Below are positions 1 through 64,000 of a stretch of DNA of 64,000 nt, in pieces (within the stretch, counting starts at the first letter, position 1; every line of letters begins with the position of its first letter). The translations under genes were made by a program, and so were the position numbers. The notes beneath the pieces are model-generated. The model ran no database searches. It had not been told where the DNA came from and was given only the letters and a program-made list of their open reading frames with translations. This DNA comes from an uncultured Porphyromonadaceae bacterium (GTDB lineage Bacteria; Bacteroidota; Bacteroidia; Bacteroidales; Muribaculaceae). The stretch is from positions 242,837 to 306,836 of the forward strand of contig CANSRU010000001.1 of assembly GCA_947649495.1 (NCBI GenBank). The letters run 5' to 3'.

Positions 1-557
1 CATTCGTTGCAAAGCTTCTTGTACATGCCATACATGTATCCTACTTCGCGTCCACCCACACCTATATCGCCGGCAGGAACATCGCGGTCGGGACCGATGT
101 TTTTCCACAATTCGAGCATGAATGCCTGGCAGAAACGCATTATTTCAGCATCGCTCTTGCCGCGGGGCGAGAAGTCGCTACCACCTTTTGCTCCGCCCAT
201 GGGCAGTGTGGTGAGTGCATTCTTGAAAGTCTGCTCAAATCCGAGGAACTTGAGGATAGAAAGATTGACCGATGCATGGAAGCGGATGCCCCCTTTGTAC
301 GGACCTATGGCGTTGTTGAACTGCACACGGTAGCCGATGTTGGTCTGCACCTCACCGCGGTCGTCAGTCCATGTAACACGGAAAGTAACGATACGGTCGG
401 GTTCTACCATGCGTTCAACTATCTTTGCTTTTTCAAATTCGGGATGCTGATTGTAGACATCTTCCACGCACATCAGCACTTCCTTTACAGCTTGCAGATA
501 CTCATGTTCACCGGGATGCTTCATCTCGAGTGAAGTCATAATGTTGTTTATATCCAT
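1..557 (-). CDS. gdhA: NADP-type glutamate dehydrogenase, N-terminal part (cut by window edge)
   Basis: Makes glutamate from 2-oxoglutarate and ammonia with NAD(P)H; cytoplasmic hexamer. About 185 N-terminal residues are inside the window. The start is the ATG at 555-557 (MDINNIMTSLEM); a second ATG six codons later is possible. The substrate-binding stretch is clear: GYRVQFNNAIGPYKGGIRFH, then LKFLGFEQTFKNALT and the LPMGGAKGGSDF motif with the catalytic-region lysines, followed by the PAGDIGVGGREVGYM segment typical of the hexameric GDH-I class. The dinucleotide-binding domain lies left of the window. A promoter and the previous gene's terminator lie just upstream. Together with the glutamine synthetase-like gene at 14.6 kb it covers ammonia assimilation. 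Confidence 0.95.
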   Translation of the reverse strand, partial: MDINNIMTSLEMKHPGEHEYLQAVKEVLMCVEDVYNQHPEFEKAKIVERMVEPDRIVTFRVTWTDDRGEVQTNIGYRVQFNNAIGPYKGGIRFHASVNLSILKFLGFEQTFKNALTTLPMGGAKGGSDFSPRGKSDAEIMRFCQAFMLELWKNIGPDRDVPAGDIGVGGREVGYMYGMYKKLCNE

Positions 558-607
558 ATTTATATGAGATAAATGGTGTTATGTTATTCTGGTATGTTAA
601 CTTGATG

Positions 608-642
608 CAAATATAGCGATTATTAATTGAGATAAGCACAAA
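608..642 (-). promoter_or_regulatory. Bacteroidetes-type promoter of gdhA
   Basis: On the minus strand TATATTTG (608-615) fits the -7 element TAnnTTTG. A TTTG (639-642) lies 23 bases upstream, slightly long for the usual 19-21. Transcription would start near 600, leaving a leader of about 45 bases. Confidence 0.55.
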
Positions 643-645
643 GAA

Positions 646-677
646 AATGCCTTAAATTTGGTTAAATTCAAGGCATT
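646..677 (-). terminator. Intrinsic terminator after the lytic transglycosylase gene
   Basis: AATGCCTT (646-653) and AAGGCATT (670-677) form a stem that continues inward through A/T pairs. On the minus strand it is followed by TTCTTTG. It ends the parAB-DUF5683-transglycosylase transcript and separates it from gdhA. Confidence 0.6.
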
Positions 678-705
678 CTTTAGCAATTTGTTATTGTGCG
701 GATAC

Positions 706-2436
706 TTAACGGCGCTTTTTCGAGGTGCGACGCTTAGCCGACGATTTTTTCTTGGACGATGATTTACGTGATTTCGACGCTGCCGCCTTAGATTTTTTCG
801 ACGATGATTTCACGCTGCTACCCTTGGCTGGAATCTTGAGTTTCTGACCTATGGATATACGGGTAGTGCCTTTGCTCATGCCATTGGCCTGCTGTATGGC
901 CTGCACTGTCGTGCCGTATTTGCGGGCGAGGCGGTCGAGGTTGTCACCGCTTTTCACCACATGTGTAGTGGGCTTGGGCTCGGCCTTTTTAGCCTTCGCG
1001 CTCTTCTTCGATGCCGAGGTCCGGTCGGCACGCTTTGAAGAATAGGACGACTCATAACGGTCGGAACCTGATTGTGAGCGGGAGCGCACATTGTTGCGCG
1101 TTGAAGCAGCCGCCATGGTCTCGTTGCGTTCTATAACCTCTATCACCAGCTCATCGCCCTCTTTCACCTTGCCACGGCGCAAGTTGTTCCAGCGTTTCAC
1201 ATCAGTAGCGCTCACACCATACTTCTTGGCAATGTCGCGTAGGTTCTCGCCACGACCCACCACGTGTGTCTTCTTGACAACATTGACGGCAGCCATGCCA
1301 TCGCCACCGCCGCCATTCAACGACGCCGAATCGGACTGGCCGGGGACACGACGCGGTTTTCCGGGCTCAACATAGGTGCGGCGCGCATATTCGTCCATGT
1401 CGTGATTGAGTATAGCGTCTTTGCTTATTATATAACTCAGGCACTGCTGCGAAGGCAATACGAGCGAGTAGGGATGATGATCACCGGGAATGATATCCTT
1501 GCGGAACTGAGGATTGAGCATGCGTATCTCCTCCACCGGTATGTTGAGCACATCAGCAATCTGGCGGAAGTGCACGCGGTCGGCCACCTCAACCGTATCG
1601 GTCACGAGTTGTTTTTTAACGAGTGTCGGAGCTATTCCGTAGCGGTTGTGATAGTTCATCACAAAATTGGCGGCAATGAATGCAGGCACATAACCGCGAG
1701 TCTCGCTCGGGAGATAATTGTATATCTCCCAGAAGTCCTTCTTACCTCCACCTGCGCGCCGCAGAGCTTTGTTCACATTGCCGGGGCCGCAATTGTATGC
1801 GGCTATTGCAAGCGACCAGTCGTTGTAGATGGAATAGAGCTGCTTGAGGAATTTGGCGGCATAGCGGGATGACATGCGGGGATCGCGACGCTGGTCGACA
1901 AGCGAGTTAACCTCCATGCCAAGACCGGTGGCGGTGGCAGGCATGAATTGCCATAGGCCGCCGGCTCCTGCGCGCGACACAGCGTTGGGGTTTATAGCCG
2001 ATTCGATGACGGGAAGATACTGGAGCTCGAGCGGAAGTCCCTCCTTGACAAGCTCCTCGATGAATATCTTGCCATAATAATTATGCAATGCCAGCATGTC
2101 GGCCACCAGACCGCGCCGCTTTCCGAGATACATGTCGATGAGTTTCCCCACCACACCATTATAAGGCATCTCTATCTCAGTGGGCAGACGGCTCAGCAGC
2201 TCCTCATATTCTTTGGGATTGCCAAGCTTCACTTTTCCGCCTTCGACAGGCTGCTCGGTGTAGTTTTTCAGATAAAAATTCTCCTCAAGCTCGCGGGATT
2301 TAGTCTCGAAACTTTCGGGAGGTATAACATTATCGTCGGTGATTGAGTGCTTTATGTCAAGAATAGAGGGTCCGGCCCATGCCATAATCGACATTGCGCC
2401 GGCCATCATCGTGACATATATTCTTCGAAAAGTCAT
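706..2436 (-). CDS. MltD-like membrane-bound lytic transglycosylase with two LysM domains
   Basis: Cleaves peptidoglycan glycan strands in the periplasm, forming 1,6-anhydro-muramoyl ends. The 576 residues show a signal peptide ending near AWA-G (residue 21) and an SLT domain at about 115-270. The catalytic Glu145 sits in LPVIESAINP, followed by AGAGGLWQFMPATA and IAAYNCGPGNVNKA. Two LysM modules for peptidoglycan binding follow, starting at about 375 (THVVGRGENLRDIA) and 485 (THVVKSGDNLDRLA). The last 45 or so residues are almost only Ser, Lys, Arg and Ala, an unusually basic tail. The gene ends the parA-parB-DUF5683 cluster, 39 bases after DUF5683, so it is probably co-transcribed. No lipobox is present, unlike E. 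coli MltD. Confidence 0.92.
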   Translation of the reverse strand: MTFRRIYVTMMAGAMSIMAWAGPSILDIKHSITDDNVIPPESFETKSRELEENFYLKNYTEQPVEGGKVKLGNPKEYEELLSRLPTEIEMPYNGVVGKLIDMYLGKRRGLVADMLALHNYYGKIFIEELVKEGLPLELQYLPVIESAINPNAVSRAGAGGLWQFMPATATGLGMEVNSLVDQRRDPRMSSRYAAKFLKQLYSIYNDWSLAIAAYNCGPGNVNKALRRAGGGKKDFWEIYNYLPSETRGYVPAFIAANFVMNYHNRYGIAPTLVKKQLVTDTVEVADRVHFRQIADVLNIPVEEIRMLNPQFRKDIIPGDHHPYSLVLPSQQCLSYIISKDAILNHDMDEYARRTYVEPGKPRRVPGQSDSASLNGGGGDGMAAVNVVKKTHVVGRGENLRDIAKKYGVSATDVKRWNNLRRGKVKEGDELVIEVIERNETMAAASTRNNVRSRSQSGSDRYESSYSSKRADRTSASKKSAKAKKAEPKPTTHVVKSGDNLDRLARKYGTTVQAIQQANGMSKGTTRISIGQKLKIPAKGSSVKSSSKKSKAAASKSRKSSSKKKSSAKRRTSKKRR

Positions 2437-2475
2437 AGATTTAGTTTATTATATCGGGGAGAATAAGGATTGAGT

Positions 2476-3327
2476 TCAGAAATTAAATGCAAGTTGCAGT
2501 CCCAAAGCCGGAAAGGGCGACGTATTGTCGTGAATCAGCGCCGGGGCCACATGCATTGACAAGTCGGGAGAGATATCGAAATTCGTGAGAGAGGCATCGA
2601 CATAGGCATCGACAATAGCTACAAGATACACACCCACCATACTTATTATACACAGGTCGCGGTTACGCCGGTAATAGTCCTTGCGCGACTTCAACGTGCG
2701 CTCGAGCCACGATTTATTGAGGGTGGACTCGTCGGTATTCGGCGGAAAGAAGTCCATATAACTGTTGGTATTGGGGTCATTGTCCATGAAGTCTGTATAG
2801 GCACGCGTGTAGTCGCGTAGCATTGTATTGTTCCACGAGGCTCCGTAGCCAAGCCCCATGAATCCGCCAATCACTATTGGCAACTTCCAGTAACGGCGGT
2901 TGTATATCTGGCCGAGACCAGGGAATAAAGCCGAAAGCCACACCGCACGCGTAGGATCGGGGATGAACACTTTTTCGCCATTCTGACGCGGACCGTCGAC
3001 CAATGTGCTGTCGGAAAACAGTTGCACATCGGGCGAGTCGACAACAGGCACTGTATCGACCGGCATCATCACCAACGAATCGGCCTTTGACATAAAGACC
3101 TCATCCTCCACCACCGCAGAGCCCTCGGGCAACGGCTGCGAAAGCGATATGCTGTCAGGAAGGGAAGGCATTGATTTCGGTGCACGACGCTCGGGACGTA
3201 CCGGACGGTTGGGATTTGCTGAAAAAATGTTAAACGGCACAATCAGCATTACCAGAAGCATGCCGACAGCGTATTTCAACGATATAGTCCTGTGTTTGCC
3301 TTGTTGTTGCACCGTGTTCGTAATCAT
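2476..3327 (-). CDS. DUF5683 family membrane protein
   Basis: 283 residues, function unknown. There is an N-terminal hydrophobic segment (about 15-38), then a Pro/Ser/Asp-rich linker. The conserved DUF5683 core begins at about 128 with PTRAVWLSALFPGLGQIYNRRYWK and holds two further membrane segments (IVIGGFMGLGYGASW and IISMVGVYLVAIVDAYVDA). The GLGQ-Y-N-R and DAYVDA motifs are the family hallmarks. The gene sits between parB and the transglycosylase on the same strand with short gaps. This arrangement suggests an envelope role linked to cell growth or division, but that is inference from neighbours only. Confidence 0.8.
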   Translation of the reverse strand: MITNTVQQQGKHRTISLKYAVGMLLVMLIVPFNIFSANPNRPVRPERRAPKSMPSLPDSISLSQPLPEGSAVVEDEVFMSKADSLVMMPVDTVPVVDSPDVQLFSDSTLVDGPRQNGEKVFIPDPTRAVWLSALFPGLGQIYNRRYWKLPIVIGGFMGLGYGASWNNTMLRDYTRAYTDFMDNDPNTNSYMDFFPPNTDESTLNKSWLERTLKSRKDYYRRNRDLCIISMVGVYLVAIVDAYVDASLTNFDISPDLSMHVAPALIHDNTSPFPALGLQLAFNF

Positions 3328-3390
3328 ACTATAAATTCCGCAATTTCAAGCACTTGCCGATACACAACAAGCACATAAGCGGAGAATCGA

Positions 3391-4284
3391 TCAATCCTCC
3401 TGCGGTTTTATCTCGTCAAAGATAGCAATTAATCTTTCAAGTTCACTCTCGTTTTTGAAGGTAAAAGTTATTTTACCCTTGCCGGAACGGTTGCAAGAGA
3501 ACTGCACCGGCAGACGGAAACGCTGTGAGAGGTGGTCGCCCAGAATGTCAAATTCATTGTTGACCGACGGCTGTTTCCGGGTGCTTGCCGCATCTGGATT
3601 TGCCTGCGCCGCCTCACGATATGCCTTGGCCAATTCCTCTACACGACGCACAGAAAGACCCTCTTTCACAATCTGATTGTAAAGTTTGAGCTGCACCGAC
3701 GGGTCGTCGATGGAAAGAAGTGCCCGGGCATGCCCCATATCAACCCGCTTGTCGCGCAAACCGAGCTGGACCTCGGCCGGAAGGCGGAGAAGGCGGAGAA
3801 AATTGGCTATTGTGGTACGTTTTTTACCTATCCGCTCGCTCAACCGTTCCTGAGTGAGAGAATATTGGTCAATAAGTTTCTTGAATGTAAGGGCTATTTC
3901 TATTGCATTGAGATCCTCGCGCTGTATATTCTCGATAAGAGCCATTTCTGTCAGCTCTGTCTCATTGGCCGTGCGTATATATGCCGGCACCGACTGCAGT
4001 CCGGCAAGTCTGGCAGCACGATAGCGCCGCTCCCCTGCTATAATCTGATATGAATCGGGGGCCACCTTGCGTAGCGACAACGGCTGGATTATACCCAACT
4101 CCCGTATGGAGGCTGCAAGTTCCTCAAGAGCCTCGGCATCGAATGTGGTTCGGGGTTGGTCGGGGTTAGGTGATATCTGGTCAAGATCAATGTCGTTTAT
4201 GGCCGACGAACCCTTGGCGGGCACATCGTCCATAGAGATGAGCGAGTCGAGACCTCGCCCTAAAGCACTGCGTCGTAATGCCAT
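3391..4284 (-). CDS. parB: ParB chromosome-partitioning protein
   Basis: Binds parS sites near the origin and spreads as a CTP-dependent clamp, acting with ParA to segregate chromosomes. 297 residues with all expected parts: an N-terminal ParA-interacting segment (ALGRGLDSLI), the ParB/Srx fold with the CTP-binding GERRYRA motif at residues 84-90, the helix-turn-helix central domain (LTQERLSERIGKKRTTIANFLRLL) and a C-terminal dimerisation domain. It starts 21 bases after parA ends, so the two form an operon. Confidence 0.96.
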   Translation of the reverse strand: MALRRSALGRGLDSLISMDDVPAKGSSAINDIDLDQISPNPDQPRTTFDAEALEELAASIRELGIIQPLSLRKVAPDSYQIIAGERRYRAARLAGLQSVPAYIRTANETELTEMALIENIQREDLNAIEIALTFKKLIDQYSLTQERLSERIGKKRTTIANFLRLLRLPAEVQLGLRDKRVDMGHARALLSIDDPSVQLKLYNQIVKEGLSVRRVEELAKAYREAAQANPDAASTRKQPSVNNEFDILGDHLSQRFRLPVQFSCNRSGKGKITFTFKNESELERLIAIFDEIKPQED

Positions 4285-4305
4285 AGTTTCTATTTTAGGA
4301 TTTCG

Positions 4306-5094
4306 TTATTTGGATTTGGCCGCGCGGCGGTGTTTCGCAATTATTTCGCGGGCAAGCGCCGTGTGCGATGTCGCACCCCGGCTCTCGGGATCGTAAAGCA
4401 ATGCCGGAAGCCCATGCGACGGAGCCTCGCTAAGACGTATGTTGCGGGGAATCACAGTGGTGAACACCATATCGCCGAAATGGCTTTTCAGCTCCTCATA
4501 TATCTGATTGGCAAGGCGCAGGCGCGCATCGTACATTGTAAGCAGGAATCCCTCTATCTCAAGACCGGGATTGAGCTTAGGCTTTATGATACGTATGGTA
4601 TTTATCAACTTCGTGATGCCTTCGAGGGCGAAATACTCGGCCTGAACCGGAATGATGACAGAATGGGCGGCCGTCAGGGCATTGACTGTAATCAGCCCCA
4701 GCGACGGAGAGCAGTCGATGAGCACATAATCGTATTGGTCGGCAATACCGGCAAGCAACTTCGACAGCACCTTCTCGCGGTTCGGACGGTCTATAAGTTC
4801 AAGTTCCGCACCGGCGAGATCTATTCTCGACCCTATGAGGTCAAGCCCTTTCACACATGTCGGAACCTGCGAGCCGGCCAATGGATAATCGTCGACCAGA
4901 CATTCGTAGATGGACGATGACATCTCCTCCGGCTTTATACCGTAGCCGGAGGTGGCATTGGCCTGCGGGTCGGCATCGATTATAAGCACTTTCTTCCCCT
5001 CGGCGGCGAGAGAAGCCGCAAGGTTTATGGTGGTTGTGGTCTTGCCCACTCCGCCTTTTTGATTTGCTATCGCTATGATTTTACCCATAAACAC
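4306..5094 (-). CDS. parA: ParA/Soj chromosome-partitioning ATPase
   Basis: Deviant Walker ATPase that binds the nucleoid non-specifically and moves ParB-parS complexes. The P-loop KGGVGKTTTT lies near the N-terminus, followed by IDADPQANAT (Walker A') and VLIDCSPSLG (Walker B). 262 residues from the ATG at 5094, or 260 if translation starts at MGKIIAIANQ (5088); the second start is as plausible because it begins right at the first beta strand. A possible promoter lies upstream: a TTACTTTG-like box at 5114-5121 with TTTG at 5139-5142, spacing 17. Confidence 0.96.
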   Translation of the reverse strand: MFMGKIIAIANQKGGVGKTTTTINLAASLAAEGKKVLIIDADPQANATSGYGIKPEEMSSSIYECLVDDYPLAGSQVPTCVKGLDLIGSRIDLAGAELELIDRPNREKVLSKLLAGIADQYDYVLIDCSPSLGLITVNALTAAHSVIIPVQAEYFALEGITKLINTIRIIKPKLNPGLEIEGFLLTMYDARLRLANQIYEELKSHFGDMVFTTVIPRNIRLSEAPSHGLPALLYDPESRGATSHTALAREIIAKHRRAAKSK

Positions 5095-5202
5095 TGTGTA
5101 AGGTTACAGTGTGCAAAGTAACTTTATTTTGACCGTAACAAAAAGCGGAGTTCCCTCAAATTGAGTTAAATGTTTATAAAAGCCCCCGATTGTTAATAAC
5201 TC

Positions 5203-5230
5203 GTGAAACACTTTTATAGGTACGTTTCAC
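5203..5230. promoter_or_regulatory. Inverted GTGAAAC / GTTTCAC half-sites between parA and queA
   Basis: GTGAAAC (5203-5209) and GTTTCAC (5224-5230) form a perfect 7-base inverted repeat with a 14-base spacer, overlapping the queA stop codon. The common bacterial parS is GTTTCACGTGAAAC, so these are parS half-sites in everted order. It may be a chance hairpin at the queA 3' end or a degenerate ParB-related site. There is no T-run, so it is a poor terminator. Confidence 0.3.
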
Positions 5231-6438
5231 AGCAACAGTTGAGCATCGCCATAGCTCAGGAATCTATACCCGGCGCCAAGGGCATAATCGTACATCCGGC
5301 GCCAGTCGCCACCGGTGAATGCCGACACGAGCAGCAGCAATGTCGACTGTGGCTGATGGAAATTGGTGATGATTCCACGCACCACCCTGAATCTATAACC
5401 CGGGGCTATTATTATGCGGGTCGATGCAAGAAGTCGCGGCATATCACGCTCGGCGAGATAACCGGCCAAGGCATTCAAAGCGTCGGCCACCGTGGCATCG
5501 GGATGCGTCTCGGAATATGGATACCATTGTGGAACCTCATCAGGCTCCAGACCCTGAATCACCATGCACCCGAGATGATAAAGACTCTCGAGAGTGCGCA
5601 CCGAAGTTGTCCCCACCGCCACCACTGAGCGCTCTTCCCGGGCAAGCTCCTCGATCAGACTGCGGTCCACAGCTATAAACTCACTGTGCATGGCATGCTC
5701 GCCAATGGTATCGCTCTTGACAGGCTGAAACGTTCCGGCCCCCACATGTAGGGTCAACTCACGCCGGGGAATACCCCGTGCCTCCACAGCTGCAAGCACC
5801 TCGGGTGTAAAATGCAATCCCGCGGTCGGTGCGGCCACAGATCCTTCCACCTTACTGTAGACCGTCTGATAATCAACTTCGTCCGTATCTTCAGTAGACC
5901 TATTAAGATAAGGTGGGATAGGTATTTCGCCGGCGGCTTCGATAATCTGCGAGAATGTCACGCCGTTGCTGTCCCACGAAAATTCCACCACCGAACCTGT
6001 GTCTGAACGCTCACTCCGTTCAGCCTTCAGCAGCAGCTCCACTCCATTCACGGTAAGCGGCATGGAGAGCACGCCCTGTTTCCATCGTTTGGAATTACCC
6101 ACGAAGCATGTCCAGCTGCACCGCCCTTCCGATGCGAACGACTGTTCATAATCGCGCGGCGACACCGGCTCAAGACAGAAAATCTCAATCGTAGCGCCCG
6201 ACTCCTTGCGGAAACGCAACCGTGCGTTGATTACCCGCGTATTATTATAGACCAGCACCGCATCTGATGGCAACAGCGACGGCACCTCCGAAAACAGACG
6301 GTCGTCCAGACTACCATCGGCATGCCTCACCAGCAATTTACACCGGTCGCGTTCAGCCAATGGGTGTTTGGCTATCCTCTCATCAGGCAGCGGATAATTG
6401 AATTCAGCAATCTTTATATCAGTAGGTGTCATATTCAA
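5227..6438 (-). CDS. queA: S-adenosylmethionine:tRNA ribosyltransferase-isomerase
   Basis: Transfers and isomerises the ribosyl group of SAM onto preQ1 in tRNA, giving epoxyqueuosine at the wobble position. 403 residues, slightly longer than E. coli QueA (356). Typical motifs are the N-terminal FNYPLPDERIAKHPL, VYNNTRVINARL, the core VEGSVAAPTAGLHFT and the C-terminal ITNFHQPQSTLLLLVSAF. A start at 6432 (MTPTD) is possible. The gene has its own good promoter and is divergent from the META lipoprotein gene. Confidence 0.96.
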   Translation of the reverse strand: MNMTPTDIKIAEFNYPLPDERIAKHPLAERDRCKLLVRHADGSLDDRLFSEVPSLLPSDAVLVYNNTRVINARLRFRKESGATIEIFCLEPVSPRDYEQSFASEGRCSWTCFVGNSKRWKQGVLSMPLTVNGVELLLKAERSERSDTGSVVEFSWDSNGVTFSQIIEAAGEIPIPPYLNRSTEDTDEVDYQTVYSKVEGSVAAPTAGLHFTPEVLAAVEARGIPRRELTLHVGAGTFQPVKSDTIGEHAMHSEFIAVDRSLIEELAREERSVVAVGTTSVRTLESLYHLGCMVIQGLEPDEVPQWYPYSETHPDATVADALNALAGYLAERDMPRLLASTRIIIAPGYRFRVVRGIITNFHQPQSTLLLLVSAFTGGDWRRMYDYALGAGYRFLSYGDAQLLL

Positions 6439-6455
6439 TCAAAAATTTTCACATG

Positions 6456-6487
6456 CAAAGATACTGCCAAGACATCCGCACCGCCAA
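6456..6487 (-). promoter_or_regulatory. Promoter of queA
   Basis: Minus strand TATCTTTG (6456-6463) preceded by TTTG (6484-6487) at the ideal 20-base spacing. The start site would be close to 6452, leaving a very short leader. Confidence 0.7.
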
Positions 6488-6528
6488 ATTTATTTTCTGA
6501 TGCAATCCTTACATATATATTATTATTG

Positions 6529-6536
6529 TACATTTG
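6529..6536 (+). promoter_or_regulatory. -7 element of the META lipoprotein gene
   Basis: TACATTTG matches TAnnTTTG and lies 24 bases before the ATG at 6561. No clear TTTG is seen at the -33 position. Confidence 0.5.
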
Positions 6537-6560
6537 CAAGTGAACTATATCTTCCTAATT

Positions 6561-7052
6561 ATGAAAAAGATTTTGATTATGGCGGCAGCGGCCATGGTGG
6601 CAGCATGCAGCAACAGCAATACCGACAGTAATACTCAACCGGCAGCATGTGGCGAATCAGCCTCCACGGCTATACTCGGAGAGTGGAACATAGCAAACAT
6701 CGTAGAGAACGACTCTACCAACGTACGGCCCGATGAAATGGCCCCCGGCAGGCCACAACATTTCACATTCGACACCGACAGCACTTTCGGCATCACCACC
6801 AACTGCAACTCCCTCGGAGGCACCTATACCCTGCGGGGCGATTCAATAACATTCATCGACATAATGCAGACCGAAATGGCGTGCGACGACATGGCCGCCG
6901 AGCAACTTCTGTCGCGCATACTCCCTCATGTAGCTGCCATTGACCTTATCAACGACTCCACCCTGCGCCTCAACACCTCGGCCGAAGCCTACATTATTTT
7001 ATCGCGTCCGAACAGACAGCCTGACACTGAAAAAATCTCAGAAATTGACTGA
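6561..7052 (+). CDS. META-domain (HslJ-like) lipoprotein
   Basis: 163 residues. The start at 6561 (MKKILIM) gives a proper lipoprotein signal with the lipobox MVAAC (Cys16); a longer frame upstream would bury it and would overlap the promoter. After a Ser/Asn-rich linker comes a META domain: LGEWNIANI, the glycine-flanked TNCNSLGGTYTL motif and the conserved MTEMAC-like segment (QTEMACDD). META/HslJ proteins are small envelope beta proteins of unknown biochemical function, linked to stress tolerance in E. coli. The molecular role here is unknown. Confidence 0.85.
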   Translation: MKKILIMAAAAMVAACSNSNTDSNTQPAACGESASTAILGEWNIANIVENDSTNVRPDEMAPGRPQHFTFDTDSTFGITTNCNSLGGTYTLRGDSITFIDIMQTEMACDDMAAEQLLSRILPHVAAIDLINDSTLRLNTSAEAYIILSRPNRQPDTEKISEID

Positions 7053-7056
7053 GAGT

Positions 7057-7088
7057 GTTGCGGATGCGAAAATAAAAATGTAACTTTG
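7057..7088 (+). promoter_or_regulatory. Promoter of rplS
   Basis: TTG (7058-7060), 20 bases, then TAACTTTG (7081-7088). Transcription would start near 7094, giving a leader of about 78 bases. Confidence 0.65.
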
Positions 7089-7171
7089 CGGGCGATTTCG
7101 TAATCTCTGGCAGGATACGTGGCCTGTTTACATTGCGAGCAGTGTTAACATTTTTAATCATCAAAGAGAAA

Positions 7172-7528
7172 ATGGATTTAATCAAGATTGCCGAAGAGGC
7201 TTTTGCCACCGGCAAAACACATCCCGAATTCAACCCCGGCGACACCATCACCGTAGCTTACCGCATCAAAGAGGGTAACAAAGAGCGTATCCAGCAGTAC
7301 CGCGGCGTGGTTATCCGCATTTCGGGCGAAGGAAACAAAAAGCGCTTCACAGTGCGCAAAATGAGCGACAACATCGGTGTTGAGCGTATCTTCCCCATCG
7401 AATCGCCGTTCATCGACTCAATCACAGTCAACAAGTATGGTAAAGTGCGTCGCGCTAAACTTTACTACCTGCGCGCACTCACCGGCAAGAAAGCCCGCAT
7501 CAAAGAACGTCGCGTAATCAAGAAATAA
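7172..7528 (+). CDS. rplS: 50S ribosomal protein L19
   Basis: 118 residues, the usual length. The start at 7172 ([11 protein letters not shown]) matches the family N-terminus; in-frame codons upstream fall in the leader. Conserved features are [28 protein letters not shown] and the basic C-terminus [17 protein letters not shown]19 lies at the 30S-50S interface. It is a single-gene transcript with its own promoter and a strong terminator. Confidence 0.97.
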
Positions 7529-7569
7529 GATTACACGCACCGTCAGCGGGCCGCAAGGCCACAACCGAC

Positions 7570-7610
7570 ATAACAGACCCCGATGCTGAATCAGCATCGG
7601 GGTCTGTTAT
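7570..7610. terminator. Bidirectional terminator after rplS
   Basis: A perfect 20-base inverted repeat (7570-7589 with 7591-7610) around a single A; the core is CAGACCCCGATGCTGA and its complement. It lies between rplS (plus) and the GlsB-like gene (minus), which converge, so it can serve both. Confidence 0.8.
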
Positions 7611-7653
7611 ATTCCGTTTAGTCAGATTGTCAGGCAACCTGACCTGATGCGTG

Positions 7654-7923
7654 TCAACGGTCGCCGAGCTTGAACAGGCCAAATATCCAAAGCGCCACCG
7701 CACACAATGCCGCCGACGAAAGCAGACTCAGATATTGCATGCGGTCGCTGCTACCAGCGTATTCAATCAGAAGCCAACCGCCGGCCAAAGCCCCGGCAAG
7801 CCCCACAATCACAGACAACACCGTCACCACCGGGCCCGCGCCTTTAAGATTGCCCGTCATATACCCGCCTATAAGCCCGATAAGGCTCCATGCGAGCCAT
7901 GTCATAAAACCTACTGTGGCCAT
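7654..7923 (-). CDS. GlsB/YeaQ/YmgE-like small membrane protein
   Basis: 89 residues with three hydrophobic segments. The glycine-rich pattern GLIGGYMTG...GLAGALAGGWL is that of the GlsB/YeaQ/YmgE family of small inner-membrane proteins tied to general stress responses. The exact function is unknown. It starts only 5 bases after the 49-residue protein gene on the same strand, so the two are probably translated from one mRNA. Confidence 0.7.
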   Translation of the reverse strand: MATVGFMTWLAWSLIGLIGGYMTGNLKGAGPVVTVLSVIVGLAGALAGGWLLIEYAGSSDRMQYLSLLSSAALCAVALWIFGLFKLGDR

Positions 7924-7928
7924 ACCGC

Positions 7929-8078
7929 TTACAACATAGGCATTACGGCAGCCGCCACATCGGTATCACCCCACAGATCGGCCATGGTAAGCCACAATAT
8001 CAACAATATGATAAGCACTACGGCTCCAATGGAGACCCATATCTGAGTGTTACGGTTTTTTCTCTTACGTTTTCCCAT
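7929..8078 (-). CDS. 49-residue single-pass membrane protein
   Basis: A short open frame, easy to miss: start ATG at 8076-8078, stop TAA at 7929-7931. The protein starts with a very basic segment (MGKRKRKNRNTQ), followed by one membrane segment (VSIGAVVLIILLILWLTM) and a short acidic outer tail. The positive-inside rule predicts N-in, C-out. It lies 5 bases upstream of the GlsB-like gene with matching strand. No function is known to me; an operon partner role is inference. Confidence 0.65.
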   Translation of the reverse strand: MGKRKRKNRNTQIWVSIGAVVLIILLILWLTMADLWGDTDVAAAVMPML

Positions 8079-8185
8079 AATAGCTTCTTTATTTAATTAC
8101 ACTTTTATTAACACTGACAAGGCTCAATTTGTTTTCCGCACAGCTTTTTATACTTTTTTTGAACTCGTTTTTCGACAAGAACTCG

Positions 8186-8193
8186 TAATTTTG
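8186..8193 (+). promoter_or_regulatory. -7 element of the pta-ackA operon
   Basis: TAATTTTG fits TAnnTTTG and is 33 bases before the pta ATG. The nearest upstream TTTG (8158-8161) is 24 bases away, slightly long. Confidence 0.5.
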
Positions 8194-8226
8194 CATAATC
8201 AAAATTCAAATCGTAAAAATCTCACC

Positions 8227-9240
8227 ATGACACTTTTTGAAAAACTTACGGCCAACGCCAAAAGCCACCGGCAACGCATAGTGCTGCCCGAGGGCACTGA
8301 ACCACGCACTCTAACAGCCGCCGACCGCATACTGGCCGAGGGTATTGCCGATGTAATCCTCATTGGCGACCCCACCGACATCAAGGCTATGGCACGTGAG
8401 CTCAAGCTCCCCAACATATCTGATGCCACCATAGTGAATCCCGCCGACGAAAAGGTGATAGACCGCTATGCCCCGCTGTTCTTCGAACTGCGCAAGAAAA
8501 AGGGCATAACCATGGAAGAAGCACGTCTCACCACAGCCAACCCCCTCTATCTCGGCTGTCTTATGGTCAAGGCCGGCGATGCCGACGGTCAGGTGGCCGG
8601 AGCTTTGAACACCACCGGCAATGTGCTCCGTGCGGCATTTCAGGTTATAAAGACCCAGCCGGGCATAGATGTCGTGTCGGGAGCCTTCCTGATGCTCCTG
8701 CCCGAGGGACTGCCATTCGGTACCGACGGCATTCTGGTATTTGCCGACTGCGCCGTGGTGCCTGACCCCGACGCACGCCAGCTGGCACAAATAGCAGTAT
8801 CGGCCGCACAGACTGCCCGCGACATAGCAGGCATAGAACCGCGCGTGGCCATACTCAGCTTCTCAACCAAAGGCAGTGCCAAGCACGAACGCGTCGACAA
8901 GGTGATTGAAGCCACTCGCATAGCCAAGGATATGGATCCGAAACTGATTGTCGATGGCGAGCTTCAGGCAGATGCCGCGATTGTACCCGGCGTAGCCCAC
9001 ACCAAGAGTCCCAACAGCCCGCTCAGCGGACGCGCCAATGTGCTGGTGTTCCCCTCGCTCGAGGTTGGCAACATCGCCTACAAACTTGTGCAGCGTCTTG
9101 GCAACGTCCAGGCCGTAGGACCGGTTCTCCAGGGTCTTGCCGCTCCGGTCAACGACCTTTCACGCGGTTGCTTCCCCGAAGACATATACAAAACCATAAT
9201 TATGACCTGCAACCAGGCCATAGGACTGAAAAACAACTAA
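8227..9240 (+). CDS. pta: Phosphate acetyltransferase
   Basis: Converts acetyl-CoA and phosphate to acetyl-phosphate. 337 residues from the ATG at 8227 (MTLFEKLTANAK), the length of the short, single-domain Pta type. Upstream in-frame codons overlap the promoter and are rejected. Family motifs include IVLPEGTEPRTL, AGALNTTGNVLRA, LSFSTKGSAKH, VDGELQADAA and FPSLEVGNIAYKLVQRL. ackA follows after 27 bases, forming the standard acetate/ATP-forming operon of a fermentative anaerobe. Confidence 0.97.
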   Translation: MTLFEKLTANAKSHRQRIVLPEGTEPRTLTAADRILAEGIADVILIGDPTDIKAMARELKLPNISDATIVNPADEKVIDRYAPLFFELRKKKGITMEEARLTTANPLYLGCLMVKAGDADGQVAGALNTTGNVLRAAFQVIKTQPGIDVVSGAFLMLLPEGLPFGTDGILVFADCAVVPDPDARQLAQIAVSAAQTARDIAGIEPRVAILSFSTKGSAKHERVDKVIEATRIAKDMDPKLIVDGELQADAAIVPGVAHTKSPNSPLSGRANVLVFPSLEVGNIAYKLVQRLGNVQAVGPVLQGLAAPVNDLSRGCFPEDIYKTIIMTCNQAIGLKNN

Positions 9241-9267
9241 TCACCCATCTCACACAAATATTCCGAC

Positions 9268-10470
9268 ATGAAAATATTAGTTCTCAACTGCGGCAGCAGC
9301 TCGGTGAAATACAAACTCATTGACACCACCACATCCACCACTATGGCCGAAGGCGGTGTGGAAAAAATAGGTCTCAGCGACGGATTCCTGAAATTCAAGC
9401 GCCCCGACGGATCGAAACAGACCGTCGAACTTGGTCTCATCGACCATAAGCAGGGTGTGGAAGCCATACTCCACCAGCTCACCGATCCGAAAGAGGGCTG
9501 CATAAAATCATTTTCCGAAATTGACGCCGTGGGCCACCGCGTGGTTCATGGTGCGGAAAAATTCAGCAAGAGCGTGCTGATCACCGACCAGGTTATACAG
9601 CAAGTGAAAGACTGCTACGACCTCGCTCCACTCCACAATCCGGCCAACATCACCGGCATCGAGGCTATCACAGCCCTTATGCCTGATGTGCCTCAGGTTG
9701 GCGTGTTTGACACTGCTTTCCACCAGACCATGCCCGCAAAAAGCTATATGTACGCCCTGCCTTACCGCTTCTATGTGGAAGACGGTGTGCGCCGTTACGG
9801 CTTCCACGGCACAAGCCACCGCTATGTGAGCATGCGTGCAGCCGAGTTCCTTGGCATTGACCCCACTGATTGCAAAATGGTTACATGCCATGTGGGCAAC
9901 GGCGGCTCCATAACCGCTGTGCTCAATGGCAAGAGCGTGGACACCTCCATGGGACTCACACCCACCGAGGGACTGATGATGGGCACCCGTGTGGGCGATG
10001 TTGACCCCGGAGCACTCACCTATCTGATGAACAAACATGGTCTCTCGTCGGCCCAGTTGCAGAACATCATCAACAAAGAGAGCGGAGTGGCCGGAGTGAG
10101 CGGACTGTCCAACGACATGCGCGAGATTGAAGCCGCCGTAAAGGATGGACACGAACGCGCCACACTGGCACTCGACATGTACGAGCAGCGCATCATCAAA
10201 TACATCGGAGCCTATGCAGCCGAGATGGGCGGCCTTGATGTGATTGTGTTCACCGGCGGTGTAGGCGAAAACCAGACCGGAGTACGCGAGAACGTGTGCG
10301 CTCCCCTCAAGTTCATGGGTGTGGAGATAGACACCGAGCTCAATGCCCGTACCCGCGGCACTGAAACCCTCATCTCGCTCCCCACTTCCAAGGTGAAAGT
10401 GGTGGTAATCCCCACCGACGAGGAGTTGATGATAGCGCGCGACACAGAAGCGATAGTAAAAGGCGCTTAA
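9268..10470 (+). CDS. ackA: Acetate kinase
   Basis: Forms acetate and ATP from acetyl-phosphate and ADP. 400 residues with the two ASKHA-fold signatures near the N-terminus (MKILVLNCGSSSVKYKL) and mid-protein (YRFYGFHGTSH-type segment RRYGFHGTSHRYV), plus VGHRVVHG and CHVGNGGSI. It is second gene of the pta operon; ddh follows 42 bases later. Confidence 0.97.
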   Translation: MKILVLNCGSSSVKYKLIDTTTSTTMAEGGVEKIGLSDGFLKFKRPDGSKQTVELGLIDHKQGVEAILHQLTDPKEGCIKSFSEIDAVGHRVVHGAEKFSKSVLITDQVIQQVKDCYDLAPLHNPANITGIEAITALMPDVPQVGVFDTAFHQTMPAKSYMYALPYRFYVEDGVRRYGFHGTSHRYVSMRAAEFLGIDPTDCKMVTCHVGNGGSITAVLNGKSVDTSMGLTPTEGLMMGTRVGDVDPGALTYLMNKHGLSSAQLQNIINKESGVAGVSGLSNDMREIEAAVKDGHERATLALDMYEQRIIKYIGAYAAEMGGLDVIVFTGGVGENQTGVRENVCAPLKFMGVEIDTELNARTRGTETLISLPTSKVKVVVIPTDEELMIARDTEAIVKGA

Positions 10471-10512
10471 CCCGATACACCTTAATATATATATTATATA
10501 CAACATAACGTC

Positions 10513-11409
10513 ATGGATAAAATCAAAGCAGCAATCGTGGGTTACGGCAACATAGGCCGTTTCGTACTCGAAGCCCTACAGGAAGCCCCCGATTTCGAAA
10601 TAGCAGGAGTGGTGCGACGCCGCGTTACCGACACACCGGCCGAACTCACCCCCTATAAAGTGGTGACAGACATTGCCGACCTCGGCAAGGTCGATGTCGC
10701 CATACTCTGCACTCCCACCCGCGAAGTGGAGAAGTATGCCGAAGTATATCTTGCCGCCGGTATCAACACCGTGGACAGTTTCGACATCCACTCCTCCATA
10801 GCCGACCTCCGTGCCAACCTTGACAAAGTGGCCAAGGCCCACGGCACCGTAGCCATAATCTCGGCCGGATGGGACCCGGGAAGTGATTCCGTGGTGCGCA
10901 CACTGCTCCAGGCAGCAGCCCCCAAGGGACTTACTTACACCAACTTCGGCCCCGGCATGAGCATGGGACACACCGTATGCGTCAAATCTAAGCCCGGTGT
11001 GAAGAATGCGCTGTCAATGACCATTCCCCTCGGCACTGGCATACACCGCCGCATGGTTTATGTGGAACTTGAGGAAGGTGCACGCCTCGAGGATGTGGCA
11101 CGCGCAGTGAAAGAAGATCCTTACTTCGCCTCCGATGAAACCCATGTTATGGCCGTTCCGTCAGTCGATGAGGTCAAGGACATGGGTCATGGTGTGAACA
11201 TGGTGCGCAAAGGTGTCAGCGGGAAAACCCAGAATCAACGGTTTGAGTTCAACATGAGCATCAACAATCCCGCACTCACCGCACAGATTCTTGTATGTGT
11301 GGCACGTGCCTCAATGCTTCAGCGTCCCGGAGCCTACACCATGATTGAGATTCCGGTGATAGACCTCCTCCCCGGCGACCGCGAGGAACTCATACGCCAT
11401 TTGGTGTAA
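10513..11409 (+). CDS. ddh: meso-Diaminopimelate D-dehydrogenase
   Basis: NADPH-dependent reductive amination of tetrahydrodipicolinate directly to meso-DAP, a one-step shortcut to lysine and peptidoglycan precursor. 298 residues: an N-terminal Rossmann fold (IKAAIVGYGNIGRFVLEAL), LCTPTREVEKYA, the substrate-region segments SAGWDPGSDSVVR and FGPGMSMGHTVCVK, and the dimerisation C-terminus. It could be read through from ackA but ends at its own terminator. Confidence 0.93.
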   Translation: MDKIKAAIVGYGNIGRFVLEALQEAPDFEIAGVVRRRVTDTPAELTPYKVVTDIADLGKVDVAILCTPTREVEKYAEVYLAAGINTVDSFDIHSSIADLRANLDKVAKAHGTVAIISAGWDPGSDSVVRTLLQAAAPKGLTYTNFGPGMSMGHTVCVKSKPGVKNALSMTIPLGTGIHRRMVYVELEEGARLEDVARAVKEDPYFASDETHVMAVPSVDEVKDMGHGVNMVRKGVSGKTQNQRFEFNMSINNPALTAQILVCVARASMLQRPGAYTMIEIPVIDLLPGDREELIRHLV

Positions 11410-11437
11410 TCATCCCTCCGTACACATTTACTTTTCA

Positions 11438-11469
11438 ATCCATTCCCTGCTCATTGTGGGGAATGGATT
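11438..11469 (+). terminator. Terminator after ddh
   Basis: Perfect 11-base stem AATCCATTCCC (11438-11448) / GGGAATGGATT (11459-11469), followed by CTTTTATT. Its right arm overlaps the promoter of the next gene. Confidence 0.75.
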
Positions 11470-11484
11470 CTTTTATTATCTTTG
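11454..11484 (+). promoter_or_regulatory. Promoter of the AGCS symporter gene, abutting the start codon
   Basis: TTG (11454-11456), 20 bases, TATCTTTG (11477-11484). The ATG at 11492 is only 7 bases past the box, so the mRNA would be leaderless or nearly so. Confidence 0.65.
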
Positions 11485-11491
11485 TCCATAT

Positions 11492-12874
11492 ATGATTTCG
11501 ATTGACAATATTGGCGGACATATCACTTCGGTGGCCGATGCCGTATGTGGCTATCCACTGTTTTTCACCCTGATTGGCGGCGGACTTTTCCTGTTTCTCT
11601 ATTCAGGTATGATTTCACTGCGACGCCTGCCCGAAGCGTTAAGCGCCCTGCGTACTCGTCAGGAAGCAGGGCGAGGTGAGATAAGTTCAGCCCAGGCCTT
11701 GGCCTCGGTTGTGGCAGCCACTGTGGGTATGGGAAATATAGCAGGCGTGGCCATTGCCTTGGTTATGGGCGGGCCGGGAGCCATATTCTGGATGTGGGTC
11801 AGCGCCCTGGTGGGCATGTGCACAAAATACCACGAAGGGGTGCTTGCCGTAAAATACCGCAGCTACGATAACGATGGACGGCCTTACGGAGGCCCGATGC
11901 ACATAATACGCCATGGTCTGTCGCGGAAATGGCGTCCCATGGCCTCTTTTTTCGCCGTGGCAGGTATGTTCGGAACACTCTGCATAATGAATGCCAATCA
12001 ACTTACCGAAGCCACCGTGGCAACCGTATCAAAACTAACCGTGATAAGCGATGCCGGCCTGCTGAAACTTATAATCGGATTGTCCATTGCCTCCATAGTG
12101 TCGCTCGTGGTGCTCGGCGGTGTAAAACGCATAGCCCGTGTGGCCACTGTGCTCGTGCCATTCATGGTGGGAGCCTATTTTATAATGGTAACATACATAA
12201 TCATCACACATATAGGCCGTGTACCCGAAGTCATTTCCAACATATTCTCAGAAGCATTCAGCCTGCGTGCCGGATGGGGAGCCCTCGCCGGTGTTGCCAT
12301 AATAGGTGCGCGCCGGGCCGCCCTGGTCAATGATGCCGGTGTGGGCACTGCCTCCATAATGCACGGCACATCATCGTGTCGCGAACCTGTGCGTGAAGGG
12401 CTTGTGGCCATGCTCGGCCCGGCCATCGACTCCGGATTTGTATGCACACTCACCGCTCTTGCCATCCTGCTTTGCGGTGACATCAGCTCCGATGGAGTAA
12501 AGGGACTGGAGATTGCCATGAACGCATTCGGTTCAGCCATACCGGGCGGTGAATTCCTGCTGATGGCCATAGTGGCATGCTTCGCACTGTCGTCAATGTT
12601 CAGCTACTCTTTCTACGGCTACCGCTGTGCCACCTACCTGATGGGAGAGCGTCGCGCGCGTTATTATATATATGTGTTCATATTGTCGCTCGTGGTATTT
12701 GCCTTGGTTCCGCTTCAGGCTGCTGTGGGGCTTTGCGACCTCTTCTATGCCCTCATGGCCTTCCCTACCATGCTCACACTTCTGCTACTGCGCCGCACCG
12801 TGAGGGAGGAAAGCCGTCGGTACTTCTCATCTGCCGGTAAACAGCAACCGGATATAACGGCCGTTTGCGATTGA
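11492..12874 (+). CDS. AGCS family sodium:amino acid (alanine/glycine) symporter
   Basis: Inner-membrane carrier importing alanine or glycine with Na+ (AlsT/GlyP/DagA type). 460 residues, about ten membrane segments. Family motifs are present: GEISSAQALASVVAATVGMGNIAGVA (long substrate/sodium region starting about residue 73, MGNIAGVA being the hallmark), GGPGAIFWMWVSALVGMCTKYHE, YGGPMHI and the NDAGVGTASIMHG segment. The start at 11492 (MISIDNIGG) is chosen because the in-frame ATG at 11456 would lie upstream of the promoter box. Substrate specificity is not visible from sequence. Confidence 0.9.
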   Translation: MISIDNIGGHITSVADAVCGYPLFFTLIGGGLFLFLYSGMISLRRLPEALSALRTRQEAGRGEISSAQALASVVAATVGMGNIAGVAIALVMGGPGAIFWMWVSALVGMCTKYHEGVLAVKYRSYDNDGRPYGGPMHIIRHGLSRKWRPMASFFAVAGMFGTLCIMNANQLTEATVATVSKLTVISDAGLLKLIIGLSIASIVSLVVLGGVKRIARVATVLVPFMVGAYFIMVTYIIITHIGRVPEVISNIFSEAFSLRAGWGALAGVAIIGARRAALVNDAGVGTASIMHGTSSCREPVREGLVAMLGPAIDSGFVCTLTALAILLCGDISSDGVKGLEIAMNAFGSAIPGGEFLLMAIVACFALSSMFSYSFYGYRCATYLMGERRARYYIYVFILSLVVFALVPLQAAVGLCDLFYALMAFPTMLTLLLLRRTVREESRRYFSSAGKQQPDITAVCD

Positions 12875-12895
12875 CACTCCCGTTTAGTATCTTTG
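12864..12895 (+). promoter_or_regulatory. Promoter of the DUF59 gene, abutting the start codon
   Basis: TTTG (12864-12867), exactly 20 bases, TATCTTTG (12888-12895); ATG at 12901. The -33 element is inside the end of the symporter gene. A leaderless mRNA is predicted. Confidence 0.7.
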
Positions 12896-12900
12896 CAGAT

Positions 12901-13224
12901 ATGATTACACCAGAACAACGACTTGCCATTGAAGAGAAGACCGTGGAAATGCTACGCACGGTCTACGATCCCGAAATCCCTGTAGACATCTACAGTCTCG
13001 GTCTGATATATAAGATTGACGTAGACGACGAGGCCAATCTGCACGTAGACATGACTCTTACCGCCCCCAATTGTCCCGCCGCCGACTTTCTTGTGGAGGA
13101 CGCCAGAATAAAACTCGAGAGCATCGACGGCGTCAAGAGCGTGGACATAAGCATAGTCTTCGAACCTGAATGGAACAAGGACATGATGAGCGAGGAGGCC
13201 AAACTTGAACTCGGATTCCTGTAA
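12901..13224 (+). CDS. DUF59/MIP18 family iron-sulfur assembly factor (SufT-like)
   Basis: 107 residues starting at MITPEQRLAIEEK. It contains the DUF59 core YDPEIPVDIYSLGLIYKI and the DMTLTAPNCPAADFL segment with the conserved cysteine of this family. Relatives assist Fe-S cluster maturation (SufT, PaaD, CIA2-like proteins). No other suf genes are nearby, so its pathway assignment rests on the family alone. Confidence 0.85.
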   Translation: MITPEQRLAIEEKTVEMLRTVYDPEIPVDIYSLGLIYKIDVDDEANLHVDMTLTAPNCPAADFLVEDARIKLESIDGVKSVDISIVFEPEWNKDMMSEEAKLELGFL

Positions 13225-13250
13225 CGGACTCTAACACAACCTACCGACAC

Positions 13251-13994
13251 ATGCGCCATTGCACATACTTCATATCCGATCTACACCTCGGGGCAGCATA
13301 CATAGCCGACCCCAAGGCTCACGAACGTGCCGTATGCCAATGGCTGGAGAAAATAGCCCCCACCGCCAAAGCCATATACATGCTTGGCGATGTGCTCGAC
13401 TACTGGTACGAATACCGCACGGTGGTGCCACGCGGATTCACCCGCTTCTTTGGCACTCTCGCCCGACTGTCAGACAGCGGAGTGGAGATAACATGGCTCA
13501 AAGGCAATCACGATATATGGATATTCGACTATCTACCATCGGAAATAGGCCTTACCGTGGCCGACGGACTCATTACACGTGAAATCGATGGAAAGGTATT
13601 CGTTATGGAACATGGCGATGGCGTGGGCGAGATGCGCCGGATATACAGATGGATGCGCGCCCTGTTCCGCAACCGCACGGCTCAATGGCTATATTCAGCC
13701 ATACACCCCAGATGGACCGTGGGGTTTGCCCACCGTTGGTCAAGCCACAGCCGCAAACATGGCTGCAAAATGCCTGAGACTATAGCTCCCGGCGATAAAC
13801 TGCTTGCTTTCTCGCGCGATTATCTATCATCGCATCCCGAGGTTGACTATTTCATATTCGGACATCGGCACGTTAAAACTGATGAACAGATTGGGCCGCA
13901 CACACGAATGATAGTGCTCGGAGATGCTTTCCGGCTCATGACCTACGGAGTGTGGGATGGTGAAAATTTCACACTGAAATCCATGAACGACTGA
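13251..13994 (+). CDS. lpxH: UDP-2,3-diacylglucosamine diphosphatase-like metallophosphoesterase
   Basis: 247 residues with the full calcineurin-type metal site: SDLHLG (Asp10, His12), LGDVLDYW, LKGNHDIW, MEHGDGVG and IFGHRHVK. This pattern and length fit LpxH, which hydrolyses UDP-2,3-diacylglucosamine to lipid X in lipid A synthesis at the inner membrane face. A relative with another phosphoester substrate cannot be excluded, so the symbol is tentative. It starts 26 bases after DUF59. Confidence 0.8.
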   Translation: MRHCTYFISDLHLGAAYIADPKAHERAVCQWLEKIAPTAKAIYMLGDVLDYWYEYRTVVPRGFTRFFGTLARLSDSGVEITWLKGNHDIWIFDYLPSEIGLTVADGLITREIDGKVFVMEHGDGVGEMRRIYRWMRALFRNRTAQWLYSAIHPRWTVGFAHRWSSHSRKHGCKMPETIAPGDKLLAFSRDYLSSHPEVDYFIFGHRHVKTDEQIGPHTRMIVLGDAFRLMTYGVWDGENFTLKSMND

Positions 13995-14131
13995 TTTTAA
14001 CTTTGATTAACAGTAAGCCATTTCCGCAACAAAAACACATACGACACTACAAAGCAACACATTAGCTCGAAAATACGCAATTTACAGCAGCCGACATAAT
14101 CAAAAACACTGCTGCATAACATATAAAAACA

Positions 14132-14164
14132 TTTGTTCTACCCCACTTTTTAGAGATACCTTTG
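14132..14164 (+). promoter_or_regulatory. Promoter of the candidate small RNA / DUF2007 leader
   Basis: TTTG (14132-14135), 21 bases, TACCTTTG (14157-14164). This is a strong match in the 303-base gap between lpxH and the DUF2007 gene. The rest of the gap left of it (13995-14131) is AT-rich with nothing I can identify. Confidence 0.7.
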
Positions 14165-14169
14165 TGGCA

Positions 14170-14252
14170 CAAACCTAACACAATCTTTTTTACCTTAGAA
14201 ATTGTACCTATTGGAAACTCATAAAAAGGGTCTATGCGAGTAGACCCTTTTT
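14170..14252 (+). ncRNA. Candidate small RNA or attenuating leader (about 83 nt)
   Basis: The stretch runs from the predicted start site at about 14170 to a strong terminator at 14252. No ORF of use lies inside. It is either an independent small RNA or a leader whose terminator attenuates the DUF2007 gene starting 46 bases later. No family assignment is possible by eye. Confidence 0.45.
14223..14252 (+). terminator. Intrinsic terminator
   Basis: Perfect 12-base stem AAAAAGGGTCTA (14223-14234) / TAGACCCTTTTT (14241-14252) with a 6-base loop; the right arm ends in the T-run. Confidence 0.85.
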
Positions 14253-14297
14253 ATATCTCCTCTGTTCTAATAAAAAAACGATTAACACCCAAGTCCA

Positions 14298-14546
14298 ATG
14301 CTTACATATAATAAAAAAGATAATGAACCTGTACTGTGCCGCGAGTTCCCCAACGACACGGAAGCACGCATAGCTCAGGCTGCACTTGAAAATGCCGGTA
14401 TAGAGTCGATACTCGACAATGATATATTCTCACGAATATACCCCATAGGTTTCAATTCACTCGGAGCCATACGCCTGATGGTCAAAGGACGCGATCTGCA
14501 GCGCGCGCTCGACATAATCTCCTCGCTTAACTTCGAGGGGGAGTGA
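14298..14546 (+). CDS. DUF2007 family small protein
   Basis: 82 residues. The pattern is that of DUF2007 (putative signal-transducing protein fold related to PII): an N-terminal strand ending in REFPNDTEARIAQAALENAGI, then SILDND and a C-terminal RDLQRALDIIS helix. No membrane segment, no signal peptide. Function unknown. It precedes the glutamine synthetase-like gene by 54 bases, which makes a link with nitrogen metabolism possible, but only by position. Confidence 0.7.
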   Translation: MLTYNKKDNEPVLCREFPNDTEARIAQAALENAGIESILDNDIFSRIYPIGFNSLGAIRLMVKGRDLQRALDIISSLNFEGE

Positions 14547-14600
14547 ACCTCATACTGAACCAACGTAAACAGAACAGCAACACCATTAAAACATCATAAA

Positions 14601-16079
14601 ATGAACCATATAGCCTATACACTCCACAAACCTGCCTCGCAGTTTACCAAGGCCGACATAATAAGCTATTGCAAAGAACAGCAGATCGAGATGGTCAACT
14701 TCATGTATCCGGCAGCCGACGGACGACTGAAAACCTTGAATTTCGTGATAAACGACCCCGAATATCTCGACACCATCCTGAGTCACGGAGAACGCGTAGA
14801 CGGTTCGAGCCTGTTCAGCCACATAGAAGCAGGCAATAGCGACCTGTATGTGATACCCCGTTTCAGCACTGCTTTCCTCGATCCGTTTGCCCCGCTGCCT
14901 ACCGTGACCATGCTCTGCACATTCTTCAACAAGGAGGGAAAACCTATGGCTGACTCTCCCGAAGAGACCCTGCACCGTGCATGCCGTGCTTTCCACAATG
15001 TAACCGGACTTGATTTCCAGGCCATGGGCGAACTGGAATATTACGTGATTGCACCGGTTGCCGACAATCTTTATCCGGCCACAGACCAACGCGGATACCA
15101 CGAAAGCGCTCCATTTGCTAAATTCTCCGACTTCCGCACACGCGCCATGAATATCATATCGTCCATAGGCGGACGCATCAAATATGGCCACTCTGAAGTT
15201 GGCAACTTCACCGAAGGACAGATGGTCTACGAGCAGCAGGAGATTGAATTTCTGCCGGTGGCGGCAAGCGATGCAGCCGACCAGCTCACACTGGCAAAAT
15301 GGGCGCTGCGCAACCTCGCCGCACAGATGAACCTCACCATTACATTCGCTCCGAAAATCACAGCGGGAAAAGCCGGTTCCGGCCTGCACATACACATGCG
15401 ATACATGCGCCCCGAAGGCAAAAGCGCCATGCTCGACGCCAACCGTAATCTCAGTTCAGAGGCCCGTACTGCCATAGCCGGAATGATGGAGCTCGCACCA
15501 TCCATCACAGCCTTCGGCAACACCAATCCCACATCCTACTTCAGACTCGTACCCCATCAGGAGGCACCGACCAACGTATGTTGGGGCGACCGCAACCGCT
15601 CGGTGTTGGTACGCGTTCCTCTCGGATGGACTGCCGACAGCGATATGTGTGCGGCCGTCAATCCCGGCTCATCGGCCATGGTTGCGGACTTGTCGATGAA
15701 ACAGACCATAGAGATACGCTCGGCCGATGCCTCGGCCAACATATATCTGCTCCTTGCCGCGCTCGCGGTCGCATGCCGTCATGGATGGGAAATGGAACAT
15801 GCGGCGGAGAAAGCTGAAGCCACCTATGTGGATGTAAACATACACAGCCCCGAAAATGCCGCACGTCTGAACTCACTCAACCATCTGCCTGCTTCATGCC
15901 ACGAATCGGCCGATGCCCTTGAGAAAGACAGGGAAGTTTACCGTGCCCACAATGTGTTCCCCGACAGAATAATTGATGCCACATTGAAATCCCTGCGTTC
16001 ATTTGCAGATGCCGACAGCGCACGCACCGACCCTGAGAAGATGCGTTCAATGGTTGATAAATATTTCCACTGCGGATAA
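14601..16079 (+). CDS. Glutamine synthetase (type I-like)
   Basis: ATP-dependent glutamine formation from glutamate and ammonia. 492 residues with a beta-grasp N-terminal domain (MYPAADGRLKTLNFVI) and a catalytic domain. Metal/substrate motifs are GELEYYV, GQMVYEQQEIEF, the glutamate-binding GSGLHIHM, LVPHQEAPTNVCWGDRNRS and the IEIRSADASANIYL segment. The last corresponds to the E-F-R-PD-SANPY motif of GS-I with changes, so it belongs to a divergent GSI subgroup. I see no adenylylation Tyr-loop motif. A gamma-glutamyl-amine ligase role cannot be excluded. Monocistronic, with its own terminator. Confidence 0.85.
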   Translation: MNHIAYTLHKPASQFTKADIISYCKEQQIEMVNFMYPAADGRLKTLNFVINDPEYLDTILSHGERVDGSSLFSHIEAGNSDLYVIPRFSTAFLDPFAPLPTVTMLCTFFNKEGKPMADSPEETLHRACRAFHNVTGLDFQAMGELEYYVIAPVADNLYPATDQRGYHESAPFAKFSDFRTRAMNIISSIGGRIKYGHSEVGNFTEGQMVYEQQEIEFLPVAASDAADQLTLAKWALRNLAAQMNLTITFAPKITAGKAGSGLHIHMRYMRPEGKSAMLDANRNLSSEARTAIAGMMELAPSITAFGNTNPTSYFRLVPHQEAPTNVCWGDRNRSVLVRVPLGWTADSDMCAAVNPGSSAMVADLSMKQTIEIRSADASANIYLLLAALAVACRHGWEMEHAAEKAEATYVDVNIHSPENAARLNSLNHLPASCHESADALEKDREVYRAHNVFPDRIIDATLKSLRSFADADSARTDPEKMRSMVDKYFHCG

Positions 16080-16106
16080 TCCCCCTGACAACAACTAAAA
16101 ACTAAA

Positions 16107-16142
16107 AAAGGCTGATGTTCCTGATTGCGGACATCGGCCTTT
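16107..16142. terminator. Bidirectional terminator between glutamine synthetase and the thioredoxin-fold gene
   Basis: AAAGGCTGATGTTC (16107-16120) pairs with GGACATCGGCCTTT (16129-16142), with two G-U pairs. A-tract on the left and T's on the right allow function in both directions between these converging genes. Confidence 0.7.
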
Positions 16143-16148
16143 GACTTC

Positions 16149-16646
16149 TTACGCACCGAGCATATCGCTCAAAGTGCTCAAACTTGGATTTACGGCTACA
16201 ATCTTGCCCTGCGGGTCAATCAAATAAGATTGCAGACCTCGGTCGAGATGGTATTTGGCGGATATTTCACCCGCGCGGTCGCGACCGACAAAAAATTGCG
16301 TCTTCTCATCATTATTATTGTCTCTACGCACTATCTCACGAAAGAGGCGCTCACTACGGTCCATATTGACCGACAAGAGACAAAAACGTTCTTCCGACAT
16401 CGACAATGCCATATCCCGGTAACCGGAAGCGGCAATACGCGACTCCGCATCGTAGGCAGCCCAAAAGCTCACCAGCACATAGCGGCCTCTCAACTGCGAC
16501 AGCGCCACTGTGGAACCATCGCAGGCGGTCAACGTCAATTCGGGAGCCTTAAAGCCATCGGCGGCTTGATAGACCCTCTCGGTGTTGGCCGACACTGAGA
16601 ACAGAAGAACGATGAAGAGCGCAATGCTCATCATTGTTTTCTTCAT
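16149..16646 (-). CDS. Secreted thioredoxin-fold protein lacking the CxxC motif
   Basis: 165 residues with a signal peptide (cleavage near SVSA-N, residue 20) and an AhpC/TSA-TlpA-like fold: FKAPELTLTACDGSTVALSQLRG, then VLVSFWAAYDAES and a C-terminal SYLIDPQGKIVAVNP strand. In redox-active TlpA proteins the helix start reads FWAxWCxxC; here the two cysteines are Asp66 and Ser69. The protein therefore should not work as a disulfide reductase. A structural or binding role is inferred. It is preceded by a long, structured leader. Confidence 0.75.
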   Translation of the reverse strand: MKKTMMSIALFIVLLFSVSANTERVYQAADGFKAPELTLTACDGSTVALSQLRGRYVLVSFWAAYDAESRIAASGYRDMALSMSEERFCLLSVNMDRSERLFREIVRRDNNNDEKTQFFVGRDRAGEISAKYHLDRGLQSYLIDPQGKIVAVNPSLSTLSDMLGA

Positions 16647-16670
16647 TACATTCGTTTTATGTTAAACTTG

Positions 16671-16747
16671 AGGATTCGCAGTGCCCGCACTGTAAAAAAA
16701 CGGTCTTTATGCAACAATCTGTGATGAAGCTCAAGGGTGCGAATCCT
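16671..16747 (-). other. Structured leader candidate upstream of the thioredoxin-fold gene
   Basis: The 308-base gap 16647-16954 holds a promoter on its right side (16808-16839) and a 10-base perfect inverted repeat (16671-16680 with 16738-16747). Inside it is a short hairpin (CAGTG/CACTG at about 16679-16692), and just outside a GCCGA/TCGGC hairpin (16749-16761). On the minus strand this gives a branched RNA of about 150 bases before the start codon. It is a leader with regulatory potential, not matched to a known riboswitch. Between 16840 and 16954 I see nothing. Confidence 0.4.
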
Positions 16748-16807
16748 TGCCGATTTTCGGCCAGCCACAGCATCTCTATGCCAAGGCAATCGTTATTAAA
16801 AACACCG

Positions 16808-16839
16808 CAAAGATAGATATTTATTTCGTAATGACCAAA
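16808..16839 (-). promoter_or_regulatory. Promoter of the thioredoxin-fold gene
   Basis: Minus strand TATCTTTG (16808-16815) with TTTG (16836-16839) at exactly 20 bases. The predicted start near 16802 leaves an unusually long leader of about 155 bases. Confidence 0.7.
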
Positions 16840-16954
16840 TTAGCTGTTTTTCACCCACCCAAAACAGCTGACGCACACATGCCAAACACGCTCGGGATGC
16901 GGGATGCGGGAGATAAGTTAATAAATGTCAACAAGAGCTGAAATCCGCCCTTTA

Positions 16955-17935
16955 TCATCGCCCGGAAGGGGTGTATCCGGCATCAATCAGCGACGAGCGC
17001 GACATATAAAATTCGGGCGAAAGCAGCCACTCCAACGACACCCCTGGATGCTTCTCGACATACGAATCAACAATCCGATAACCGATATATCGCCCCAACC
17101 GTCCGGGCGACATAGGGTGAACCACCGATGTCGATGGCGACAAGGCCACCAACCGCTCGGCATCCATAGGATCAACCGAATAGAGCAAAGCACGTGTTAT
17201 CATCGCATCCCACACCTGGGGCTCATTGTCACGCACCCATTTCATCTGCCCGTCATCGTAGCCCATAACCTCCTCAATATCTGCATCGGGAAGCACACGC
17301 ATCATAGCCACGGCCAAAGCTCCTTCATAAAGCATGCGCGACAAAGCAGTAGCACCTTCGCCACCACGATAGGGATAAGCCGATGCCACAATGGCCTCGG
17401 CCACATCCACCGGCATACGCTCCGGTTCCTTGAGCCGCCGCCTGTAATCTTCAAAACCCTCATATCCCTCGTAGTCGTAACCCAGATAATGATTCAGACC
17501 TACGAACATAACACTGTCGGCCAGCACCACAGACTGATTGTAAGGGGTCACAAAACCATACACCCTGACAGGTAGACTGACCTCAGGCATCTCCTTGCCC
17601 AACCCTGACCACAGACCGCCGAGACGCTTCTCCACCGAAGCCATCGACGTCAGACGTCGCGACACATCAGGAGCAAACACCTCCTGAGCACGCGACCTGG
17701 CATAAACCATCATGGCAGAATCAACCGGCACTCCGGCCATCGAAGCCAAAGGTGCCATAGCCGGACGGAAATCAGCCTCTATAGAATCACGCCCTGCTGA
17801 ATCCGACCGCAGATAACGCATAGCTGCAATATCTATACGCTCCACCGCCACTCCGGCATCGTTCCTGCCACACGAAAGCACGACCGCACACAACAGACAT
17901 GCCAATGAAAATCCGCATACAATATTCCGTATCAT
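16955..17935 (-). CDS. GldB-like lipoprotein
   Basis: 326 residues from MIRNIVCGFS, with a lipobox ending VVLSC (Cys22). A longer frame from 17977 would spoil the lipoprotein signal. The body follows the GldB family pattern: GLNHYLGYDYEGYEGF, a central MLYEGALAVAMMRVLPD segment, QMKWVRDNEPQVWD, then LLYSVDPMDAERLV and a C-terminal GRLGRYIGYRIVDSY-type motif. GldB was defined by gliding mutants of Flavobacterium but homologues occur in non-gliding Bacteroidales, where the role is unknown. The symbol is left blank for that reason. Confidence 0.75.
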   Translation of the reverse strand: MIRNIVCGFSLACLLCAVVLSCGRNDAGVAVERIDIAAMRYLRSDSAGRDSIEADFRPAMAPLASMAGVPVDSAMMVYARSRAQEVFAPDVSRRLTSMASVEKRLGGLWSGLGKEMPEVSLPVRVYGFVTPYNQSVVLADSVMFVGLNHYLGYDYEGYEGFEDYRRRLKEPERMPVDVAEAIVASAYPYRGGEGATALSRMLYEGALAVAMMRVLPDADIEEVMGYDDGQMKWVRDNEPQVWDAMITRALLYSVDPMDAERLVALSPSTSVVHPMSPGRLGRYIGYRIVDSYVEKHPGVSLEWLLSPEFYMSRSSLIDAGYTPSGR

Positions 17936-17974
17936 AACTAATCTCAAAACAATCCTACTTAATAAAATATGGTC

Positions 17975-17982
17975 CAAAAGTA
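17975..17982 (-). promoter_or_regulatory. -7 element of the GldB-like gene
   Basis: Minus strand TACTTTTG; a TTG (18005-18007) lies 22 bases upstream. Divergent from the amidase promoter. Confidence 0.5.
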
Positions 17983-18045
17983 AGCATTATTAAGCATCTT
18001 TTCGCAATTTCCACAAGCCATCCACCTTTTTAGGTCATAATTTCG

Positions 18046-18053
18046 TAACTTTG
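18046..18053 (+). promoter_or_regulatory. -7 element of the amidase-mlaD operon
   Basis: TAACTTTG fits the consensus and lies 22 bases before the amidase ATG. The -33 element is not clear. Confidence 0.5.
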
Positions 18054-18075
18054 TCCTGTCAATAACACACGCAAC

Positions 18076-19194
18076 ATGTCGTTTCGCAACACTTTTTTCA
18101 AAACCACACTGGCACTGCTGCTCTCGGCATGCGCCACAACCATAGCCACAGCCAAGGACTTCACAATAGTGATAGACCCCGGCCACGGCGGACATGACCA
18201 TGGTGCGATTGGCGCTGTAACCAACGAAAAAAGCATAAACCTCGGCGTGGCGCTCGAGCTTGGCAAGATTCTGTCGAAACAGATGAAGGATGCAAAGGTG
18301 GTCTACACACGCAACACCGATGTGTTTGTACCCCTGCAATCGCGTGCCGACATAGCCAACCGCGCCGGTGGCGACATATTCATTTCCATCCACACCAACT
18401 CGGTTGATAAAAAGTCAAAGAACCGCACCACCGTGTCAGGCGCATCGGTCTACACTCTCGGATTCAAGCGCAGCCGTGAGAATCTGGAGGTGGCAATGCG
18501 CGAGAACGCGGTGATGAAACTCGAAGACGATTATTCGGCCACATACCAAGGATTCGACCCCAACAGCACCGAATCCTACATAATCTTCGAGATGGGGCAG
18601 AACAAGCACATGGAGCAGAGTGTGAAAGCTGCCGGAGAAGTGCAGCGGCAACTTGTGGGGATGGCAGGACGAAAAGACAAAGGTGTGCGGCAAGCCAATT
18701 TCTGGGTTCTGTTCAAAACAGCAATGCCATCCATGCTCGTGGAACTTGATTTTATCTGCAACCCTACACAAGAGAAATTCCTGGCATCAAAGGATGGCCA
18801 GACAAAACTGGCCAAAGCCATATATCAAGGCATAAAGAACTACCGTAAAGAACCTTCAGCTGAATCAAAAGACAGGACAACTGACAAAAACGAGCCCAAA
18901 CGACCTGAACCCACACCTCAGGCCAAGCCACAAAACACCGTGGACAATGGAACCGACAGTCAGACAGAAGTGTTTAAAATACAGTTCCTCGCCACATCTG
19001 CCACACTCCCCGATAAATCACCGAAATTCAAAGGTCTGTGGCCGGTGGAAAGCTACATTGAAAACGGAACCGTGCGATACACCTACGGACGCTACCGCAC
19101 AATGAAATCGGCAATGCCCGACCTTGCAAAAGTGCGCACCATGTTTCCCGACGCATTTATTGTGACAATGAAAGGCAACCGCCGCATAAAATAA
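18076..19194 (+). CDS. N-acetylmuramoyl-L-alanine amidase (Amidase_3)
   Basis: Zn-dependent cleavage of the peptide from muramic acid in peptidoglycan, usually at division. 372 residues: signal peptide (cleavage near TATA-K, residue 27), the catalytic domain with Zn ligands His37 in DPGHGGHD, Glu51 in NEKSINL and the third ligand in ISIHTNS. A long charged linker rich in Lys, Glu and Pro follows (about 260-300). The C-terminal 70 residues (VFKIQFLATSATL...YTYGRY) resemble a SPOR domain, which binds denuded septal glycan. mlaD follows after 48 bases. Confidence 0.9.
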   Translation: MSFRNTFFKTTLALLLSACATTIATAKDFTIVIDPGHGGHDHGAIGAVTNEKSINLGVALELGKILSKQMKDAKVVYTRNTDVFVPLQSRADIANRAGGDIFISIHTNSVDKKSKNRTTVSGASVYTLGFKRSRENLEVAMRENAVMKLEDDYSATYQGFDPNSTESYIIFEMGQNKHMEQSVKAAGEVQRQLVGMAGRKDKGVRQANFWVLFKTAMPSMLVELDFICNPTQEKFLASKDGQTKLAKAIYQGIKNYRKEPSAESKDRTTDKNEPKRPEPTPQAKPQNTVDNGTDSQTEVFKIQFLATSATLPDKSPKFKGLWPVESYIENGTVRYTYGRYRTMKSAMPDLAKVRTMFPDAFIVTMKGNRRIK

Positions 19195-19242
19195 CCCGAG
19201 ATCTCTCACACAACGATAAAAAAACACCCAACAAACCCACAG

Positions 19243-20163
19243 ATGAAAAAGATATTCACAAAAGAATTTACCATAGGGCTTTCAGTAGTGATAGCGCTGC
19301 TCGTATTGTTTTTCGGCATAAACTACCTTAAAGGTATCAACATATTCCACCCCACCAACTATTATTATGTGTCCTATACCAATGTAGCGGGACTATCGCA
19401 GTCGGCACCGGTTACAATCAACGGATTCAAGGTGGGTCTCGTGCGTGAGATAGAATATGAATACGACAATCCCGGCCATGTGCGCGTGGAGCTGAGTCTT
19501 GATCAGGCTTTGCGCATTCCCCGCGGTTCCAAAGCAGTGCTCGTGACAGACATGCTCGGAACCTCGTCGATTGAACTGCGGCTTAATACCGGAAATCAAT
19601 TTCACGACATAGGCGAAAAATTGATAGGCGAAAATTCCACCGGCCTGATGAGCAGCATAACCACCGACGTGATGCCCGGCATAGCTTCCATCATACCTAA
19701 AGTTGACTCACTGCTTGTCGCCATCACCACCATTGCCACAGATTCAGCCCTGATAAACTCGGTGCACCGCCTCGACCGTATAATGGCCAACCTTGAGAGC
19801 TCATCCACCCAACTCAACAAAGTGATGAACACTATGCCCGGTATAGCCGGCGATGCAGGAACGGTAATGAAGAATTTCACAAAAGTATCGTCGGATTTCA
19901 CCACCATATCATCCGACCTCGCCGTTGTCTCGACTGAACTGAAGCAAATGCCTATAGACTCCACTATGGCCAACATCCACACCCTCTCAATCCAGCTCAA
20001 CGACCTTATGCGGAAAATCAACAGCCCCAACTCATCGGCAGGCATGTTGCTCAACGATACGCAACTCTACAACAATCTCAACAACGCCTCAGCATCGCTC
20101 GATTCCTTGTTGAAAGATGTCAAAAAGAACCCCAAACGCTACATATCTATAAAGCTGCTCTAA
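19243..20163 (+). CDS. MlaD/MCE family lipid transport protein
   Basis: Substrate-binding part of an Mla-type phospholipid transporter. 306 residues: one N-terminal membrane anchor (about 10-30), then the MCE domain (YYYVSYTNVAGLSQSAPVTINGFKVG) with the hallmark V-GL--G-PV--G pattern, and a long helical Ser/Thr-rich tail (about 140-290). The anchor-MCE-helix layout suits a periplasm-spanning protein. No mlaE/mlaF is in this window, so the ATPase and permease must lie elsewhere. Confidence 0.88.
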   Translation: MKKIFTKEFTIGLSVVIALLVLFFGINYLKGINIFHPTNYYYVSYTNVAGLSQSAPVTINGFKVGLVREIEYEYDNPGHVRVELSLDQALRIPRGSKAVLVTDMLGTSSIELRLNTGNQFHDIGEKLIGENSTGLMSSITTDVMPGIASIIPKVDSLLVAITTIATDSALINSVHRLDRIMANLESSSTQLNKVMNTMPGIAGDAGTVMKNFTKVSSDFTTISSDLAVVSTELKQMPIDSTMANIHTLSIQLNDLMRKINSPNSSAGMLLNDTQLYNNLNNASASLDSLLKDVKKNPKRYISIKLL

Positions 20164-20199
20164 ATTCATTATTTAGAATTTGTATAAATAACACAACTA

Positions 20200-20250
20200 C
20201 GGTCAATTTGCACAAATGCCTGCTGAAGCACACGCAAATTGGCCGTTTTT
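20200..20250 (+). terminator. Terminator after mlaD
   Basis: CGGTCAATTTGC (20200-20211) pairs with GCAAATTGGCCG (20234-20245), one G-U pair, followed by TTTTTG. The remaining AT-rich gap up to dnaA (20251-20430) contains only loose, imperfect DnaA-box-like words and no cluster. Confidence 0.7.
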
Positions 20251-20430
20251 GAATATGCACACATTGAAGTTGTACTTTAACCTCTTACTGATTACCCTCA
20301 AACAACAGTCTGATTATTCGCAAATTACACAATTAATTTAAATCACCACTTCAACTATATCGCTACTATCTTATAATTCGCTGTTATTCAACAAAGTGCA
20401 CCGGAGTTCAAATTTGCAAATAAAAACACA

Positions 20431-20462
20431 TTTGTTTTTAATAAAAAAAAGGTAGAATTTTG
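20431..20462 (+). promoter_or_regulatory. Probable dnaA promoter
   Basis: TTTG (20431-20434), 20 bases, GAATTTTG (20455-20462), one mismatch from TAnnTTTG. The A-rich spacer is notable. The ATG follows 41 bases later. Confidence 0.45.
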
Positions 20463-20503
20463 TAGTGTAAAAGTATAGCCTAACATTTTTGAACATCCTG
20501 TTT

Positions 20504-21886
20504 ATGGAATCTCACTCCCAACTGTGGGAAAGATGCCTGAAAATATTTCAGGACATTCTTCCTGCCGAACAATTCGACGCCTGGTTCAAGCCGGTAACAT
20601 CAGTGAGCTATGTCGACAACAAGCTCACCGTGATGGTACCCTCACCATTCTTTGTAGAACAACTTGAGGAACGCTACTTCAACCTTCTGTGCCATACACT
20701 GCGAAAAGTGTACGGCGCCAATGTAAAGCTATACTACCACTACAACCAGGTCAACAACGAACCCTCGACAGGAATCACAATAGGCAGCTCGAAACCGAGC
20801 CCCGCAGTAGCGCCAAAGCCCGGTGCCACATCCAATCCATTCCAGCAACAGGAGCTACACGACATCGATGCGCAGCTCAATCCGCGTTACACATTCGAAA
20901 ACTATTGCAGCAGCGTGTGTAACCGTGTGGCACGCTCCATAGGCGAGGCCATCGGCAACGATCCGCGTTGCAAGACATTCAACCCCCTGTTCCTTTTCGG
21001 CGCACCGGGAGTGGGAAAAACCCACCTGATTCAGGCCATAGGCATCAGGGTGAAGGAAATAAATCCGCAGAACCGCGTGCTCTACATCACATCACGCCTT
21101 TTCGAGAGCCAGTACACCACCGCCGTACGCAATGGTAAAATCAATGATTTCATAAACTTCTACCAGAGCATCGACACCCTTATAATAGACGACATCCAGG
21201 ACCTGATAGGCAAGCAGAGTACCCAGAATACCTTCTACCACATATTCGACCATCTGCTCCGCAACCAGAAACAGCTTATTCTGGCCAGCGACTGCTGCCC
21301 GTCGAAGATGGAGGGGATGGAGGAGCGCCTGCTGTCGCGATTCAAACGCGGCATGACTGCCGAGCTCGAACGCCCGGATTTCGACCTACGTAAAGAGGTG
21401 CTCCGACAGAAAGCCGAACAGGACGGTCTGGAACTCCCCGACGACGTACTTGGATTCATCGCATCGAATGTAACCGACAGTATCCGCGAACTTGAGGGAA
21501 TCGTAGTGTCGCTAATCGCCCACGCCACCGTGCTCAATCAGGATATAACCCTTGACTTGACACGCAAGGTGCTTGCCAATGTGGTGAAACTCAACAAGAA
21601 GCAGATCAACTTTGAGATAATAGCTCAGGAAGTGGCCAATTATTACAAAATAGACCCCGACCAGATATTTACAAAATCGCGCAAACGCGAAATTTCGGAT
21701 GCACGCCAGATGGTGATGTTCATGGCCAAGAAGCACACCAACATGCCGTTCACAGCCATAGGAACAAGACTTGCGCGCACTCACGCCACAGTGCTTTACG
21801 CATGCAAGAACATCGAGGAACGCCTCGGATTTGAAAAACAACTGCAGAACGATGTAAGCAAAATAGAAAATGCCTTACTCAATTAA
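20504..21886 (+). CDS. dnaA: Chromosomal replication initiator DnaA
   Basis: ATP-dependent initiator that binds DnaA boxes and opens oriC. 460 residues from the ATG at 20504 (MESHSQLWERCLKIF); a TTG five codons earlier is less likely. Domain I covers 1-85, then a linker. The AAA+ domain has Walker A FGAPGVGKTH, Walker B LIIDDIQDL and the arginine-finger region. Domain IV has the DnaA signature ARTHATVLYACKNI. Length is normal. It has its own transcript, with a terminator 50 bases after the stop. It is not next to dnaN, which lies 11 kb to the right. Confidence 0.98.
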   Translation: MESHSQLWERCLKIFQDILPAEQFDAWFKPVTSVSYVDNKLTVMVPSPFFVEQLEERYFNLLCHTLRKVYGANVKLYYHYNQVNNEPSTGITIGSSKPSPAVAPKPGATSNPFQQQELHDIDAQLNPRYTFENYCSSVCNRVARSIGEAIGNDPRCKTFNPLFLFGAPGVGKTHLIQAIGIRVKEINPQNRVLYITSRLFESQYTTAVRNGKINDFINFYQSIDTLIIDDIQDLIGKQSTQNTFYHIFDHLLRNQKQLILASDCCPSKMEGMEERLLSRFKRGMTAELERPDFDLRKEVLRQKAEQDGLELPDDVLGFIASNVTDSIRELEGIVVSLIAHATVLNQDITLDLTRKVLANVVKLNKKQINFEIIAQEVANYYKIDPDQIFTKSRKREISDARQMVMFMAKKHTNMPFTAIGTRLARTHATVLYACKNIEERLGFEKQLQNDVSKIENALLN

Positions 21887-21935
21887 TCAAACCTTACGAC
21901 CTTAAACGATTATCTTAAACACCAAGAGAAACATT

Positions 21936-21972
21936 GTTCCGGAGCCGAACCATCGACTCCGGAACTTTTTTT
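21936..21972. terminator. Terminator after dnaA
   Basis: GTTCCGGAG (21936-21944) / CTCCGGAAC (21957-21965), 12-base loop, then seven T's. It also ends the converging acyltransferase gene region. Confidence 0.85.
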
Positions 21973-21990
21973 ATCACGTTCACACCAAGA

Positions 21991-23130
21991 CTACCTACGC
22001 TGCGCGACCCGCGAAAGGTAGCGGCGTACCGGCTCATCGTAAAATTTCAGACAAACCCATGCAAGCAACAGGCTCGCGGCAATCACAGACACCGCCACAG
22101 GCCACGACTGCCCGAACGAAAGGCCATGTCCCCACACCCAGGCATAGAAGAGATACATCAACGGATAGTGGACCACATATACCGGATAGGAAATCTTGCC
22201 GAGAAAATCGCATATCGATGTGGAGCGACGGTCGGTGGTAGTGCCCGAGGCCCCGATGTACAAAATAACAGGGAACACCAGAATAACGCACACCGCATCG
22301 TACAGACCATTGAGCCACATAGCTCCATCATTTCCGGCAAAAGGCATTGAAAGCAGCACCACAAGCATTATGGTACACACCCAGAATGCACCGCGCACCT
22401 TAGCCGCCTTGAACTTCCGCTCCATCAGCATACCGGCCGAAAAGCCGAAAAGCACCCTCAGCATCCCACCCGGAAAATTCCAGTCGCCGAGACTCCATCC
22501 CACCCCAAGGTGATATGCCCCCGACATGTCGCACACCGAGAATGCCGCAAGCGCTCCACCCGACGCCACCACAACGGCAGTGAGAGAGCGCGTGTTCAAT
22601 CGACGCAACACCAAGGCATAAAGCAAATTGGCCACATACTCGAAAAACAGCGACCACGACGGCCCGTTGAGCGGAAACATCTCGCCGTTACCGCGCACCT
22701 CATGGAGCGAGCCGGGCCATGCCGGCAACAGCACACACGAAAGCAACAGTGCAAGAGCCACATGCCACAGCGACACCATCGAGCCATCCCATTTCACACA
22801 GCCCTGTATCACATAAGCCACGGCTCCAAACACCATGCCAAGCACAAGCATGGGATGCAACCTGATAAGACGGCGTTTTATAAAACCGCCGATAGTAAGC
22901 CGGGATGATGACGATGACGACGACACCCAACGGTCATCGTAGGCGTATGCCACGACAAAACCGGAAAGCATAAAAAAGAAATCGACCGCAAGATAACCAT
23001 GATTAACAATCTGGTCCACCGGCGAAGTGGCAAAAGCCTCAAACACATGATACCATAAAACCATGACGGCTGCAACTCCGCGCAGACCGTCGAGAAGTTC
23101 ATAACGTGGCTTGGCAATAGATGTAGACAT
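21991..23130 (-). CDS. Acyltransferase family 3 (OafA/YrhL-like) membrane protein
   Basis: 379 residues with about ten membrane segments. The family signature is at the N-terminus: LLDGLRGVAAVMVLWYHVFEAF, with the conserved catalytic-site His in WYHV, and DFFFMLSGFV. Members O-acylate sugars of lipopolysaccharide, exopolysaccharide or glycolipids from the cytoplasmic/periplasmic membrane side; the acceptor here is unknown. It is minus strand, with an unremarkable 104-base gap to the Crp/Fnr gene upstream. A single-gene transcript is likely. Confidence 0.88.
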   Translation of the reverse strand: MSTSIAKPRYELLDGLRGVAAVMVLWYHVFEAFATSPVDQIVNHGYLAVDFFFMLSGFVVAYAYDDRWVSSSSSSSRLTIGGFIKRRLIRLHPMLVLGMVFGAVAYVIQGCVKWDGSMVSLWHVALALLLSCVLLPAWPGSLHEVRGNGEMFPLNGPSWSLFFEYVANLLYALVLRRLNTRSLTAVVVASGGALAAFSVCDMSGAYHLGVGWSLGDWNFPGGMLRVLFGFSAGMLMERKFKAAKVRGAFWVCTIMLVVLLSMPFAGNDGAMWLNGLYDAVCVILVFPVILYIGASGTTTDRRSTSICDFLGKISYPVYVVHYPLMYLFYAWVWGHGLSFGQSWPVAVSVIAASLLLAWVCLKFYDEPVRRYLSRVAQRR

Positions 23131-23234
23131 GTTATATTAATTAAGGTGTTCAATATTTATTTTTTCTGAGTTGCAAATTTAAGCCTCAGGATTGAAACTA
23201 AATTTGTCGTACATCAAATATCGCCATACACAGA

Positions 23235-23798
23235 TTACTTCTGCGCCCTGATGCGGCTCAATGTAGGGAGTGTGATTCCAAGATATGAAGCGATATACCC
23301 CAGCTGCACACGTGCACATACTTCAGGAAACTGGCGGCAGAACTCGGCATAACGCTCACCGGCGGGCAGCGTGAGCCGTTCCTTGTGCGAACGGTGCAGA
23401 CGCCGGTATTCATTCTGATGTATGATACGCCCCCAATTGGCCAGCTCCAGATTCTGCGACCACAGACGGCGCAAGTCATCGACAGCTATCGCATAAGCCT
23501 CCACCGGTTCGAGAGCCTCAATATATTCCTCACTCGGCTGCTCATAATACACCTCATCCATGCTGAACACCACCGCCCCCTCGGTGGAAAACGAAGTGGT
23601 AATCTCCACACCATCCACCACCCAGAAAGAGCGTGTGATTCCACGCTCTATAAAGTATGCGTATCCGCTGCGCACACCTTCACGCACGAGCACACTGCGA
23701 CGTGGGAAGTGACACCTGCTCACACAGCCAAGGAGCTCATTCACAGAACTGTCGCTCACATCACACAGCTCCCGCATTTTCCTCAACACCTGCTCCAT
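23235..23798 (-). CDS. Crp/Fnr family transcriptional regulator
   Basis: 187 residues from MEQVLRKMRELCDV; this start is 7 bases after the nitroreductase stop, while the longer frame would overlap that gene by 130 bases. N-terminal cyclic-nucleotide-binding-like jelly roll (RRSVLVREGVRSGYAYFIERG...), long dimer helix, and a C-terminal helix-turn-helix (QLGYIASYLGITLPTLSRIRAQK). Ligand residues of true CRP are not evident. Such regulators next to nitroreductases often respond to redox or small molecules. Regulation of the upstream nitroreductase is inferred from the tight gene pair. Confidence 0.85.
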   Translation of the reverse strand: MEQVLRKMRELCDVSDSSVNELLGCVSRCHFPRRSVLVREGVRSGYAYFIERGITRSFWVVDGVEITTSFSTEGAVVFSMDEVYYEQPSEEYIEALEPVEAYAIAVDDLRRLWSQNLELANWGRIIHQNEYRRLHRSHKERLTLPAGERYAEFCRQFPEVCARVQLGYIASYLGITLPTLSRIRAQK

Positions 23799-23805
23799 GC
23801 AACCC

Positions 23806-24549
23806 TCAAGGCAACTTAAATCCCTTCGAGACGATGAAATCAAGATATATCTTGGAAAACAGCTCATTGGCCTCTTTAGTGTACCTGACATCCGTAAACA
23901 CCTGAGCCAATGATGTCTTACCATTCTCCTCCACAAAATGCCGGCTATCGTCGCGCGCTTCTATCCCAGCATAAAGCGATTTTATATCACCATCGGTATA
24001 ATCATGGTAACGCTCACTGTGCACAATACCATCGATGGGAAGGCGGTAACTCAACGGAGCCTCGCCATCGGGATACCCGACAGTAAGAGTAGTCACAGGC
24101 ACCACCCTGTCGGGCAATCCGAGCGCTTCAGATATCTGCGGAGCGTTATAGCTCGTTGTCCCGAGATAGCAACATCCCAGGCCATGCATTTCCGCTATTG
24201 TGCAAAACTGCTGTGCAAAAAGAGCTGTATCGACCATACCCCATGTGAACGCCTGAAAATTATCATAGCCCGGAGTGGCATCACTCACACGGCACCAATG
24301 CTCAAAACGGTTGAAATCGGCACAAAATGTCAGCACTACCGAACAGCCCATCACCGAAGGCTGATTGAAATGAGCCGGAGCAAGAGCCCTTTTGCCCTCC
24401 TCGCTCCGTGTCACCACCACAGAATACAGCTGCATGTTTCCAGTGTTTGGAGCGTGGGCGGCAGCTTCAAGCATCTCTTGAAGTAACGCATCGTCAACTA
24501 CTTTAGATGTGTATTTTCTGACAGTTCGGCGGGTATTGAAAAAATCCAT
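23806..24549 (-). CDS. Nitroreductase family FMN-dependent oxidoreductase
   Basis: 247 residues from MDFFNTRRTVRKYTS; the frame extends 18 codons further upstream but the typical family N-terminus begins here. FMN/NAD(P)H oxidoreductase of the NfsA/FRP-like fold: RRTVRKYTSK (FMN phosphate-binding), AAHAPNTGNMQ, GLGCCYLGTTSYNAPQISEAL and VGYPDGEAP. Substrates of such enzymes include nitro compounds, quinones and flavin; the real one is not visible. It forms a two-gene unit with the Crp/Fnr gene. Confidence 0.88.
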   Translation of the reverse strand: MDFFNTRRTVRKYTSKVVDDALLQEMLEAAAHAPNTGNMQLYSVVVTRSEEGKRALAPAHFNQPSVMGCSVVLTFCADFNRFEHWCRVSDATPGYDNFQAFTWGMVDTALFAQQFCTIAEMHGLGCCYLGTTSYNAPQISEALGLPDRVVPVTTLTVGYPDGEAPLSYRLPIDGIVHSERYHDYTDGDIKSLYAGIEARDDSRHFVEENGKTSLAQVFTDVRYTKEANELFSKIYLDFIVSKGFKLP

Positions 24550-24776
24550 ATTTATAAGATATAACAGAGTGGTTAACACGTCCAAAATTAATAATTTTAT
24601 CAATCACAAAAAAGCATTGATAAAAAGTTTTAGACAACTTCACCTACACACCAAAACATCCAAACACCTACAAACAAACAATTTAACCTTTCAAAACCGA
24701 AAACTTATCAACATTAGCAATGTTATGGAATGAATTAATTTGGAGATTAAGAAAATTATCGCAAATTTTGCACCGG

Positions 24777-24810
24777 TGTTCAAAACGAAACACACTGGAC
24801 TATACTTTTA
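24777..24810 (+). promoter_or_regulatory. Probable nrdJ promoter
   Basis: TTTG (24777-24780), then TACTTTTA at 24803-24810 (one mismatch), spacing 22. It sits in a 312-base AT-rich gap (24550-24861) that also holds the divergent nitroreductase start. I found no B12 riboswitch-like pattern in it. Confidence 0.4.
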
Positions 24811-24861
24811 CATTTATTTCTACAGCTAACCTTTTACCAACCACATCATCCTCACAACACA

Positions 24862-27393
24862 GTGGAAAAGAAAATCTACACTTACGACGAGGCCTACAAC
24901 GCGACACTGCCCTATTTTGACGGTGACGAATTGGCCGCACGCGTATGGGTGAGTAAATATGCCCTCAAGGACTCCTTCGGCAATATCTACGAGCTCACCC
25001 CCGCCGACATGCACCATCGCATAGCATCCGAGCTTGCACGCATTGAAAAGAATTACCCTAACCCCATGTCAGAGGATGAGATATTCGGATATCTTGACCA
25101 TTTCCGGTACATAGTACCGCAAGGTAGCCCAATGACCGGAATAGGCAATGAATATCAGGTGGCCTCTCTCTCCAACTGCTTCGTGATAGGCGTGGATGGC
25201 AAGCCCGACTCTTACGGTGGCGTGATAAAAATCGACGAAGAGCAGGTGCAACTGATGAAACGCCGCGGTGGTGTGGGGCACGACCTCTCGCACATACGCC
25301 CCAAAGGCACCCCGGTCAAGAACTCAGCCCTCACCTCCACCGGCCTCGTGCCCTTTATGGAACGTTACTCCAACTCCACCCGCGAAGTGGCTCAGGACGG
25401 ACGACGTGGCGCGCTGATGCTATCGGTAAGCATAAAGCATCCCGATTCGGAAGCGTTCATCGACGCCAAGATGACCGAGGGCAAAGTTACCGGAGCCAAT
25501 GTATCGGTGCGCATTGACGACGACTTCATGCAGGCCGCCGTAGATGGCCGTCCATACTGCCAGCAATACCCCATAGATGCCACCGAGCCGGCCGTTACCA
25601 AAGAAATCGACGCCTCCAAATTATGGCACAAGATAGTGCACAACGCATGGAAATCGGCCGAGCCGGGCGTACTGTTCTGGGATACCATCACACGTGAGTC
25701 CGTTCCCGACTGCTATGCCGACCTCGGATTCCAGACCATATCGACAAATCCATGTGGCGAGATACCTTTGTGTCCCTACGACAGCTGCCGTCTGCTCGCA
25801 ATCAACCTGTATTCGTATGTCAACGATCCGTTTACCGACAAGGCCAGCTTCGATTTCGACAAATTCCGCACACATGTGGCCAAGGCACAGCGCATAATGG
25901 ACGACATCATTGACCTCGAGATGGAAAAAATCGATAAGATAATCGATAAAATCAAATCCGATCCTGAGACCGACGAAGTAAAACAGACCGAGCTGCACCT
26001 TTGGAACAAGATACGCACCAAGACCCTGAAAGGACGCCGCACCGGAGTAGGCACCACCGGCGAAGGCGACATGCTCGCCGCTCTTGGCCTGCGCTACGGC
26101 ACCCCCGAAGCCACTGCCTTCTCCACCGAGGTCCACAAACAGCTCGCCCTCGCCGCCTACCGCTCGAGCGCCGACATGGCTGTGGAACGCGGAGCATTTG
26201 AGATATATGATGCCGAACGCGAAAAGAACAATCCCTTCATAGCCCGCCTGCGCGAGGCCGACCCCGAACTCTACGAGCACATCCGCAAGAACGGACGCCG
26301 CAATATAGCCTGTCTAACCATCGCACCTACCGGCACCACCAGCCTTATGACCCAGACCTCGTCGGGCATAGAGCCTGTGTTCATGCCAGTTTACAAACGC
26401 CGCCGCAAAGTGAACCCCAACGACACCGAAGTGCGTGTGGACTATGTGGACGAATCGGGCGATGCGTTTGAGGAGTACATCGTTTATCATCCGAAATTCA
26501 TAACATGGATGAAAGTAAACGGCATTGAGGTTAAGGACACCTATACCCAGGAAGAGCTTGATGCACTCGTTGCCCGCTCACCCTACTTCAAGGCAACCGC
26601 CAACGATGTGGACTGGCTTGAGAAGGTACGCATGCAAGGCAGTGTGCAGAAATGGGTGGACCACTCGATATCGGTGACCATCAACCTCCCCTCAGACGTC
26701 ACCGAGGAACTTGTAGGGAATCTTTATGTGGAAGCATGGCGCTCGGGATGCAAAGGTTGCACCGTGTACCGCGACGGCTCACGCTCAGGTGTGCTCATCG
26801 CCGTAGAGAAGAAAAAAGAGCAGGTAAGCCCCGAGGGGCACCCCATTGTGGCCAAGCGCCCCATAGAGCTTGATGCCGATGTGGTACGCTTCCAGAACAA
26901 CAAGGAAAAATGGATTGCGTTCGTCGGACTGCTCAACGGACGTCCCTACGAAGTATTCACCGGACTTGCCGACGACGACGACGGCATATTCTGCCCCAAA
27001 TCGGTGACGCGCGGAAAAATCATAAAGGCCATCGACGACAAAGGCAACAAACGCTACGACTTCCAGTTCATAAACAAACGCGGATACAAGACCACCATCG
27101 AGGGTCTGAGCGACAAATTCAATCCCGAATACTGGAACTATGCCAAGCTGATATCCGGAGTGCTCCGCTACGGTATGCCCATAGACCAAGTGCTCAAACT
27201 CGTAGGTGGACTCGAGCTTGACTCCCAAAGCATCAACACATGGAAAATGGGTGTGGAACGCGCATTGAAGAAATATCTCCCCAACGGCATGAAAGCCAAA
27301 GGTCAGCGCTGCCCCAACTGCGGTCAGGAGACCCTTGTTTATCAGGAAGGATGCCTCATCTGCACCTCCTGTGGCACTTCACGCTGCGGCTAA
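24862..27393 (+). CDS. nrdJ: Adenosylcobalamin-dependent (class II) ribonucleotide reductase
   Basis: Reduces ribonucleotides to deoxyribonucleotides using a B12-derived radical, without oxygen dependence. 843 residues. The start is GTG (24862-24864; MEKKIYTYDEAYN). Typical features are LSNCFVIGVDG, the ten-stranded barrel with TNPCGEIPLCPYDSC (catalytic cysteine/Glu loop), IAPTGTTSLM, SSGIEPVFMPVYKRRR and VYRDGSRSGVLI. The C-terminal zinc-ribbon-like CPNC...CLICTSC tail delivers reducing equivalents. Length fits the long class II form. It is monocistronic. Confidence 0.94.
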   Translation: MEKKIYTYDEAYNATLPYFDGDELAARVWVSKYALKDSFGNIYELTPADMHHRIASELARIEKNYPNPMSEDEIFGYLDHFRYIVPQGSPMTGIGNEYQVASLSNCFVIGVDGKPDSYGGVIKIDEEQVQLMKRRGGVGHDLSHIRPKGTPVKNSALTSTGLVPFMERYSNSTREVAQDGRRGALMLSVSIKHPDSEAFIDAKMTEGKVTGANVSVRIDDDFMQAAVDGRPYCQQYPIDATEPAVTKEIDASKLWHKIVHNAWKSAEPGVLFWDTITRESVPDCYADLGFQTISTNPCGEIPLCPYDSCRLLAINLYSYVNDPFTDKASFDFDKFRTHVAKAQRIMDDIIDLEMEKIDKIIDKIKSDPETDEVKQTELHLWNKIRTKTLKGRRTGVGTTGEGDMLAALGLRYGTPEATAFSTEVHKQLALAAYRSSADMAVERGAFEIYDAEREKNNPFIARLREADPELYEHIRKNGRRNIACLTIAPTGTTSLMTQTSSGIEPVFMPVYKRRRKVNPNDTEVRVDYVDESGDAFEEYIVYHPKFITWMKVNGIEVKDTYTQEELDALVARSPYFKATANDVDWLEKVRMQGSVQKWVDHSISVTINLPSDVTEELVGNLYVEAWRSGCKGCTVYRDGSRSGVLIAVEKKKEQVSPEGHPIVAKRPIELDADVVRFQNNKEKWIAFVGLLNGRPYEVFTGLADDDDGIFCPKSVTRGKIIKAIDDKGNKRYDFQFINKRGYKTTIEGLSDKFNPEYWNYAKLISGVLRYGMPIDQVLKLVGGLELDSQSINTWKMGVERALKKYLPNGMKAKGQRCPNCGQETLVYQEGCLICTSCGTSRCG

Positions 27394-27418
27394 CAGATAC
27401 AGCACCTAACAACTCATG

Positions 27419-27459
27419 CAGTCCCGGGGCAAGATGCTCCGGGGCTGCTGTTCTTATTT
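27419..27459 (+). terminator. Terminator after nrdJ
   Basis: GCAGTCCCGG (27419-27428) / CCGGGGCTGC (27439-27448), one G-U pair, then TGTTCTTATTT. Confidence 0.7.
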
Positions 27460-27464
27460 ACAAT

Positions 27465-27495
27465 TTTGACAATTAGCAATAATTGTGTACTTTTG
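27465..27495 (+). promoter_or_regulatory. Promoter of malQ
   Basis: TTTG (27465-27468), 19 bases, TACTTTTG (27488-27495). The leader is about 50 bases. Confidence 0.7.
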
Positions 27496-27550
27496 AAAAT
27501 TCTCACACCTACATATACCTTAAAAACATAACACGACATACTTACATCAA

Positions 27551-30235
27551 ATGAAACTAAGTTTTAACATCGACTACCGCACACGTTGGGGAGAGACCCT
27601 CCACATAACAGGCAATCTACCGGAACTCGGCGAGGACAATCCCGAAAAAGCCAGAGCAATGACACTTTCCGGCGATTCGACGTGGCGGCTCGACACAGAA
27701 ATCACGCCCGCCCAGGCCGGGAAAATAACCTACCGGTATTTTGTGCGCCGCGACGACGGCTCCCTACGCACAGAGTGGGGCGACAGCCACAGATGCAGCA
27801 TTGACGCTCACACTCCATCGGCATGCCTGTACGACCATTGGCAAGACATGCCCGACGACAAACCGTTCCACTCCTCCGTGTTTGCCAACTGCATTTTCAG
27901 ACAGGCCGGCAACGACCCCACACCGCCATCACTACGCCCCGGCACTATAACGCTGGAAATTGACGCTCCGGAAATTCCTGCCGGCGACATACTTGCGATA
28001 AGTGGAGCGAGCGAAGCGCTCGGCCGATGGAATCCGGCCAAAGCTGTGGCTCTTACACCACGTAAATTCCCACAGTGGAGCGTAACACTCCCTGCCGAGG
28101 CTTTTGCCGATGGATGCGAATACAAATTCCTTATCCTTGACAAACAGACACACGAAGTGGTGGCCTGGGAAAGATCGGGGAACCGGAAAACCGACATCAA
28201 GCACGACAATGCCAACACAGCATATTCCATAAGCGGGCTGCACTTCGACAACCCCATGGCCCCATGGCGTGGAGCCGGAGTGGCAATCCCGGTATTCTCC
28301 CTGCGCTCGGAAACGGACTTCGGTGTGGGAGACTTCCTCGACCTGAAACTGATGATAGACTGGGCAGCGTCAACCGGCCAGAACTTCGTGCAGCTGCTAC
28401 CGGTCAACGACACTACCATGACCGGAACATGGACCGACTCATACCCATACAACGCCATATCCACATTCGCCCTACACCCGATGTACCTCAACCTGAAGGA
28501 GCTCGGCACCCTTGCCGACCCGAAAGAACAGGAACGTTTCGACGTTATAGCACGGGAACTGAACCAACTCCCCGATGTGGATTACGAACGCGCCAACAGG
28601 ACAAAAGAGGAGTGGACCAGATTGTTCTTTGACCAGCAAGGAGAGCGCACACTGCAAAGCGACGAATTCAAGAACTTCATATCGTCCAACCGCCATTGGC
28701 TTCTCCCCTACGCCGCATTCTGTGTGCTCCGCGACCGCTACGGCACGCCCGACATGCGCCACTGGGAGGAATACGCCGAATATCGTGTCTCGCTCATAGA
28801 CCGGCTCACCAAGACCTGCCGCAAAGAGATAGAATATGTCTATTTCGTGCAGTATCATCTCGACCGTCAGTTGCGCCATGTGCGCGACTACGCCCATTCA
28901 CGCGGTGTAGTGCTCAAAGGCGACATACCGATAGGCATATCGCGCAACAGCGTCGATGCTTGGGTCAACCCCGAACTGTTCAACCTCGACTGCTCGGCAG
29001 GCGCTCCCCCCGACGACTTCTCCATTATGGGACAGAACTGGGGATTCCCCACCTACAATTGGGAAGTGATGTCGCGCGACGGATTCGCATGGTGGAAATC
29101 ACGTTTCCGCAAAATGGCCGAATATTTTGATGCCTACCGGATAGACCATGTGCTTGGATTTTTCCGTATATGGCAGATTCCGCTTGATGCTCTCCACGGA
29201 CTTTTAGGTGTGTTCAACGCCGCGCTCCCCTTCACCCCCGATGAGCTACGCTACAACTACGACTTCCACCTCGACCCCGAACGCCACACACAGCCATTCA
29301 TCACCGATGGTGTGCTCCATGAAACCTTCGGCGAGCTAACCGAAGAGGTCAGAGCAACATATCTCGAACCTACCGACGACGGACGTTACCGCCTCCGCGG
29401 CGACATGACGACTCAGCGCGCCATTGCCGACCGTTTCGCCGCCATGGACCATACCGACAGGAACACCCGCGTGTGCGAGGGTCTGCTGAAACTGATAGAC
29501 AACGTTCTGTTCATCGAAGACCCATACAAAGCCGGAACATACCATCCGCGCATAGCTGCCCAGCGAAACTCGGCCTACCGTGCGCTCAACGACTACGAAC
29601 GATGGCGTTTCGACACCCTCTACAACGACTTTTTCTACCGACGCCACAACGAGTTCTGGCGCGAAAAAGCCATGTGGAAACTTCCGCCGCTCATCGATGC
29701 CACAGGCATGCTTGTCTGTGCCGAAGACCTTGGCATGATACCTGCATGCGTACCCTCGGTGATGAACGAACTCGAGATTCTATCGCTCGAGATACAGCGT
29801 ATGCCCAAAGACCCATCCGTGGAATGGGCCGACACATGGCACTATCCATACCTATCGGTATGCACCACCTCCACCCACGACATGGGCGGAATACGCCAAT
29901 GGTGGGAGCAGGACCGCCAGTCGACACAGCGGTTCTACAATCAGGTTCTCGGACAGCAGGGCGAAGCCCCCTATTTTGCAGAGCCATACATCTGCACCTC
30001 CATTGTCAAGATGCATCTGCAATCACCATCCATGCTGTGCATACTGCCGCTTCAGGACTGGATGTCGACCGACGGACGGTTGCGGCGTCAGGACCCGCGC
30101 GAGGAGCAGATAAATGTTCCAGCCAACCCACGCCACTACTGGCGCTACCGCATGCACCTCACACTCGAGAATCTGCTGCACAGCGATGACTTCAACCGCT
30201 CCATAGCCATGATGGTAGCCGAAAGCGGCCGCTAA
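27551..30235 (+). CDS. malQ: 4-alpha-glucanotransferase with two N-terminal CBM20 domains
   Basis: Amylomaltase (GH77) that disproportionates maltodextrins; works on internal glycogen or imported maltooligosaccharides. 894 residues: two starch-binding CBM20 modules (about 1-110 and 130-240, second one beginning ITLEIDAPEIPAGDILAISG), then the GH77 barrel. Motifs are VLKGDIPIGISRNSVDAW, AGAPPDDFS (acceptor loop), YFDAYRIDHVLGFFRIW with the nucleophile Asp, and CAEDLGMIPACV with the acid/base Glu. There is no signal peptide, so it is cytoplasmic. Plant DPE2-like enzymes share this layout. Flanked by its own promoter and terminator. Confidence 0.94.
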   Translation: MKLSFNIDYRTRWGETLHITGNLPELGEDNPEKARAMTLSGDSTWRLDTEITPAQAGKITYRYFVRRDDGSLRTEWGDSHRCSIDAHTPSACLYDHWQDMPDDKPFHSSVFANCIFRQAGNDPTPPSLRPGTITLEIDAPEIPAGDILAISGASEALGRWNPAKAVALTPRKFPQWSVTLPAEAFADGCEYKFLILDKQTHEVVAWERSGNRKTDIKHDNANTAYSISGLHFDNPMAPWRGAGVAIPVFSLRSETDFGVGDFLDLKLMIDWAASTGQNFVQLLPVNDTTMTGTWTDSYPYNAISTFALHPMYLNLKELGTLADPKEQERFDVIARELNQLPDVDYERANRTKEEWTRLFFDQQGERTLQSDEFKNFISSNRHWLLPYAAFCVLRDRYGTPDMRHWEEYAEYRVSLIDRLTKTCRKEIEYVYFVQYHLDRQLRHVRDYAHSRGVVLKGDIPIGISRNSVDAWVNPELFNLDCSAGAPPDDFSIMGQNWGFPTYNWEVMSRDGFAWWKSRFRKMAEYFDAYRIDHVLGFFRIWQIPLDALHGLLGVFNAALPFTPDELRYNYDFHLDPERHTQPFITDGVLHETFGELTEEVRATYLEPTDDGRYRLRGDMTTQRAIADRFAAMDHTDRNTRVCEGLLKLIDNVLFIEDPYKAGTYHPRIAAQRNSAYRALNDYERWRFDTLYNDFFYRRHNEFWREKAMWKLPPLIDATGMLVCAEDLGMIPACVPSVMNELEILSLEIQRMPKDPSVEWADTWHYPYLSVCTTSTHDMGGIRQWWEQDRQSTQRFYNQVLGQQGEAPYFAEPYICTSIVKMHLQSPSMLCILPLQDWMSTDGRLRRQDPREEQINVPANPRHYWRYRMHLTLENLLHSDDFNRSIAMMVAESGR

Positions 30236-30275
30236 CCGGCTGAACCGCAACGGAACAATACCTCCAGACAACAAC

Positions 30276-30310
30276 GAAAGCCCCATCGACATAAAATCGA
30301 TGGGGCTTTC
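30276..30310 (+). terminator. Terminator after malQ
   Basis: Perfect 14-base stem GAAAGCCCCATCGA (30276-30289) / TCGATGGGGCTTTC (30297-30310), then TGTAG; strong stem, weak T-run. Confidence 0.7.
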
Positions 30311-30343
30311 TGTAGAACTATAACATATTTTCATACCCACGCA

Positions 30344-30375
30344 TTGCGGATTGTGACGAATTATTCGTACTTTTG
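30344..30375 (+). promoter_or_regulatory. Promoter of the PBP1A-dnaN gene run
   Basis: TTG (30344-30346), 21 bases, TACTTTTG (30368-30375). It shows that the PBP start codon must lie right of about 30380. Confidence 0.6.
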
Positions 30376-30430
30376 TACTATTATAGCATACGTGGCGCCA
30401 CAAGCGCCGCACTCAGTGTACAAAACCTTG

Positions 30431-32857
30431 ATGCAAATGAAAAAAGACAGTCAGGAAAAGCCTCGCCGGCACCGGCCGCTCATAGCCACCATGTGGTGTG
30501 TGTTCGGAGCGTTAGTTGTGGCAGGAGTGCTGTTTCTAATACTTATCTACAACGGTATAATAGGCTACATGCCTCCTGTGGAGGAGCTCAAGAATCCCCG
30601 CGACAGGTTCGCATCCATCCTCTACACCTCCGATGGCGAGGAAATGGGACGCTTTTTCCGGAATACGGGCAACAGAACGTATGCCGACTACGACGAGATT
30701 TCTGAAAACATGTACAATGCCCTTATAGCCACCGAGGATTCCCGTTATTACGACCATTCGGGCATTGACTTCCGTGCGCTGATGCGCGTGGGATTCAAGA
30801 CACTGCTCATGGGACGTAAAAATGCAGGAGGTGGCTCCACCATCACACAGCAGCTCGCCAAGCAGCTCTATTCGCCCGAAAGTTCCAATCTGGTAAGCCG
30901 CGCCATGAAGAAACCTATCGAATGGATGATTGCGGTGAAACTCGAACGCTTCTACTCAAAGGAGGAGATACTCAAGATGTATCTCAACCAGTTTGACTTC
31001 CTTTACAACGCCGTCGGCATTAAATCGGCCGCGCAGGTATATTTTGGCAAAGAGCCGAAAGACCTTGACATAGACGAGGCCGCCATGCTTGCCGGAATGG
31101 TCAAGAACCCATCCATCTACAATCCGATACGCCATCCGGAGCGCACACGCGAGCGCCGCAATGTGGTGTTCGAGCAGATGCGCAAGGCCGGAATGCTTAC
31201 CGACGCCGAGCTGGACTCACTGAAGCAACTTCCGCTTCGTGTCGACTTCCACAAAGTGGCCGACCACAACCAGGGCATAGCTCCATATCTGCGTGAGGAG
31301 ATACGCCACATGCTGCGCGCCAAGAAACCTGAACGCGCCAACTACCCGAGCTGGGAATCAGAACGCTACATCTCCGATTCGATAGCGTGGGTGCGCAACC
31401 CCCTTTATGGGTGGATTGAGAAAAATCCCAAGCCCGACGGCTCGAAATACGACATCTACAACGATGGCCTGAAAATATACACATCGATTGACTCACGCAT
31501 GCAGCGTTATGCCGAGGAAGCTGTGGCCGAGCATGTGGGCGGTGTGCTCCAACCGGCATTTTTCCGCGAGAAGCGTGGAGCCAAAGGAGCCCCATACTCA
31601 TCCAACCGCACTGAGATATCCGAGATAAGGGTTAACCACCTTATCCGCAACGCCATGAAACAGACTGAGCGTTACCGGGTGATGAAACAGGCCGGACGTT
31701 CGATGGATGAGATAAAGACCGCATTCAACACCCCGCGCGAAATGAAGGTGTTCACATATCAGGGCACACGCGACACCGTGATGACCCCTATGGACTCGCT
31801 CCTCTACATCAAGCACTTCCTGCGCACAGGATTCATGGCCATGGACCCCATCAACGGACAGGTGAAGGCTTATGTGGGCGGCCCTGATTTCAAATTCTTC
31901 CAATACGACATGGTATCGACCGGACGCCGGCAGATTGGCTCGACAGCCAAGCCGTTCCTCTACACCTACGCCATGGAAGAGGGATACACCCCATGCGACC
32001 AATTTCTCAACACTCAGCCCGCTCTTCAGGAAGGCAACAAGATATGGCGTCCGCGTTCAGGCAACGCCCGTGCCGGTGAGATGGTGGATCTCCGCTGGGC
32101 TCTTACCAACTCGAGCAACTGGATTTCGGCTCGTCTCATATCCCAACTGTCGCCGGGAGCGTTGGTGCGCACAATGCACAATTTCGGCATAACATCAACA
32201 CTCGTGCCAAGCTACGCACTATGCCTCGGACCCTGCGATGTTTCGGTCAAGGAGATGGTGGGAGCCTACACCGCATTTGCCAACAAAGGTATGCGCGTAG
32301 ACCCCATAATAGTGACCGCGATAGCCGATTCAAACGGCAACATCATATCGGAATTCAATCCCAAGCACACCGAAGTGATAAGCGAGACAGCTTACTACCG
32401 CATTCTGTCAATGCTGCTCAACGTGGTGAACAACGGCACCGGACGCCGACTGCGCGGAGGCCAGTTCAACATATCGGCCGAAACTGGCGGCAAAACCGGT
32501 ACCACCAACTACAACTCCGACGGATGGTTCATGGGATTCACCCCGCAGATTGTGGCCGGAGCCTGGGTGGGTGGCGACGAACGCTACATACACTTCAACT
32601 CCACCGCCGCCGGTCAGGGAGCCGCAATGGCACTCCCCATCTACGGACGATTTATGAAAAAGGTATATGCCGACCGCTCTCTACCTTACACCCAGTCGGC
32701 CCGCTTCCAGTTCCCAGAAAACGCAGACCTCTGCTCGGAAGGCGACGGAGTGCTGATGGGCGATTCATCGATTGAAGGAACCACCGTCAATGGCGATGAA
32801 AGCGGCGAAAACACAGACGATGTGCAGACATCGATGGACGATTCGTTTTTCGACTGA
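30431..32857 (+). CDS. Class A penicillin-binding protein (PBP1A type)
   Basis: Bifunctional peptidoglycan synthase: glycosyltransferase and transpeptidase. 808 residues from MQMKKDSQEK (ATG at 30437 equally possible); a longer frame upstream would start before the promoter. One N-terminal membrane anchor (about 20-42). GT51 has the catalytic Glu in ATEDSRYYDHSG and the GGSTITQQLAKQL motif. The transpeptidase has the SxxK serine in GSTAKPFLYTYA, NSSNWISARL (SxN-like) and GKTGTTNYNSDGWFMGFTP (KTG). A long acidic tail (GDESGENTDDVQ) follows. Normal length. Confidence 0.93.
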   Translation: MQMKKDSQEKPRRHRPLIATMWCVFGALVVAGVLFLILIYNGIIGYMPPVEELKNPRDRFASILYTSDGEEMGRFFRNTGNRTYADYDEISENMYNALIATEDSRYYDHSGIDFRALMRVGFKTLLMGRKNAGGGSTITQQLAKQLYSPESSNLVSRAMKKPIEWMIAVKLERFYSKEEILKMYLNQFDFLYNAVGIKSAAQVYFGKEPKDLDIDEAAMLAGMVKNPSIYNPIRHPERTRERRNVVFEQMRKAGMLTDAELDSLKQLPLRVDFHKVADHNQGIAPYLREEIRHMLRAKKPERANYPSWESERYISDSIAWVRNPLYGWIEKNPKPDGSKYDIYNDGLKIYTSIDSRMQRYAEEAVAEHVGGVLQPAFFREKRGAKGAPYSSNRTEISEIRVNHLIRNAMKQTERYRVMKQAGRSMDEIKTAFNTPREMKVFTYQGTRDTVMTPMDSLLYIKHFLRTGFMAMDPINGQVKAYVGGPDFKFFQYDMVSTGRRQIGSTAKPFLYTYAMEEGYTPCDQFLNTQPALQEGNKIWRPRSGNARAGEMVDLRWALTNSSNWISARLISQLSPGALVRTMHNFGITSTLVPSYALCLGPCDVSVKEMVGAYTAFANKGMRVDPIIVTAIADSNGNIISEFNPKHTEVISETAYYRILSMLLNVVNNGTGRRLRGGQFNISAETGGKTGTTNYNSDGWFMGFTPQIVAGAWVGGDERYIHFNSTAAGQGAAMALPIYGRFMKKVYADRSLPYTQSARFQFPENADLCSEGDGVLMGDSSIEGTTVNGDESGENTDDVQTSMDDSFFD

Positions 32858-32904
32858 TGCCACAAAACTAATTAAGAATAATAACAACAAAAACATAAAC
32901 ACCA

Positions 32905-34029
32905 ATGAAATTCAATGTTTCCAGCAAAACGCTTTACAGCTACGTATCAGCAGTAAGCAAGATAATCAATGCCAAGAACACACTCCAGATTCTTGACAAC
33001 TTCCTTTTCATACTCGACGGCGACATGCTCACCGTAAAGGCTGCCGACATGGAAAATTCATTAGTGGGCCGCCTGCAGGTGACCAACGCCGAAGGCTCAG
33101 GACGTTTCTGCCTGTCGGCCCGGCGCATAGTCGAACTGCTCAAGGAACTTCCCGACCAGGGCATCACGTTTGAGATTGACGACGACAACCTCGAGGTGAA
33201 GATAGCCTACAACAGCGGATGTTATAACACCGTGGCCATAAATGGTCTTGAATATCCTGAAACCCAGTCGGAAACAGAAGGAGAAGCCATCACATTCCGT
33301 TGCCCCACACAGCAGGTGCTCAAAGGAATCGAGAACACACTCTTCGCTGTCAGCACCGACGAGATCCGTCCGCAGATGATGGGTATACTCTGGGATGTTA
33401 AGCCCGAAGCAGTGGTGTTCGTGGCCACCGACACACGTAAACTGGTGAAATATACCAACGCCACATCACATCCCGGAGTGGAATGCTCGTTCATTCTTCC
33501 GGTAAAGGGTGCCACAGTGCTGCGCAACGTCTTCGCCAAGGAAGATGAAATCACCGTTACACTTTCGGCATCGTCGGTAAGATTCGACTCTGAGGCATTC
33601 ACATTCGATTGCCGTCTGATAAAAGGCCGTTTTCCCGACTACAACCGCGTGATACCGCAGAACAATCCGTATGTGCTTACGGTTGACCGCCTGTCGTTCC
33701 TCAATGCCATTCGCCGTGTGGCAGTGTGCGGAGATGCCGGCGGTGGTCTTGTGAAATTCAAGTTCACCCCCGATGTGATAACCCTCCGCGCTTCCGACAA
33801 CAGCTACGGCACGTCGGGATGGGAAGAGGTTCCATGCAATTATTCTGGCAACGACCTTCTGATAGGATTCGGCGCAACATACCTTATAGAGATACTCGGC
33901 ACATTCCAGACACCTGAGGTGATGGTGAAACTCGCCGACCCGAGCCGCGCCGCGCTGTGCATGCCGGCCGAAAACGAACCGGACTGCGAGCTGATCATGC
34001 TCCTCATGCCCATGAACATCGCCGACTAA
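32905..34029 (+). CDS. dnaN: DNA polymerase III beta subunit (sliding clamp)
   Basis: Ring-shaped processivity factor of the replicative polymerase. 374 residues, three clamp domains with patterns LQILDNFLFILDGDMLTVKA, LSARRIVELLKELPDQ and a C-terminal GATYLIEILGTFQTPEVMVKL...AALCMPA segment; it ends NEPDCELIMLLMPMNI rather than exactly MPMRL. Starts 47 bases after PBP1A and continues into the exonuclease gene 15 bases later. Confidence 0.97.
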   Translation: MKFNVSSKTLYSYVSAVSKIINAKNTLQILDNFLFILDGDMLTVKAADMENSLVGRLQVTNAEGSGRFCLSARRIVELLKELPDQGITFEIDDDNLEVKIAYNSGCYNTVAINGLEYPETQSETEGEAITFRCPTQQVLKGIENTLFAVSTDEIRPQMMGILWDVKPEAVVFVATDTRKLVKYTNATSHPGVECSFILPVKGATVLRNVFAKEDEITVTLSASSVRFDSEAFTFDCRLIKGRFPDYNRVIPQNNPYVLTVDRLSFLNAIRRVAVCGDAGGGLVKFKFTPDVITLRASDNSYGTSGWEEVPCNYSGNDLLIGFGATYLIEILGTFQTPEVMVKLADPSRAALCMPAENEPDCELIMLLMPMNIAD

Positions 34030-34044
34030 TCTACCGCCAGAATA

Positions 34045-34827
34045 ATGGAACTGAACCTGACAAAGCCACTCATATTCTTTGACCTCGAGACTACAGGCAC
34101 CAACATAACCCGCGACCGCATAGTGGAGATATCGCTCATAAAAGTGATGCCCGGCGGCGAGGAACTTGCGCGGACACGCCGCATCAATCCTGAGATGCCG
34201 ATTCCGGCCGAAGCCACCGCCATACACCACATCACCGACGAGGATGTGGCCTCTATGCCGACATTCAAGCAGATAGCCAAGGATCTTGCATCAATATTTC
34301 AGGACAGCGATATTGCCGGATTCAACTCCAACCGCTTCGACATACCGCTGCTGCTGGAGGAATTTCACCGTGCCGATGTAACCCTCGACCTCAGCACCAC
34401 ACGTTTCATCGATGTGCAGACCATATTCCACAAACAGGAACCGCGCACCCTTGTGGCAGCCTACCGCTTCTATTGTGGCAAGGAACTCGACGGTGCACAC
34501 TCGGCCGATGCCGACACCCGTGCCACCTACGAGGTGCTGAAAGCCCAGCTCGACAAATATACTGACCTGCCTAACAATGTGGCGGCTCTGTCGGAATTTT
34601 CCTCACACTCGCGCAATGTCGATTTTGCCGGACGTCTGGTTTACGATGAGAAGAAACGCGAAATAATAAACTTCGGCAAATACAAAGGCCGGCCGGCCGA
34701 CGAAGTGCTGCAGGCCGACCCCGGCTACTACGGTTGGATTATGCAGGGGGACTTCCCTCAGAACACAAAGGACGCATTTGCCCGCATACACATGCGGGTG
34801 GGACTTAACCGTCGCAAAAACAATTGA
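34045..34827 (+). CDS. DEDDh 3'-5' exonuclease (DnaQ/PolC epsilon-like)
   Basis: 260 residues. Exonuclease fold of the DnaQ type: FFDLETTGTNITRDRIVEI (DE motif), AIHHITDEDV, IAGFNSNRFDIPLLLEEF (D) and a final HSADADTRATYEVL with the H and D. The C-terminal part carries an extra FGKYKGRPADEVL segment with an unassigned short domain. It lies between dnaN and coaBC, in the replication run, so proofreading or repair is the likely job, but it is not proven to be the replicative epsilon subunit. Confidence 0.9.
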   Translation: MELNLTKPLIFFDLETTGTNITRDRIVEISLIKVMPGGEELARTRRINPEMPIPAEATAIHHITDEDVASMPTFKQIAKDLASIFQDSDIAGFNSNRFDIPLLLEEFHRADVTLDLSTTRFIDVQTIFHKQEPRTLVAAYRFYCGKELDGAHSADADTRATYEVLKAQLDKYTDLPNNVAALSEFSSHSRNVDFAGRLVYDEKKREIINFGKYKGRPADEVLQADPGYYGWIMQGDFPQNTKDAFARIHMRVGLNRRKNN

Positions 34828-34828
34828 A

Positions 34829-36025
34829 ATGCTCTCCGGAAAACATATAATACTTGGCATAACAGGTGGAATTGCCGCCTATAAGTCAGTGACACTGCTG
34901 CGCCTGCTTGTGAAGCGCGGAGCTGAAGTGCAAGTGGTGATAACCCCCTCGGGCAAGGAGTTCATAACACCGGTCACTCTGTCGGCACTCAGCGGCAAAC
35001 CGGTGATATGCGACTTTTTCACAGCCAACACAGGCGAATGGCACAGCCATGTGGACCTCGGTCTATGGGCCGATGCCATGGTGATAGCCCCCGCCACAGC
35101 CTGCACCATAGCGAAGATGGCCCACGGTGTAGCCGACAACATGCTCGTAACCACATATCTGTCGGCGAAAGCGCCGGTATTTGTAGCTCCGGCCATGGAC
35201 CTCGACATGATGGCCCACCCATCCACCACAGCCAATATCTCGCTGCTCCGCTCCTACGGCAACCACATAATAGAGCCCGCAGCCGGCGAACTTGCCAGCC
35301 ACCTCATTGGCAAAGGACGCATGGAAGAACCGGAAGAGATAGTGCGCGTGCTTGATGAATTTTTCAGCCGCCCTATGCCTCTGGCCGGTAAAAAGATGCT
35401 GATTACAGCCGGGCCTACTTACGAACGCATCGACCCGGTGCGGTTCATAGGCAATTTTTCAACAGGCAAGATGGGCTATGCCATAGCCGATGCGGCTGCC
35501 GCACTCGGGGCTGAAGTAACGGTGGTGAGCGGGCCGGTAAGCATCAAACCCACCCAACCGTCGGTCAAAGTGATTGATGTGGAATCGGCACGCGAGATGC
35601 ATGCGAAATGCATCGAACTCTTTCCCGGAAGCGACATTGCCGTTATGTGTGCCGCCGTGGCCGACTACACACCCGCCAATCCGGCCACTACAAAAATCAA
35701 ACGCGAACATTCTGACATTCCCGTAATAGAACTTGTAAAAAATCCCGACATAGCCGCCGCACTCGGAGCCATCAAAAAGCCTGACCAGAAAGTGGTGGGA
35801 TTCGCCCTTGAAACTGACAATGAGGAACAGAATGCCCGCGAGAAACTTCAACGCAAGCATCTCGACATGATAGTGCTCAACTCTCTGCGCGACCCCAAGG
35901 CAGGCTTCGGTACTGACACCAATAAGGTGACACTCATTGATTGCGCCGGAAATGCCACGCATTTCCCCGTGAAATCAAAACAGGAGGTAGCCATGGATAT
36001 CATCAATGCCATAATGGATTTATGA
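34829..36025 (+). CDS. coaBC: Bifunctional phosphopantothenoylcysteine decarboxylase/synthetase
   Basis: Two coenzyme A steps: CoaB joins 4'-phosphopantothenate with cysteine, CoaC decarboxylates it. 398 residues from MLSGKHIILGITGG; one base after the exonuclease stop. CoaC domain (about 1-185): the flavin-binding GITGGIAAYKS and the catalytic His in WHSHVDLG. CoaB domain: ITAGPTYERIDPVRFIGNFSTGKMG with the family N--SG-motif equivalent, and KIKREH near the nucleotide site. Ends overlapping the next start (ATGA). Confidence 0.95.
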   Translation: MLSGKHIILGITGGIAAYKSVTLLRLLVKRGAEVQVVITPSGKEFITPVTLSALSGKPVICDFFTANTGEWHSHVDLGLWADAMVIAPATACTIAKMAHGVADNMLVTTYLSAKAPVFVAPAMDLDMMAHPSTTANISLLRSYGNHIIEPAAGELASHLIGKGRMEEPEEIVRVLDEFFSRPMPLAGKKMLITAGPTYERIDPVRFIGNFSTGKMGYAIADAAAALGAEVTVVSGPVSIKPTQPSVKVIDVESAREMHAKCIELFPGSDIAVMCAAVADYTPANPATTKIKREHSDIPVIELVKNPDIAAALGAIKKPDQKVVGFALETDNEEQNAREKLQRKHLDMIVLNSLRDPKAGFGTDTNKVTLIDCAGNATHFPVKSKQEVAMDIINAIMDL

Positions 36026-36945
36026 CACCGGCAAAAAGGTTACATATAATTATTATATGTGTAGTGGCGGCATTCACCATTCCGTCAATCGCTGCCGCAC
36101 AGGAGCTGAATTGTACCGTCGAGGTCAACTCAAAGCAGATTTCAGGGAACGAGCAGGTGTTTCAGACACTGCAGGAGGCCATCAACGAGTATATGAACAC
36201 CACCAAATTCACTCCGGCCCAATTCTCACCCAACGAGAAAATAGACTGCCGCCTGTTTCTGACCGTAAAGGAATATGCCGACGATGTGATTAAGGGCGAC
36301 CTGCAGATACAGTCAACACGCCCGGTCTACAACAGCTCCTATACCACAACTCTGCTCAACTTCAAGGACAACAAAATAGAGTTCACCTACCGCGAGCATG
36401 AACCGCTTGTGTTTTCCGAGACCACAATGGAAAGCAATCTGACCGCCATACTCAACTACTATGCCTACCTGATTCTGGCTCTCGACTTCGACTCCTTCTC
36501 GCCACGTGGCGGACAGCCTTACTTCGACCGTCTGGCCACCATAGTCCAACTTGCACAGTCGTCGGGCGAGACGGGATGGAAAGCATTTGAGGACAACCGC
36601 AACCGCTCCGCAGTGCTCGGAGCATTTACCGACCCCAATACTGTAGGGCTGCGCGACCTCTATTACCAATACCACCGTCGCGGACTCGACGAAATGTCGG
36701 TAAGTCCTGACAAGGGACGCGCCACCATCACCTCGGCGCTCGATGCCCTTAACAAGATTTATGCCACCTCGCCGATGTCTGTAGGGCTATCAATGTGGCG
36801 CGATGCCAAACTTGACGAGATGGTAAACGTTTATTCCAAAGGGTCGCAGTCTGAACGCGATGATGTCTACGACCTGCTGTTCAAACTTTACCCAACCGAA
36901 CAGATACGGCTCAATGACATAAAGAACCCGCCACCTACACGCTGA
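36022..36945 (+). CDS. DUF4835 family secreted protein
   Basis: 307 residues from MTPAKRLHII, the ATGA start overlapping the coaBC stop. Signal peptide with cleavage near IAAA-Q (residue 26 or so). The DUF4835 body starts at QELNCTVEVNSKQISGNEQVFQTL and ends PTEQIRLNDIKNP. Function unknown. The family is conserved in Bacteroidetes next to coaBC and recN, so its position here supports the family call. Tight coupling with coaBC suggests a common translation unit. Confidence 0.85.
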   Translation: MTPAKRLHIIIICVVAAFTIPSIAAAQELNCTVEVNSKQISGNEQVFQTLQEAINEYMNTTKFTPAQFSPNEKIDCRLFLTVKEYADDVIKGDLQIQSTRPVYNSSYTTTLLNFKDNKIEFTYREHEPLVFSETTMESNLTAILNYYAYLILALDFDSFSPRGGQPYFDRLATIVQLAQSSGETGWKAFEDNRNRSAVLGAFTDPNTVGLRDLYYQYHRRGLDEMSVSPDKGRATITSALDALNKIYATSPMSVGLSMWRDAKLDEMVNVYSKGSQSERDDVYDLLFKLYPTEQIRLNDIKNPPPTR

Positions 36946-36971
36946 CGCCATAACCACACCCTTTCCGACCC

Positions 36972-38630
36972 ATGCTTGAAAACCTCCACATATCCAACTA
37001 CGCGCTTATCGACAAGGTTGACATTCAGTTCTATCCCGGTCTGAACATAATAACGGGCGAGACCGGTGCCGGCAAATCAATAATGCTCGGCGCCCTGTCG
37101 CTTCTGCTTGGCGGTAGAGCCGATGCAAAGGCCATACGCCACAGCAATGTGAAATCGGTGATTGAATGTACATTCAGAGTGGAAGGATACACCGCCCTCG
37201 AAGCATACTGCCAGGAAAACGACATTGAATGGCAACCCGACATCTGTATAATGCGCAGGGAAATATCCCCCAACGGACGCTCGAGGGCATTCATCAACGA
37301 CACGCCGGTGAATCTTGCCCAGTTGCAGGGTGTGGGAATGCAATTGGTCGACATCCATTCGCAACATCAGAACCAACTGCTGGCTCAGCCTCATTTCCAG
37401 CGGGATATAATAGACTGTCTTGCCGACAACGGCGAACGCCTGCGCCAATACACCGGACTGTACAATTCGTTCCGGACTGCGATGCGTGCATTCAAGGCTG
37501 CCAAAGCAGCCATAGCGCGCGACAGCGACAACGCCGATTTCATGCAATTCCAGCTCAATCAGATTGACGAGCTGAACATAGCGCCCGGCGAACTGTCAGA
37601 ACTTGAACGCGACCGCGATGCCCTCGCATCGCAGACCGACACTAAAGCCAACCTCTGCGAGGCTCTCGATGCACTGTCGGAAGGAAGAGCCAATATACTC
37701 TCTCTGCTCACCACCGTACAGGACTGCTGTTCTGAAATAGAAAGCTCGCTTGACCCTGACGACCGTATACCGTCGCGCTTAGCCGAGACAGCAACCGAAC
37801 TCGGAGACATAGCCGACACTCTTTCGGCTATAAATGCAGGCATAGCGGCAGACTCATCCGACCTTGATGAGATTGAATCCAGAATATCAGGCATATATTC
37901 CATGATGCGGAAACACCATGCCGACACACCTGAGCAACTGCTTGAGATAGCCGACGACCTGCGCACAAGGCTCGCAAGGATTGAAGACGCCGATGTAGTG
38001 CTCGCCGATCTGGAGAAAGAGGCCCGCACCACCCGCCGTAAAGCGATGGAAGCCGCCAAAGAGATATCGATGGCACGCACAAAAGCCGCCGCCGAGTTTG
38101 CCGACCGGCTTATGACCACCGCCACACCGCTCGGCATGAAAAATTTAGTGTGCGACATTGAGATTACCCCTGCCGACATGTCGGCCACAGGCATCGACAA
38201 TGTTGAATTCAAATTCGCTTTCAACAAGAACCAGACACCGATTCCCGTAAGCGGAGCTGCATCGGGCGGAGAGATATCCCGCCTTATGCTTTCCATAAAA
38301 TCCATAGTCGGACACCGCATGATGCTACCCTCAATCATATTCGACGAGGTAGACACCGGCGTGTCGGGCGATGTGGCCGCCCGGATGGGCAGGATGATGC
38401 TCGACACCTCGGCCGACATTCAGGTGATAGCCATAACCCACCTCCCCCAGGTGGCTGCTCTCGGGCAACATCACTTCAAGGTGTTCAAAGAAGACGATGA
38501 AGATGCCACACACACCCGCATTCTTGAACTTGACCGCGACCGCCGCGTTGACGAACTCGCCCTGATGCTCAGCGGCGACCCGAACAACACTGCGGCACGT
38601 ACCACAGCCATTGACCTTCTCTCCAGATAA
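36972..38630 (+). CDS. recN: DNA repair ATPase RecN
   Basis: SMC-like protein used in recombinational repair of double-strand breaks. 552 residues, full length. N-terminal ATPase half with Walker A GETGAGKS, and RREISPNGRSRAFIND; central helical coiled coil (about 160-350); C-terminal half with the signature ASGGEISRLMLSIKS, Walker B LPSIIFDEVDTGVSG and the ITHLPQVAALG switch. It starts 26 bases after the DUF4835 gene. Confidence 0.96.
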   Translation: MLENLHISNYALIDKVDIQFYPGLNIITGETGAGKSIMLGALSLLLGGRADAKAIRHSNVKSVIECTFRVEGYTALEAYCQENDIEWQPDICIMRREISPNGRSRAFINDTPVNLAQLQGVGMQLVDIHSQHQNQLLAQPHFQRDIIDCLADNGERLRQYTGLYNSFRTAMRAFKAAKAAIARDSDNADFMQFQLNQIDELNIAPGELSELERDRDALASQTDTKANLCEALDALSEGRANILSLLTTVQDCCSEIESSLDPDDRIPSRLAETATELGDIADTLSAINAGIAADSSDLDEIESRISGIYSMMRKHHADTPEQLLEIADDLRTRLARIEDADVVLADLEKEARTTRRKAMEAAKEISMARTKAAAEFADRLMTTATPLGMKNLVCDIEITPADMSATGIDNVEFKFAFNKNQTPIPVSGAASGGEISRLMLSIKSIVGHRMMLPSIIFDEVDTGVSGDVAARMGRMMLDTSADIQVIAITHLPQVAALGQHHFKVFKEDDEDATHTRILELDRDRRVDELALMLSGDPNNTAARTTAIDLLSR

Positions 38631-38665
38631 AACAGTTTTTTCAAATCCATTCAAACGACAATCCC

Positions 38666-39418
38666 ATGAACTCCGATTACATATTTGGCATACGCGCCGT
38701 GATGGAAGCCATCGAAGCCGGAAAAGAAATTGACAAGATTCTTATAAAGAAAGACCTCTCCGGGCCACTTGCCACAGAATTGCTCGACCTGATACATTCG
38801 CGAGGTATAGTGACACAGCGAGTGCCGGTAGAGCGCATCAACCGCATCACACGCAAGAACCATCAGGGTGTGGTGGCCATGCTGTCGTCGGTAACCTATC
38901 ACAGCCTGTCGCATCTCGTTCCAGAACTCTATGAAGCCGGCATGCTACCCTTTGTGGTGGTGCTCGACGGCATAACCGACGTGCGCAACTTCGGAGCCAT
39001 AGCCCGCACATGCGAATGTGCCGGAGTCGATGCCATTGTAATCCCGCAGCATGGAAGCGTAAGTGTAGGTGCCGATGCCGTAAAAACCTCAGCGGGTGCC
39101 CTGCTGCACATTCCGGTGTGCCGCGAGCGCAACATCCTTTCGGCCGTAAAATTTCTCAAGGATACAGGCTACAAGGTTGTTGCCGTAACCGAAAAAGCCG
39201 ATATCAACTACACCACAGCATCCTATACCGAACCGACCGCTCTCGTGCTTGGCTCGGAAGATACCGGCATATCACCCGAAGTGCTCCGCCACTGCGACAC
39301 CTACGTATCCATACCCATGTTCGGCCACATCGGTTCGCTCAACGTATCGGTAGCTGCCGGAGTGCTGATGTATGAAGTGGTGCGCCAGCGCCTGCAGGCC
39401 AACATGGAAGTGATCTGA
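38666..39418 (+). CDS. rlmB: 23S rRNA (guanosine-2'-O-)-methyltransferase RlmB (TrmH family)
   Basis: SpoU/TrmH knot-fold methyltransferase; RlmB methylates G2251 of 23S rRNA. 250 residues: substrate-binding N-terminal domain (YIFGIRAVMEAI), then the knot domain with motif 1 VLDGITDVRNFGAIARTCEC, motif 2 ALVLGSEDTGISPEVLRHCD and motif 3 IPMFGHIGSLNVSVAAGVLMYE. The target guanosine cannot be proven from sequence. 35 bases after recN and on the same strand. Confidence 0.9.
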   Translation: MNSDYIFGIRAVMEAIEAGKEIDKILIKKDLSGPLATELLDLIHSRGIVTQRVPVERINRITRKNHQGVVAMLSSVTYHSLSHLVPELYEAGMLPFVVVLDGITDVRNFGAIARTCECAGVDAIVIPQHGSVSVGADAVKTSAGALLHIPVCRERNILSAVKFLKDTGYKVVAVTEKADINYTTASYTEPTALVLGSEDTGISPEVLRHCDTYVSIPMFGHIGSLNVSVAAGVLMYEVVRQRLQANMEVI

Positions 39419-39489
39419 CACCAAGCCGCCACCTCCAAAACAGAAACAAAGCCACAAGCGTTTCTATTTCATAGAATGAAGAAACGTTT

Positions 39490-40203
39490 ATGGCCATTGA
39501 TTCCACAACTCATCCCATTGCCGCGCACCTCCGGCGCTACCTGCTGCCGGCGATGCACGTTGCTGTTCTCGCCGTATCGATACTTCTCATAGCCTACATC
39601 ACTTACGACACCCTGCTCAACATATCGTTCATTTCCAATCCACGGTATCTGCGTGTGCAGCTATGGGCCTGTATGTTCTTCATTGTCGAGATTCTGGTGG
39701 AATCCATGCTCGCCCCGAAACCATGGCGGGCATTGCTGCGCAACATCCCGTTCATCCTCATCTGCATCCCTTACATCAACATCCTGCACCACTGCAACAT
39801 AGCTGTGACGCCGGAAATATCCTATCTGCTGAGATTCGTCCCCATGATACGCGCCGCCTATGTCCTGGCCATAATGTGGGGATTCATGTCCAAAAACTGG
39901 ATTTCAAGCATGTTCGGAGCCTATATAATAATGCTCGTCACCACCCTTTACTTCCTTTCGCTAATGTTCTTTGTCGAGGAACACTTTGTCAACCCCGGTG
40001 TCACTGACTACTGGCAGTCGCTATGGTTCTCCATAATGCAGATGACCACCTGCGGCTCAAGCATAAGCCCCATCACCCCCACCGGCAAAGTGATAGGCGT
40101 GGTGCTGTCGGCCGAAGGCCTCATCCTATTCCCCGTATTCACCGTCTACTTCACCCACGCCTTTGCCCGCAACCATTCCACCGCCGAAAGCACCGGAAAC
40201 TGA
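39490..40203 (+). CDS. Potassium channel-like membrane protein with an altered selectivity filter
   Basis: 237 residues with about five to six membrane segments. A voltage-sensor-like N-terminal bundle (LIAYITYDTLL..., VQLWACMFFIVEILVESM, with RFVPMIRAAY as an S4-like stretch) precedes a pore: helix DYWQSLWFSIMQMTT, then CGSSISP, then an S6-like GKVIGVVLSAEGLILFPVFTVYFT. In true K+ channels the filter reads T-V-G-Y-G; here residues 186-191 are T-T-C-G-S-S. Ion selectivity may therefore differ. A hairpin (39459-39486) ends 3 bases before the ATG. Confidence 0.7.
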   Translation: MAIDSTTHPIAAHLRRYLLPAMHVAVLAVSILLIAYITYDTLLNISFISNPRYLRVQLWACMFFIVEILVESMLAPKPWRALLRNIPFILICIPYINILHHCNIAVTPEISYLLRFVPMIRAAYVLAIMWGFMSKNWISSMFGAYIIMLVTTLYFLSLMFFVEEHFVNPGVTDYWQSLWFSIMQMTTCGSSISPITPTGKVIGVVLSAEGLILFPVFTVYFTHAFARNHSTAESTGN

Positions 40204-40206
40204 CAC

Positions 40207-41691
40207 CTATTTGCGCGACAACAGCAAAACTTTCGCTCCCGAATTGTCCATACCGGGCATAGTCATCCCCACCGGAGCACCTATAAATGTCGGGTCGCAC
40301 ACCACATAACGTCTGCCGCCAAGCTCTATGTAATCGCCCGGCACCTCATCGTTGAAAGCCACAGCCGTGGCCAGATGTCCGGGATAATACACAAGAGCCA
40401 CGTCAAGTCCCATCAGGTCGCGTACAAGTCTGGAGAACAATATCGAACGGTCCTCGCAATCACAATAAGGATAATAGAGCGTCTCCTCGGCAAAGAATGC
40501 CCGGTCGCACCCCCACACCTTGTCGTCGTACTCATATTCAAATGCCGTCTGCACGAAGTTCAAAAGCCGGCATGCCGCTTCACGCTGTGGCATATTTCTT
40601 ATTCCTTCCTCCAGCGATGGGTACAGCAATCTCTTTACATCATCCGACATAGGCGTGTTGGCATACATGGCCCATCGTGTCATAAAATCATCGCCTGTGG
40701 CCGACGACGGATAGCCATCGTAGAAATCTATCAGATTCTTATTAACCTTCACCTCGGCCTTGACATCCTTATTACTCTGCGACTGCAAAACGCGGCTTTC
40801 CGTCGGCGTATGCACTAATGCAGGTGTACGGTCTATCCATAGCGACATAGGCTTCTCCTGAGGGAACGGGACATCACATATATGCAATTGCGTTTCCTGA
40901 CAGTCAAACACATACAGCATATCGCCCCCTACATCAAAACGCCTTGTACCATATATCTGATGCCGGCTCGCATAGAGTGGATAGACAGCGCCGTTACCCA
41001 TTCCGATGCGCACCTTATATCCCGACTGGCAGTATATGTATGCCTTAAGCATATTTGCCTCATTGCCTTTTCCGCCCATACATGCCTCCGAAACCGCATC
41101 AAGCAACTTCACATATCCCCAGTCGCCGAGAGCAAGACGCTCGCGCAGCTCCAGACAGTCGCGCAAAGTGTTGTCGTAGTCGCCGGCCGACAAGCGTTCC
41201 CAAAGTTTAGCCATTCCGCGTTCCGAACAATCTGTCAACCGGAAACGCAGCTCACGGTTAAACCTAACCTTGCATTCCGTACCGTAGAATCTGAACACGG
41301 CATACTCCTGACCGGGAGGCTCAGGCTGCTCGCGTATGGGGGCAGGCGGGGCAGGCTGAGGCGCGGGTGGCTGCGGTGTCACCACCTCCTCGATAGTTAC
41401 CGGAACACTTTCCGGCAGTTTATCGCGGTCCCGCTCAGGCATCACCACCGGTGGCCGTTTCTCATCCTTAGGGCGCTCCAACTCCGGCAACGACTTATAC
41501 CTTGCCCACGCCCTCCGCATAAACTCCGCATGCCTCCGATTAGCCTCCTCGCGAAAATCGCTGTAGTTTTTTCTGGCCCGGCTCTTAAACTCCTCATAAC
41601 GTGCACGCATATCCTCCGCACCCTTAGTCTGCGCCGATACGCCACAGCCCACACTGCCTGCCAATACAACAATTGCCAATAATCTCCTCAT
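40207..41691 (-). CDS. Secreted transglutaminase-like protein
   Basis: 494 residues. Signal peptide (VGCGVSA-Q region, about 21), then a Lys/Arg/Glu-rich helical part (about 30-90), a Pro-rich segment (QPPAPQPAPP) and a large unassigned middle. The C-terminal 110 residues look like a transglutaminase-like core: CDCEDRS with the nucleophile Cys, PGHLATAVAF (His) and VVCDPTFIGAPVG (Asp). Such domains may act as proteases or amidases in the envelope. It follows the caspase operon after a terminator, so it probably has its own promoter. Confidence 0.7.
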   Translation of the reverse strand: MRRLLAIVVLAGSVGCGVSAQTKGAEDMRARYEEFKSRARKNYSDFREEANRRHAEFMRRAWARYKSLPELERPKDEKRPPVVMPERDRDKLPESVPVTIEEVVTPQPPAPQPAPPAPIREQPEPPGQEYAVFRFYGTECKVRFNRELRFRLTDCSERGMAKLWERLSAGDYDNTLRDCLELRERLALGDWGYVKLLDAVSEACMGGKGNEANMLKAYIYCQSGYKVRIGMGNGAVYPLYASRHQIYGTRRFDVGGDMLYVFDCQETQLHICDVPFPQEKPMSLWIDRTPALVHTPTESRVLQSQSNKDVKAEVKVNKNLIDFYDGYPSSATGDDFMTRWAMYANTPMSDDVKRLLYPSLEEGIRNMPQREAACRLLNFVQTAFEYEYDDKVWGCDRAFFAEETLYYPYCDCEDRSILFSRLVRDLMGLDVALVYYPGHLATAVAFNDEVPGDYIELGGRRYVVCDPTFIGAPVGMTMPGMDNSGAKVLLLSRK

Positions 41692-41708
41692 AATCTGTCA
41701 AAATATGA

Positions 41709-41738
41709 CAAATGGCTGTGGAGTTCCACAACCATTTG
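41709..41738 (-). terminator. Terminator of the caspase operon
   Basis: CAAATGGCTGTGG (41709-41721) pairs with CCACAACCATTTG (41726-41738), one G-U pair on the minus strand, 4-base loop. Confidence 0.6.
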
Positions 41739-41760
41739 CCGTAACATTATCAATCTGTAA

Positions 41761-42378
41761 TCAGAATTTGTAGCCCACAGTAGCATAAAATGCTGCATTT
41801 CTAAGGCTACCCAATCCATCTCCGGTTTTCTGTATTGAAATAAAGCCAAGCTCATATTCCGCACCGAACACAAAACGATGATACTCAAAATCAATACCAA
41901 GATCGAGACCTACATCGAAACGGTTGCCACCATCCCAACCTTCCGACTTCTTGAACACGTCCCAGCTATCGCTATAGCCTTTTTCCTTATACTTCATGTT
42001 ACCATAGACACCTAAAGCAAAATAAGGACCGGCCTTCAATGTCATGTTCCAGCTATCGTTGATGTTCAGACGATAAGCGGCGAGCACCGGTATCTGAAGA
42101 TAAAGCAGGTCAATGGTACCTTCGCCTTTCTCGCCATATTCCTCCCAGTTCTCCTTAGCGCCTTTCCATGCTATTTCAAGCGAAGGCATGAGCGACCAGT
42201 CGGAAGTAAGAGGTTTTTCGATACCGGCACCGATTTTACCCACAAAATGGCTTGACATATCATCGGCATCGCCCCAGCAATGAGCCACACCAAGACCGGC
42301 TTTGGCATTCCAGGTAATCTGGGCCGAAGCACTCATGGCAGCAAAAGCCACCATCAATAAAAACATCAGTTTTTTCAT
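41761..42378 (-). CDS. Outer membrane beta-barrel protein
   Basis: 205 residues from MKKLMFLLMV (start chosen for a normal signal peptide, cleaved near SASA-Q). Repeated amphipathic strands with Tyr/Trp/Gly ends (WNAKAGLGVAHCWG, ADDMSSHFVGKIGAGIEK, KAGPYFALGVYGNMKY, RFDVGLDLGIDFEYHR) and a terminal aromatic FYATVGYKF fit an 8-stranded PorT/OmpX-like barrel. Last gene of the four-gene envelope operon, 36 bases after the caspase-fold gene. Function not known. Confidence 0.75.
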   Translation of the reverse strand: MKKLMFLLMVAFAAMSASAQITWNAKAGLGVAHCWGDADDMSSHFVGKIGAGIEKPLTSDWSLMPSLEIAWKGAKENWEEYGEKGEGTIDLLYLQIPVLAAYRLNINDSWNMTLKAGPYFALGVYGNMKYKEKGYSDSWDVFKKSEGWDGGNRFDVGLDLGIDFEYHRFVFGAEYELGFISIQKTGDGLGSLRNAAFYATVGYKF

Positions 42379-42414
42379 AACAAAATTAATTAAATGAATG
42401 GTTATCAATATATA

Positions 42415-44118
42415 TTAGAATTGCATCTTCTCCCACTTGGCTTTCATGCTCGCCGACACATTGACCGATGGCGTCTGCAATTTGTCATTCTCAAGCATGG
42501 AATTTTTCTTCACTTCACTTGAAAGCGTCTTGAACAGCTCACCAAACGATGATTTACCCTCGGTTTTCTTCAAGTGGTCAAGCAGAAAATAGGTGAACAT
42601 ACCATGCCGTTTATCCTTATATGCCAATGCTGTTTCATCGTCCGATGCCGCCGTGAACACCACCATATTACCGCTGAGCACCTCGTTTTTTGGCTTAATT
42701 GCCACACCGCGCGCTGCCACGAGAGCCTGCCCCGAGCCACGCTTCACACCGCTGAAACAAGCATCAAGCAGCACGGTGACACTCTGCGTTTTTATCTTGC
42801 CCAACCGAGCATACATATCGCTCAGTTTGAAACATGTGGTTATATCCTTCGGGAATCCGTCGGTAGGTATGAGATAGGCGGTCTTGTCCTTTTCGTTCGG
42901 AATCCCATGACCTGCATAATAGAACAAAATCTTGGAATTACCGCCCGATATGTCGGCCATGGTTTCTATCCAATTAAGGGCGCGTTTTATATCTGTATAA
43001 GATGCGTTAATAAAAGTACGTACCTGTTTTTCAGGAATACCGAGCGTCTTTATACAATATTCTTTGAACACATTACCATCACGTTCGGCATATTCCACCT
43101 CAGGCACATCTTCATATTTCTCATTGGCTATTATTATACAGTAGGTGTTGGCATTCTTGTCTGTTTTGACCATAGGAATATCCATATCAACATCCACAGG
43201 CGGAAGCTCAGGCCGGACCTGAGCCACAGATGCAGTAGCCATAAGCTCCGGTTGCGATTGTGGTTGCTGCTGTGACTGCACCGGAGCTGACTTTTCCTTA
43301 TCAGCCTTGCCACGACGGCCTCCGAACAGACCTCCAAGCATACCCTTCACGCCACCTGACTCTCCATTGTTCTTCTTAGCCTTTTCCTCCTTCTCTTTGC
43401 GTTTGCGCTCCTTCTCCTGCTCTTTTTCTTTATCCTTGGCCGCCTGTGCCAAAAGTTCCTGCTGCTGTTTGAGCAGTTTTTCCTGTTCTTTAAGCTGAGC
43501 TTTCAGTCGGGCAGCCTCCTCTGACTCTTTATCTTTCCGGACATCATTGGCCGATTTATCATCATCGCCATGTCTGGCCGTTTTCTCTTTAACGACAGAA
43601 ACCACCGACGATGACAGACTGGAGACTTTCTCTTTAGCCGCTGCAAACAGCGATTTATCATCGCCATCCTTGACCCATATTTCATGCCCATGGCGCAACG
43701 ACGATTCTTCTATCTGAGCTGAAGCTATGAGAAACGACATACCGGCATTGTCGCGAAACGCATTTTTACCAACATGACGTACAGTAGAAGGAATCAATAC
43801 CGACTGTAGCTTACGGAACTCATTGAAACAGAACTTATCTATCTCCTCAACGCCCTCCTCAATCACCAGATTCACCGTGGAATAATTCACTCCATTCATG
43901 AAGGTACTCACAGACTTCACCGGATAGTTTTCGGCTTTATATGTAATCACCGCCGGTATGGTAACTTCGGGAGCCTTACTGTCGAAACTTTTTATACATG
44001 CCTTACCATGAGATATTTTCCCTTTGAATTCCACACCATTGTAAGAGTATGTAAATCCCTGGGCCATGGCGGAAAGTACTGGCAGTAGAAGATTCAAAAC
44101 TATAATTATGCGTTTCAT
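42415..44118 (-). CDS. Secreted caspase-fold (C14) protein with leucine-rich-repeat-like and coiled-coil parts
   Basis: 567 residues. Signal peptide ending at MAQ (residue 20); a BspA-like repeat region (about 60-125: VEEIDKFCFNEFRKL..., STVRHVGKNAF); a Lys/Glu-rich coiled coil (about 196-250); a Gln/Pro linker; and a caspase domain from about 325. The catalytic pair is in place: His404 in YYAGHG and Cys454 in LLDACFSG, so it is probably an active cysteine protease in the periplasm or at the surface. Partner genes of the DUF4384 and LPP20 types are just upstream, and the beta-barrel gene just downstream. Substrates unknown. Confidence 0.85.
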   Translation of the reverse strand: MKRIIIVLNLLLPVLSAMAQGFTYSYNGVEFKGKISHGKACIKSFDSKAPEVTIPAVITYKAENYPVKSVSTFMNGVNYSTVNLVIEEGVEEIDKFCFNEFRKLQSVLIPSTVRHVGKNAFRDNAGMSFLIASAQIEESSLRHGHEIWVKDGDDKSLFAAAKEKVSSLSSSVVSVVKEKTARHGDDDKSANDVRKDKESEEAARLKAQLKEQEKLLKQQQELLAQAAKDKEKEQEKERKRKEKEEKAKKNNGESGGVKGMLGGLFGGRRGKADKEKSAPVQSQQQPQSQPELMATASVAQVRPELPPVDVDMDIPMVKTDKNANTYCIIIANEKYEDVPEVEYAERDGNVFKEYCIKTLGIPEKQVRTFINASYTDIKRALNWIETMADISGGNSKILFYYAGHGIPNEKDKTAYLIPTDGFPKDITTCFKLSDMYARLGKIKTQSVTVLLDACFSGVKRGSGQALVAARGVAIKPKNEVLSGNMVVFTAASDDETALAYKDKRHGMFTYFLLDHLKKTEGKSSFGELFKTLSSEVKKNSMLENDKLQTPSVNVSASMKAKWEKMQF

Positions 44119-44148
44119 ATTATGAGATTAGTATTTGACAATATGATT

Positions 44149-45024
44149 TCATGGACGTGAAGCAATAGTTATAGGCAAGCGGATAAGTTGCATCTCAGGG
44201 TCACGGCGCCGACACTTTGCAAGCCACTTCTGAAACTCAGGTTCAGGCAGTTCACGAGGAAGCAATTCGCCGGAGGCCTCGCTATCGAGAGCCTTTGTAT
44301 AAGGCTGCGGGGAGAATATCACATACACCATATTATTCTCTACCGGACGGGATGCAGTAAGATAATATTCCTCAGTAAACTCATCCCCCGAACCACCATC
44401 GAACAACATGTGGCGTTTGTTGGCCTTAACCGGGAAATTAGCATCTGCCTGCGAAGGATATGGCAAAAGACACGACACCGTACCATCGCCGTCTGAAAGA
44501 TACACCGTAAGATAGCCATTGGCCGTAGACTGGAACGAAAGATAAATCTGGTCACCGTCCACGAATCTTTCTGCCCGGTCGCGCTCTGTCATCCCATTGC
44601 GCAACAGATAGGCCCGACAGTCCACGGTTGCCGCAGCAAGCTCTCGTGCCTTACCTTTCACCCTTACCTTTATCATCAGCATTCCATCGGCATAGGCAAC
44701 ATCATAAACCGGTTCACCGATTGTCTCTATCCATTCACCCTTTACCTCACTCATACCCAACGACTGGATATCACTGCGGCTCTCAGCTTCACCCTCGCCC
44801 TTGTTCACATTTACGACATGCGAGATATTGGTCTGGGACACATTAGTACCAAACTCCTCCGCTATCGCCTGAATCTGAGCACGTTCGAGAGCTATAGCCT
44901 TGGCCTGCTCAAGACTTACATTATCGGGCGGATAGTACGTGTACTCACACTCCACGGTTTTTACCTTTGGAGCGGCAAATGCCGTGATACACGACATCAA
45001 CAATATGAAAACCGACTTGCGCAT
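44149..45024 (-). CDS. Secreted DUF4384-domain protein
   Basis: 291 residues with a signal peptide (cleavage near AFAA-P). The N-terminal half has an LPP20/FlgT-like pattern (SLEQAKAIALERAQIQAIAEEFG, VNVNKGEGEAESRS), the C-terminal half a DUF4384 domain (DQIYLSFQSTANGYLTVYLSDGDGTVSCLLP). DUF4384 often accompanies caspase-fold proteins in other bacteria. It sits 19 bases after the LPP20-like gene and 30 bases before the caspase gene. Confidence 0.75.
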   Translation of the reverse strand: MRKSVFILLMSCITAFAAPKVKTVECEYTYYPPDNVSLEQAKAIALERAQIQAIAEEFGTNVSQTNISHVVNVNKGEGEAESRSDIQSLGMSEVKGEWIETIGEPVYDVAYADGMLMIKVRVKGKARELAAATVDCRAYLLRNGMTERDRAERFVDGDQIYLSFQSTANGYLTVYLSDGDGTVSCLLPYPSQADANFPVKANKRHMLFDGGSGDEFTEEYYLTASRPVENNMVYVIFSPQPYTKALDSEASGELLPRELPEPEFQKWLAKCRRRDPEMQLIRLPITIASRP

Positions 45025-45043
45025 ACTCTACCACGCATTGCGG

Positions 45044-45718
45044 TTACCAGCCCATTATCTCATCCAGTTTGCCCCGGAGCTCTTCTGAATCATCCTTCAG
45101 CCCCTGATATACGGCTTTCTTTGCCGCCGCGTTGGCCATCTGGGAGTTATAGGCTATACGTGTCAGCACCTCCTTGTTCTTGTTCTTAAGAGTGCGGTAA
45201 ACCTCCACCACAGTTATAACGCGACCGATGCTTTGGGATATGAGATTACGGCTTTCCGTTATGGTCTTTACCACCGATGCCGCCTGCTCGGCCGACAGTT
45301 GCTCGTTCGATACTGAATTCTCCACAATCCCTGTCACTTGACTTTGAATCATTCCCACAAGATTCTGCATGGCAATTTCGCGTGAGCTCACCTTGGCTGC
45401 ATCGTAATTCTCACCAATGCTCATACCCTCGGCCATAAGATATTTAGGGAATCCTTCTTCGTCATACTCCATCTGCATGAGATACGAACGGTCAAACTGC
45501 CTTTCGAGAGGAAGCGCGCCGGGAGCGGAACCCCAGCCCGCCTTCTCCATTTTCTTGGCTTCTTTCTGAGCCGCCTTGGAGGCTTTTTCGTTAAGTTCTT
45601 TTTTCGACTCCTTGCGGATTTCCTTGCGTTCTTTCGCCAATTCTTTGTAATTCTGTGCCGTAACAGGCATTGTTACCGACACCAGTGCGAGAGCCAGGAT
45701 ACAGGTTGCTATTTTCAT
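45044..45718 (-). CDS. LPP20-like secreted protein, first gene of the caspase operon
   Basis: 224 residues with a signal peptide (cleavage near PVTA-Q, residue 21). A charged helical segment follows (KELAKERKEIRKESKKELNE), then an LPP20-like alpha/beta core (AKVSSREIAMQNLVGMIQS and VVEVYRTL). No lipobox is seen, so it should be soluble in the periplasm. Its core resembles the N-terminal half of the next gene product. It lies immediately downstream of a long candidate RNA. Confidence 0.7.
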   Translation of the reverse strand: MKIATCILALALVSVTMPVTAQNYKELAKERKEIRKESKKELNEKASKAAQKEAKKMEKAGWGSAPGALPLERQFDRSYLMQMEYDEEGFPKYLMAEGMSIGENYDAAKVSSREIAMQNLVGMIQSQVTGIVENSVSNEQLSAEQAASVVKTITESRNLISQSIGRVITVVEVYRTLKNKNKEVLTRIAYNSQMANAAAKKAVYQGLKDDSEELRGKLDEIMGW

Positions 45719-45784
45719 ATTTATTGAAAAGATAAATATGTCCGTAGTTCCCCGTACCGGACAGGTTATGTCACATAATGATTG

Positions 45785-46149
45785 GTTGGGCTATAAAAAG
45801 AAAAGCGCAGGAACTGTACTTGCTACTTATCCTGCATACTGGGCCTTCGCATTGCCTTCGGTCAAGGATAAGCAACGCAGCGCCCACGCCGATATGTCCG
45901 AATGCAACCGTTCCGCCCAAAAATCACATATCGCCTTCGCTTTCTGACAAGCGCGGGCCATACTCCGGAACGGCATGCTCACAAGAAACATACCCATGGA
46001 CATCTACCGCTGCTTTATCGTGTGACCGGATATTGAAGTTGCGAAGTTCAGTATGCCACAGATAAAACGTCAAGTAAACGTCTTTCTAAAATATAGCGCA
46101 AAATCCCACATACCCATCCCCTCTCATGGAGAATATTCGGCGTAGGTTT
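45785..46149 (-). ncRNA. Candidate structured RNA (about 365 nt) in the 584-base gap before the caspase operon
   Basis: The stretch has a complete promoter on its right (46156-46187) and a terminator-like stem with a T-rich tail on its left (GCAGGA 45807-45812 with TCCTGC 45830-45835, tail T-rich to about 45790 on the minus strand). Between them are nested and adjacent inverted repeats: ATGTCC/GGACAT (about 45894-45899 with 45998-46003), CCGTTCCG/CGGAACGG (45908-45915 with 45966-45973) and CTTATCCT/AGGATAAG (45826-45833 with 45865-45872). A 58-residue frame on the minus strand (45827-46003) and two frames on the plus strand overlap the same bases; none looks like a known protein. I do not recognise rnpB, tmRNA or 6S motifs. 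Confidence 0.5.
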
Positions 46150-46155
46150 GCACGG

Positions 46156-46187
46156 CAAATATACAAAAAATCCTTAACAGTCCAAAA
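46156..46187 (-). promoter_or_regulatory. Promoter of the candidate structured RNA
   Basis: Minus strand TATATTTG (46156-46163), 19 bases, TTTG (46183-46186). A well-formed promoter that points towards 45.7 kb although the first gene starts 430 bases away. Confidence 0.7.
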
Positions 46188-46236
46188 ATCAGCAAAAAAT
46201 CTCATTTACTATTTACAGTGACTTGATAAAACAACA

Positions 46237-46271
46237 GCAGCCACGATGGCTTTGGTCACCATCGTGGCTGC
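46237..46271 (-). terminator. Terminator of the small lipoprotein gene
   Basis: Perfect 13-base stem GCAGCCACGATGG (46237-46249) / CCATCGTGGCTGC (46259-46271), 9-base loop; on the minus strand followed by TGTTGTTTTATC. Confidence 0.8.
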
Positions 46272-46302
46272 ATGTATATCGGTATTTCGATACCGTCGCT
46301 GT

Positions 46303-46830
46303 TTATTTGAAGAGATCTTTCACCTTGCCGGCAGCTTCGTCGGTAGCATCGGCAGCTTTCTGCTTAAGCTCATCGGCTTTTTCCGATGCCTTATCCTTGA
46401 GCTCCTGAGTTTTATCGGCCACGGCTTCCTTGGTCTCGCTCACCTTGTCGGCGGCGGCATCCTTGGCTTCGGCAGCAGCGTTCTTCACACTGTCGGCAGC
46501 AGCCGATGTGCTCTCGCCGATCTTATCGAGAGCGCCGTCCACAGTTGAAAGTACTCCTGACAATGCGGGAGCTTTCTCCTTCACCACAGGCTCTATCTGC
46601 GAGAGATATTTCTTGGCCTCGTCCACCTTGCCTTCGTCCACGAGTTTCTGTGCGTATGCCTTGGCCTCCTCCACATAGACTTTCAGACTGTCGGGATTGG
46701 TACAGTTCTGGATTTTGGTGGCTAATGCCGATTCATTCGCTTCTACGGCTTTCTCCGATGTGTTGCCACCGCAGGAGGCCAACATCGCCACTGAGGCGGC
46801 TACAGCAATCGAAAGTACAATCTTTTTCAT
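46303..46830 (-). CDS. Alanine/lysine-rich helical lipoprotein
   Basis: 175 residues with a lipobox MLASC (Cys20). After a short spacer comes a long, regular helix rich in Ala, Lys, Glu and Asp (KYLSQIEPVVKEKAP..., then about 120-170 with repeats such as AAADKVSETKEAVADK). It resembles apolipoprotein- or LEA-like amphipathic helices that bind membranes or prevent aggregation. No known domain. Own terminator; the AT-rich stretch upstream has no clear promoter box. Confidence 0.75.
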   Translation of the reverse strand: MKKIVLSIAVAASVAMLASCGGNTSEKAVEANESALATKIQNCTNPDSLKVYVEEAKAYAQKLVDEGKVDEAKKYLSQIEPVVKEKAPALSGVLSTVDGALDKIGESTSAAADSVKNAAAEAKDAAADKVSETKEAVADKTQELKDKASEKADELKQKAADATDEAAGKVKDLFK

Positions 46831-46948
46831 AACTAACGTTTTTTGGAAATTGAGTTTGATAAATAATATATTGTATAATATGTGTATTGTCAGATACTCT
46901 CACCCCAATAAAACCATCGTAAGTTAAAAAAGGTTTTGCCGGAATATG

Positions 46949-48274
46949 TTAAAATGAATAGCTTATACCAAGCGACGGGGCAAACGCATGCACCTTATAG
47001 TCGGCTGTGAAGGTCTTCTGATAGGCAGCTTCGGGCAGTCCGGCCGATTTGAGGAGCAGGTCCTCGTAGCCGCATTTGGCTCCGTCTATACCCATACCAT
47101 GTATATACATGAACGCGAAATCGATGGACAGACGAGGTATCGGACGGAACGAGAATCCTACCGTAGGCTCGATTTTGGTCATACCCGGAGTTTCAGGGTT
47201 GTAATAATCCTTGTTGACAGGCGATGTGTCCACCATCAGACCGGCACGTATATCGAAACGCTTTGTAAGCTCATATTGCGCGCCGAGCTTGAAACACCAT
47301 GCGTTGCTATAGTTCTTGGGGATATTCTGATTGAACCCGGAGAGTGGCGACGGAAACTCAATGTCGAGCTGGCGATAGGTGTTCCATCCGGTGAGTTGCG
47401 CGTCAAATGCCAGTGTCAACGGCTTGATAGGCTTATAGGCCACACCGAAATTGAGCACATATGGCGCCGGCATCTTAGCCTTGAAATTGGCCTTGTCCAC
47501 GTTGCCGAGCTTCGGTTCGAGCAATGTCTTGGCAGTTTCATTGGCATAGTCCACGGCCGCTATACCGGCCTTGACCTTCATGCTCATCTTTGACCGGAAC
47601 GAAGCGCCCACGGTCCATTGGTCGGTAATCTCATACATCGCTCCGACATTCACCCCGAGAGCCACCTGCGAAGTTCCGTTGAGATTGATTGATGCCGCCG
47701 GCATGTCACCAAGCATTGGCTGCGGGAGCATGGCATCAAACGAAGCTCCGCTCACAAGCCCCTTGTCGAGGTTCACACTGCCCCATGTAATCATAAGGCC
47801 GGCGCCCACCGAGAGTTTCGGCGTGATGCGCCACGACAATGTGGGCTGGATGCAGTACATTTTCAAATCCACCTTCTGGCTCAGAACGGCTCCGGGCCAG
47901 TCGTTGGTCCAGTTTATGCCGCTGCCGTATGGTGTGTAGAACGAGATTCCGGCCTGAAGATTATCATAGACCTTAAACGCCGCATTGACTGCGAGAGGGG
48001 TCGACAGGCCGTTTTCAGTCTTGTAATCCTTCCCCTCGACCGTTGCGGTAGCTTCCGACTTGATTCCGGTTATTGACCCGGTGATGTCGAGTGTCTTGTC
48101 TGAGAATCCCAATCCCGCGGGATTGAATATCATACTTTCGGCACCGAGCTTCATCGCTGTTCCGGCATGCCCCATACCGAGCTGTTTTGTACTTAGTGTA
48201 TTGATCTGATAGCCTTCTGCCATCAGGGAGAGTGCTGCCATCGCGGCAACCGCGGATGTTAAAATCCTTTTCAT
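46949..48274 (-). CDS. OmpP1/FadL/TodX family outer membrane protein
   Basis: Long-chain fatty acid or hydrophobic-compound porin. 441 residues from MKRILTSAVA, signal peptide cut near LMAEG (residue 20). Family marks include the N-terminal NTLSTKQLGMGHAGTAMKLGAESMIFNPAGL segment, GINWTNDWPG and the terminal beta-strand ending PSLGISYSF. A 14-strand barrel with an N-terminal plug is expected. It has its own promoter (48304-48334). Confidence 0.88.
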   Translation of the reverse strand: MKRILTSAVAAMAALSLMAEGYQINTLSTKQLGMGHAGTAMKLGAESMIFNPAGLGFSDKTLDITGSITGIKSEATATVEGKDYKTENGLSTPLAVNAAFKVYDNLQAGISFYTPYGSGINWTNDWPGAVLSQKVDLKMYCIQPTLSWRITPKLSVGAGLMITWGSVNLDKGLVSGASFDAMLPQPMLGDMPAASINLNGTSQVALGVNVGAMYEITDQWTVGASFRSKMSMKVKAGIAAVDYANETAKTLLEPKLGNVDKANFKAKMPAPYVLNFGVAYKPIKPLTLAFDAQLTGWNTYRQLDIEFPSPLSGFNQNIPKNYSNAWCFKLGAQYELTKRFDIRAGLMVDTSPVNKDYYNPETPGMTKIEPTVGFSFRPIPRLSIDFAFMYIHGMGIDGAKCGYEDLLLKSAGLPEAAYQKTFTADYKVHAFAPSLGISYSF

Positions 48275-48303
48275 AATGGTAACTGAATTGGTAAAAATCT
48301 CCA

Positions 48304-48334
48304 CAAAGGTACACTTTTATTTATAACCACCAAA
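48304..48334 (-). promoter_or_regulatory. Promoter of the OmpP1 gene
   Basis: Minus strand TACCTTTG (48304-48311), 19 bases, TTTG (48331-48334). Confidence 0.7.
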
Positions 48335-48372
48335 ATTTAACCGCGCGGCGAGGTATATGCCGGTGAAAACAT

Positions 48373-48380
48373 TAACTTTG
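48373..48380 (+). promoter_or_regulatory. -7 element of the GH97-GH65-porin locus
   Basis: TAACTTTG, 41 bases before the GH97 ATG. Divergent from the OmpP1 promoter. No clear TTTG at -33. Confidence 0.5.
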
Positions 48381-48421
48381 CAGAAATGTAATCGCAAACC
48401 TTATTTAATCAATAGTCTGAC

Positions 48422-50413
48422 ATGTATTTGAAACATTCCGTCATAGGCATGGCCTCCCTGGCCCTTTGCTTTTCATCCTGCCAAACCACTCCTGAAGTAA
48501 CATCGCCCGACGGCAATATCAAGGTAATGTTCCACCGCGATGCTGACCGCATGACATACGCTGTCAATGTCGACGGCCGCGAGCTCCTTCTGCCTTCGGC
48601 TCTCGGAGTGGTCTCGCCGCAGTTCGCCATCAGCTCCGGAGCCGAGATGAGCCTGAGTTTCGATTCCTGCGATGAAACATGGGAGCAGCCATGGGGCGAG
48701 AACAAACTGATTGTCAACAAATACAATGAGATGGCCGTCACGCTCACCGACTCGGCGGCAGTGATGACCATACGCTTCCGCGTGTTCGACGATGGCATGG
48801 CGTTCCGCTATGAATGGAATGCCTCGGGATGCGACACCATGACCGTAACCGACGAGCTCACCGAATTTGCCTTTGCCACCAACGGCACATCATGGTCCAT
48901 ACCCGGCAACTTCGAAACATACGAACTCGACTACCGGGTGCTGCCAATCGGCGATGTGACCGATGCCAACACACCGTTCACTTTCAAGACCGAGACCGGT
49001 GTCTACGGCTCCATACACGAAGCCGCTCTCTACGACTATCCCGAGATGGTGCTCCGGCGCAACGACGCGGGCACACTCAAGGCCGACCTCGCCCCGCTGC
49101 CCGATGGTGTGAAGGCATACGTGCCGGGGCGCTTCACCACACCGTGGCGCACAGTGCAGATTGGCAAAAAGGCTGTTGACCTGATAAACTCAGCCCTTAT
49201 CCTCAACCTCAACGAACCGTCGAAAATATCCGACACATCGTGGATAAAGCCACAAAAATATATAGGTATATGGTGGGGCATGCATCTCGGCACCCAGACA
49301 TGGGTGATGGGTCCGCGCCACGGCGCCACAACCGACAATGCCATAAAATACATTGACTTCGCCGCGGCCAACAACATTCAGGGCGTACTGTTCGAGGGAT
49401 GGAACGAAGGTTGGGAAAACTGGGGCGGCAACCAGCACTTCGATTACATCAAGGCCTATGCCGACTTCGTCATTGACAGCATAGCCCGCTATGCACAGAC
49501 AAAGCATATAGAACTGTGGATGCACAATGAGACCGGCGGCAACATCCCCGAATACGAGGCCGCGATGGACAGCGCGTTCGCCTACTACGCATCGCTCGGA
49601 GTGCACACTCTCAAGACAGGATATGCCGGAGGATTCAAGGGTGGATATTTCCACCATTCGCAGTATGGCGTGCAACACTATCAGCGCGTGGTGGAGACAG
49701 CCGCAAAATATAAGCTGATGGTCGACGCTCACGAACCTATAAAGGAAACAGGCATACGGCGCACCTGGCCCAACATGATGACCCGCGAGGGAGCACGCGG
49801 CATGGAGTGGAACGCATGGTCGGCCGGAAACACCGCCACCTATCTATGTACACTGCCTTTCGTACGCCTGCTATCAGGCCCGATGGACTATACTCCCGGC
49901 ATATTCGACATTGACTACTCCCGCGCCAAAGCCGACAAAGGACGTCTGGAATGGAACGGCCCCAATGGCGACTGCTGCATAAAGACCACCCTCCCCCGCC
50001 AGATAGCCAACTGGGTTATAATCTACTCCCCGCTCCAGATGGCCGCAGACCAGATTGAGAACTACTACGGACATCCGGCATTCAGATTCTTCCGCGATTT
50101 CAATGCCGACTGTGACATGTCGGTAGCTCTGCAGGGCGAAATAGGACAATACATTGTGGTGGCACGCCGGGCCGCTGACCGCTGGTATCTCGGCGCCGGA
50201 ACCGACAGCGAAGGGCGCACTGTCAACCAGCCGCTTGACTTCCTCGAACCCGGAGTGACATACGAAGCCACCGTCTATGCCGACGATATCGAGGCCTCCG
50301 ACCCCAAGGGTGTGATAATCTCCACCAGCCGTGTCACATCTACCGACACCATTGAAATAAAAATGCTTCCGGCGGGTGGCCAGGCCATCACGTTCATTCC
50401 CGTCAACGAATAG
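48422..50413 (+). CDS. GH97 family glycoside hydrolase (SusB-like) lipoprotein
   Basis: 663 residues. Lipobox FSSC (Cys20), so anchored in the outer or inner membrane facing the periplasm. Layout is the GH97 one: N-terminal beta-sandwich (SPDGNIKVMFHRDADRMTY), (beta/alpha)8 barrel with LFEGWNEGWENWGG, HNETGGNIPEYEA, VDAHEPIKETGIRRTWPNMMTREGARGMEWN, and a C-terminal beta domain. SusB-type members are alpha-glucosidases, others alpha-galactosidases; the acidic residues needed for an inverting SusB mechanism appear present but I cannot fix the substrate. Eight bases upstream of the GH65 gene. Confidence 0.9.
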   Translation: MYLKHSVIGMASLALCFSSCQTTPEVTSPDGNIKVMFHRDADRMTYAVNVDGRELLLPSALGVVSPQFAISSGAEMSLSFDSCDETWEQPWGENKLIVNKYNEMAVTLTDSAAVMTIRFRVFDDGMAFRYEWNASGCDTMTVTDELTEFAFATNGTSWSIPGNFETYELDYRVLPIGDVTDANTPFTFKTETGVYGSIHEAALYDYPEMVLRRNDAGTLKADLAPLPDGVKAYVPGRFTTPWRTVQIGKKAVDLINSALILNLNEPSKISDTSWIKPQKYIGIWWGMHLGTQTWVMGPRHGATTDNAIKYIDFAAANNIQGVLFEGWNEGWENWGGNQHFDYIKAYADFVIDSIARYAQTKHIELWMHNETGGNIPEYEAAMDSAFAYYASLGVHTLKTGYAGGFKGGYFHHSQYGVQHYQRVVETAAKYKLMVDAHEPIKETGIRRTWPNMMTREGARGMEWNAWSAGNTATYLCTLPFVRLLSGPMDYTPGIFDIDYSRAKADKGRLEWNGPNGDCCIKTTLPRQIANWVIIYSPLQMAADQIENYYGHPAFRFFRDFNADCDMSVALQGEIGQYIVVARRAADRWYLGAGTDSEGRTVNQPLDFLEPGVTYEATVYADDIEASDPKGVIISTSRVTSTDTIEIKMLPAGGQAITFIPVNE

Positions 50414-50421
50414 CCTCAGAC

Positions 50422-52395
50422 ATGCACCGCATTATCGGCCTCACACTGGTTCTGTTTCTTTCGTTGCATGCCATGGCCTCGGCGTGGCAGCTCGAAGCCA
50501 CCGACACTACAGGCTATGTGGCTCCGGCGCTTGGCAACGGACAGATAGGCGTGGTGATGTCGGCCGACGGCCTGCGGCCTGCGGCGATGTTTACAGCCAC
50601 CGCCTTCCGCGACGGACGCCCCGGACAGGTCAGCACCCTGCAGAAAGCCATCATTCCCATATCCATAGATTTGACGGCCGACGGCGGCGCCATGTGTCCG
50701 ATTGCCGATTGGAGACAGACACTCGACATGCGCCATGCCGAAGTATCGACATCCTACATCACACCATCAATGGATGTCACATGCACCATGCGGGCGCTCC
50801 GTTCAATGCCTCACGCATTGATGGCCGAGGTGAGCATAACGGCGCGGCGTGACCTGAAACTCACATTGACAAACAGGCCGCGCATACCATCGTCGCTCAC
50901 CGACACTGCCCTCACCCCTGTCACAGTATGGGCCGAGGGTGGACCTATAAGGATGCTGCGCGCCGAGGGGCATTACAACGGCGGCGCCTCGACAATGGTT
51001 TCCGTCGCAACAATATCGCTCGACGGCAACTGGCGTAACTCCGTTGCCGACACATTGCACGCGACACTCCGTAAAGGTGAGACCTCCAGTTTTTCAGTAA
51101 TCGGCGTGACATGCACCGATACTGACTTTGCCGATGCCTGGACCGAAGCCGAACGGCAGGTGATATACGCCCTGCGGCAGGGCACCGGAGCACTCACCGA
51201 CCGCCATCGCACTTTGTGGGAGCAACTGTGGCAATCCGACATAGAAATTGACGGCGACCCTCAACTGCAAACCCACGTCAGGTCGGCGCTATACAACCTC
51301 TATTCATCCATTCGCGAAGGTTCCCGCCGCAGCATTGCCCCCATGGGGCTTACGTCCGACAAATATTTCGGGCATATATTCTGGGACGCCGACACCTGGA
51401 TTCTTCCGGTAATGGCCGTTCTCAATCCCCGGTTCGCGCGCTCCATGGTCGACTACCGCACCGACCATCTGCCTCAGGCCCGGCGGCGTGCCATGGCCTA
51501 TGGTTACCGGGGAGCCATGTTCCCATGGGAATCAGACCACCACGGCGAGGAATCCACCCCGACATTCGCCCTCACCGGTCCACTCGAGCACCACATCACC
51601 GCCGATGTGGCCATTGGAGCATGGCTATACTACTGCTCTACAGGCGATAACGACTGGTTACGTCGCGAAGGCTATCCGCTGCTGCGTGAATGTGCCGATT
51701 TCTGGACAAGCCACGTGGAGCGCAACAGCGACGGCAGCTACTCGATAAACAATGTGGTGGGAGCCGACGAATATGCCATCGGAGTCGACGACAACGCATT
51801 TACCAACGGAGCTGCCCGCCGCGCCCTGCAATACGCATCGCAAGCCGCAGCCATTGTGGGCGAGAAGCCCGACACGCTATGGGCATACATTGCCCCGCGC
51901 ATCAGAATCCACCGGTTGCCCGACGGGAAAACCGTCAAGGAACATGCCTCTTACTCAGGCGAGATGACAAAACAGGCCGATGCCGAACTGCTGGCTTATC
52001 CTCTCGGAATCATAACCCGACCGGATGAGATAGAATCCACCATTGGATATTATGCCGGAAAAATAGACAGTATCGGCGGTCCGGCAATGAGCCACGCCGC
52101 TATGGCTGTGAACTACGCACGCATGGGCTTCGGCGACAAAGCCGCACGTCTTGTCAGTCGCGCCTACCGCCCCAACCTGCGCGGAGCATTTCTCTCGATA
52201 GCCGAGACTCCGGGCAACAACGAGACATACTTCATGACCGGAGCCGGCGGCCTGCTTCAGGCCATAGTGTTCGGTTACGCCGGCATTGACATAACCGAAA
52301 ATGGAATCACGCAAACCGCTTCCTCACTGCCCCACGGCATAAAAAGCGTCACCGTCCGCACTCCCCACGGCATTTTCACACGCACCAACAGGTAG
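50422..52395 (+). CDS. GH65 family glycoside hydrolase/phosphorylase, secreted
   Basis: 657 residues with a signal peptide (cleavage near AMASA-W). GH65 pattern: an N-terminal beta-sandwich (LGNGQIGVVMSADGLRPAAM), linker, then the (alpha/alpha)6 barrel with FGHIFWDADTWILPVM, GYRGAMFPWESDHHG and the acid/base Glu in NVVGADEYAIGVDDNAFTN. GH65 members phosphorolyse or hydrolyse alpha-glucosidic disaccharides such as maltose, kojibiose or trehalose; the combination with a signal peptide and no obvious phosphate-site change fits a periplasmic hydrolase such as the acid trehalase/glucosylgalactosyl type. Exact substrate open. Confidence 0.85.
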   Translation: MHRIIGLTLVLFLSLHAMASAWQLEATDTTGYVAPALGNGQIGVVMSADGLRPAAMFTATAFRDGRPGQVSTLQKAIIPISIDLTADGGAMCPIADWRQTLDMRHAEVSTSYITPSMDVTCTMRALRSMPHALMAEVSITARRDLKLTLTNRPRIPSSLTDTALTPVTVWAEGGPIRMLRAEGHYNGGASTMVSVATISLDGNWRNSVADTLHATLRKGETSSFSVIGVTCTDTDFADAWTEAERQVIYALRQGTGALTDRHRTLWEQLWQSDIEIDGDPQLQTHVRSALYNLYSSIREGSRRSIAPMGLTSDKYFGHIFWDADTWILPVMAVLNPRFARSMVDYRTDHLPQARRRAMAYGYRGAMFPWESDHHGEESTPTFALTGPLEHHITADVAIGAWLYYCSTGDNDWLRREGYPLLRECADFWTSHVERNSDGSYSINNVVGADEYAIGVDDNAFTNGAARRALQYASQAAAIVGEKPDTLWAYIAPRIRIHRLPDGKTVKEHASYSGEMTKQADAELLAYPLGIITRPDEIESTIGYYAGKIDSIGGPAMSHAAMAVNYARMGFGDKAARLVSRAYRPNLRGAFLSIAETPGNNETYFMTGAGGLLQAIVFGYAGIDITENGITQTASSLPHGIKSVTVRTPHGIFTRTNR

Positions 52396-52482
52396 GGCCA
52401 TGGCAACGTAGGGGGAACCATTGACACATTCCGGTTGTTAATAATCTATAACAAAACATCACAATAGATTACACAAACAACT

Positions 52483-53778
52483 ATGAACCGTCTCAACTCC
52501 CTGAAAGCCGTGGTATTATGCATCACACTAATAGCCCCGGCAGCCAATGCGCTCCAGCCTAAAGAGTATCCCGACACCGTAATGATTCCTGAAAGGGCTA
52601 TAGTTCTTTCGGGCGACCATACACGCTCCGGAAGCCTGATGGCAATACTTTACGACTCGTCTGACCTCCATTTCTCGGAGCCGAGCGCACCGCGCTTCCT
52701 CTTCCTCGACCGCCAGGGCAAAGTGGCCCTCGGCATAGGCGGATATGTTAAAGGAACCCTGCAATACGATTTCGGTGGTTCAATAGACGATGGCGCCAGC
52801 TTCGTTACCTACGACATACCGGTACCGCAGAACCCGGCACAGCGTAATCAATTTTATGGCAATGCCAACCACTCCACCATATTTCTCCAACTCGTAGGCA
52901 AAAGCAAGCATTTCGGTTACTATCAGATGTATGTGCAGACCAACTTCAGCGGAGACGGCAACTCGGGCTACGGACTGAAGCTCAAACAGGCCTATCTCAG
53001 TGTGGGTTACGTAACTGCCGGTCTGGCCAACAGCACCTTTGTCGACGGTTCTGTGGGTACCCCGACCATCGACGACCAAGGGCCCGCCGGAGAGATAAGC
53101 CGTAAAAACGTGCTGCTACGCTACGCCCCGCGGTTCAACGACCACTTTTCAGGCGCCATAGGTGTGGAAATGCCGTCGGTGTCCTACACTGTCAATACCG
53201 ACGTTGAGAAAATCAACCCGCGCGTGCCCGACATACCTCTTTACGTGCAGTACCAATGGGACGGTGGCAAAAGCCACATAAGGCTGTCGGGGCTGTTCCG
53301 CGACATGTCCTACCGCGACATCAAGTCCGGGCGCAATCACTTCAAGCCCGGATGGGCCGCACAGCTAAGCGGCAAAACAGCCGCCGGACCTCTCACCTTC
53401 TTCTATCAGGGAGCCTACGGACGCGGTTACGGCGCATATCTCAACGACCTCGGGGGCAATGGATTCGACCTCGTATATTCCACCACCGAAGGCAAAATGG
53501 AAGCACCCCGCACAGCCAACTTCGAGCTCGGCATGCGCTACAATGCCATGTCGCGCCTCTTCTTCGCCGCCTCCTACAGCCAGGCCCGGCTTTTCGGTGT
53601 GTCGCATCTCGGACCCGACACCTACCGCTATGGCCAGTACATTTCTGTAAGCGGATTCTTTGACATCGTGCCCGACCTGCGCGTAGGTCTCGAATATCTG
53701 CACGGCGACCGCGCCAATGTGGACCGCACACACGGACGGGCCAACCGCATAACCGGACTTCTTCAGTTCAGTTTCTGA
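52483..53778 (+). CDS. DcaP-like trimeric outer membrane porin
   Basis: 431 residues with a signal peptide (cleavage near AANA-L). Typical DcaP-like pattern: a GYVKGTLQYDFGG strand, YVQTNFSGDGNSGYGLKLKQAYLSVGYV (constriction ladder region) and the TFVDGSVGTPTIDDQGPAGEISRKNVLLRY stretch, ending with LLQFSF. DcaP porins import negatively charged or small sugar-like substrates. Downstream of GH97 and GH65 it probably takes in the glycan they degrade. No SusC/SusD pair is present. Confidence 0.8.
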   Translation: MNRLNSLKAVVLCITLIAPAANALQPKEYPDTVMIPERAIVLSGDHTRSGSLMAILYDSSDLHFSEPSAPRFLFLDRQGKVALGIGGYVKGTLQYDFGGSIDDGASFVTYDIPVPQNPAQRNQFYGNANHSTIFLQLVGKSKHFGYYQMYVQTNFSGDGNSGYGLKLKQAYLSVGYVTAGLANSTFVDGSVGTPTIDDQGPAGEISRKNVLLRYAPRFNDHFSGAIGVEMPSVSYTVNTDVEKINPRVPDIPLYVQYQWDGGKSHIRLSGLFRDMSYRDIKSGRNHFKPGWAAQLSGKTAAGPLTFFYQGAYGRGYGAYLNDLGGNGFDLVYSTTEGKMEAPRTANFELGMRYNAMSRLFFAASYSQARLFGVSHLGPDTYRYGQYISVSGFFDIVPDLRVGLEYLHGDRANVDRTHGRANRITGLLQFSF

Positions 53779-53806
53779 CATATTTGCAAACAAAAAAACG
53801 AAAAGA

Positions 53807-53838
53807 TTTGGCTGTTACACAAATTTTTCGTTACTTTG
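53807..53838 (+). promoter_or_regulatory. Promoter of rpmB-rpmG-DUF4295
   Basis: TTTG (53807-53810), 20 bases, TTACTTTG (53831-53838; one mismatch from TAnnTTTG). Confidence 0.6.
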
Positions 53839-53876
53839 CACACTGTTTTGTGGCTCATCCTGTAAAGCTGTTAAAA

Positions 53877-53962
53877 ATGATGCGCTTAGCAGTGATATGA
53901 GAACTGAGATGGCGGCCACGGAACAACAGGTTAAAAAGATTAACAACAATAGAGCTAAGTAA
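53877..53962 (+). CDS. Two overlapping short leader frames before rpmB
   Basis: In the roughly 130-base leader, MMRLAVI (53877-53900) overlaps by ATGA with a second frame of 21 codons (53897-53962, [21 protein letters not shown]) that ends 11 bases before the rpmB ATG. They may be translated leader peptides used to regulate the ribosomal genes, or chance frames. I have no homology evidence. Confidence 0.3.
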
Positions 53963-53973
53963 CACTAACAGCC

Positions 53974-54231
53974 ATGTCAAAGATTTGTCAAATTACAGGC
54001 AAGAAAGCAATGGTGGGCAACAATGTATCCCACTCAAAGCGTCGCACAAAGCGCAGATTTAATGTGAACCTCTTCACCAAAAAATTCTTTTGGGTGGAAC
54101 AGCAGGCTTGGATTCTTCTCACCATCTCGGCCAACGGTTTGCGTACCATTAACAAAAACGGTCTGGATGCCGCTATTAAGGAAGCAGCCAAGAAGGGTTA
54201 TTTAACTGAAATCAAATATTTAGAATTCTAA
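53974..54231 (+). CDS. rpmB: 50S ribosomal protein L28
   Basis: 85 residues, starting [29 protein letters not shown], the universal L28 N-terminus; length normal for Bacteroidetes. First gene of a three-gene ribosomal operon, 4 bases before rpmG. Confidence 0.97.
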
Positions 54232-54235
54232 GAAG

Positions 54236-54424
54236 ATGGCAAAGAAAGCTAAAGGTAATCGTGTGCAAGTAATCCTTGAATGCACCGAACACAAGGCAAG
54301 CGGCATGCCCGGAACTTCTCGCTATATCACTACCAAGAACCGCAAGAACACCACCGAGCGTCTCGAGCTGAAGAAGTACAATCCTATCCTCAAGAAAGTA
54401 ACCGTTCATAAAGAAATCAAATAA
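54236..54424 (+). CDS. rpmG: 50S ribosomal protein L33
   Basis: 62 residues: [20 protein letters not shown], then [21 protein letters not shown]. It has the strands and NRKNT motif of L33. Only one of the usual zinc-ribbon cysteines is seen, as in the zinc-free L33 type. Confidence 0.95.
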
Positions 54425-54436
54425 TAATCCCACGAT

Positions 54437-54586
54437 ATGGCAAAGAAAACCGTAGCATCACTGCAAAAAGGTGAAGGTCGTACCTACAGCAAGGTCATCA
54501 AAGTGGTGAAATCGCCCAAAACAGGTGCTTACACCTTCCAAGAGCAAATGGTTCCTAACGACGCCGTTAAGGACGTGCTCAAATAA
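54437..54586 (+). CDS. DUF4295 small protein
   Basis: 49 residues, easily missed: MAKKTVASLQKGEGRTYSKV...FQEQMVPNDAVKDVLK. Basic, with no signal. This family is found right behind rpmB-rpmG in Bacteroidetes, and the position here (13 bases after rpmG) supports a ribosome-associated role, which is not proven. Confidence 0.9.
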   Translation: MAKKTVASLQKGEGRTYSKVIKVVKSPKTGAYTFQEQMVPNDAVKDVLK

Positions 54587-54627
54587 AATACATCTCAGAA
54601 AGAGATTATCACAACTCAATATATCAA

Positions 54628-54662
54628 GGGTCAGACGAAATTTCGTCTGACCCTGTTTTTTT
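54628..54662 (+). terminator. Terminator of the rpmB operon
   Basis: Perfect 13-base palindromic stem GGGTCAGACGAAA (54628-54640) / TTTCGTCTGACCC (54641-54653), then TGTTTTTTT. Confidence 0.9.
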
Positions 54663-54719
54663 GCACATGTCGCCTAATCTAATGTGTGAATTTGCACCCT
54701 TGCATGCCCCGATGCGAGC

Positions 54720-54727
54720 TACCTTTG
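54720..54727 (+). promoter_or_regulatory. -7 element of the small phage-like gene
   Basis: TACCTTTG, 31 bases before the ATG at 54759; a TTG (54700-54702) lies 17 bases upstream. Confidence 0.5.
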
Positions 54728-54758
54728 CAGCGTAACAACTCCAAAAACACACCTGTAC

Positions 54759-55241
54759 ATGAAATCGTTCCGCTTCAAAGAATCGTGGCTAAAGGCCGTG
54801 GAGGCCATAGCCGACCCCGCCCTTCAGTCAGAACTTATGCTCGCCATAGCCCGTTACGGAATCAACGGCACATTCACCCCGTCGGAGAACGCCACAGTCA
54901 ATGCCGTGATGGCCATTGTCATAGCCGAGACAGAATCCTCACGCCCATCAGCCACCGATTCAAAGGCCGTCGAACAGGTTAGCCTCGAGCAGGAACTTTT
55001 CGACCAGGCCGAAAGGCAGATTGAAACCATGGGCATGCACGCTTCGTCCGCCGCAGCCCGCGAGGGTGTTGGGGTATGCTTCCACCGGTTCAGAAACGAA
55101 TGCCTGGCACACCGGCGCTTCCACTCGTCACGTCACGAACTCATAGAGGACTTCCGCAGGCGCATATCAAAGGAAATATACGGAATCCCGGCCATGGAAG
55201 CACGATTCTTCCGCCGAAAACCAGCATCCGCCACATCATAA
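54759..55241 (+). CDS. DUF6291-like hypothetical protein
   Basis: 160 residues. The N-terminal part (FKESWLKAVEAIADPALQSELMLAIARYGING, then AVMAIVIAETES) resembles the DUF6291 pattern seen in phage-type replication-module proteins. The C-terminal part is basic (FRNECLAHRRFHSSRHELIEDFRRRISKEI). No other phage gene is near, so it looks like an isolated relic or a recruited gene. Function unknown. Confidence 0.55.
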   Translation: MKSFRFKESWLKAVEAIADPALQSELMLAIARYGINGTFTPSENATVNAVMAIVIAETESSRPSATDSKAVEQVSLEQELFDQAERQIETMGMHASSAAAREGVGVCFHRFRNECLAHRRFHSSRHELIEDFRRRISKEIYGIPAMEARFFRRKPASATS

Positions 55242-55281
55242 GCGGAATCAACCTGCCCCGCGCAACTTCGTCAAAATCAAC

Positions 55282-55314
55282 CGGGGGACACTCCCCGATT
55301 GGAAGCATCCCCCG
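55282..55314. terminator. Weak terminator-like hairpin between converging genes
   Basis: CGGGGGA (55282-55288) / TCCCCCG (55308-55314) with a competing CCCCG in the loop; no T-run. Confidence 0.3.
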
Positions 55315-55335
55315 TATATAAGTTTAACGACAATT

Positions 55336-55845
55336 CTAATAACTACCGCGCAACACCGCGAGCGCACCGTCGTAGTCTGGCTCATCTGTAATCTCATTGA
55401 CGAGATCACGGTAAGCGATATTCCGGTTCCGGTCTATTATGATGACCGCACGTGTGAGCAGACCGGCCAACGGCCCGTCGCACAACTGCACGCCGAACTT
55501 CTGTCCGAACAGAGGCGAGCGGAATGCCGATGCGAAAATCACATTCTTGATACCCTCGAGGGTGCAGAACCGTCCCATGGCAAACGGCAGGTCCATCGAA
55601 ACGCATATCACAGCCGTATCCGTAAGCCCTGCGGCCTCCTCGTTAAAACGGCGTACACTGCGGGCGCACACCTCGGTGTCAAGGCTCGGAAATATATTGA
55701 GCACCACCTGCTTCCCCTTAAAATCGCCGCACTGAACCTGCGAGAGATCTGCACCGGCAAGATGAAAACATGGAGCCGGAGTACCCACGGCCGGCACCGA
55801 GCCGTATGTATGACAAGGTTTTCCTTTAAAATAGACAGTTTCCAT
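55336..55845 (-). CDS. tpx: Thiol peroxidase (Tpx)
   Basis: Atypical two-cysteine peroxiredoxin that reduces hydroperoxides, recycled by thioredoxin. 169 residues. Peroxidatic Cys60 lies in FPSLDTEVC and resolving Cys94 in GRFCTLEGIK, matching E. coli Tpx Cys61 and Cys95. Other marks are VGTPAPCFHLAGADLS and DRNRNIAYRDLVNEITDEPDYD. No neighbour partner. Confidence 0.94.
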   Translation of the reverse strand: METVYFKGKPCHTYGSVPAVGTPAPCFHLAGADLSQVQCGDFKGKQVVLNIFPSLDTEVCARSVRRFNEEAAGLTDTAVICVSMDLPFAMGRFCTLEGIKNVIFASAFRSPLFGQKFGVQLCDGPLAGLLTRAVIIIDRNRNIAYRDLVNEITDEPDYDGALAVLRGSY

Positions 55846-55905
55846 AAATCTTATTTATTACTCGTTTAGATATTATTATAATCGCTCATCTGATGCTATA
55901 TGGCA

Positions 55906-57111
55906 TTACTTTAAAAGAGCCATTTTCTGAATAACGTCTGAAGCCAAGTCTTTGTTGAATCCAATCAACACATCAGCCACCACACCGTCGGCCTTAGTGA
56001 TAATTACAGCCGGAAGAGAGGCAGCACCGCAATCACGCACAAGCGGTCCGGCACTCATCAACACATGCTCACCGGGGCGCAGACCGGGTATCACAGCCTC
56101 TATGGCATCAACATTATTGTCTGCAAACGCCCAGATGGCATCGGCCGGATATGGCAGACCATCCACTGCATCGCGCACGGCCGAAACCACCTGAGGGGTG
56201 AAGCCGCTGCCGGCCTCAAGAAGCACCAGCACCGTAGGCCCACGGAAAGCATCGCCTGAACGGCGGCTGTATCTCTCGCCGGTGGTGGTAGGCAATGCAA
56301 AACCGGGCAACCGGCTGCCCGGCAGATTTTCGATACGGAAATTGCTTTGACGGAAACGTTCGAAAACGGTAGGGTACAATTCCATCAGGTATTGCTCCGA
56401 CATTTCAGGACAGCGGGAAGACACCTCCACATTGCTGTAATCCACGGCCACCGACTGCTCGCTCACAGCGCCGGGATTGTTTTCCAATCGTATGCGCACC
56501 GGCATATTCCCCTCGTGGCTGAACACATACTCAGCCTCCATGGCCACCGAGCCATTCAATCTCATCACCGATGAAACCACCGACACACGCCTGCCCGACA
56601 CCAACGTGTCGGGATGAAACACCACCGTATATGCGGAGTCGGAAACCATGCGCCGCAATTCATCGGCCACTGAAAATGGAAGTATATTGACAAACTGGGC
56701 ATTCAGATGCACACCCTTGTTGCGCTTCGAGCCGGTAAGCGCCGGCACAAATGGGATAGGGTCATAATCAATATGATATTCCTGCAGGCGCTCGCCGCTG
56801 TAGCGGTAATGATTGCCGGTGAAATATGCCGAGAATCCTTTCACCGGCTCCTCCCGGCCTGTCAAAGTCCAATCTATCAGATAGCCGTAGCCCGACAGTG
56901 TATCCGCCGGCATTTTATGTTGCGTCATATCAATATCGTAAACCACATCGTCTGTAAGCTGCGGCAAGCTTACAGTGAACCGCGCATGTCCGTTGAAACA
57001 GTCCATGCCGTCGAGCGATTCCATTATATCCGTAATTGTCGGTGCGGCGGTCGATGTAAGCGCCGCGAACATTGTGATAAGCAATGTGGCTTGTCTCATT
57101 TTACTAATCAT
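55906..57111 (-). CDS. Secreted protein with C-terminal thioredoxin-like fold
   Basis: 401 residues from MISKMRQATL (57099 also possible); signal peptide cleaved near STAA-P. The middle 200 residues are an all-beta region resembling an outer-membrane lipoprotein-type fold (FTVSLPQLTDDVVYDIDM). The last 130 residues look like a thioredoxin-fold without the CxxC motif: GSRLPGFALPTTTGERYSRR, TVLVLLEAGSGFTPQV and SLPAVIITKADGVV. Probably a binding protein in the periplasm; function unknown. Confidence 0.6.
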   Translation of the reverse strand: MISKMRQATLLITMFAALTSTAAPTITDIMESLDGMDCFNGHARFTVSLPQLTDDVVYDIDMTQHKMPADTLSGYGYLIDWTLTGREEPVKGFSAYFTGNHYRYSGERLQEYHIDYDPIPFVPALTGSKRNKGVHLNAQFVNILPFSVADELRRMVSDSAYTVVFHPDTLVSGRRVSVVSSVMRLNGSVAMEAEYVFSHEGNMPVRIRLENNPGAVSEQSVAVDYSNVEVSSRCPEMSEQYLMELYPTVFERFRQSNFRIENLPGSRLPGFALPTTTGERYSRRSGDAFRGPTVLVLLEAGSGFTPQVVSAVRDAVDGLPYPADAIWAFADNNVDAIEAVIPGLRPGEHVLMSAGPLVRDCGAASLPAVIITKADGVVADVLIGFNKDLASDVIQKMALLK

Positions 57112-57183
57112 GTGATGATATGTGTGCAACTTGTGATTTATTTATTCATAACGCCCGGCACGGCCGCTATGTTCTGAAACAAT

Positions 57184-57217
57184 CGCTCCGCCATTCCCGG
57201 TTCAGGATGGCGGAGCG
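57184..57217 (-). terminator. Terminator of the OmpA gene
   Basis: Perfect 11-base stem CGCTCCGCCAT (57184-57194) / ATGGCGGAGCG (57207-57217), 12-base loop. Confidence 0.65.
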
Positions 57218-57247
57218 GCTTAATGTCATATTTTCAGACCGTCGGTT

Positions 57248-58411
57248 CTACTGCACAGTACAGATAGCCACACGGTTCCAATCGTTTTCGCTGAACATGC
57301 TGCCTATACCCTCGCCTCGGGCTTCGATTCGCTCGGCGCTGATACCATACTTCTTCACAAGAGCCTTCTTCACTGACTCAGCACGCGCTGCGGCAAGGCG
57401 CCGGTTGAAATCGGCATTGCCATCCTTCGACGCATAGCCCTTTATCACCACCTTCGCGTTCTTGTCTTTCACGAGCTGATTGGCAAGCATCTCCACTTCA
57501 GGTTTCTGTCGGGGAAGAATCTCGGAACTGCTCATGTTGAAAAATATATAGCGCACATTCTGGATGTTGGCATTCAACGTTGCCGCAACATCTGTTCTAC
57601 GGCTATTGCAGGCATCCAGTTCGGAGCGCAATGCAGTCTGGCGGGCTGCGAGAGCCGCACCTGTAGCGGCGCAGGCGTCTATATCGCCACGTAGCTTGTT
57701 GATCTGCGCGTTGAGAGCATCAATCTCGCCGCGGTTGCCGGTATCCACACACTTGAACCGCGGACCGAAATGGTAAGTGAATCCGCCCACCAGATTGAAT
57801 ATACCGAGTTTGCGGGAGTATGCGGCACTGGCATCGCTTACCTCAAGCTCTTCCGAATAGTATGAACCGGTCATGTTCCACATCACCGAAGGTTTCAACG
57901 ACAGAGTGATATGCTCGTTGACATTGAAATTAAAGTTCAAGCCAATCTTGGTGGAGAAATAATTGTAGTCCGGCTTGTTGCGGTCCTTGTTTGCGCCATT
58001 GTTGGCATAGTCGTGACCCCAGCCTGCGCCGAGAGCCAGTTCCAGTTCAAAAACACGCCCCTCGCATCTGAAACCCTCAAAAAGATTCATCAGGTTAAAT
58101 GCGCCGTATGCTCCCACGTACGAGTTGTCAAATGCCACCGAGCGGCGCTCGCCATACCACGACGAGGTGTTGACGCCCCATAGGCCCTCGACACCGATTG
58201 TTGTTACAGGCGACACCTGTTTCTGGATATGCAGACCTACCGTTCCGCGCATATCGCCGAGAAACGGATGATATTTAGCCAACGGGGTAGCCATACCGCC
58301 ATCAAGACCTATCGACCAATTATAGTCAAAACGTTGATCTTCAAGCACCGTCTGAGCCTGAACCGACATGGCGGCTAAAGCTGTAAGCGAGCACAAAATC
58401 ACTTTTTTCAT
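57248..58411 (-). CDS. OmpA family outer membrane protein
   Basis: 387 residues with a signal peptide (cleavage near SVQA-Q). N-terminal 8-stranded barrel-type region (FDYNWSIGLDGGMATPL, ELALGAGWGHDYA), a helical linker with repeated Asp/Ala/Arg (about 230-290), and a C-terminal OmpA/MotB peptidoglycan-binding domain (VVIKGYASKDGNADFNRRLAAARAESVKKAL, EARGEG). Anchors the outer membrane to the cell wall. Own promoter at 58454-58486 and own terminator. Confidence 0.9.
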   Translation of the reverse strand: MKKVILCSLTALAAMSVQAQTVLEDQRFDYNWSIGLDGGMATPLAKYHPFLGDMRGTVGLHIQKQVSPVTTIGVEGLWGVNTSSWYGERRSVAFDNSYVGAYGAFNLMNLFEGFRCEGRVFELELALGAGWGHDYANNGANKDRNKPDYNYFSTKIGLNFNFNVNEHITLSLKPSVMWNMTGSYYSEELEVSDASAAYSRKLGIFNLVGGFTYHFGPRFKCVDTGNRGEIDALNAQINKLRGDIDACAATGAALAARQTALRSELDACNSRRTDVAATLNANIQNVRYIFFNMSSSEILPRQKPEVEMLANQLVKDKNAKVVIKGYASKDGNADFNRRLAAARAESVKKALVKKYGISAERIEARGEGIGSMFSENDWNRVAICTVQ

Positions 58412-58453
58412 TTTGGTTATCTTATTTTAAATGCTAACAGATAATAATTTTTG

Positions 58454-58486
58454 CAAATATACGAAAAAGTCGAGCGCAATGCCAAA
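58454..58486 (-). promoter_or_regulatory. Promoter of the OmpA gene
   Basis: Minus strand TATATTTG (58454-58461), 21 bases, TTTG (58483-58486). Confidence 0.7.
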
Positions 58487-58499
58487 TTTATTTGAGCAA

Positions 58500-60053
58500 T
58501 CATCTTTCTCCACGCTTTCTGATTCTTCTCAACACCACTGCTGCTATAATGGCAAGGACAACAGCGCCGGCACACGCATACGGCATGACCGACACACCCT
58601 CATTGCCGGCGTCCTCCACCACATCGGGAGCAATGTCGATTGGTTCGTAACTTACTGTGTCCGTCTCCGCACAATCATCGATGATGGCAGGCATATCGGG
58701 ACGTAACACCTCATATACATTCACGGCATTGCCACCATAGCCCTTACGGCCCTGCGATGTGACAGCCATACGGCGTCCGTCGGCCGACAAAGCCAGTCCA
58801 ACAGGATAAGAATCCGCCCTTATGGTATCGGCCACCCGCATCGTAGCGGCATCGACCACATAGACCGCGTTGCCCGAATTGCAGGCCACAAAAAGATATT
58901 TGCCGTCGGGGCTCACATCGAGTGTGCGCGCACCTCCTCCCACCTTGCATGTGGCCACACCTCCTCCCAAAGTTATATTCCTCACACCTGCCACTTCAGC
59001 CTTCTTGATTCCCGACAGAAGTGAATCGAGAGAGAATTTCAACACCGTTCCGGCCACATTGCGCGAGCCGTAGACATTGTCGCCATGTATAGCAAGATGG
59101 CGCACTCCGTATATAGCCGGAACCTGCCCTGTCAATCTGCGCGCCTCGACATCTATCACCGCCATCGGCCCCGCCATTGCCGACACAAGCAGATACCGCC
59201 CGTCGGGAGTGAACACAGTGCCACGCAGCAGATATCCCGAATTGGTGTCGCGGTTCACAGCCGAATCGAGAGGATAACGCAAATCCAGCTTACGGCCTAC
59301 TGTGACCGGAGGCAGATGGTGCCAACGGTTTATACTGTCCGACGACACATCGATAAAGCCCACAGTATTGTCGCCCCAATGTGTCACGGCCACCAGACGG
59401 CTGTCGGGCGAGGTGGCCACCATCTTCGGCAGCGGACCTGTCTCAAACATGCGCACTATACTGTGCGTCCTGGTATCGACCACAGCTATGGCCGAAGGAT
59501 CCTGTGCATTTATATCGAACGTGCGGCGATAAAACGGCACCCACAGATAGCGGCCCGAATGGCTCCACGTGCTCTCCACAGGCTTGCCGTGAAAAGCCCG
59601 GTTCTCACCATTGGGATAGTGGGTGAAAACATAGAATCCTGAAGGAGCCGCCCACAGATGGCCTGTAGCCGAATCGAATTTATAATCTACCACATGCAGC
59701 TTCTCAAGCGTGGCCGCGTCGTAAACCACCGTGCGGCATCCCTCGAGCGAATTTATATAAAGCAACGTCCCGTCGGCGCTGAACGTAGCCGATTTAGGCG
59801 ATATGATATCAGTATCAAACGTTGACCTCATCGCGCCGGAGTATTGCTGCCGCTTGCCTATGTTTACCATTTTCAACGACCCCGCCACACCGGCCGAACT
59901 GTCGCCCACCTGACTGTGGACCACCGGTGGCACATCGGCCTTCTTTATTTTCGGAACCGGAGCGGCACACACTGTGTCCGCAATCACCTCCGGAGCATGA
60001 ATGCACACCCCGTATATAGCCAAAGCAAGAATTGTCGGTATTCTACGCCACAT
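58500..60053 (-). CDS. Secreted YncE-like beta-propeller protein with C-terminal membrane anchor
   Basis: 517 residues: signal peptide (cleavage near VIA-D), a propeller with recurring FSADGTLLYI, SPDSRLVAV, FTPDGRYLLV, VSPDGKYLFVACN and LSADGRRMAV blades, an acidic linker and a membrane segment at the very end (AGAVVLAIIAAVVL) followed by a basic RRIRKRGER tail. YVTN/YncE-type propellers bind other proteins or DNA in the envelope; no catalytic residues are recognisable. Own promoter 60097-60128. Confidence 0.75.
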   Translation of the reverse strand: MWRRIPTILALAIYGVCIHAPEVIADTVCAAPVPKIKKADVPPVVHSQVGDSSAGVAGSLKMVNIGKRQQYSGAMRSTFDTDIISPKSATFSADGTLLYINSLEGCRTVVYDAATLEKLHVVDYKFDSATGHLWAAPSGFYVFTHYPNGENRAFHGKPVESTWSHSGRYLWVPFYRRTFDINAQDPSAIAVVDTRTHSIVRMFETGPLPKMVATSPDSRLVAVTHWGDNTVGFIDVSSDSINRWHHLPPVTVGRKLDLRYPLDSAVNRDTNSGYLLRGTVFTPDGRYLLVSAMAGPMAVIDVEARRLTGQVPAIYGVRHLAIHGDNVYGSRNVAGTVLKFSLDSLLSGIKKAEVAGVRNITLGGGVATCKVGGGARTLDVSPDGKYLFVACNSGNAVYVVDAATMRVADTIRADSYPVGLALSADGRRMAVTSQGRKGYGGNAVNVYEVLRPDMPAIIDDCAETDTVSYEPIDIAPDVVEDAGNEGVSVMPYACAGAVVLAIIAAVVLRRIRKRGER

Positions 60054-60096
60054 ACCCTGTATCGATTGATTTTTATGAGTTTAACATGGTCTGCGA

Positions 60097-60128
60097 CAAA
60101 ACTACACTTTAATTTCCGTTTAACCAAA
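60097..60128 (-). promoter_or_regulatory. Promoter of the beta-propeller gene
   Basis: Minus strand TAGTTTTG (60097-60104), 20 bases, TTTG (60125-60128). Confidence 0.7.
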
Positions 60129-60155
60129 TGTATAAGTCAATACATAGTTTTTTTG

Positions 60156-60163
60156 TACATTTG
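60156..60163 (+). promoter_or_regulatory. -7 element of the tsaD-cinA operon
   Basis: TACATTTG, 28 bases before the tsaD ATG. No clear TTTG at -33. Confidence 0.5.
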
Positions 60164-60191
60164 CAGTCTGTTATTATTCAAGGTACAGATT

Positions 60192-61208
60192 ATGAGTGTT
60201 ACAATATTGGGCATAGAGTCATCGTGCGACGACACCTCGGCCGCCGTGATTCGCGACGGCCTCCTTTTGAGCAACGTCATAGCGTCGCAGAGTGTGCATG
60301 AGGAATATGGCGGTGTGGTGCCCGAACTGGCTTCGCGCGCCCACCAGCAAAACATTGTGCCGGTGGTGAAAGCGGCGCTCGACCGCGCCGGGATAGACAA
60401 GAAAGAGTTATCGGCCATAGCCTTCACCCGCGGGCCGGGGCTGCTCGGTTCGCTGCTCGTAGGCACATCATTTGCCAAAGGAATGTCGCTCGGATTGCGC
60501 ATACCGCTGGTGGATGTGAATCACCTGCACGGCCATGTTCTTTCGCATTTCATACGCAAGGAGGTTTCCGACACCGTACCCGAATACCCATTTCTCACCC
60601 TGCTCATATCGGGAGGCAACAGCCAGCTCATCCTTGTGCGCGGCTACAACGACATGGAGATACTCGGAGCCACTATCGACGATGCCGCCGGAGAGGCCTT
60701 CGACAAATGCGCCAAGGTGATGGGGCTCCCCTACCCGGGCGGCCCGCATATCGACCGTTTGGCCAAGGAGGGCGACCCGTCGCGGTTCAAGTTCGCCAAG
60801 CCACGCATACCGGCTCTCGACTATAGTTTCTCGGGGCTGAAGACATCGTTTCTGTACACCCTGCGCGACGCAGTGAAGCTCGACCCCGACTTTGTGGAGA
60901 AAAACCGTGCCGACCTGGCAGCTTCGCTACAACGAACCATTATCGAAATCCTGATTGACAAACTTGACAAGGCTGTGAAACAGACCGGAGTGAAATCAGT
61001 GGCAATAGGAGGAGGCGTGTCGGCCAATTCAGGCGTGCGGCAGGCAGTGGCCGATTATTGCGACCGCAACGGACTGAAAGCGTTCATACCCGAACGCGCA
61101 TTCACCACCGACAATGCAGCCATGGTGGCCATAGCCGGATATTTCAAATATCTCGACCGCCAGTTCTGTGGCTACGATGAGGTTCCATTCGCACGTGTAA
61201 CGGTATAA
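60192..61208 (+). CDS. tsaD: tRNA N6-adenosine threonylcarbamoyltransferase TsaD
   Basis: Transfers threonylcarbamoyl to A37 of ANN-decoding tRNAs, with TsaB/TsaE. 338 residues from MSVTILGIESSCDDTSAAV; a longer frame upstream begins inside the divergent gene and overlaps the promoter. Kae1-type motifs include the metal-binding HAHQ-type HQQNIVPVVK segment, GPGLLGSLLVG, VNHLHGHVLSHF, DDAAGEAFDKCAKVMGLPYPGG and GGVSANSGVR. 12 bases before cinA. Confidence 0.97.
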   Translation: MSVTILGIESSCDDTSAAVIRDGLLLSNVIASQSVHEEYGGVVPELASRAHQQNIVPVVKAALDRAGIDKKELSAIAFTRGPGLLGSLLVGTSFAKGMSLGLRIPLVDVNHLHGHVLSHFIRKEVSDTVPEYPFLTLLISGGNSQLILVRGYNDMEILGATIDDAAGEAFDKCAKVMGLPYPGGPHIDRLAKEGDPSRFKFAKPRIPALDYSFSGLKTSFLYTLRDAVKLDPDFVEKNRADLAASLQRTIIEILIDKLDKAVKQTGVKSVAIGGGVSANSGVRQAVADYCDRNGLKAFIPERAFTTDNAAMVAIAGYFKYLDRQFCGYDEVPFARVTV

Positions 61209-61220
61209 CGAATCAGAAAA

Positions 61221-62486
61221 ATGGATATATCTATAGTAGTGATAGGCGACGAGCTTCTTATAGGGCAAGTCACCGACACCAACAGCGGATTCATAGCCCG
61301 GCACATATCCCCCTTCGGATGGCAGGTGCGCGATGTGCAGGTTGTGGCCGACAATGCCGAAGCCATAACCTCGGCAATAGACCGCGCTTTCTCGCGGTCG
61401 CGGGTAGTTGTGACCACAGGTGGTCTGGGGCCTACAAAAGACGACATAACCAAGGAAGCGCTGAGGACATATTTCGGAGGCGAGATGCAGTTTGTAGGCT
61501 CGGTACTTGATAATGTCAAGGAGATATTCCGCAAACGTGGCCTTCAGCTGAACGACCTCACAGCCTCGCAAGCCATGGTGCCGACATCGGCCCGGGTAAT
61601 TCAGAACCGCGTGGGCACAGCCCCGATAATGTGGTTTGAGGATCCGGTGCGTGAACGTGTGCTCGTGGCCATGCCGGGAGTGCCGTTTGAGACACGCGAG
61701 ATGTTCACTACCGAAGTTTTCCCACAGCTTGCCGAGAAATTTCCTACCGACGGAGTGGTGGAACACCGCACCATAATGGTGGAAGGTATAAGCGAATCAG
61801 ATCTTGCCACCCTACTCGGAGAGTGGGAGGCTTCGCTTCCTGATTATATCCATCTGGCCTATCTGCCCAAGCCCGGCCTGATACGCCTGCGTCTTGACGG
61901 GCATTACCCCTATACCGGATTCCTCGACAGGGAGATAAACCGTTATGCAGTGGAACTGAAATCGCTGTGCGGAGAACATTTCCTGTACGATGGTGACCGC
62001 GAACCGGCCGAGATTCTGCTTGAGAAACTTGCGGAGAAAAATCTCACCGTGGCAACAGCCGAGAGCTGCACCGGCGGCAACATAGCCCATCTCATCACCT
62101 CAGTGCCGGGAAGTTCCGCATCAATGCTCGGCGGAGTTGTGTCCTATAGCAACGACGTGAAGCGGAATCTGCTCGGCGTGAGCGCTAAGTCACTCGATGA
62201 GCACGGAGCCGTAAGCATCCCGGTTGTGGAACAGATGGCACTTGGCGCCTGCAACGCCACCGGAGCCGACATAGCCATGGCCACGAGCGGCATAGCCGGT
62301 CCGGGGGGAGGAAGCGAGGAAAAACCGGTAGGGACAGTGTGCATAGCCGTGGCTACCCGCAATGGCATCACAAGCCACACATTCAGGTTCCCCGGTTCAC
62401 GCGACAGAGTTATAGACCGGGCATCGGTCACAGCGATAATAATGGCAATACGGGCCACCGAATCATTATCCCCCGCCGGACAATAA
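61221..62486 (+). CDS. cinA: CinA/PncC-type nicotinamide-nucleotide amidase family protein
   Basis: 421 residues, two domains: N-terminal MoaB/MogA-like fold (VVIGDELLIGQVTDTNSGF, TTGGLGPTKDDITKEAL) and C-terminal PncC-like domain (NLTVATAESCTGGNIAHLITSVPGSSAS, GATSGIAGPGGGSEEKPVGTVCIAV-type motif). The C-terminal part deamidates NMN; the N-terminal domain in relatives has ADP-ribose pyrophosphatase activity. Co-transcribed with tsaD. Confidence 0.93.
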   Translation: MDISIVVIGDELLIGQVTDTNSGFIARHISPFGWQVRDVQVVADNAEAITSAIDRAFSRSRVVVTTGGLGPTKDDITKEALRTYFGGEMQFVGSVLDNVKEIFRKRGLQLNDLTASQAMVPTSARVIQNRVGTAPIMWFEDPVRERVLVAMPGVPFETREMFTTEVFPQLAEKFPTDGVVEHRTIMVEGISESDLATLLGEWEASLPDYIHLAYLPKPGLIRLRLDGHYPYTGFLDREINRYAVELKSLCGEHFLYDGDREPAEILLEKLAEKNLTVATAESCTGGNIAHLITSVPGSSASMLGGVVSYSNDVKRNLLGVSAKSLDEHGAVSIPVVEQMALGACNATGADIAMATSGIAGPGGGSEEKPVGTVCIAVATRNGITSHTFRFPGSRDRVIDRASVTAIIMAIRATESLSPAGQ

Positions 62487-62516
62487 CCCCGAATGCAATA
62501 ACGTTATTAAAACAAT

Positions 62517-63839
62517 ATGTATAGAACACTCACCGTCATAACTCTATTTCTACTCACAACCATATCAGGCGTGAGTGCTGCATCGCTCCGCGTGGATGGC
62601 GGCGCATATCCGGCCATAACCGACAGCCCCGCGGCGTCGACCGGATTGCAGAACATCTACATAGTGCACGACCTTGACGGTGTGTCGCTCACATATACCG
62701 CATCGTCGGCATCAGCCACTGTCACATGGCAATCCTACGGAGTGCGCGGAGCATCCTATCCTGAGGAGGTAAACCCCGCCGACATATCGCAATCGGGTGC
62801 GGAACATTCACTTACCGCTCCTAAAGGCGACACCGGATACATAATCACCGAGAACGGCAAGCCATACTATTTCTGGCTTACCGACTATTCCGCCCACCCA
62901 TTTACCATAACGGCACTTCACGAAGCACCCGACCAGGACTGCGACCGTGCGTTCATTGCCACAGAAGGTTCAGCCGAGCGAATAATATATTACGGAATCA
63001 ACGGACGTTCGTACACTCTTGACCGCGACATAACGGTATCCTACACCACACTCGTTCCCGATATTGACAATTTCCGCTACACAAGTGCCGAGGAACATAG
63101 ATCGCTCGAATACATCTCCGACAATACATTCAATGTACCGGCACCGCTTTGCGACACTTATTTCCACATGGCGGGCGACCGCTTCCTGCGCACATGGGGC
63201 ATGGAACAGCAGATCACATCCTCTCTTTTCACCACACGCTCAGTCGCCGCCGAAAGCAAAGCCATGCAGACAACGCGCGATTCGGAGAACGAGATACGAA
63301 GCGATGAAGACCTCGGAGGCTCAGCTCCGGCCGAAATCACTTTCAGCGCCATTGTGAGCGATGCGGCGGTATTCACGGAATGGCAATTTGCCACCGACCC
63401 CGAGTTTATCGACATAGTGACACGCTTCAACGAACTTGAAACCGTACACACATTCCGCGACATGGGCACAACATACGTGCGTTTTGTGGCGGCCGACGCC
63501 TCGGGTACATGCGAATACTACAGCGATACATACACTGTCAACATAGGTCAGTCGCGACTGCAATGCCCCAACGCGTTCTCGCCAGGAGCAAGCGAGGGTG
63601 TCAACGACGAATGGAAGGTGAGCTACCAGTCCATAGTGTCGTTTGAATGCTACATATTCAACCGCTGGGGTAAGAAAATGGCTGAATTCCACGACCCATC
63701 GCAGGGTTGGGACGGCAAACAGGGTGGCAAACTTGTGCCCGCAGGCGTATATTACTATGTAATAAAGGCCAAAGGCTCCGATGGCAAACAGTACAATCTC
63801 AGCGGCGACATCAACATTGTACGCTCCAAACGCCGCTGA
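62517..63839 (+). CDS. Secreted protein with type B (CHU_C) type IX sorting domain
   Basis: 440 residues with a signal peptide (cleavage near VSAA-S). Unassigned beta-rich middle. The last 90 residues are a gliding-motility-associated C-terminal domain: CPNAFSPGASEGVNDEWKV, FECYIFNRWGKKMAEFHDPSQGWDGK and GGKLVPAGVYYYVIKAKG. Domains like this direct export by the type IX secretion system, usually with attachment to a PorP-type partner. Starts 30 bases after cinA. Confidence 0.85.
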   Translation: MYRTLTVITLFLLTTISGVSAASLRVDGGAYPAITDSPAASTGLQNIYIVHDLDGVSLTYTASSASATVTWQSYGVRGASYPEEVNPADISQSGAEHSLTAPKGDTGYIITENGKPYYFWLTDYSAHPFTITALHEAPDQDCDRAFIATEGSAERIIYYGINGRSYTLDRDITVSYTTLVPDIDNFRYTSAEEHRSLEYISDNTFNVPAPLCDTYFHMAGDRFLRTWGMEQQITSSLFTTRSVAAESKAMQTTRDSENEIRSDEDLGGSAPAEITFSAIVSDAAVFTEWQFATDPEFIDIVTRFNELETVHTFRDMGTTYVRFVAADASGTCEYYSDTYTVNIGQSRLQCPNAFSPGASEGVNDEWKVSYQSIVSFECYIFNRWGKKMAEFHDPSQGWDGKQGGKLVPAGVYYYVIKAKGSDGKQYNLSGDINIVRSKRR

Positions 63840-63894
63840 ACGCCGGAACAACCTCCATGGCAGGTTTGTTTGTTGACTATACTGTAACTGAATT

Positions 63895-64000
63895 ATGAGA
63901 ATATCACTGCTAACCATACTTACATACACACTGGCACTGTGCCCGGTGATACCTGAAACCGTAGCGGCACACGACACACAGCATACCGCACAGGTGGTAA
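63895..64000 (+). CDS. Secreted protein, start only (cut by window edge)
   Basis: Starts MRISLLTILTYTLALCPVIP with a signal-peptide-like stretch (cleavage near TVAA-H) and is cut after 35 codons. Nothing more can be said; it may be a partner of the type IX cargo gene 55 bases upstream. Confidence 0.5.
   Translation, partial: MRISLLTILTYTLALCPVIPETVAAHDTQHTAQVV

Follow-up and report, generated by a model that had tools for sequence, protein, structure and literature searches.

A large multicopy leader RNA candidate ahead of a caspase operon and unrelated genes in Bacteroidales

The gap ahead of a caspase operon in a Muribaculaceae genome raises the question of whether it holds a free-standing RNA or a leader that belongs to the genes behind it. 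In the window (the whole 64,000-nt stretch of DNA that was analyzed), 584 intergenic nt separate the minus-strand genes 46830-46303 and 45718-45044. A sequence-only reading had placed there a large structured RNA equipped with both a promoter and a terminator, and had judged it "more like an RNA than a leader alone". The upstream gene (46303-46830) codes for an Ala/Lys-rich protein of 175 aa, whose matches to Apolipoprotein and LEA_4 were weak and below the cut-off, and it has a strong hairpin terminator on its 3' side (46271-46237). Between 46186 and 45739, the minus strand carries a promoter, a structured RNA of about 350 nt, a U-run, and an extra hairpin, with the caspase operon directly behind. 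Gene 1 of this operon (45044..45718, start codon at 45718) encodes 224 aa with no Pfam family above the cut-off, gene 2 (44149..45024) a DUF4384 protein, and gene 3 (42415..44118) a protein with a caspase domain (Peptidase_C14) and BspA-type LRR; all three are on the minus strand, and their spacing suggests that they are co-transcribed. The LRR_5 (BspA-type) stretch of the caspase-domain protein represents the domain family found most commonly behind other copies of the leader.

The 365-nt stretch folded on the minus strand with a z of -4.64, and none of 100 shuffles folded as well. The earlier reading was right in seeing here a large structured RNA that has a promoter to itself and closes like a terminator. 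For the plus strand, which has largely the same inverted repeats, z was -2.61 and one of 100 shuffles was as good. The promoter (46156..46186, minus strand) is present as had been read, with TTTG at 46183-46186, 19 bases, and TATATTTG at 46156-46163. Of 215 copies of the element, 195 had TANNTTTG, which we take to be the Bacteroidetes promoter motif, on the 5' side of the core, against 19.4 expected from base shuffles. Judging from the promoter, the transcript would start at about 46149, and the fold and the alignment place a variable hairpin in this 5' part (46100..46149).

A BLAST search with the intergenic gap gave matches in 109 of the 297 genomes of the window's family, with two conserved blocks flanking a variable middle. 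R1, a covariance model built from 31 sequences and covering the element's 3' half, detected 12 copies in the window's genome at E<=1.3e-9. Within the family, R1 matched in 36 of the 38 genomes sampled (0-17 copies each, median 5, 211 in total), and under strict filters at least 70 of 295 genomes and at least 47 of 184 genera of the order were positive. A strict pattern search of named genomes found at least 118 stretches. Carriers among the matches listed were Bacteroidaceae, Prevotellaceae, Muribaculaceae, Paludibacteraceae, Porphyromonadaceae, Odoribacter, and similar groups; Xylanibacter rarus and Prevotellamassilia timonensis were among the carrier species. The matches listed also included two labeled "uncultured bacterium" and four assemblies labeled Firmicutes, Clostridia, or Lachnospiraceae (L111, L128, L137, L152), which are likely misbinned. 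In a phylum sample of 296 genomes with strict filters, the sole positive among the matches listed was the window's own genome; absence outside Bacteroidales is judged from this sample and from the titles of the pattern matches.

Copies were also seen on plasmids. One lies ahead of a hypothetical protein on plasmid pBdorCL06T03-4 of the cultured commensal strain Phocaeicola dorei CL06T03C03 (L239, 4138-4257), and a P. vulgatus plasmid has a similar match; one of these two plasmid matches was confirmed with R1. At another locus (L015), two leaders diverge about 1.0 kb apart (1347-1470, minus strand, and 2485-2606, plus strand), and a long frame follows each of them.

For the structural analysis, 238 model matches were reduced to 226 pooled copies by removing eight antisense shadows and four duplicates; seven of the 226 (fewer than six matches, or at an edge) were dropped from the covariation sets, leaving 219, and helix z-scores were computed on 214 copies. 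These compare native with swapped pairs, a control that leaves the relatedness among copies in the scores. All features described below are on the minus strand. A small hairpin, P1 (GAAAGACGTTTACTTGACGTTTTATC, 46061..46086), was judged by eye from the alignment. The P2 arms (46017..46063; 46055-46063 with 46017-46027) close the 5' arm, with z = -21.0. Two long-range helices gave the strongest signals: Ja, which pairs 46049..46056 with 45834..45841 (z = -57.6), and Jb, which pairs 46023..46028 (CGGTCA) with 45859-45864 (z = -62.2). Hairpin H1 (46035..46049) exposes the loop CTTCGCA (46040-46046), whose partner is the loop TGCGAAG (45845-45851) of hairpin H2 (45842..45856), and this 7-bp loop-loop contact is rebuilt in many versions among the copies. 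In the sets used for z-scores, complementarity with H2 had served to find H1, which makes the loop-loop figure there circular; the 7-bp result comes from a separate analysis free of this circularity.

Helix P3 is formed by a 5' strand at 45989..46013, which includes strand X, and a 3' strand at 45877..45898, which contains strand Z (GGCGTGGG, 45883-45890). The tip between them (45899..45988) is not conserved between copies. Of the nested repeats in the sequence-only reading, both ATGTCC/GGACAT (45894-45899/45998-46003) and CCGTTCCG/CGGAACGG (45908-45915/45966-45973) are present; the latter pair, in the tip, is no feature of the family, because the tip varies in length and sequence between copies. 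The conserved helices are others, such as 46049-46056 with 45834-45841 and 46040-46046 with 45845-45851. The 5' strand of P4 (TTGCTTATCC, 45866..45875) has its partner within 45820-45835 (z = -22.0). This P4 3' strand (45820..45835) includes GCAGGA (45830-45835), which doubles as the 5' arm of a local terminator hairpin, a pairing with z = -11.9.

Across the copies, G-U pairs numbered 702 and A-C mismatches 99, which matches what an RNA on the transcript strand predicts. The covariation backing for the secondary and tertiary structure, predicted from these comparisons, is overwhelming. Covariation had been suggested as the check on the original observation, and it bears the observation out: compensatory changes keep the stems, and the element is conserved far beyond close strains. 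Protein-like conservation, which would have spoken against an RNA, was not found for the 58-residue frame, which is broken in the near-orthologue L006, where a stop follows nine codons after the matching start and the C-terminal half lies in another frame.

At the 3' end, the stem GCAGGA/TCCTGC (45807-45812/45830-45835) and the T-rich tail (45792-45804) are there as had been described. In the family, strand Z pairs with strand Y (TCCTGCGC, 45805..45812), which supplies the 3' side of the closing (terminator) helix; this Z:Y pairing is class-specific, with z = -17.1. The U-run (45792..45804) follows directly: the 9 nt past the closing helix have a mean of 7.08 T, and at least six T in 200 of 214 copies, so that a GC-rich helix adjoins a U-run as in an intrinsic terminator. 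The conserved unit continues beyond the U-run to hairpin H3 (45739..45763), whose loop GGGGAACT (45746-45753) is complementary to strand B (CAGTTCC, 45810..45816). The best B:C duplex covers at least 5 nt of the H3 loop in 172 of 206 copies. The end of H3 lies a median of 19 nt upstream of the start codon, and the U-run a median of 64 nt upstream of it.

The next gene was on the same strand in 196 of the 211 testable copies (15 of the 226 lay too close to a contig end), with gene starts taken from open frames and not from annotation. Among the other 15, seven had an apparently longer opposite frame (five of them also a same-strand frame), and eight had no frame of the required size. The same test outward from the 5' side gave 75 same-strand, 69 opposite-strand, and 57 without a gene (n = 201). 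Same-strand orientation is thus specific to the 3' side, which argues for a 5' leader on the gene's own strand and not a free RNA. The original preference for an RNA over a leader therefore gives way, both to these gene positions and to a structure that continues past the U-run. A free-standing RNA that acts in trans and has both promoter and terminator to itself, the gene behind being a bystander, is consistent with the promoter, the U-run end, and the large size, and Bacteroides does have multicopy sRNA families such as FopS (PMC11697453, in the portion available). We consider it improbable, however, given the short-range same-strand genes and the conserved hairpin past the U-run that complements the RNA, a part that an RNA complete at its terminator could do without.

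Of 25 homologues of operon gene 1, 11 had the leader just upstream, two of these 11 belonging to the window's own genome. The other 14 lacked it, with upstream sequence limited to about 210 nt for two of them (L242 and L258). The same gene thus seems to have gained or lost its leader. A second operon head of this kind occurs in the window's genome (G000:C28:3394-4254; L004, L263), with a product 70% identical to that of the window's gene 1 and its own leader copy. Presence and absence at homologous genes, many copies per genome, and the two Phocaeicola plasmid matches are also what a MITE-like mobile DNA repeat with its own promoter would produce, its structure serving transposition and not regulation. 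Yet the orientation to gene starts is non-random, and compensatory changes keep the pairing in divergent copies, on the transcript strand; we give this explanation very little credence.

The genes behind the leader are unrelated. From 199 distinct downstream proteins, 122 were picked by hand, omitting mainly frames that seemed far from the leader or doubtful, and these contained 68 Pfam families, including BspA-type LRR (12), LysM (3), and LytTR (3). With NCBIfam, five of the 122 were Cys-Xaa-Xaa-Xaa radical-SAM targets. No shared pathway was found among the 122 proteins with Pfam. Small Cys-rich proteins with a common N-terminal segment of the ELQSRREFFKKAAKGALPILGA type recur behind the leader (L025, L098, L110, L121, L122, L128, L166, L171, L173, L174). 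One of the 122 frames, putatively placed behind a leader, has a very strong match to elongation factor Tu (E 3.7e-111).

Taken with the position of the copies, the helix-and-U-run end suggests how the element may act. We favor, at slightly better than even confidence, a cis-acting leader that works by conditional transcription termination. Such a leader would be a built-in switch heading a range of unrelated genes, in which the closing helix Z:Y and the U-run would form a terminator where transcription ends conditionally. The alternative pairing that this switch would need, with strand Z taken up either by X or by Y, has no more than modest support from the comparison of copies. The same leader might instead control translation, with H3, through base pairs to strand B, opening or closing the stretch that leads up to the start codon; the U-run would then be a linker or a protein site. 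The conservation of H3 despite its position past the U-run, its closeness to the start codon, and the overlap of the B:C duplex with its loop are in keeping with this, but the T run right behind a GC-rich covarying helix has the look of an intrinsic terminator, and we rate translational control as rather unlikely. A kissing-hairpin leader RNA resembles put or EAR RNAs. Processive antitermination of this kind, in which the RNA would modify the polymerase to pass later terminators, could be suspected because a kissing-hairpin RNA heads unrelated genes and operons and because folding predicts the rod form; the covarying helix adjoins a U-run of its own, however, and the chance of such a role appears slight in the extreme. 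Around the favored reading of conditional termination, we tentatively propose, at somewhat below even confidence, a new class of control leader with a sensing core of two linked four-way junctions and a 7-bp kissing lock embedded in a terminator. It would be a portable module, Bacteroidales-wide, heading as many as 17 unrelated genes or operons in a single genome and forming a genome-wide regulon with one fold and one signal.

No Rfam 15 family, including RNase P, tmRNA, 6S, and Bacteroidales-1, matched the window above the gathering threshold, which upholds the view that the RNA is not rnpB, tmRNA, or 6S. Four sub-threshold matches near the locus had E values of 2.7-5.8, and a comparison of 15 related loci with Rfam returned a tRNA only. 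The literature search gave no recognizable description of the leader family, the Weinberg 2017 motifs being compared through Rfam alone. As far as these searches show, the family is new.

GOLLD, ROOL, and OLE are free-standing RNAs with loop-loop contacts. They share with the leader a large and intricate structure (PMC12286853, as excerpted); the leader differs in sitting in cis and has no Rfam match. Among the structured RNA candidates of Bacteroidetes in the accessible part of PMC2864571 (Table 1), Bacteroidales-1, Bacteroides-1, Bacteroid-trp, and 6S-flavo have Rfam entries, and none of them matched the window or the 15 related loci; the comparison covers the motifs with Rfam entries, and Bacteroides-2 and GUCCY-hairpin have none in that table. 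Bacteroid, Prevotella, and Porphyromonas do not occur in the main text of PMC11109978 or of PMC8632094, and PMC6429828 mentions Bacteroidetes once, for an insect symbiont. The available part of a B. thetaiotaomicron transcriptome study puts the median length of 5' UTRs at 32 nt and mentions TPP riboswitches, and no description of the leader element was found in that part (PMC7366714). The FopS/GibS paralogous sRNAs of Bacteroides thetaiotaomicron are, like the leader, a multicopy RNA family of Bacteroidaceae, with 12-15 copies per genome (PMC11697453, partial text). Membership of the leader in this family was rejected on size and description: FopS RNAs have a seed termed R1, are about 65-70 nt long and trans-acting (nine intergenic, four antisense, one 3'-derived), as against about 350 nt in cis (same portion of PMC11697453).

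The closest likeness in layout is to riboswitches with transcriptional terminators, such as the HMP-PP riboswitch, described in the accessible section of PMC6478431 as a "terminator-embedded aptamer": a 5' leader with a conserved folded core, a closing helix followed by a U-run, and a gene directly behind. The leader studied here differs in its larger size, in the pseudoknot of its core, in having many unrelated targets in one genome, and in the extra conserved hairpin past the U-run, and its role as a switch is a candidate one.

The earlier observation is confirmed, and it understates the element. A large multicopy leader of no known family heads genes for BspA-type LRR surface proteins, LysM and LytTR proteins, Cys-rich radical-SAM targets, caspase-like proteins, and others in gut Bacteroidales. 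The family gives clear, testable predictions. Should it prove to be a switch, many accessory genes of gut Bacteroidales would be tied to one signal, and the way is open to look for what triggers this orphan switch.
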